Assembly: GCA_024696725.1 (NCBI GenBank)
Contig: JAILGO010000114.1
Span: forward strand, 1 to 22,458
Origin: Eubacterium sp.
GTDB lineage: Bacteria > Bacillota > Clostridia > Oscillospirales > Acutalibacteraceae
Reading direction: 5' to 3'
DNA: 22,458 bases
Shown one piece after another: positions 1 to 22,458 of this stretch; position 1 is the first letter of the stretch, and every line of letters starts with the position of its first letter. The translations under genes and the position numbers were made by a program. The notes below the pieces were generated by a model that was not told the DNA's origin, did no database searches, and worked only from the letters and a program-made list of their open reading frames with translations.

Positions 1-3
1 CAT
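1..3 (-). CDS. rplO: 50S ribosomal protein L15, start codon only (partial)
   Basis: An ATG on the minus strand ends exactly at the window edge, preceded at good spacing by a Shine-Dalgarno-like GGGGAGG (12-18). It lies directly downstream of rpmD, where rplO follows in the conserved spc gene order. No coding sequence beyond the start codon is visible, so the identity rests only on gene order plus the ribosome binding site. Confidence 0.5.
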
Positions 4-18
4 AATAGCGTCCTCCCC

Positions 19-198
19 TTATTCTTCAATAATTGTTACAAGGTGAGTAATCTTTTTGATTTTACCCTGTGTCTGAGCGTTGTCAGGCTGAACGGTTGTA
101 TTACCGATTTTGCGTAAGCCGAGTGAGTGGGCTGTGGCAATTTGGTCTTTTTTGCAACCGATTAAGCTCTTTGTGAGCTTGATTTTTACATCTGCCAT
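19..198 (-). CDS. rpmD: 50S ribosomal protein L30
   Basis: Encodes 59 residues starting MADVKIKLTKSLIG and ending TIIEE, the usual size for bacterial L30, a small large-subunit protein. The conserved features are the KLTKSLIG-type N-terminus and the central LGLRKIGNTTVQPD segment. The start is set by a strong AGGAGG just upstream. It sits 13 nt downstream of rpsE and before rplO, as expected in the spc cluster. Identity is supported by both sequence and position. Confidence 0.95.
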   Translation of the reverse strand: MADVKIKLTKSLIGCKKDQIATAHSLGLRKIGNTTVQPDNAQTQGKIKKITHLVTIIEE

Positions 199-211
199 TT
201 CAAACCCCTCC

Positions 212-718
212 TTAACCTACGATTTCCTTAACGGTCTTGCCTCTTACAGCGGCTACCTCGTCAGCCGTTCTGAGCTGGCTGAGACCGTTGATTGTTGCGC
301 GAACAACATTGCAAGGATTGTTGGAACGGATTGCCTTAGTACGGATATCCTTAATACCTACCGTCTCAACAACGGCACGTACGGGTCCGCCGGCAATAAC
401 TCCGGTACCCTTTGGAGCAGGCATAAGGAGAACCTCACCTGCGCCGAACTTACCGGTAATCTCGTGAGGAATCGTTGTTCCTCTGAGTGAAACTCTGATT
501 ACGTTTTTCTTAGCATCTTCAATGCCCTTGCGGATAGCGTCCGGTACTTCGCCTGATTTGCCGATACCGAAGCCTACGAGTCCTGCGCCGTCACCTACAA
601 CTACGAGAGCTGAGAACTTAAAAATACGTCCGCCCTTTACAGTCTTAGATACACGGTTGATAGCAACAACTCTTTCTTCAAGTTCAATTGAGGATACGTC
701 AATCTTATTATTTACCAT
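212..718 (-). CDS. rpsE: 30S ribosomal protein S5
   Basis: Encodes 168 residues. S5 helps shape the mRNA entry region of the small subunit and affects decoding accuracy. The double-stranded RNA-binding-like N-terminal domain is visible around residues 10-75 ([20 protein letters not shown], then the [20 protein letters not shown] segment), followed by the C-terminal S5 domain with [17 protein letters not shown]. The frame stays open upstream to 772, but the start chosen is the ATG of MVNNKID: it follows a GGGAGA ribosome binding site, and the longer reading would run into the end of rplR. It lies 16 nt downstream of rplR. Confidence 0.97.
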
Positions 719-734
719 AATATCTTCTCCCTTC

Positions 735-1094
735 TTAGAACTCGAGTCCGCCCTCGCGGGCACCCTCTGCAAGAGCAGCTACTCTTCCGTGGTAAAGATA
801 ACCGCCACGGTCAAATACGCATTCCTTAACGCCTTTGTCTGCTGCTCTTTCAGCTAATTTTTTACCTACAGCCTTAGCTGCTTCAACGTTTCCGCCGTAC
901 TCAGTAAACTCTTTCTCTACTGTAGACGCCTGGGCGATTGTTTCACCCTTAACGTCATCAATAAGCTGAGCATAGATGTTGCTGAGGGAGCGATATACAT
1001 TGAGTCTCGGACAATCAGCAGTACCGCTGATTTTACCGCGTACACGTACGTGACGCTTCTGTCTGGCTTTGTTTGAATCCTGTCTTGAAACCAT
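735..1094 (-). CDS. rplR: 50S ribosomal protein L18
   Basis: Encodes 119 residues, the normal length of bacterial L18, which binds 5S rRNA with L5 and L25-type proteins. The Lys/Arg-rich N-terminus ([18 protein letters not shown]) and the C-terminal [24 protein letters not shown] signature, broken here across residues 95-117, are diagnostic. A GGAGGG ribosome binding site precedes the ATG. It sits between rplF and rpsE with short gaps of 18 and 16 nt. Confidence 0.97.
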
Positions 1095-1112
1095 AGTAAT
1101 TCATTCCCTCCT

Positions 1113-1655
1113 TTATTTCTTACCTGCTTTGCCTTCTTTACGGCGGATATGCTCATCAGCATATTTAATGCCCTTGCCCTTATACGGCTCGGGAGGTCTC
1201 TTCTCCCTTACCTGAGCTGCAAACTGACCAACCGCCTGCTTGTCGTAACCGCTGATTACGATAGCGTTTTGCGACGGGCATTCAATCTTAATTCCTTCAG
1301 GTGCTTTCATAATTACCTGATGTGAGTAACCGAGGTTCATCGTAAGCGTATCGCCCGATACCTGAACTCTGTAACCTACACCGTTAACCTCAAGCTTCTT
1401 TGAGAAACCTGTTGTAACACCTGTTACCATATTTGCGACAAGCGCTCTGTAGAGACCGTGCATTGCTCTGTGCTCCTTGTCGTCAGATGGTCTTGAAAAT
1501 GTAACCTCGCTGCCTTCGACACTAATTGTAATGTCCTTGTTAACTGCCTGTGTAAGAGTACCGTTCGGTCCCTTAACGGTAACAGTATTATTGTCGTCAA
1601 CCTTAAAGTCAACGCCGGCAGGAATTACGATAGGCTTTAAACCGATACGTGACAT
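1113..1655 (-). CDS. rplF: 50S ribosomal protein L6
   Basis: Encodes 180 residues, the family norm. L6 binds 23S rRNA near the factor-binding site. It begins MSRIGLKPIVIPAGVDF and has the two tandem L6 domains, with the conserved C-terminal RPPEPYKGKGIKYADE motif near residues 153-168 followed by a basic tail. It lies 15 nt downstream of rpsH, with an AGGAGG before the ATG. Confidence 0.98.
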   Translation of the reverse strand: MSRIGLKPIVIPAGVDFKVDDNNTVTVKGPNGTLTQAVNKDITISVEGSEVTFSRPSDDKEHRAMHGLYRALVANMVTGVTTGFSKKLEVNGVGYRVQVSGDTLTMNLGYSHQVIMKAPEGIKIECPSQNAIVISGYDKQAVGQFAAQVREKRPPEPYKGKGIKYADEHIRRKEGKAGKK

Positions 1656-1670
1656 CCTAACTGCACCTCC

Positions 1671-2069
1671 TTACCAAACGAATGCTAATACTTCGCCGCC
1701 AACATTAAGCTTGCGAGCTTCTCTGTCTGTCATTATACCTTTTGAGGTAGATACGATAGCGATACCGAGTCCCTTCATTACCTTCGGCATATCCTCTACA
1801 CTGCTGTAGATTCTGAGACCGGGCTTTGAAACTCTTCTGAGACCGGTGATAACCTGGCTCTTGTTCTCGCCGTACTTAAGCGTTACACGGATAACGCCCT
1901 GCTTATCGTCCTCAATAACTTTATATGATGCGATATAACCTTCATCAAGAAGAATCTGAGCGATTGCCTTCTTCATATTTGATGCAGGAATATCTACTAT
2001 TTCGTGCTTTGCTGAATTAGCGTTACGAATTCTTGTAAGCATATCAGCAATAGGGTCTGTAATATGCAT
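1671..2069 (-). CDS. rpsH: 30S ribosomal protein S8
   Basis: Encodes 132 residues. S8 binds the central domain of 16S rRNA and is the spc-operon translational repressor in Enterobacteria; that role is not established in Firmicutes. It starts [17 protein letters not shown], a textbook S8 N-terminus, and ends with the [20 protein letters not shown] motif. A GGAGGAAATATCA ribosome binding site precedes the ATG. The 38-nt gap to rpsZ shows no obvious structure. Confidence 0.98.
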
Positions 2070-2107
2070 TGATATTTCCTCCTTATAAATTTAGCAATTC
2101 TCAGTTC

Positions 2108-2293
2108 TTACCAAGATGATTTCTTTACTCCGGGAATCTCGCCCTTATGAGCAAGCTCTCTGAAGCAGATACGGCATACACCATACTTACGAAGATATGC
2201 ATGAGGTCTACCGCAAATCTTACATCTGTTATATGCTCTTGTTGAATACTTAGCAGGTCTTTTCTGCTTAACCTTCATAGATGTTTTAGCCAC
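2108..2293 (-). CDS. rpsZ: 30S ribosomal protein S14, zinc-binding type Z
   Basis: Encodes 61 residues, the short zinc-dependent S14 class. All four zinc ligands are present as two CxxC pairs, C24/C27 and C40/C43, flanking HAYLRKYG. It starts at a GTG codon (2291-2293) after a strong AGGAGGG site. It replaces the roughly 90-100-residue zinc-free S14 at the same place in the cluster. Any zinc-independent paralog would have to lie outside the window. Confidence 0.97.
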
Positions 2294-2305
2294 GATATTC
2301 CCTCC

Positions 2306-2848
2306 TTACTCTGCGAACGGAGCGCCGAGGAGCTTTAAGAGCTCTCTTGCCTCTTCGTCGGTATTTGCGGTAGTTACCATAATGATATCCATACCGCGAA
2401 CCTTATCAATCTTATCGTAATCGATTTCAGGGAAAATCAACTGTTCCTTAACGCCCATAGCATAGTTGCCTCTGCCGTCGAAGGAATTCGGATTAATACC
2501 TCTGAAGTCACGAACTCTTGGAAGTGCGAGATTGTAGAATCTGTCGAGGAATTCATACATCTTGTCACCGCGGAGAGTTACTTTAACGCCGATAGGCATA
2601 CCCTCACGGAGTTTAAAGTTAGCTACCGACTTCTTAGCGCGGCAAACGATAGGCTTCTGACCTGCGATTTGCGCTACGTCGGCAACGATTGCGTCGATTA
2701 CCTTTGTGTTTTCACGAGCTTCGCCTGCGCCAACGTTGATAACAATCTTGTCAAGCTTCGGGATTTGCATAACAGATTTGTACTCAAACTTTTTCATAAG
2801 AGCAGGAGCAACTTCGTTTTTATAAACTTCTTTTAATCTTGCTGCCAT
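2306..2848 (-). CDS. rplE: 50S ribosomal protein L5
   Basis: Encodes 180 residues, normal for L5, a 5S rRNA-binding protein of the central protuberance. Conserved blocks include [14 protein letters not shown] near residues 31-44, the [17 protein letters not shown] segment, and the [20 protein letters not shown] segment near residues 123-143. It lies 18 nt downstream of rplX and 12 nt before rpsZ. Confidence 0.98.
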
Positions 2849-2866
2849 TTGTTATGTTCTCCCTTC

Positions 2867-3172
2867 TTAAAACTCGTGTCCGCATTTCTTACAAACGCGG
2901 AGTCCGCCCTTTTTGTGACCTACGCGAACAGCCTCGGAGCACTTCGGGCATACTAACTGAACCTTAGAAGCGTACATAGCCGACTCAACCTCTACAAGAC
3001 CGCCCGTTTCGCCCATTCTATGCGGCTTAACGTGCTTTGTAACAACCTGAGCGCCCTTAACGATAACCTTGTTCTCCTTAGGGCTTACGGCAATTACTTC
3101 GCCTCTTACGCCTTTTGACTTACCGGATAATACCTGAACGGTATCGCCGGTCTTTACAAACATTTTACTCAT
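2867..3172 (-). CDS. rplX: 50S ribosomal protein L24
   Basis: Encodes 101 residues. L24 is an assembly-initiator protein of the large subunit. The N-terminal KOW-type segment is seen in VKTGDTVQVLSGKSKGVRGE. The C-terminal half carries a complete C4 zinc-ribbon-like set, CPKC at residues 75-78 and CKKC at 94-97; that it binds zinc is inference. The first ATG is preferred because GGAGGTGCGCT precedes it at good spacing, although a second ATG follows three codons later. Confidence 0.97.
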   Translation of the reverse strand: MSKMFVKTGDTVQVLSGKSKGVRGEVIAVSPKENKVIVKGAQVVTKHVKPHRMGETGGLVEVESAMYASKVQLVCPKCSEAVRVGHKKGGLRVCKKCGHEF

Positions 3173-3184
3173 AGCGCACCTCCA

Positions 3185-3553
3185 TTAAAGTACTTCCGGA
3201 GCGAGAGAGAGAATCTTCATATAGTCCTTTTCACGAAGCTCTCTTGCTACGGGTCCAAAAATACGGGTGCCTCGCGGGGTTTTATCCTCACGAATAATTA
3301 CGGCAGCATTCTCGTCGAAACGGATATACTGTCCATCATCACGACGTACACCTTTAGTTGTACGAACGATGACTGCATTAACAACTTCACCTTTCTTAAC
3401 TACGCCGCCCGGTGCTGCTTTCTTAACAGTTGCGATAATTACATCGCCGATATTTGCATATCTTCTGCCTGAACCGCCGGGAACACGGATGCAAAGAAGC
3501 TCTTTTGCGCCGGTATTGTCAGCGACTTTAAGACGACTTTCCTGTTGTATCAC
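3185..3553 (-). CDS. rplN: 50S ribosomal protein L14
   Basis: Encodes 122 residues, exactly the family length, when started at the GTG at 3551-3553, which reads as the conserved [19 protein letters not shown]. The frame is open to 3586, but the extra 11 residues are not L14-like and the AGGAGG (3562-3567) lies 8 nt before the GTG. L14 sits at the subunit interface. This is the first gene of the spc half of the cluster and is separated from rpsQ by an unusually long structured spacer. Confidence 0.97.
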
Positions 3554-3722
3554 AGTGTTTTCCTCCTTCGTACTGCAAAATAACACTTTGCGTTTTTGCA
3601 GTTATTATTTTCAATATGACTAAATTAATTAGTACCTGTTTTGTCGGCTGCAGGACGGCGAACCGTCCTATATACAATGTATATAATATACAGCCGTGAT
3701 TAAAAGCCTACAATCGTAATGA
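3554..3722 (-). promoter_or_regulatory. Structured 169-nt rpsQ-rplN spacer, candidate cis-regulatory RNA
   Basis: Read as minus-strand RNA, this spacer can form a three-way junction. The closing helix pairs 3689-3696 with 3645-3652 (8 bp, one G-U). The second arm pairs 3679-3685 with 3669-3675 (7 bp, 3-nt loop). The third arm pairs 3663-3668 with 3653-3658 (GGACGG/CCGTCC) around a TTCG tetraloop. A small hairpin (3619-3633) follows, then a 9-bp helix (3594-3602 with 3572-3580, ACTGCAAAA/TTTTGCAGT) ending 4 nt before the rplN Shine-Dalgarno. The pairings are seen directly. A regulatory role, for example ribosomal-protein autoregulation at the S10/spc boundary, is inference. Confidence 0.55.
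3682..3715 (-). promoter_or_regulatory. Weak possible promoter before rplN
   Basis: On the minus strand, TTGTAG is followed after 17 nt by TATATT, giving 3/6 and 5/6 matches to the sigma-A hexamers. A transcript starting here would begin inside the downstream three-way junction and lose its closing helix. The -35 is poor and the region is AT-rich, so this may be chance. Readthrough from the S10 promoter is enough to explain expression. Confidence 0.2.
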
Positions 3723-3977
3723 TTATTTAGCCTTTTCTACGATTTTAACAACGCGCCAGTTCTTATCTTTGGAAAGCTTACGGGTTTCCATAATCTGAAC
3801 CTTATCGCCGAGCGAGCATTCGTTGTTCTCATCGTGTGCTTTGTACTTAACGGTCTTGTTTACAATCTTATTGTAAAGCGGGTGCTTAACTCTGTCGCGG
3901 ATTGTAACAACGACTGTCTTGTCCATCTTATCGGATGTAACGATACCGATTTTTGTTTTTCTGAGGTTTCTTTCCAT
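3723..3977 (-). CDS. rpsQ: 30S ribosomal protein S17
   Basis: Encodes 84 residues, standard for S17, a primary 16S rRNA-binding protein with an OB fold. Conserved segments are the [20 protein letters not shown]-terminus and the [21 protein letters not shown]-terminal block. It is the last gene of the S10 half of the cluster, 15 nt downstream of rpmC. Its stop is followed by the long structured spacer before rplN. Confidence 0.98.
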
Positions 3978-3992
3978 TATCAGTTACCTCCT

Positions 3993-4196
3993 TTACGAAT
4001 TTGCATTTTCAAGCTCGATAGCTCTCTCAACCGTCTTGATGCGAGCGATATCTTTCTTGACTGCCTTAATTCTCATAGGGTTCTCGAGCTGATTGATAGC
4101 CTGCTGAAAATGGAGATTGAAAAGCTCTTCCTTAAGCTCTGCAAGCTTCTTCGCTCTCTGCTCTGCAGAAAGTTCTCTTATTTCCTGTGCTTTCAT
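3993..4196 (-). CDS. rpmC: 50S ribosomal protein L29
   Basis: Encodes 67 residues, normal for L29, a helical hairpin protein near the peptide exit tunnel that helps dock nascent-chain factors. It starts [13 protein letters not shown] and contains [20 protein letters not shown], the L29 signature region. Its ATG shares one base with the rplP stop codon (TAATG), so the two genes are probably translationally coupled. Confidence 0.97.
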
Positions 4197-4621
4197 TACT
4201 GCTCGCCTCCCTCTTCTTCTCTTTTAACAAACTTACATTTAACAGGAAGCTTGTTAGCTGCAAGACGCATAGCCTCACGGGCTATATCCTCGGTAACTCC
4301 GTTGAGCTCGAACATAACTCTGCCCGGCTTAACTACTGCTACCCAGTAGTCAACGTTACCTTTACCTTTACCCATACGGGTATCGGCAGGTCTTGCGGTA
4401 ATCGGCTTGTCAGGGAAAATCTTAATCCATACCTGACCGCCGCGCTTTGTGTAACGTGTCATAGCAATACGGGCTGCTTCAATCTGAGCTGCGGTAATCC
4501 ATGCAGGCTCTGTAGTTGCAAGACCGTAATCGCCGTAAGTAACCTTATTGCCTCTTGAAGCTGCACCGGTCATACGGCCTCTGTGCTGCTTTCTGTGCTT
4601 AACGCGCTTAGGTAAGAGCAT
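4196..4621 (-). CDS. rplP: 50S ribosomal protein L16
   Basis: Encodes 141 residues, the usual size. L16 lies near the A-site tRNA elbow and is important for peptidyl-transferase centre maturation. It starts [19 protein letters not shown], with the conserved [19 protein letters not shown] block in the second half. Both ends overlap neighbours by one base in TAATG junctions, with rpsC upstream and rpmC downstream. The C-terminus is acidic (REEEGGEQ). Confidence 0.98.
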
Positions 4622-5328
4622 TACTTATTTCCCCCTTCCCTGCGATGATTGTTGTTTCTTCTGTTATTTCTTCTGTTGCTGTTGCGTGATTCGCGGAGAA
4701 CCTCGCCCTGATAAATCCAGACCTTGATACCGATTCTGCCGTAAGTTGTAGCAGCCTCTGCAGTACCGTAATCTATATCGGCACGGATTGTCTGAAGCGG
4801 AATTGTACCTTCCTTATAGGTTTCGCTTCTTGCGATTTCGGCGCCGCCGATTCTTCCCGATACCATAATCTTGATACCGCGAGCGCCGAGTCTCATTGTA
4901 TTTCTGATTGCGCCCTTAACAGCTCTTCTGAAAGCTACACGTCTTTCAAGCTGCTGAGCGATTGACTGAGCAACGAGAGTAGCGTTAAGGTCGGGCTGCT
5001 TAATCTCAACGATGTTGATGAAAACCTCGTTGGGCTGCTTGCCGAGCTTCTTAGCGCAAGTTTCCTTGAGCTTTTCAATCTCCGTGCCGCCCTTACCGAT
5101 AACCATACCGGGCTTTGCGCAGTGGATATTGATTCTTACTCTCTTAGCGTCTCTTTCAATTTCAATCTTAGGAACACCTGCGCCGTAAAGTGACTTAAGA
5201 AGATAATTTCTGAGCTTATAATCATCATAAAGCGTATCAGCGAAGTCACCCTTCTTAGCATACCAGCGGGAGTCCCAGTTTTTGATAATACCGATTCTTA
5301 AACCGGTCGGATTACATTTCTGTCCCAT
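4621..5328 (-). CDS. rpsC: 30S ribosomal protein S3
   Basis: Encodes 235 residues. S3 forms part of the mRNA entry tunnel. The N-terminal region starts [20 protein letters not shown], a KH domain shows the [14 protein letters not shown] loop near residues 74-87, and the C-terminal S3 domain includes the [21 protein letters not shown] region. After the domain ends near residue 213 there is a tail of Asn/Arg repeats ([14 protein letters not shown]) coded by 12-nt DNA repeats. The stop codon overlaps the rplP start. Confidence 0.98.
4650..4685 (-). repeat. 12-nt tandem repeat in the 3' end of rpsC
   Basis: On the plus strand TGTTGTTTCTTC (4650-4661) is followed directly by TGTTATTTCTTC (4662-4673) and a degenerate third unit TGTTGCTGTTGC (4674-4685). 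In frame these code for the Arg-Arg-Asn-Asn repeats of the S3 tail, which points to microsatellite-like expansion of the C-terminus. Confidence 0.75.
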
Positions 5329-5345
5329 TTAACTTTCCTCCTCGC

Positions 5346-5684
5346 TTAGTCTTCCATCTCTCTGAGAACGAGAGTGATGTGTGATGTTCTTTTGTTAATT
5401 CTGTAAGCTCTGCCCTGTGCTCTCGGCTGAATTCTCTTAAGAATCGGACCGGGTGCCACGTGAGCGTAAGCTACGTATAACTTAGTTACGTCCATATTGT
5501 TATTATTCTCAGCGTTTGCCATAGCTGACTTGAGTACCTTAGCGATGGGCTCGCAGGCAGCTTTCGGCGTGTACTGAAGAATTGCCATTGCCTTGTCCGC
5601 AGGCTGATTTCTGATAAGGTCGAGAACTATCTGAACCTTTCTGGGAGAAATACGAACGTATGTTGCTTTAGCTTTTGCTTCCAT
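5346..5684 (-). CDS. rplV: 50S ribosomal protein L22
   Basis: Encodes 112 residues. L22 lines the exit tunnel and is a site of macrolide-resistance changes in other bacteria. It contains the L22 blocks [17 protein letters not shown] near residues 9-25 and a C-terminal beta-hairpin region with [19 protein letters not shown]. Two in-frame ATGs lie six bases apart. The second is preferred because the AAGGAG site is only 3 nt from the first but 9 nt from the second; the alternative start at 5690 adds Met-Ile. Confidence 0.96.
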
Positions 5685-5703
5685 TATCATATTCTCCTTT
5701 CAA

Positions 5704-5976
5704 TTATTTACCTGTCTTAGAGCCGGAATGGCCTCTGAAGGTTCTTGTCGGCGCGAATTCGCCGAGCTTATGTCCAACCATATCCTCCGTAACGTATACG
5801 GGAACATGCTTTCTTCCGTCGTGAACAGCAAAGGTGTGACCAACGAACTGGGGGAAGATTGTTGAACTTCTTGACCATGTTTTTATTACTTGCTTGTCGC
5901 CCTTCTCGTTGAGAGCCTCAACCTTCTTCATAAGGCTTGCTTCTACAAAAGGACCTTTTTTGGTACTTCTACTCAT
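5704..5976 (-). CDS. rpsS: 30S ribosomal protein S19
   Basis: Encodes 90 residues, normal for S19, which sits in the small-subunit head near the A-site finger and pairs with S13. It begins [20 protein letters not shown] and contains [18 protein letters not shown] and the C-terminal [13 protein letters not shown], all S19 signatures. It lies 19 nt downstream of rplB and 19 nt before rplV. Confidence 0.98.
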
Positions 5977-5995
5977 TTAATCTTCTCCTTTCCGT

Positions 5996-6829
5996 TTATT
6001 TGCCGTTTCTGCGGCGAACAATCATATTGTTAGACGCCTTCTTCTTAGAACGTGTCTTATAACCGAGTGCAGGCTTGCCCCAAGGTGTGCACGGACCGGG
6101 ACGTCCGATAGGCGACTTACCTTCACCACCGCCGTGGGGGTGGTCATTCGGGTTCATAACAGAACCGCGGACAGTAGGTCTCCAACCCATGTTGCGTTTT
6201 CTTCCCGCCTTACCGATTTTAACGTTAGCGTGTTCGGAATTACCTACAACGCCTACCGTTGCAATACATTCCTTAGGTACGTTTCTGAGCTCGCCCGAGG
6301 GGAGACGGAGAAGCGCATAAGGTCCTTCGAGAGCCATAAGCTGAGCGCTGTTACCGGCTGAACGCGCAAGCTGAGCGCCTCTGCCGGGATAAAGCTCTAC
6401 GTTATGAACGATAGTACCTACGGGCATATTCTCGAGAGGAAGCGCGTTACCTGTAACGATATCAACCTCTTTACCGGAGATAACCGTATCGCCTACTGCA
6501 AGTCCCTCGGGAGCGATGATGTAATTCTTTACACCGTCCTCGTACTGAATGAGAGCGATATGAGCCGAACGGTTCGGGTCATATTCGATAGTCAATACTG
6601 TTGCGGGTACATCGAACTTATTTCTCTTAAAGTCGATTACACGGTACTTTCTTCTGTTTCCGCCACCGCGGTGACGAACTGTGATTCTTCCGTAAGAATT
6701 GCGGCCTGATTTTTTGTTAAGAGGCTCGAGGAGCGACTTTTCAGGAGCAACCTTTGATAAAGAAGAATAATCGATTACCGACATTCCGCGTCTGCCGGGA
6801 GTAGTCGGCTTATAAAATCTTACTGCCAT
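5996..6829 (-). CDS. rplB: 50S ribosomal protein L2
   Basis: Encodes 277 residues, the family length. L2 is needed for subunit association and peptidyl transfer. It starts [18 protein letters not shown] and carries the SH3/OB-type RNA-binding core. The conserved [18 protein letters not shown] loop near the C-terminus includes the histidine implicated in peptidyl-transferase function. The frame extends to 6880, but the ATG at 6829 is chosen because AAGGAGA precedes it and the protein matches the family from there. The gap to rplW is unusually long. Confidence 0.98.
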
Positions 6830-6928
6830 TATAATTCTCCTTGTCTGCGGATAACTTTGCGAAGGGATGGCACCCTTCATACCTCATCGTCCGCCGAATT
6901 TTGTTGCTAATCTGTATTAATACAGTTG
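6830..6928 (-). promoter_or_regulatory. Structured 99-nt rplW-rplB spacer
   Basis: The minus-strand RNA has two elements. The first is a perfect 14-base palindrome CTGTATTAATACAG (6912-6925) three bases after the rplW stop, which can fold as 5 bp with a TTAA loop. The second is a nested structure closing GCGGA (6890-6894) on TCCGC (6847-6851), with an inner GAAGGG (6873-6878)/CCCTTC (6861-6866) hairpin and 6-nt loop. No promoter or reading frame was recognised. Function is unknown. Confidence 0.4.
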
Positions 6929-7225
6929 TTAAATCATTTCTGCGAAGAATTCAATTTCCTTTGAATCCTCGGTAAGAGTAACGATAGCCTTCTTCCATGA
7001 GGGAGTATAACCTACGTTATAACCCTGACGGCGCTTTCTTCCTCTTACGTGCATTGTGTTTACCTTGGCAACCTTTGTGCCCGGGAAGGCTTCCTCAACA
7101 GCCTTTGCGATTTCAATCTTATTGGCTGTCTTAGCTACCTTAAAGGTATACTTCTTAACCATAATGCCCATCATCGACTCTTCGGTAACGATTGGCTTAA
7201 GGATAATATCCTGAGCTGCTTTCAT
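6929..7225 (-). CDS. rplW: 50S ribosomal protein L23
   Basis: Encodes 98 residues, normal for L23, which sits at the tunnel exit and docks trigger factor and SRP. The N-terminus DIILKPIVTEESM and the C-terminal KRRQGYNVGYTPSWKKAIVTL region are family hallmarks. Its ATG overlaps the rplD stop by one base (TAATG), implying translational coupling to L4. Confidence 0.98.
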   Translation of the reverse strand: MKAAQDIILKPIVTEESMMGIMVKKYTFKVAKTANKIEIAKAVEEAFPGTKVAKVNTMHVRGRKRRQGYNVGYTPSWKKAIVTLTEDSKEIEFFAEMI

Positions 7226-7848
7226 TATGCGTATACCTCCTCGATTTTCTTAGCCGCGTCCTTAAGAACGATAAAGCTGTCGCAATTAAGAATGTCGTAA
7301 ACATTAAGAGTATTTACGGTTGCAACCTTTACGCCCTCAATATTGCGTGCGCTCTTATAAATAACCTCGACAGCATTTTCAGTTACGATAAGCGACTTCT
7401 TTGCTGCGCCGAGCTTAGAGAGCATTGTTACGATTGACTTTGTCTTGATAGCCTCAAGCTCAATCTTGTTGATTACGAACATTTCGTTCATGGCAACCTT
7501 AGTTGAAAGAGCGGACTTCATAGCGAGTCTCTTAACCTTCTTATTAAGGCTAACCTTATATTTTCTCGGCTTCGGGCCGAGTGCGATTCCGCCGTGCGTC
7601 CACTGAGGACTTCTGGTTGAACCCTGACGGGCACGGCCTGTACCCTTCTGTCTCCAAGGCTTCTTACCGCCGCCGCTTACTTCCGAACGAGTGAGGGTTG
7701 ACTGTGTGCCCTGGCGCTGTGCTGCAAGATAGCTTACAACAGCGAGATGCATTGCGTTTTCGTTGGGAACGATTCCGTAAACCGAATCCGCAAGTTCTAA
7801 TTTAGAAGTTTTTCTTCCTTCCTGGCTGTATACCTGAACCTGTGCCAT
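7225..7848 (-). CDS. rplD: 50S ribosomal protein L4
   Basis: Encodes 207 residues. L4 contributes a long loop to the exit tunnel and in gamma-proteobacteria represses the S10 operon by binding its leader; whether that holds here is unknown. The conserved loop includes GGGKKPWRQKGTGRARQGS and RSPQWTHGGIALGPKPR near residues 60-95. It lies 17 nt after rplC with a GGAGAGAAGG ribosome binding site. It matters here because the operon has a long structured leader. Confidence 0.97.
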   Translation of the reverse strand: MAQVQVYSQEGRKTSKLELADSVYGIVPNENAMHLAVVSYLAAQRQGTQSTLTRSEVSGGGKKPWRQKGTGRARQGSTRSPQWTHGGIALGPKPRKYKVSLNKKVKRLAMKSALSTKVAMNEMFVINKIELEAIKTKSIVTMLSKLGAAKKSLIVTENAVEVIYKSARNIEGVKVATVNTLNVYDILNCDSFIVLKDAAKKIEEVYA

Positions 7849-7865
7849 TTCCTTCTCTCCTTTCG

Positions 7866-8498
7866 TTAAGCTTTAACCGCGTCAGCAATAACAACGATTC
7901 CGCCCTTAGGACCGGGGATTGCTCCCTTGATTGCGATGAGATTATTCTCAGCGTCAACCTTTACAACCTTAAGGTTCTGAATTGTTACTGCCTCGTGACC
8001 GTAGTGACCTGCCATCTTTCTGCCCTTGAATACTCTTGAGGGGCTTGAGCAAGCGCCGAGTGAACCCTGGTGACGGTGGTTAGGACCGGTACCGTGAGTC
8101 ATACGGAGTCTTGAGAAGTTCCAGCGCTTGATTGCGCCTGCCGTTCCGTGACCTTTGCTTGTTCCCTTTACGTCAACGACGTCGCCCTCTGCGAATACGT
8201 CAGCCTTAAGAATGTCGCCGACGTTAAGAGCTGAGATGTCCTCAAGGCGAAATTCCTTGAGCGTTTTCTTCGGAGCAACGTCCGCTTTGTCGAAGTGTCC
8301 CTTCATCGGTTTGTTGACGCGAGTAACTTTAACGTCGCCGAAACCAACCTGAACAGCCTCATAGCCGTCGTTCTCCATTGTCTTCTTCTGGGTAATCACG
8401 CAGGGACCAGCTTCAACTACTGTTACGGGGATAACGTTTCCCTTTTCGTCGAAAATCTGGGTCATGCCGATTTTCTTACCGATAAGACCTTTCTTCAT
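7866..8498 (-). CDS. rplC: 50S ribosomal protein L3
   Basis: Encodes 210 residues, the normal length. L3 is an early assembly protein reaching toward the peptidyl-transferase centre. It begins [20 protein letters not shown] and contains the [18 protein letters not shown] and [11 protein letters not shown] stretches typical of the central extension. An AAAGGAGG site precedes the ATG. It is separated from rpsJ by 66 nt with a small stable hairpin. Confidence 0.98.
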
Positions 8499-8522
8499 TT
8501 TTTATTCCTCCTTTGGTTATTG

Positions 8523-8538
8523 GTTGGGTCTCCCCAAC
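8523..8538 (-). promoter_or_regulatory. GNRA-tetraloop hairpin between rpsJ and rplC
   Basis: The minus-strand RNA reads GTTGGG-GAGA-CCCAAC, a perfect 6-bp stem capped by a GAGA tetraloop. No T-tract follows, so it is not a terminator. It could protect the mRNA or be a protein-binding site; function is not known. Confidence 0.45.
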
Positions 8539-8564
8539 ATGACCTCAGCATTTGTATACGCCGA

Positions 8565-8879
8565 TTATAATTTGATTTCGATGTCTACGCCTGCCGGGAG
8601 CTCAAGACTTGTCAGAGCTTCAACTGTTTTATTCGAAGGTCTGAGAATGTCGATGAGTCTTTTGTGTGTTCTCTGCTCGAACTGCTCACGGCTGTCCTTG
8701 TACTTATGAACAGCGCGAAGGATTGTTACCTTCTCGATTTCGGTCGGAAGCGGGATAGGTCCGCTGACCTGAGCACCTGTTCTTTTTGCAGTGTCAACGA
8801 TTTTTTCCGCCGCCTGGTCAACGAGTGAATGGTCGTAGCCCTTTAAGCGGATTCTGATTTTTACTTTGCTTGCTGCCAT
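8565..8879 (-). CDS. rpsJ: 30S ribosomal protein S10 (NusE)
   Basis: Encodes 104 residues, the usual size. S10 works in the ribosome and also as NusE, the antitermination and transcription-translation coupling partner of NusB/NusG. The start is the ATG of [19 protein letters not shown], immediately after AGGAGGAAATTAA. The frame stays open for 240 further bases upstream, but that part is not S10-like. Other signatures are [18 protein letters not shown] and [13 protein letters not shown]. It is the first gene of the cluster, behind a long leader. Confidence 0.97.
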
Positions 8880-9198
8880 TTTAATTTCCTCCTGAGAAAC
8901 AATTTGTGGATGCGAGCATCCGAACTTTTTCTCAACGCCTCCGTGTGTTCCCATCCGTCTCTTTAAATTAACCGAATGGATTTTCATTCGGGACACGTTT
9001 CGTTCTCTTTTAATATCAAGCGTTCGCAAGTCACTTAATATTTTAAAGAAGCTCGGATATAAGCCGCCCGATTTTAAACCGAACATACTCCGCCGAAATT
9101 CCCGCTGGGTTTTGCGCAACCTCCGGCATCATCGCATTTTCTTTGCGTTTATTAATGACCATATATATATTAAATTAAGATATGGCCCAAACGCAGGC
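8880..9198 (-). promoter_or_regulatory. Long structured 5' leader of the S10 operon
   Basis: About 320 nt separate the inferred transcription start from rpsJ. The visible helices, in RNA order, are as follows. First, TGCGTTT/AAACGCA (9189-9195 with 9144-9150) enclosing an 8-bp arm (9180-9187 with 9157-9164). Second, a 9-bp helix (9034-9042 with 9012-9020) with a 13-nt loop. Third, GTGTCCC (8990-8996) with GGGAACAC (8945-8952) around a GAATG/CATTC hairpin. Fourth, a two-tier hairpin, TGAGAAA/TTTCTCA (8928-8934 with 8893-8899) enclosing GGATG-CTCG-CATCC, whose 3' arm runs into the AGGAGG ribosome binding site. Regulation by L4 or another ribosomal protein is inferred from location only. Confidence 0.6.
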
Positions 9199-9204
9199 TT
9201 GTTT

Positions 9205-9233
9205 ATTATATTATAGAGGCAAGTCATTGTCAA
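9205..9233 (-). promoter_or_regulatory. Consensus sigma-A promoter of the S10-spc cluster
   Basis: On the minus strand TTGACA (9228-9233) and TATAAT (9205-9210) both match the sigma-A consensus 6/6 with the ideal 17-nt spacer. Transcription should start near 9198. A second TATAAT at 9210-9215 is only 12 nt from the -35 and is not favoured. The upstream DNA is AT-tract rich, consistent with a very strong ribosomal-protein promoter. Confidence 0.93.
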
Positions 9234-9234
9234 G

Positions 9235-9278
9235 AAAAATTTTCAAAAAAATTCAAAAATTGTTAAATTTTCAAATTT
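9235..9278 (-). promoter_or_regulatory. Phased A-tracts upstream of the S10 promoter (UP-element/curved DNA)
   Basis: Five A/T tracts start at 9235, 9245, 9255, 9265 and 9273, about one helical turn apart, ending directly against the -35 box. Phased A-tracts are known to bend DNA, and AT-rich tracts at this place can bind the RNA polymerase alpha C-terminal domain. The spacing is seen directly; the bending and UP function are inferred. Confidence 0.65.
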
Positions 9279-9324
9279 CGTATGATTTAACAAATAATCG
9301 GCTAAAATTTCGTACAAATTGCAC

Positions 9325-9358
9325 AAAAAGAAAAACATCTCCAAAATACAGAAGATGT
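9325..9358 (-). terminator. Rho-independent terminator of spoIVB
   Basis: The minus-strand RNA has an 8-bp stem, ACATCTTC (9351-9358) with GGAGATGT (9335-9342, one G-U), an 8-nt loop, then TTTT-C-TTTTT. It lies 27 nt after the spoIVB stop and isolates spoIVB from the ribosomal-protein promoter downstream. Confidence 0.85.
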
Positions 9359-9385
9359 CTTTTATCCATATACAATATATAGTAG

Positions 9386-10585
9386 CTAATTCAGATTTTT
9401 TGTTTTCTCGTACATTGTCTGAGCGAAAATTCCGTACCCTTTTTCGGGATTGCTTACGATAACGTGAGTGACGGCTCCCGCGAGCTTTCCGTCCTGAATT
9501 ATCGGGCTTCCGCTCATTCCCTGTACGATTCCGCCCGTTTCGGCGAGCAGTTTTTTATCGGTTATCCTGAAAACTATATCCTTTTGTTGAGCCTCTCTGT
9601 TATAGGTCAGGCGGGTAATTTCTATATCATAAGCGACGGGCTGACTTCCCTTTACCGTGGATATCAGCTGCGCGCTTCCGCGATGCACCTCCTGCTTTGA
9701 CGCGACGGGACGGAGCTCAGCCTTATCGCTGAGCTGAACGAAGGCGCCGTAGAGTCCGCTCGGAGTATTATCGAGCAGCCTTCCGATTGTATAATCCTCA
9801 AACGTACACCAGAGAGAGCCCGTAGCGCCGGGTGACGCTTTCTGAACTCTGTCGACCGAAGCGCCGACGGCTTCGCCCTCAAGCAGAGGCATAAGCTCGT
9901 TCGTATCCACGTCGTTAATCTGATGTCCGAGCGAGGCAAAGGTTCCGTATTTTTCATTGTAAAAGGTCAGAGTACCTATTCCCGCCGTTGAGTCCCGCAC
10001 CCACATACCCGCTTTATAACAGCCCTCGCGCGGAGAATAGACGGGAGTAAGCACGAAGGTTTTATATCGCTCGCCGCGTTTCACCCTGAGCGTATAGCTT
10101 TCGCCGTTATTCTCGTTAAGGAGCGCGGTCACCTCGCCGGAGGAATACACCTTTATATTATTAACGGAAACTATTATATCTCCCGTTTCAATTCCCGCTT
10201 TCTCAGCGGGGTTCACCTTAGCTGAGTTTTCGGCTTCCACGCTCTGAGTTCCGACGACTATCACCCCGTCGGTATAGAGCTTAATTCCAAATACCTCGCC
10301 GCTAACGTACACCTTCGGAGCCGTTTCCGCTTTAACCCTTATCTCCTTAACGGGAAAAATACCGAAGGCGGAAAGCGTTTTACTGAGCTGAGAAGAGCTG
10401 AGGCTGTCAACCGCGCTGACGCGCGGACTTTCGCCGTAGCTGAACACGGAGGAGATAGTTCCGCCGTCGTTTTCATAGCAGATAATCTCCGACGGGAGAT
10501 TATAGCTTCCGTAAGCGACGAAGCTCATTATCACGGTACAGAGCAGCGCAAGCACTCCGTCGATTATTCTTATACGTTTTCTCAT
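9386..10585 (-). CDS. spoIVB: SpoIVB peptidase (sporulation signalling serine protease)
   Basis: Encodes 399 residues, close to the roughly 425 of the Bacillus protein. SpoIVB is made in the forespore, crosses the inner forespore membrane and cleaves SpoIVFA to trigger SpoIVFB processing of pro-sigma-K. Visible parts are an N-terminal membrane anchor (about residues 8-26), a PDZ domain (about 100-180) with GIETGDIIVSVN, and the S55-type peptidase domain with SLGHQINDVDT (His221) and QGMSGSPI (likely catalytic Ser358). A general HtrA protease is less likely because of these SpoIVB-specific motifs. The start has no standard ribosome binding site: only GGGTG, inside the preceding terminator stem. 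Spo0A, its usual downstream neighbour, is absent. Confidence 0.93.
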   Translation of the reverse strand: MRKRIRIIDGVLALLCTVIMSFVAYGSYNLPSEIICYENDGGTISSVFSYGESPRVSAVDSLSSSQLSKTLSAFGIFPVKEIRVKAETAPKVYVSGEVFGIKLYTDGVIVVGTQSVEAENSAKVNPAEKAGIETGDIIVSVNNIKVYSSGEVTALLNENNGESYTLRVKRGERYKTFVLTPVYSPREGCYKAGMWVRDSTAGIGTLTFYNEKYGTFASLGHQINDVDTNELMPLLEGEAVGASVDRVQKASPGATGSLWCTFEDYTIGRLLDNTPSGLYGAFVQLSDKAELRPVASKQEVHRGSAQLISTVKGSQPVAYDIEITRLTYNREAQQKDIVFRITDKKLLAETGGIVQGMSGSPIIQDGKLAGAVTHVIVSNPEKGYGIFAQTMYEKTKNLN

Positions 10586-10614
10586 AAAAAAACACCCACA
10601 AATATTGTGAGCGT
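10586..10614 (-). terminator. Terminator of pfkA abutting the spoIVB start
   Basis: The minus-strand RNA forms a 9-bp stem, ACGCTCACA (10606-10614) with TGTGGGTGT (10592-10600, two G-U pairs), with a 5-nt loop and a run of seven Ts whose last base touches the spoIVB ATG. The only Shine-Dalgarno-like bases of spoIVB (GGGTG) are in the 3' arm of this stem, so the hairpin may also limit spoIVB translation on readthrough transcripts. Confidence 0.8.
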
Positions 10615-10641
10615 TTTTATAGGTTTTATTAATATTTTTAA

Positions 10642-11607
10642 TTAAATTGATACCTCGTGCGCGACGTTATAAAGTTCCATATCAATGGATTTCTTCATAT
10701 TGAGCGCCTCGAAGATATCATAGTCGAGTACCTCTTCCTTCTGAGCGGCAACTACTCTGTTACCGATATCCTGCATAAGAAGCTTAACAGCGTGGTTACC
10801 CATTCTTGTAGCCATAATTCTGTCCTTGGCGGTAGGATAGCCGCCGCGCTGAGTATGACCGAGAACGGTTGCACGGCTCTCTACGCCCGTTTTAGCCTGG
10901 ATTTCCTGAGAAAGCTGCTTAACGTCAACGCCTACGCCCTCGGCAACAATGATAATAAAGTGCTTCTTATCGGTACGCTGAGTTTTCTTCATACGCTCGA
11001 TAACGTGCTTTTCGATATCAAAATCAACCTCTGGGATGAGGATTGCAGTAGCGCCGCAGGCAATACCCGAATTGAGCGCAAGATAACCCGCATGGCGTCC
11101 CATAACCTCGATAACAGAGCATCTGTCGTGAGATTCGGACGTGTCGCGGATACGGTCAACCATTTCCATAATCGTATTAAGACAGGTATCGTATCCGATA
11201 GTATAGTCGCAGCAGGCGATATCGTTATCAATAGTACCCGGAATACCTACGCAGGGTACGCCGCGCTCGCTTAAATCCCTTGCGCCGCGGAAGGAGCCGT
11301 CGCCGCCGATAACCACTACACCCTCAATACCGTATTCACGGCAGGTGCGGATAGCCTTACGCATACCCTCTTCGGTAGCGAATTCAGCGCTTCTTGCAGA
11401 GTAAAGGATAGTTCCGCCTCTGTTGATAATATCGGAAACTGAGCGTAAATCCATTTCAATAAAGTCGCCATTGATAAGACCGTTATAGCCTCTTATAACG
11501 CCGAGAACTCTTATTCCGTTTTCACACGCCGTTCTTACTACCGCACGAATTGCAGCATTCATACCGGGTGCGTCGCCGCCGCTTGTTAAGACCGCAATTG
11601 TTTTCAT
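10642..11607 (-). CDS. pfkA: ATP-dependent 6-phosphofructokinase
   Basis: Encodes 321 residues, the size of bacterial PfkA. It phosphorylates fructose 6-phosphate to fructose 1,6-bisphosphate, the committed step of glycolysis, in the cytosol. It starts MKTIAVLTSGGDAPGMNAAI. GGDGS at residues 101-105 has glycine at 104, the ATP rather than pyrophosphate type. PGTIDNDI carries the catalytic Asp127, MGRHAGYLAL binds sugar phosphate, and GHTQRGGYPTAKDRI is near residue 245. It follows dnaE, a known clostridial pairing, but also has its own promoter and terminator. GGAGGAG precedes the ATG. Confidence 0.97.
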   Translation of the reverse strand: MKTIAVLTSGGDAPGMNAAIRAVVRTACENGIRVLGVIRGYNGLINGDFIEMDLRSVSDIINRGGTILYSARSAEFATEEGMRKAIRTCREYGIEGVVVIGGDGSFRGARDLSERGVPCVGIPGTIDNDIACCDYTIGYDTCLNTIMEMVDRIRDTSESHDRCSVIEVMGRHAGYLALNSGIACGATAILIPEVDFDIEKHVIERMKKTQRTDKKHFIIIVAEGVGVDVKQLSQEIQAKTGVESRATVLGHTQRGGYPTAKDRIMATRMGNHAVKLLMQDIGNRVVAAQKEEVLDYDIFEALNMKKSIDMELYNVAHEVSI

Positions 11608-11651
11608 AGCATACTCCTCCGTATCACAAAATACATAATAATAGCAAAAGT

Positions 11652-11680
11652 ATTTTATACATTAAACACTAAAAAGTCAA
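11652..11680 (-). promoter_or_regulatory. Probable sigma-A promoter of pfkA
   Basis: On the minus strand TTGACT (11675-11680, 5/6) is followed after 17 nt by TAAAAT (11652-11657, 5/6). Transcription would start near 11645, giving a leader of about 38 nt before pfkA. No terminator is visible between dnaE and pfkA, so pfkA is probably made both from this promoter and by readthrough. Confidence 0.7.
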
Positions 11681-11685
11681 TAGTT

Positions 11686-14600
11686 TTATTCTATTACCGC
11701 TACATTTTCAACGCCGAGCAGTCTTTTCAGCTCCGAAACCATAGTAGCGTTAACGTCAACCCACTCGCTCTGAGGCAGGCGGTGATATTTTCCCTCGTCC
11801 ATATAGTAGAACACAAGAGGAAAACCGCCTTCAAATATTGACGTAATAGTCTTTGCCTTATTGATTCTTACGTCGTTCTTTGAGCTGAACTTAAGATAGA
11901 GTCCCGCGTGCTTTGCGCTTTTCCGCGGAGGCGCGGTCTGCGTATTAACGGGCGCTGCGGAAAGCTCCTCGGGTCTGCAGACCTTATTCGCAAGCACCTT
12001 CGGGTCCTTTTCTTCCTCAATGGAAAGCGTACCGCTGACGGCGATAACGCTTCCGTTCTTCAACAGTCCGGAATACTCCGAAAAGACCTTCGGAAACAGT
12101 ATTACCTCGACCGTGCCGTACAGGTCCTCAAGCGTTACGAACGCCATATCAGCGTTGCCGTTTCTCGTCTGCTTAACGGTAATATGCGTAATTATTCCGC
12201 ACAGGGTTACGGCTGAGCGGTCCGCGTATTTAGACTCGCCCTTTGCGGCGTCGATAAGCTCGAAGGTTCTCGCGCAGCCCGAGGCGGTAATATAATTCTC
12301 GTATTTATCGAGCGGATGTCCCGACAGATACAGTCCCGTCATTTCCTTTTCCATACCGAGAAGCTCCTGCTTTGAAAACTCGTCAACGTCGGGTAAATCA
12401 AAGCCCGTGCCGAAGTCGTCGGTTATATCGAAAAAGCCGACCTGACCGTACATGGTTTTTTTATGGTTTTCCTCAATATTTGCAAGCATAACGGGAAGCG
12501 CCTGAAGCATACTTCGGCGGTTCGTTCCGAAGCTGTCCATCGCTCCGCAGCGGATAAGACTTTCAACGGCGCGGCGGTTAAAGCGCGCGCCCTGCATTCT
12601 TTCACAGAAATCGAAAATATCCTTAAAGGCTCCGTTTTTGCGCTCCTTAATTATCTCTTCAATAAAATCGCCGCCGAGATTTTTAATTCCGAGCAGGCCG
12701 TAGTTTATTACCTTTCCGCTCGCGGTAAAGCCCTTCATTGAAGAATTGATATCGGGCGGAGCGAGGCGGAGACCGAGGCGCTTACTCTCGGCGATATAGC
12801 GCGCGACCTTATTCGCGCTGTCGAGCACCGAGGTCAGAAGCGCGGACATAAATTCAGCGGGATAATAATACTTGAGATAGGCGCACTGATAAGCGACCAG
12901 CGCATAGCAAGCAGCGTGGGATTTATTAAACGCGTAGCCCGCAAAATCCGAAATCTCATTAAAAATAACCGTTGCGGTATCCGACGGAATACCCTTTTCG
13001 CTGCAGCCCTCAATAAAGCTTGCTCTTTCCCTTTCAAGCACCTCGGGCTTCTTCTTACTGATTGCCCGTCGTACGACATCAGCCTTGCCGAAGGAATAGC
13101 CGGCAAGCGTTCGGAAAATCTGCATTACCTGCTCCTGATATACAATACAGCCGTAGGTATTCTTAAGAATAGGCTCAAGCTCCGGCGTAAGATACTTTAT
13201 ACTATTCGGATTTTTTGAATACTCCACAAAGGTATCAATCTGGCTCGCCGGACCGGGACGGTAAAGAGAGGTAGCGGCGATTAAATCCTCAAGCCTTGTC
13301 GGCGCGAGGTTAACAAGCATCTGCTTCATACCGCTTGATTCAAACTGAAATATTCCCTCCGTTTTTCCGCGTGAAAAGACCGTATAAACCTCGCTGTCGT
13401 CAACGGGTATCGAATGAATATCAATTCCCGCAGCTTTAGAGGCGTAGTCAATAACGGTCAGCGTTCTCAGCCCGAGGAAGTCCATCTTAAGAAGTCCGAG
13501 CTCCTCAAGGGTAGTCATAATATACTGAGTTACGGGAACGCCGTCGTTAGTCGCAAGCGGAACGTAGCTTGCGACGGGGTCGCGGGTTATTACTACGCCC
13601 GCGGCGTGAGTTGAAGCATTACGCGGCATACCCTCTATTTTACGCGCTATTTCGATAAGTCTTCCGACGTTTTCGTCGTCCTCGCTCAACGCGCGGAGCT
13701 CGGAGCTACGCTTTACGGCGTCGTCAATCGTGATATTCCATTCGTTCGGTACGAGCTTCGCAACCGCGTCGACAGCCGCGTAAGGCATACCGAGAGTACG
13801 TCCGACGTCGCGGATAGCCGCCCTCGTTTTAAGCGTACCGAAGGTTACAATCTGCGCTACGTGGTCGGCGCCGTATTTTTCGGTTACGTAGTCGATAACC
13901 TCCTGACGTCTTTCGTAGCAGAAGTCAATATCAAAGTCGGGCATTGAAACGCGCTCGGGATTTAAAAAGCGCTCAAAAATCAGCTCGTACCTCATAGGGT
14001 CGAGGTCGGTAATACCTATACAGTATGCAGCAAGAGAGCCCGCTCCCGAGCCTCTTCCGGGACCGACGGGGATTCCGTTATTTTTAGCAAAGCGAACAAA
14101 ATCCTGAACTATAAGATAATAGTCCGTATATCCCATTTTATTTACGGTTTCAAGCTCGTACTCGAGGCGCTCCTCATATTCCTTCGGATATCCGTCGGGA
14201 TAGCGCTTTTTCATTCCCTTAAAGCAGAGACGGCGGAAATATTCATAGTGGTCGCAGTTATCCGGCGTTTCAAAATACGGAAGCTTGGTATTACCGAATT
14301 CAAAGTCGAAATTACACTTATCGGCAATCAGCTGAGTATTGTCTATAGCCTCGGGAACGTCGGAGAAAAGCGCTCTCATTTCCTTTTCGGACTTAAGGTA
14401 GAAATTATCGCTGTGGAATTCAAGTCCCGTATCCTCGCCGAGAGTTTTATTAGTCGCTATACAAATCAGAACCTGCTGAATCTCGGCGTCCTCTTTTTCG
14501 ACGTAATGCACGTCGTTTGTAGCGACGAGAGGAAGTCCCGTTTCGTCATGAATCCGCTTCAGCCCGTCGAGCACGGTTTTCTGCTCGTCTATTCCGTGGT

Positions 14601-15123
14601 CCTGAAGCTCGAGATAGTAATTTCCGTCGCCGAACACGGAGTTATACCACAGCGCCTCGCGCTTTGCGCCCTCATAATCGCGCTGAAGCAGAAGCTGGGG
14701 AATTTCACCTACGAGGCAGGCGGAGAGACAGATTAAGCCCTCGCTGTATTTTTCAAGCAAATCGCGGTCGATACGAGGTTTAAAATAGAAGCCCTCCGTA
14801 TAGCCGAGCGAAACCATTTTTATAAGATTTTTATAACCCGTTTCATTTTTTACGAGAAGGATTAAATGGTTATACTGCTTATCAAGCACCTTGTCCTTAT
14901 CAAAACGGGTTCTCGGCGCAACGTACACCTCGCAGCCGATTATCGGCTTTATGCCCGCTTTTTTACATTCGCGGTAAAAATCCACCGCGCCGTACATATT
15001 TCCGTGGTCGGTAATTGCAAGAGAGGTCATACCCAGCTTCTTTGCACGCTCAACAAGCCCGCCGAGACGACAGGCGCCGTCGAGCAGACTGTACTGAGTA
15101 TGAAGATGAAGGTGAGTAAACAT
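11686..15123 (-). CDS. dnaE: DNA polymerase III subunit alpha, DnaE type
   Basis: Encodes 1145 residues, normal for DnaE. It catalyses DNA synthesis in replication; in low-GC Firmicutes DnaE works alongside PolC. The N-terminal PHP domain starts FTHLHLHTQYSLLDG with the H-x-H metal-ligand pattern and continues with TDHGN, GCEVY and TNDVHY. The polymerase core has GPGRGSGAGSLAAY near residue 354 and PDFDIDF near 395-401, giving Asp398 and Asp400, with the third Asp548 in KMDFLGLRTLTVID. An HhH region follows, and an OB fold spans about residues 980-1060. There is no DnaQ-like exonuclease insertion, which excludes PolC. It begins 8 nt after the nuclease stop with only a weak ribosome binding site, suggesting coupling. 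Confidence 0.97.
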   Translation of the reverse strand: MFTHLHLHTQYSLLDGACRLGGLVERAKKLGMTSLAITDHGNMYGAVDFYRECKKAGIKPIIGCEVYVAPRTRFDKDKVLDKQYNHLILLVKNETGYKNLIKMVSLGYTEGFYFKPRIDRDLLEKYSEGLICLSACLVGEIPQLLLQRDYEGAKREALWYNSVFGDGNYYLELQDHGIDEQKTVLDGLKRIHDETGLPLVATNDVHYVEKEDAEIQQVLICIATNKTLGEDTGLEFHSDNFYLKSEKEMRALFSDVPEAIDNTQLIADKCNFDFEFGNTKLPYFETPDNCDHYEYFRRLCFKGMKKRYPDGYPKEYEERLEYELETVNKMGYTDYYLIVQDFVRFAKNNGIPVGPGRGSGAGSLAAYCIGITDLDPMRYELIFERFLNPERVSMPDFDIDFCYERRQEVIDYVTEKYGADHVAQIVTFGTLKTRAAIRDVGRTLGMPYAAVDAVAKLVPNEWNITIDDAVKRSSELRALSEDDENVGRLIEIARKIEGMPRNASTHAAGVVITRDPVASYVPLATNDGVPVTQYIMTTLEELGLLKMDFLGLRTLTVIDYASKAAGIDIHSIPVDDSEVYTVFSRGKTEGIFQFESSGMKQMLVNLAPTRLEDLIAATSLYRPGPASQIDTFVEYSKNPNSIKYLTPELEPILKNTYGCIVYQEQVMQIFRTLAGYSFGKADVVRRAISKKKPEVLERERASFIEGCSEKGIPSDTATVIFNEISDFAGYAFNKSHAACYALVAYQCAYLKYYYPAEFMSALLTSVLDSANKVARYIAESKRLGLRLAPPDINSSMKGFTASGKVINYGLLGIKNLGGDFIEEIIKERKNGAFKDIFDFCERMQGARFNRRAVESLIRCGAMDSFGTNRRSMLQALPVMLANIEENHKKTMYGQVGFFDITDDFGTGFDLPDVDEFSKQELLGMEKEMTGLYLSGHPLDKYENYITASGCARTFELIDAAKGESKYADRSAVTLCGIITHITVKQTRNGNADMAFVTLEDLYGTVEVILFPKVFSEYSGLLKNGSVIAVSGTLSIEEEKDPKVLANKVCRPEELSAAPVNTQTAPPRKSAKHAGLYLKFSSKNDVRINKAKTITSIFEGGFPLVFYYMDEGKYHRLPQSEWVDVNATMVSELKRLLGVENVAVIE

Positions 15124-15131
15124 ATAATTCC

Positions 15132-16376
15132 CTACCTCGTTTTAACCGTTTTATACCCTGACCATACGGAGAAAAACTTTTTCTTATTAACCGTTTTATA
15201 CGTTCTTACCCGAACGTAGTATATCTTTTTCGCCTTAAGCTTTTTAACCGTTCTCGCTTTAGCCGTTTTGCTGTTAACGGTTAAGGTTTTTGCGTTTTTG
15301 AATCTCTTATTGGTTGAATACTGAAGCTGATAACCCGAAACACCGCTTACGGCTTTCCACGTTACGTAAAACGCCTTTTTTCGCCGCTTCAGCGTTTTAA
15401 TCGCCGAGCTTTTCGGCTTCGGGTTATATATCCTGAAGGTCGCCGACGCGCTTCCCGTATAGGGATAAATTCCCGTTACGGTTACCGTCGCCGTACCCGC
15501 TTTTACGTTATTAGAATAGCTGACGGTATAGTCCTCGTCCTTGGTGAGATTAGTGTAGTCAAGCTGAACGTATTCAAGCGGCTCTATCGCTTTTCCCGTA
15601 TAAGTAAAGTTAAGCGAGCTCAGGCGGATATACACGCCCGAGATATCAATTTCAGCGCCGCTGAGGGTATTAAAACCCGTCGAGTAATCTAAAGCCACGC
15701 CTCGTTCAACGTTATATACAAACACGCAAAAGCTCACGCTTTTTCCCTTATCGTCGACGGACTCAGCCTCCATAATTACTCCGCTCGCGAGAAGATTATC
15801 TTCCTGAAAAACAGGCGTAACACGGTAAAGCACGTTATTTTCGCTGTCAGCTCTTACATAATCTGCGACCGCGTTTTCAAACGGGAGCATACCTGAAGCG
15901 TTAAAGCTTCGCGTTCCCGTCATAAGATTATTTTTATTGGCGTTTTCCGCGGTAAGCTGCCAGCCGATAAGATGGCTTCGGTTATACAGATATTTACCGC
16001 TTACGAATTCGTATTTATTCTGGTGCCAGCCCGTAGGATACACGCTTCCTATATCTCCGCGCTGCTCGTCGGGAGCGGGCATTAAGCTCCGGTCAATATT
16101 TGCCTCGCATTGCGTAACTCTGTTGAGGCTGTCAAGCTCTCCGTAGCGCTCGTAAATATCCTGAGTCAGCTCGTTTTCCGTAAACGTCGGAATATTGCCG
16201 TTTATCTCCTCGTATAAATCGCCGTCGTACGCGGGAATTTCAAAGCCTTCATAACTGAAGGCTTCAACGGTTTCGGTATATTCTGACGCGCTTGCGGTAA
16301 TTCCGAACGGGAATACGCTTATTATAACCGCAAGCGAAATATAAATACCAAGTCGTTTTCTAAAGCTCGTCTGCAA
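15132..16376 (-). CDS. Secreted DNA/RNA non-specific endonuclease with Ig-like and FN3-like domains
   Basis: Encodes 414 residues. It starts with a signal peptide: basic n-region FRKR, hydrophobic residues 11-25, and likely cleavage after ASA at residue 30. Residues about 85-235 form a DNA-entry-nuclease-like domain with YNRSHLIGWQL (probable catalytic His135 in a DRGH-type motif) and the NLMTGTRSFNASGMLPFEN block. Residues about 245-317 are an Ig-like FTYTGKAIEP domain, and residues about 320-412 an FN3-like Lys-rich domain. The start is TTG, set by AGGAGG 10 nt upstream, which lies inside the whiA coding end; the two genes overlap by 17 nt. Possible roles are nucleic-acid scavenging or biofilm DNA breakdown; these are inferred. 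Confidence 0.88.
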   Translation of the reverse strand: MQTSFRKRLGIYISLAVIISVFPFGITASASEYTETVEAFSYEGFEIPAYDGDLYEEINGNIPTFTENELTQDIYERYGELDSLNRVTQCEANIDRSLMPAPDEQRGDIGSVYPTGWHQNKYEFVSGKYLYNRSHLIGWQLTAENANKNNLMTGTRSFNASGMLPFENAVADYVRADSENNVLYRVTPVFQEDNLLASGVIMEAESVDDKGKSVSFCVFVYNVERGVALDYSTGFNTLSGAEIDISGVYIRLSSLNFTYTGKAIEPLEYVQLDYTNLTKDEDYTVSYSNNVKAGTATVTVTGIYPYTGSASATFRIYNPKPKSSAIKTLKRRKKAFYVTWKAVSGVSGYQLQYSTNKRFKNAKTLTVNSKTAKARTVKKLKAKKIYYVRVRTYKTVNKKKFFSVWSGYKTVKTR

Positions 16377-17256
16377 TTTCCATTATCCTCCTTAATCTGT
16401 GATTCACACCGCTTCTCGAAAGCGGAGGCTCGAAGCACTGAGCAAGCTCAGACAGAGATAAATCGGGATTGTCAAGCCGCTTCTGCGCCATTTCGCGAAG
16501 AGACGGCGAAAGATATGAAAGCCCTTTTTTCTTTTTGATTTTCATTATTGCCTCAAGCTGTGGCGATGCGGCGTTTACCGTCTTTTCGATATTAGCCGTC
16601 TCACAGTTCGCGCGTCGGTTGGCTGAATTACGTATTTCCTTTACGATTTCGTCGTTCATCATTTCAAACATCGAGGACGACGCGTGCATAATGTAAAGAA
16701 AATCCTCAATGGATTCGCTGTCCTTGAAATAGATAATATTATACGCTCCGCCGCGCTTGGAGCTTTTCGGCTCAAGGTCAAGCTCGCGTATAAGGGTTAC
16801 AAGCCCTTTGGACAGGTTATAATACGCTACGGTAAACTCAAGGTGATATTCGCTTTTCGGAGAGGAAACGGAGCCGCACGAAATAAAAGCGCCCGCAAGA
16901 AAATAGCTTATGCATTCCTGACAGTCAAACACGGAGTGATTGATTTTCAGGCTCGTCTCGTTCTGAGCGTGACCGAAAAAGCTCATTAACTTAGCGCACG
17001 CCGCTCTTTCGGGTACGCTTACGGTATAGCTTTTCCCCGAGCGCGAGCAGGCGGTCTCGCACTTAATATTACAAAGCTCCGCAAGCAAGGCTTTAAAAAG
17101 CTGTGCGGAGGCTTCGATTTCTGTTTGGAATAAAACGCTCTCGAAAGAAAACTCTTTAGCAAAAAGAGCCATACCGTAAAGCATACTCTTTCTGCAACAG
17201 GGCTTGTCCGACGCGTTTTTAACCAGCTCTTCCTTTACTCTGCTTGAAAATGACAT
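16360..17256 (-). CDS. whiA: WhiA, DNA-binding regulator of cell division/sporulation
   Basis: Encodes 298 residues, near the roughly 310 typical of WhiA. WhiA binds DNA and is required for sporulation septation in actinobacteria; in Bacillus it affects division and chromosome segregation. It begins MSFSSRVKEELVKN, contains a degenerate LAGLIDADG-type fold (ECISYFLAGAFISCGSVSSPKSEYHLEF lies around residues 93-120, given here only to locate it) and ends with an HTH region (LREMAQKRLDNPDLSLSELA, then SRSGVNHRLRRI). It follows rapZ by 74 nt. The last codons contain the ribosome binding site of the nuclease gene. Confidence 0.95.
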   Translation of the reverse strand: MSFSSRVKEELVKNASDKPCCRKSMLYGMALFAKEFSFESVLFQTEIEASAQLFKALLAELCNIKCETACSRSGKSYTVSVPERAACAKLMSFFGHAQNETSLKINHSVFDCQECISYFLAGAFISCGSVSSPKSEYHLEFTVAYYNLSKGLVTLIRELDLEPKSSKRGGAYNIIYFKDSESIEDFLYIMHASSSMFEMMNDEIVKEIRNSANRRANCETANIEKTVNAASPQLEAIMKIKKKKGLSYLSPSLREMAQKRLDNPDLSLSELAQCFEPPLSRSGVNHRLRRIMEIADEL

Positions 17257-17260
17257 TTGC

Positions 17261-17369
17261 CTCTCTCTGTATTCCCGTAATTAACCGTTGCGTTTTAACA
17301 ACTCTTCTTTAGCTCTGACTGAATTTAACGTCAGTTTCTCTCTATATCCCTGTGATTAACCGTTACGTT
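17261..17369 (-). repeat. Imperfect direct repeat: rapZ 3' end copied before whiA
   Basis: The 34 bases at 17336-17369, the last codons of rapZ, match 17261-17294, just before whiA, at 28 of 34 positions in the same orientation. All six differences are transitions. The downstream copy also supplies the AGAGAGG bases that serve as the whiA ribosome binding site. The repeat spacing is 75 nt. Confidence 0.7.
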
Positions 17370-18191
17370 ATCGAAGGATTCGTCAAAATGCCTGCGAAGC
17401 GCTTCGGCTATCGCGACGCTTCTGTGGTTTCCGCCCGTACAGCCTATAGCGATAACGAGCTGGCTCTTTCCCTCCCTGATATAAAGCGGAACAAGGTAGT
17501 CGAGCAGCGATTCAACTCTTTCAAGAAGTCCTGTCGTTTCGTCAAAGCCGAAAACATAGGAATTAACCTCCTCGTCAAGTCCCGTTTTCGAGCGCAGAGC
17601 CTCAATCCAGTACGGGTTAGGCAGACATCTTACGTCGAGAACGAAATCGGCGTCGGTAGGGATACCGTGCTTAAAGCCGAAGGACATAACGTGAATATTC
17701 ATAACCTTCTTATCGTCGCCGAGAAGAATCTGGGTAAGTCTTTTTCTCAGCTCGGGCGAGGTTAAATCCGAGGTATCTATTACATAATCGGCATTCTGAA
17801 GAATAGGCTCAAGCACCTTTTTTTCGTACATTATCGCCTGCTCTATCTCGCCCGAAAATCTATCCGCGAACGGATGCTTGCGGCGCGTCAGCTTATATCT
17901 TTTAAGCGCTACATGGTTTTTAATATCAAGATAGATAATCTTAACCGTATAGTCGCTTTTTTTAAGATTTTTAACCGCGCTTTTAAACGCCTCAAAAACG
18001 CCCTTTGACCTTACGTCCGCAACTATGGCGATTTTTGTATAGGCGTCCGATTTTTCCATAAGGCTGATAAATTCCGATATAAGCTCAGCGGGCATATTAT
18101 CTATACAGTAATAGCCGATATCCTCCATAAAGCCCATAGCGGTTGATTTACCTGCGCCCGATACACCTGTCAGTAAAACTATTTCTTTCAT
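17331..18191 (-). CDS. rapZ: RapZ/YvcJ family nucleotide-binding protein
   Basis: Encodes 286 residues, the family length. RapZ in E. coli is an RNA-binding adaptor controlling glucosamine-6-phosphate synthase expression, and Bacillus YvcJ is a GTPase tied to competence; the role here is not fixed by sequence. Walker A GVSGAGKS is at residues 9-16. The C-terminal domain has MSFGFKHGIP, DVRCLPNPYW and GCTGGNHRSV, and ends NHRDIER. It lies 19 nt downstream of murB with only a weak GGGA ribosome binding site. Its usual partner yvcK/glmR does not follow. Confidence 0.96.
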   Translation of the reverse strand: MKEIVLLTGVSGAGKSTAMGFMEDIGYYCIDNMPAELISEFISLMEKSDAYTKIAIVADVRSKGVFEAFKSAVKNLKKSDYTVKIIYLDIKNHVALKRYKLTRRKHPFADRFSGEIEQAIMYEKKVLEPILQNADYVIDTSDLTSPELRKRLTQILLGDDKKVMNIHVMSFGFKHGIPTDADFVLDVRCLPNPYWIEALRSKTGLDEEVNSYVFGFDETTGLLERVESLLDYLVPLYIREGKSQLVIAIGCTGGNHRSVAIAEALRRHFDESFDNVTVNHRDIERN

Positions 18192-18210
18192 TTTATCATC
18201 CCGCAGTTTA

Positions 18211-19119
18211 TTATTCGGTTACTCTTATTTCCATTTCAAGCCTGATTCCCGTTTCTCTTTCAACGGTATCGGCTATTTTTTTACAAAGTTCACAGACGTC
18301 CTTACAGGTCGCGCCGCCCGTATTAATTACAAAGCCCGCGTGCTTCGTGCTTACCTGCGCGCCGCCTACGCACGTACCCTTAAGTCCGCACTGCTCAATC
18401 AGCGCGCCGGCGAAATTATCCTTAGGACGCTTAAAGGTCGAGCCCGCAGACGGATATTCAAGCGGCTGCTTATCCTTTCTTTTTCCCATCAGCTCCTGCA
18501 TCTTCGCTTTTATTTCGTCGGGATTTCCCTTTTCAAGCTTCATATACAGTCCCGTAATGATACAGCCGTTTTCATAGTAATCAGAATAGCGGTAAGAGAG
18601 TCCGAGCGCCTCGCTCTCAAGACTTCCCCTTTCGCCGTTTTTATCAATATGGTCGCAGCGGTAAAGAACGTCCTTCATTTCACCGCCGTAGGCGCCCGCG
18701 TTCATAAACGCCGCTCCGCCGCACGAGCCGGGTATACCGTAAGCAAATTCCAGTCCCGTAAGAGAATGCTCAAGCGCAAAGGTACAGGCCTTTATAAGCG
18801 GCGCGCCCGCGCTTGCGTACAGCGTATTTTCGCCGAGCAGCCTTATCTCCTCAAAATTCTTACCTAAAAGGATAACGCACGCGTCAATTCCCGCGTCGCT
18901 CACGAGAAGATTAGAGCCGTTTCCGACCGTTATACATCTTATCCCGAGCTTTTTACACTCCTTTACAATAAGCGAGATTTCGTCCTCGTTTTTCGGGAGC
19001 GCCATAAGCCTTGCGGGTCCGCCTATTTTAAAGGTGGTATGCTTAGACATCGGCTCGTTTTCGAGATATTCTATTTTACTTTCTTTTAATATGCGGATTA
19101 AGTCTTTCAAGAAATTCAC
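18211..19119 (-). CDS. murB: UDP-N-acetylenolpyruvoylglucosamine reductase (type II MurB)
   Basis: Encodes 302 residues. MurB reduces UDP-GlcNAc-enolpyruvate to UDP-MurNAc with NADPH and FAD, in cytosolic peptidoglycan precursor synthesis. Visible motifs are KHTTFKIGGPA near residue 26, the FAD-binding VGNGSNLLVSDAG and FAYGIPGSCGGAAFMNAGAYGG, and PSAGSTFKRP with the catalytic serine. The length and shorter loop region fit type II MurB. The longest start is GTG at 19119 with no spaced ribosome binding site. A TTG at 19110 has AGGTGA five bases upstream and would give 299 residues, so the start is uncertain. It lies only 3 nt after the glucokinase stop. Confidence 0.96.
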   Translation of the reverse strand: MNFLKDLIRILKESKIEYLENEPMSKHTTFKIGGPARLMALPKNEDEISLIVKECKKLGIRCITVGNGSNLLVSDAGIDACVILLGKNFEEIRLLGENTLYASAGAPLIKACTFALEHSLTGLEFAYGIPGSCGGAAFMNAGAYGGEMKDVLYRCDHIDKNGERGSLESEALGLSYRYSDYYENGCIITGLYMKLEKGNPDEIKAKMQELMGKRKDKQPLEYPSAGSTFKRPKDNFAGALIEQCGLKGTCVGGAQVSTKHAGFVINTGGATCKDVCELCKKIADTVERETGIRLEMEIRVTE

Positions 19120-19122
19120 CTG

Positions 19123-20070
19123 TTAATTTGCTTTATAAAGAATTGCGGCGCCGATAATTCCCGCGTCGTTTCCGAGCTCAGCCTTTACGATTTCGGTCTG
19201 AACCGACGAATAGATACTGTAACGCTCGGACTCGACGTAGCGGCGAAGAGGTCTTAAAAGAGTTTCGCCCTCGTTACAGATACCGCCGCCGATACAGAGA
19301 ATCTCGGGCTGGAAGGTGTTAACAAGATTCGTTACGCCCGCCGCGATATATTTTATGTAGGTATCGACAACCTGAACGCCGACCGCGTCTTTTCTTCTCA
19401 TTGCGTCGAACGCGGTTCTTCCGTTAACCTCACCCGCTTCCTTCGCAAGCTGAGCGAGAATACTGTCGGGGTGCTTTTCAATAGCCGCCTTGGTCTGATT
19501 AATAAGAGCCGTAGCGGAGGCGTAAGCCTCCCAGCAGCCGCGGCGTCCGCAGGTACAGGGCACTCCGTCGACAACAATTACCATGTGGCCGCACTCGCCG
19601 CCCGCGTGGTTAATGCCCGAAACGATTTTTCCGTCGATAATAATTCCCGAGCCCACGCCCGTACCGAGTGTTACGGCTATAAAGTTTTTACTTCCGTTTC
19701 CGCAGCCTGCGACAGCCTCGCCGAGAGCGGCGCAGTTTGCGTCATTTTCAATATAAATAGGTAAATCACCGAGACGCTCCTTAAGCATTTTCTCAGCGGG
19801 AATATGGTCAAAGCCGAGGTTATTCGCGTACTCGATTATGCCTCCGTTAACCGTGCCCGGAGTACCGAGACCGATTGAGGAAATATCCTCCATTTTAAGT
19901 CCCGCGCTCTCAACGGCTTCTCTCGAGACCTTTGCTATATCGTCAAAGATTTCCTCGGGAGTTCTCGGCATAGCGGTAGGCGTTTTAGCCTTAGCTAATA
20001 TATTACAGTTTTCGTCAACAGCCGCGGCAACGATATTTGTTCCGCCTAAATCAATTCCTATTGTATACAT
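19123..20070 (-). CDS. glcK: ROK-family glucokinase
   Basis: Encodes 315 residues. It phosphorylates glucose to glucose 6-phosphate with ATP, feeding glycolysis. The phosphate-binding IGIDLGGTNI is near residue 5. The likely catalytic aspartate is Asp110 in IENDAN, and HAGGECGHM is near residues 155-163. The ROK zinc motif PCTCGRRGCWE supplies C172, C174 and C179 with His162. It lies in the hprK operon, 23 nt downstream of hprK, with an AAGGAG ribosome binding site. Other ROK sugar kinases or repressors are possible, but there is no N-terminal HTH, and the neighbourhood favours glucokinase. Confidence 0.92.
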   Translation of the reverse strand: MYTIGIDLGGTNIVAAAVDENCNILAKAKTPTAMPRTPEEIFDDIAKVSREAVESAGLKMEDISSIGLGTPGTVNGGIIEYANNLGFDHIPAEKMLKERLGDLPIYIENDANCAALGEAVAGCGNGSKNFIAVTLGTGVGSGIIIDGKIVSGINHAGGECGHMVIVVDGVPCTCGRRGCWEAYASATALINQTKAAIEKHPDSILAQLAKEAGEVNGRTAFDAMRRKDAVGVQVVDTYIKYIAAGVTNLVNTFQPEILCIGGGICNEGETLLRPLRRYVESERYSIYSSVQTEIVKAELGNDAGIIGAAILYKAN

Positions 20071-20093
20071 AATATTACTCCTTTATCACGGCA

Positions 20094-21056
20094 TCAGCTC
20101 TGCCAAATATCTATTTCCTTATCGGTGGGCTCGATATCGTCCATACCGAGAGCGCTCATAAGCTCCTTCGCGCCGTTATAGCCCATCTTCTTCTGACGGT
20201 TATTCATAGCCGCCGTTTCAATAATAATCGCGAGATTTCGTCCGGGAGTTACGGGGACGGTAACTATCGGAACCCTTACGTCGAGAATCTTCGCGTACTC
20301 GTTATCGAGACCGAGGCGGTCGTACGCTTTGGTCGAATCCCATTCCTCGAGCTGAATAACCATATTTATTCTTTCTATCGTTTTAACGGCGCCCATACCG
20401 AAAATACGTCTTGCGTTTATAACGCCGATACCGCGAAGTTCAATGAAATGGCGGATGTTGCTCGGGGAGGAGCCCTCGAGCACGGTATCGCTTACCTTGC
20501 GGATTTCAACCGCGTCGTCGGCAATAAGACGGTGGCCGCGTTTAATAAGCTCAACGGCGGTCTCGCTTTTACCCGCGCCGCTCTCGCCTACTATAAGAAC
20601 GCCCTCGCCGTAAACCTCAACGAGAACGCCGTGACGCGTAATACGCGGAGCAAGCTCTCGGTTAAGATAGTTAATAAGCGCGCTCATAAACGGCGACGTT
20701 TCGTCATCCGTCCTAAGAAGAGGAACATTATATGCTTCGCAAGCGGTTATAAAGTAATCGGGTATATCAAGTCCTCTCGTTACTACTGCTGCCGCGGGAT
20801 GAAGCCCGAGCCAGTAGCCGAGCGCCTCGCTTCTTTTCGACGGGCTCATCGTTTCAAGAAAGCCGAGCTCCGTCCAGCCTAAAATCTGAATTCTCAGCGG
20901 GTCGAAATAATCCGTATATCCCGTTAAAACTATACCCGGTCTGTTAACCTCGTTAGTTTTAATTTTAATCTTTTCCGCTTCCTCGGGGATATATACCACC
21001 TCAAGCGAGTAGTTACTGATTATATCCTCAAGCGTTACAAAATACTGTTCGGACAC
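20094..21056 (-). CDS. hprK: HPr kinase/phosphorylase
   Basis: Encodes 320 residues, the family size. It phosphorylates and dephosphorylates Ser46 of HPr and so controls carbon catabolite repression through CcpA in Firmicutes. The N-terminal MurF-like domain spans about residues 1-130. The catalytic domain has RHGVLVEVYGEGVLIVG with His142, Walker A GESGAGKS at residues 157-164, HRLIADDAVEI with Asp180-181, the signature ELRGIGVINARRIFG near 206-220, and VPVTPGRN. It starts at GTG after a full-length GGAGGTGA site 7 nt upstream. First gene of the operon. Confidence 0.97.
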   Translation of the reverse strand: MSEQYFVTLEDIISNYSLEVVYIPEEAEKIKIKTNEVNRPGIVLTGYTDYFDPLRIQILGWTELGFLETMSPSKRSEALGYWLGLHPAAAVVTRGLDIPDYFITACEAYNVPLLRTDDETSPFMSALINYLNRELAPRITRHGVLVEVYGEGVLIVGESGAGKSETAVELIKRGHRLIADDAVEIRKVSDTVLEGSSPSNIRHFIELRGIGVINARRIFGMGAVKTIERINMVIQLEEWDSTKAYDRLGLDNEYAKILDVRVPIVTVPVTPGRNLAIIIETAAMNNRQKKMGYNGAKELMSALGMDDIEPTDKEIDIWQS

Positions 21057-21098
21057 AGCCTCACCTCCGTATATTGCTGAATATATTAATACAGAATA

Positions 21099-21127
21099 AT
21101 TATATAATATTCTCTAACCTTTAGCAA
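21099..21127 (-). promoter_or_regulatory. Sigma-A-type promoter of the hprK operon
   Basis: On the minus strand TTGCTA (21122-21127) is followed after 17 nt by TATAAT (21099-21104). The -10 is perfect and the -35 matches 4/6. Transcription should start near 21092, about 35 nt before the hprK GTG. No cre-like operator was recognised in the 152-bp divergent region. Confidence 0.75.
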
Positions 21128-21150
21128 GAATTTATTTATAATTATTTTAT

Positions 21151-21179
21151 TTTACTTTACACGGTTGATATGATATAAT
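21151..21179 (+). promoter_or_regulatory. Extended -10 promoter of the glycosyltransferase gene
   Basis: TATAAT at 21174-21179 is preceded by TG one base upstream, an extended -10 element. TTTACT (21151-21156, 4/6) lies at a 17-nt spacing as the -35. Transcription would start near 21186, about 23 nt before the ATG. It is divergent from the hprK promoter. Confidence 0.75.
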
Positions 21180-21208
21180 TAAGTAACTCTTGAAAAGAGG
21201 TATATATT

Positions 21209-22399
21209 ATGGACAAAAAACTTAAGGTTGCTCTCGGCAACGACGCGTTTCTTCCTACAATCGACGGAGTAAACACGGTTATTAAGTATTATGCCGAATA
21301 CATAAACAGTGAGCTCGGCGAGGCAGTCGTTGTAACTCCCGATAATCCTAATAAAAAGGACTATCTTTTTCCCTTTGAGATTTACCGCTATAAAAGCCTT
21401 TTCACCTTCGGAGAGGGCTATCCCGTCGGCTGGCCGTTCAAGGAGCAGTTCGCAAGAGATATTATAAATATGAATTTCGATATTCTTCACTCTCACTGCC
21501 CGGTCGCGACGAGCTATTTTTTCAGAAGAATTAACAGGCTTCAGAGAATCCCCGTCGTTCTCACCTATCACACAAAGTTTGAATACGACATCGACGCGAG
21601 AGTCAAGTCGCTCGCGATTCGTCAGAAGGCTTACACCATGATAGGAAAGGATATAAAATGCGCCGACGAGGTATGGGTAACGAGCAGAGGCACGGCGGAC
21701 TCGCTCAGAATTATGGGCTATGAGGGCGATTACGTCGTTATGCCAAACGGCTGCGATTTACCCAAGGTCAATCTCACCGAGGACGACAAGGCGATTATCA
21801 TGCGTAAGCACAACATACCGAACGGAATTCCGGTTTTTATTTTCGTCGGACGTCTTATGTGGTATAAAAACATCCGTCTTATTCTCGACGCTATGAGGCT
21901 TCTCAAGGAAAAGGGCAGAGATTTCAGAATGCTGTTTTTAGGAATCGGACCCGACGAAAAGGCAATGAGAAAATACATATCAAGAATCAGGCTTGACGAT
22001 AAGGTTATCTTTACGGGTATGATAGACGACAGACGCGTTCTCCAGTATTATTATGCGGCGGCTGACCTTCTTATTTTCCCGTCGCTTTTCGACACGAACG
22101 GACTCGTCGTAAGAGAGGCTGCCGCTTCGTCGACGCCCTCGATTCTCGTTAAGGATTCCTGCGCCGCCGAGGGAATAGTCGACGGCGAAACGGGCTTTAT
22201 CTGTTTTGAAAGCGCTCACAGCTACGCGGAAAAAATCGACAGCATTATTGATAATAAGGACCTGCTTGAAAGAGTCGGACGGCAGGCTCAAAACGATATT
22301 TATATTTCCTGGGAGGAAAGTATCAAAAGAGCGCACGAAAGATATCATACAGTTATTGATAAATTCAATTCCGCTCCCCACGCTCCGTACGAATGGTAA
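21209..22399 (+). CDS. GT4-family glycosyltransferase (possibly glycolipid-forming)
   Basis: Encodes 396 residues with two Rossmann-like halves (GT-B fold). The N-terminal half has NDAFLPTIDGVNTV and DILHSHCP; the C-terminal half has FVGRLMWYKN (Arg215, Lys220) and the nucleotide-sugar-binding FDTNGLVVREAAA. The last motif reads D295-x7-E303 rather than the usual E-x7-E. The protein resembles 1,2-diacylglycerol glucosyltransferase-type GT4 enzymes, so a membrane glycolipid or lipoteichoic-acid anchor is a plausible product, but the substrate cannot be read from sequence. There is no signal peptide or transmembrane segment. AAAGAGG lies 8 nt before the ATG. Monocistronic, with its own promoter and terminator. 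Confidence 0.9.
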   Translation: MDKKLKVALGNDAFLPTIDGVNTVIKYYAEYINSELGEAVVVTPDNPNKKDYLFPFEIYRYKSLFTFGEGYPVGWPFKEQFARDIINMNFDILHSHCPVATSYFFRRINRLQRIPVVLTYHTKFEYDIDARVKSLAIRQKAYTMIGKDIKCADEVWVTSRGTADSLRIMGYEGDYVVMPNGCDLPKVNLTEDDKAIIMRKHNIPNGIPVFIFVGRLMWYKNIRLILDAMRLLKEKGRDFRMLFLGIGPDEKAMRKYISRIRLDDKVIFTGMIDDRRVLQYYYAAADLLIFPSLFDTNGLVVREAAASSTPSILVKDSCAAEGIVDGETGFICFESAHSYAEKIDSIIDNKDLLERVGRQAQNDIYISWEESIKRAHERYHTVIDKFNSAPHAPYEW

Positions 22400-22403
22400 A
22401 GAA

Positions 22404-22442
22404 AACCGTGAAATGCAGTTTGCATTTCACGGTTGTTTTTTT
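22404..22442 (+). terminator. Strong Rho-independent terminator of the glycosyltransferase gene
   Basis: A perfect 14-bp stem, AACCGTGAAATGCA (22404-22417) with TGCATTTCACGGTT (22421-22434), with a 3-base loop, is followed by G and seven Ts. It starts 4 nt after the stop codon. A short A run before the stem gives it some bidirectional potential. Confidence 0.95.
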
Positions 22443-22458
22443 ATTGCTTTATTGATTG

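Follow-up and report, generated by a model that had tools for sequence, protein, structure and literature searches.

In the 22,458-nt contig analysed here (the window; Eubacterium sp., JAILGO010000114.1), rpsQ and rplN lie on the minus strand of an S10-spc cluster and are separated by a spacer of 169 nt (3554–3722), rpsQ ending at 3723 and the GTG of rplN standing at 3553 (Table 1). The intergenic gaps of less than 40 nt that a first-pass annotation had ascribed to the cluster were found for most of it, with rplW-rplB (99 nt) and rpsJ-rplC (66 nt) as exceptions. The spacer RNA folds as had been drawn, with an 8-bp closing helix, a 7-bp arm and a 6-bp arm with a UUCG loop, followed by a second hairpin. 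The minimum free energy (MFE) of the whole spacer was −42.2 kcal/mol, compared to −29.5 (sd 3.6) for 200 dinucleotide shuffles (z −3.54), none of which was as good. The 52-nt three-way junction alone (3645–3696) reached −24.0, compared to −11.3 (sd 2.4) for 500 shuffles (z −5.2), and a stability no better than that of shuffled sequence, which had been named as a reason to abandon the element, was therefore not observed. The junction combines an AT-rich palindrome with a second, GC palindrome that is nested at one of its arms. The second hairpin (ACUGCAAAA/UUUUGCAGU) is as close to the rplN Shine-Dalgarno (SD) sequence as annotated, its last base (3572) lying three bases before AAGGAGG.

Table 1. 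Features of the rpsQ-rplN spacer and other elements of the window.
Feature	Position	Strand	Remarks
rplN (L14)	3188..3553	minus	start codon GTG; first gene of the spc part
Conserved core: A/U-rich strand, hairpin and rplN Shine-Dalgarno	3562..3610	minus	AAATAATAACTGCAA-N(3-7)-GCAAAGTGTTATTTTGCAGTACGAAGGAGG; alignment A1
Hairpin ACUGCAA/UUGCAGU	3572..3602	minus	9 bp in this genome by extension
Variable loop segment N	3592..3595	minus	AAAC here
AATTTAGTCA box	3617..3626	minus	upstream of the core; frequent, not invariant (alignment A1)
Three-way junction	3645..3696	minus	lineage-specific insertion
GC palindrome GGACGG-UUCG-CCGUCC	3653..3668	minus	nested at 3' arm; missing or different in relatives
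AT-rich palindrome	3668..3690	minus	one arm of the three-way junction; similar sites elsewhere in genus genomes; single site in the window's own genome
rpsQ (S17)	3723..3977	minus	last gene of the S10 part
Structured leader before rplB	6845..6896	minus	rplW-rplB spacer; candidate rplB-operon leader
RF03136 match	9061..9140	minus	before rpsJ; 39.2 bits, gathering threshold 35.1

The first-pass annotation had taken the junction as the important unit of the spacer. A structured element is indeed present, but the conserved part is the second hairpin with its flanks. As the first 100 loci include duplicates, our counts refer to 52 distinct genomes unless stated otherwise; 50 of these belong to the genus and one each to two further genera (G498 and G530), and they were placed on a tree built from rplN and the DNA downstream of it. 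Outside the loop segment N, the core was identical in 51 of the 52 genomes, representing three genera; the exception, G042, has kept the hairpin arms alone, with a short loop. N itself occurs as nine strings in the clade, with lengths of 3, 4, 5 or 7 nt. With G042 set aside, the 45 fixed columns of the core underwent no change on the tree. On the same tree, the 49 fourfold degenerate columns of rplN changed 6.3 times on average (10 of them never), and its 240 first and second codon positions changed 0.375 times on average (211 never). The constraint on the 49-nt core equals or exceeds that on the amino-acid-changing positions of L14, and the core provides a concrete, cloneable object for tests. 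Of the 51 genomes with the exact core, 49 have it 8 nt from the rplN start codon and two have it at 7 nt, whereas its distance to the rpsQ stop codon ranges from 38 to 314 nt. A small open reading frame or an N-terminal extension of L14 was rejected since the loop lengths of 3, 4, 5 and 7 nt break the frame; in loci L043 and L044, an upstream GTG read from the sequence is out of frame with rplN.

In the genomes searched, the rplN core is clade-specific. A pattern search and a covariance model (R1) each found it in 57 of 80 genus genomes. Among genomes with a completeness of 90% or more and a contamination of 5% or less, the figure was 46 of 51. Pattern and model were both built from known members, and strongly diverged forms may escape them. 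Among 60 of these genomes, all 44 with a full rplN match carry the core with rplN downstream, the remainder consisting of 15 without an rplN match and one with a contig-edge fragment alone (G020). The core was present in 13 of the 20 genus genomes that were added later and absent from the other 7, which were screened for the core alone. The gene downstream was rplN in all 52 genomes of the tree set. R1 gave one strong match per genome, at rplN, and weak second matches in G007 and G014 (E 0.07–0.08). With strict filters, a search of 390 other genomes from the order, including 39 from the same family (Acutalibacteraceae), gave nothing convincing. A match in G447 (E 0.004) lies within an apparent gene for what we take to be a sensor kinase and was discarded as a chance hit. 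Direct reading located the core in L105, L106 and L108 among 80 further loci, two of which were unreadable, and in L242 and L243 among 27 loci from the family, but in none of 31 loci from other families. Among the loci read, it was absent where rplN identity was 88% or less.

The ACUGCAA/UUGCAGU helix dominates the predicted folds of 53 distinct sequences with a probability of at least 0.70, and the nine loop variants have MFE values of −11.5 to −14.2 kcal/mol (z −2.8 to −4.5). None of the seven stem pairs differs among 15 distinct sequences; since nothing varies, covariation lends the stem no support and speaks neither for nor against it. Folding onto the fixed 3' strand was somewhat better for the observed loops than for random ones (Fisher p 0.005, uncorrected for relatedness and composition), an effect carried mainly by GAT and GATGA and measured against random loops less A-rich than the observed ones, which hints at pairing between loop and 3' strand. 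The rplN SD sequence is mostly open in the predicted folds, with partial pairing in a few species such as L018, L055 and L067. Alternative helices or a pseudoknot (AAUAAC/GUUAUU; GCAAAGU-GUU-AUUUUGC; an S8-like register) were rejected, as the best of them was 6.5–9.3 kcal/mol weaker than the hairpin across eight loop variants. RNA folded without the last hairpin strand was not more stable than shuffles at the 5% level (fractions of 0.052–0.226 of 500 for the nine variants).

We compared the core with regulatory elements described for other ribosomal protein operons. In E. coli, the spc operon is controlled by uS8 at rplE, the third spc gene, where the binding site resembles 16S helix 21; a 2024 review states that a structure like that of E. 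coli is not found in B. subtilis and describes spc regulation as unknown there and in species other than E. coli and V. cholerae (PMC10931766). Both the E. coli site and the rplN core are next to the translation start of spc genes, but the core is located upstream of rplN and bears no sequence likeness to rRNA. In local matches to 16S and 23S genes of its own genus, 300 of 300 and 251 of 300 shuffles, respectively, were as good as the core; these rRNA genes came from G047 alone among four genus genomes searched. Judged on sequence only, the core thus resembles 16S helix 21 no more than shuffles do, and rRNA mimicry was discarded. A helix register arranged somewhat like the S8 core can be drawn in the rplN core, but it is 6.7–9.5 kcal/mol weaker than the MFE fold.

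In line with the first-pass annotation, which had recognised no known leader family in the spacer, an Rfam search gave no match at the rplN element, and none at 3500–3800 with E values up to 10. RF03136, the S10-Clostridia ribosomal protein leader, matched before rpsJ and not at the rplN element; it shares the cluster and the role of ribosomal protein leader but precedes a different gene and has a different fold. Table 1 of Eckert and Weinberg (2020; PMC7247131) lists 20 ribosomal leaders, none of them for rplN. These are of the same kind, structured and directly upstream of ribosomal protein genes, and significant covariation is reported for all 20, whereas the rplN core does not vary. No rplN leader was found in a literature search that covered subscription journals thinly.

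Given these findings, we favour a reading in which the core is a clade-specific, translational ribosomal protein leader of the spc operon with predicted protein binding, and we put its probability at roughly 45%. The first-pass annotation had proposed cis-regulation at the point where spc begins, and that proposal survives for the SD-proximal hairpin but not for the junction. The rpsQ-rplN spacer is about 95–370 nt long across relatives (79 nt in G042), which makes tight coupling of rplN to rpsQ unlikely, and translation of rplN is probably started anew. A cis-acting RNA module at 3562–3610, tied to translation initiation of rplN, would make this first spc gene an independent entry point for ribosomes. 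The invariance extends over stem, loop and link to the SD sequence and suggests recognition that reads the letters, and for this reason a ribosomal protein leader is our first choice. The invariant hairpin, so near to AAGGAGG, is well placed for a protein that competes with the 30S subunit. A protein encoded by spc would bind the hairpin and the conserved 3' side and hinder 30S loading a few nucleotides downstream, and expression of rplN and the genes coupled to it would fall; with the SD sequence mostly open in the predicted fold, repression would need the bound protein. As ligand, uS8 is our best single guess by analogy with E. coli, whose spc operon it is known to regulate, and uL14, the product of the next gene, would come second. 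The next gene is, however, a poor predictor of a leader's ligand, as Eckert and Weinberg warn (PMC7247131). The absence of covariation, a usual feature of published leaders, and of rRNA-like sequence, the narrow distribution and the retention of the arms alone in G042 count against a leader.

The first-pass annotation had proposed a ribosomal protein ligand or an mRNA processing site at the spacer, both of which are inferences from the sequence. As a processing or stability site, the core would be cut by an endonuclease in the A/U-rich AAAAUAAUAA, and the hairpin would shield the spc mRNA at the 5' end so created. We consider this explanation unlikely: protection needs a stem and not fixed letters, and the core is invariant in stem, loop and SD link, even though the arrangement of an unpaired A/U-rich strand immediately followed by a stable hairpin is conserved. 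The region from 3400 to 3900 contains no intrinsic terminator (a GC-rich stem followed by a T run), and rplN may well sit on a longer transcript, which speaks for processing. Another explanation is that the core is a constitutive initiation module, comprising a standby site, the hairpin and a strong SD sequence, from which rplN is translated independently of rpsQ and without a regulator. Such a module would leave the unchanging letters of the hairpin unexplained, including the loop-side GCAAAGUGUUAUU, and it seems improbable to us despite its agreement with the fixed distance to the start codon, the variable distance to rpsQ and the mostly unpaired SD sequence.

Action at the level of DNA, as an operator or as the promoter of a separate spc transcript, is very unlikely. 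The sequence ACTGCAA..TTGCAGT is an inverted repeat, and a scan found four promoter-like sites where 0.9 were expected, one of them (TTGTTA-18-AATAAT, 9/12) on the coding strand at the rpsQ end. The spacing of the arms differs by up to 4 nt between species, and by more in G042; because it varies with the loop, an RNA hairpin suits the data better than a DNA operator. In addition, genus genomes hold no second strong copy, the two further R1 matches being weak, and the variable zone upstream of the core accommodates inserts of various lengths. The weak promoter-like site at the rpsQ end may nevertheless allow spc to have its own transcript here.

That the three-way junction itself is a functional regulatory RNA, as first read, is highly improbable in spite of its significant fold in the window, and the conserved pairing sought in the spacers of close relatives did not materialize. 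In 30 of the 52 genomes the stretch between rpsQ and the core is too short for the junction, whose place is taken by 38–45 nt that are nearly unfolded (ΔG no better than −3.2). A nested-palindrome junction, read by eye, is present in three of the 52 genomes, namely that of the window (G000), G049 and G100, and the latter two have a comparable nested hairpin whose letters differ from those of the window. Any palindrome pairs with itself, and matching arms are therefore weak evidence for function. The distribution of the junction over these three species implies three gains or losses, a number imposed by branches with good support; a history of one gain and two losses is compatible with the tree. 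Multi-branched MFE folds were obtained for the zone upstream of the core in 10 of 52 genomes, chiefly those with long inserts. An AT-rich palindrome like that of the window is found in a subclade of 13 genomes (support 100/99), except in G006 and G038, and in the opposite orientation in G028, elsewhere on the tree. Allowing up to two mismatches, the palindrome TATATTATATACATTATATATAG had 38 sites in 29 of 80 genus genomes, compared to one site for its backward control; 9 of these sites are at rpsQ-rplN and 29 elsewhere, and the window's genome has a single one. Further members have palindromic inserts that differ from this one and sit elsewhere in the upstream zone; such insertions pile up upstream of the core with none inside it. 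With no room for it in 30 genomes, three changes on the tree and its AT arm at other sites, the junction was rejected as a conserved RNA; it is a recent passenger insertion in an insertion-tolerant, palindrome-collecting zone. This case shows that palindromic inserts beside a genuine element can mislead a search for structured RNA.

Two observations concern these palindromes. Copies of TATATTATATACATTATATATAG have varied flanks (e.g. L189, L199, L207 and L210). The rpsQ-rplN spacer of L055 (G034) holds a palindromic insertion of about 270 nt between rpsQ and the core that resembles a small non-coding mobile element.

A second structured leader was noted in the window, directly before rplB. It comprises a stem, either GGC..GCC or GGAUGAU..GUUAUCC, a 5' loop that has GUAU at its end, a hairpin and a 3' loop of GCAAA or similar, followed by the rplB SD sequence. 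We aligned 30 of 37 distinct trimmed sequences, having dropped seven near-identical genus rows and, earlier, the outlier L305. The alignment had 60 cells with two-sided changes, compared to 25.8 (sd 5.7) in shuffles, and a covariation score of 0.537, compared to 0.318 (sd 0.021); none of 500 shuffles scored as high, and slid versions reached at most 0.215. Pair counts and pair types were not beyond shuffles (83 and 444 of 500, respectively); in the outer stem, 75% of the cells are paired. The model built from it (R2, E up to 0.01) matched 36 of 43 genomes of the same family and 4 of 351 others of the order, with some of the searched genomes having supplied model sequences. In all 30 fetched loci rplB follows directly, and Rfam gave no match for this leader in the window or in four relatives.

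The rplB leader and the rplN core occur in the same cluster and clade, are both near an SD sequence and have the string GCAAAGT(GT)TAT in common. With filters off and E values up to 10, R2 did not match the rplN core in the window or in 10 chosen loci. In 12 sequence comparisons, 3, 12 and 22 of 1000 shuffles were as good in three cases and 66–276 in the other nine. Kinship of the two elements is thus unproven, as R2 found no match and nine of the 12 comparisons were not beyond shuffles at the 5% level. It is conceivable, although we regard it as doubtful, that the clade has split its S10-spc super-operon into three units of translation that are tuned separately and headed by RNA leaders of their own (at rpsJ, rplB and rplN, with that of rplN recently gained and frozen in sequence). 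In that case, the rplN leader would be the first spc regulator in Firmicutes and an example of a new ribosomal protein leader that arose within one clade.

Two further observations were made among the loci with the core. The entry for L105 (JAMPEQ010000018.1) is titled Bacteroides sp. but has the S10-spc locus of the Clostridia genus, and the title looks wrong. Although R1 gave no second match in G003 at E values up to 0.1, DNA similarity revealed a partial second copy of the core in this genome (L101, 533–572; contig C246), which has 18 identical bases (GCAAAGTGTTATTTTGCA) and is flanked by open reading frames that are presumably kinase-like and DUF2992/yjdF-like.
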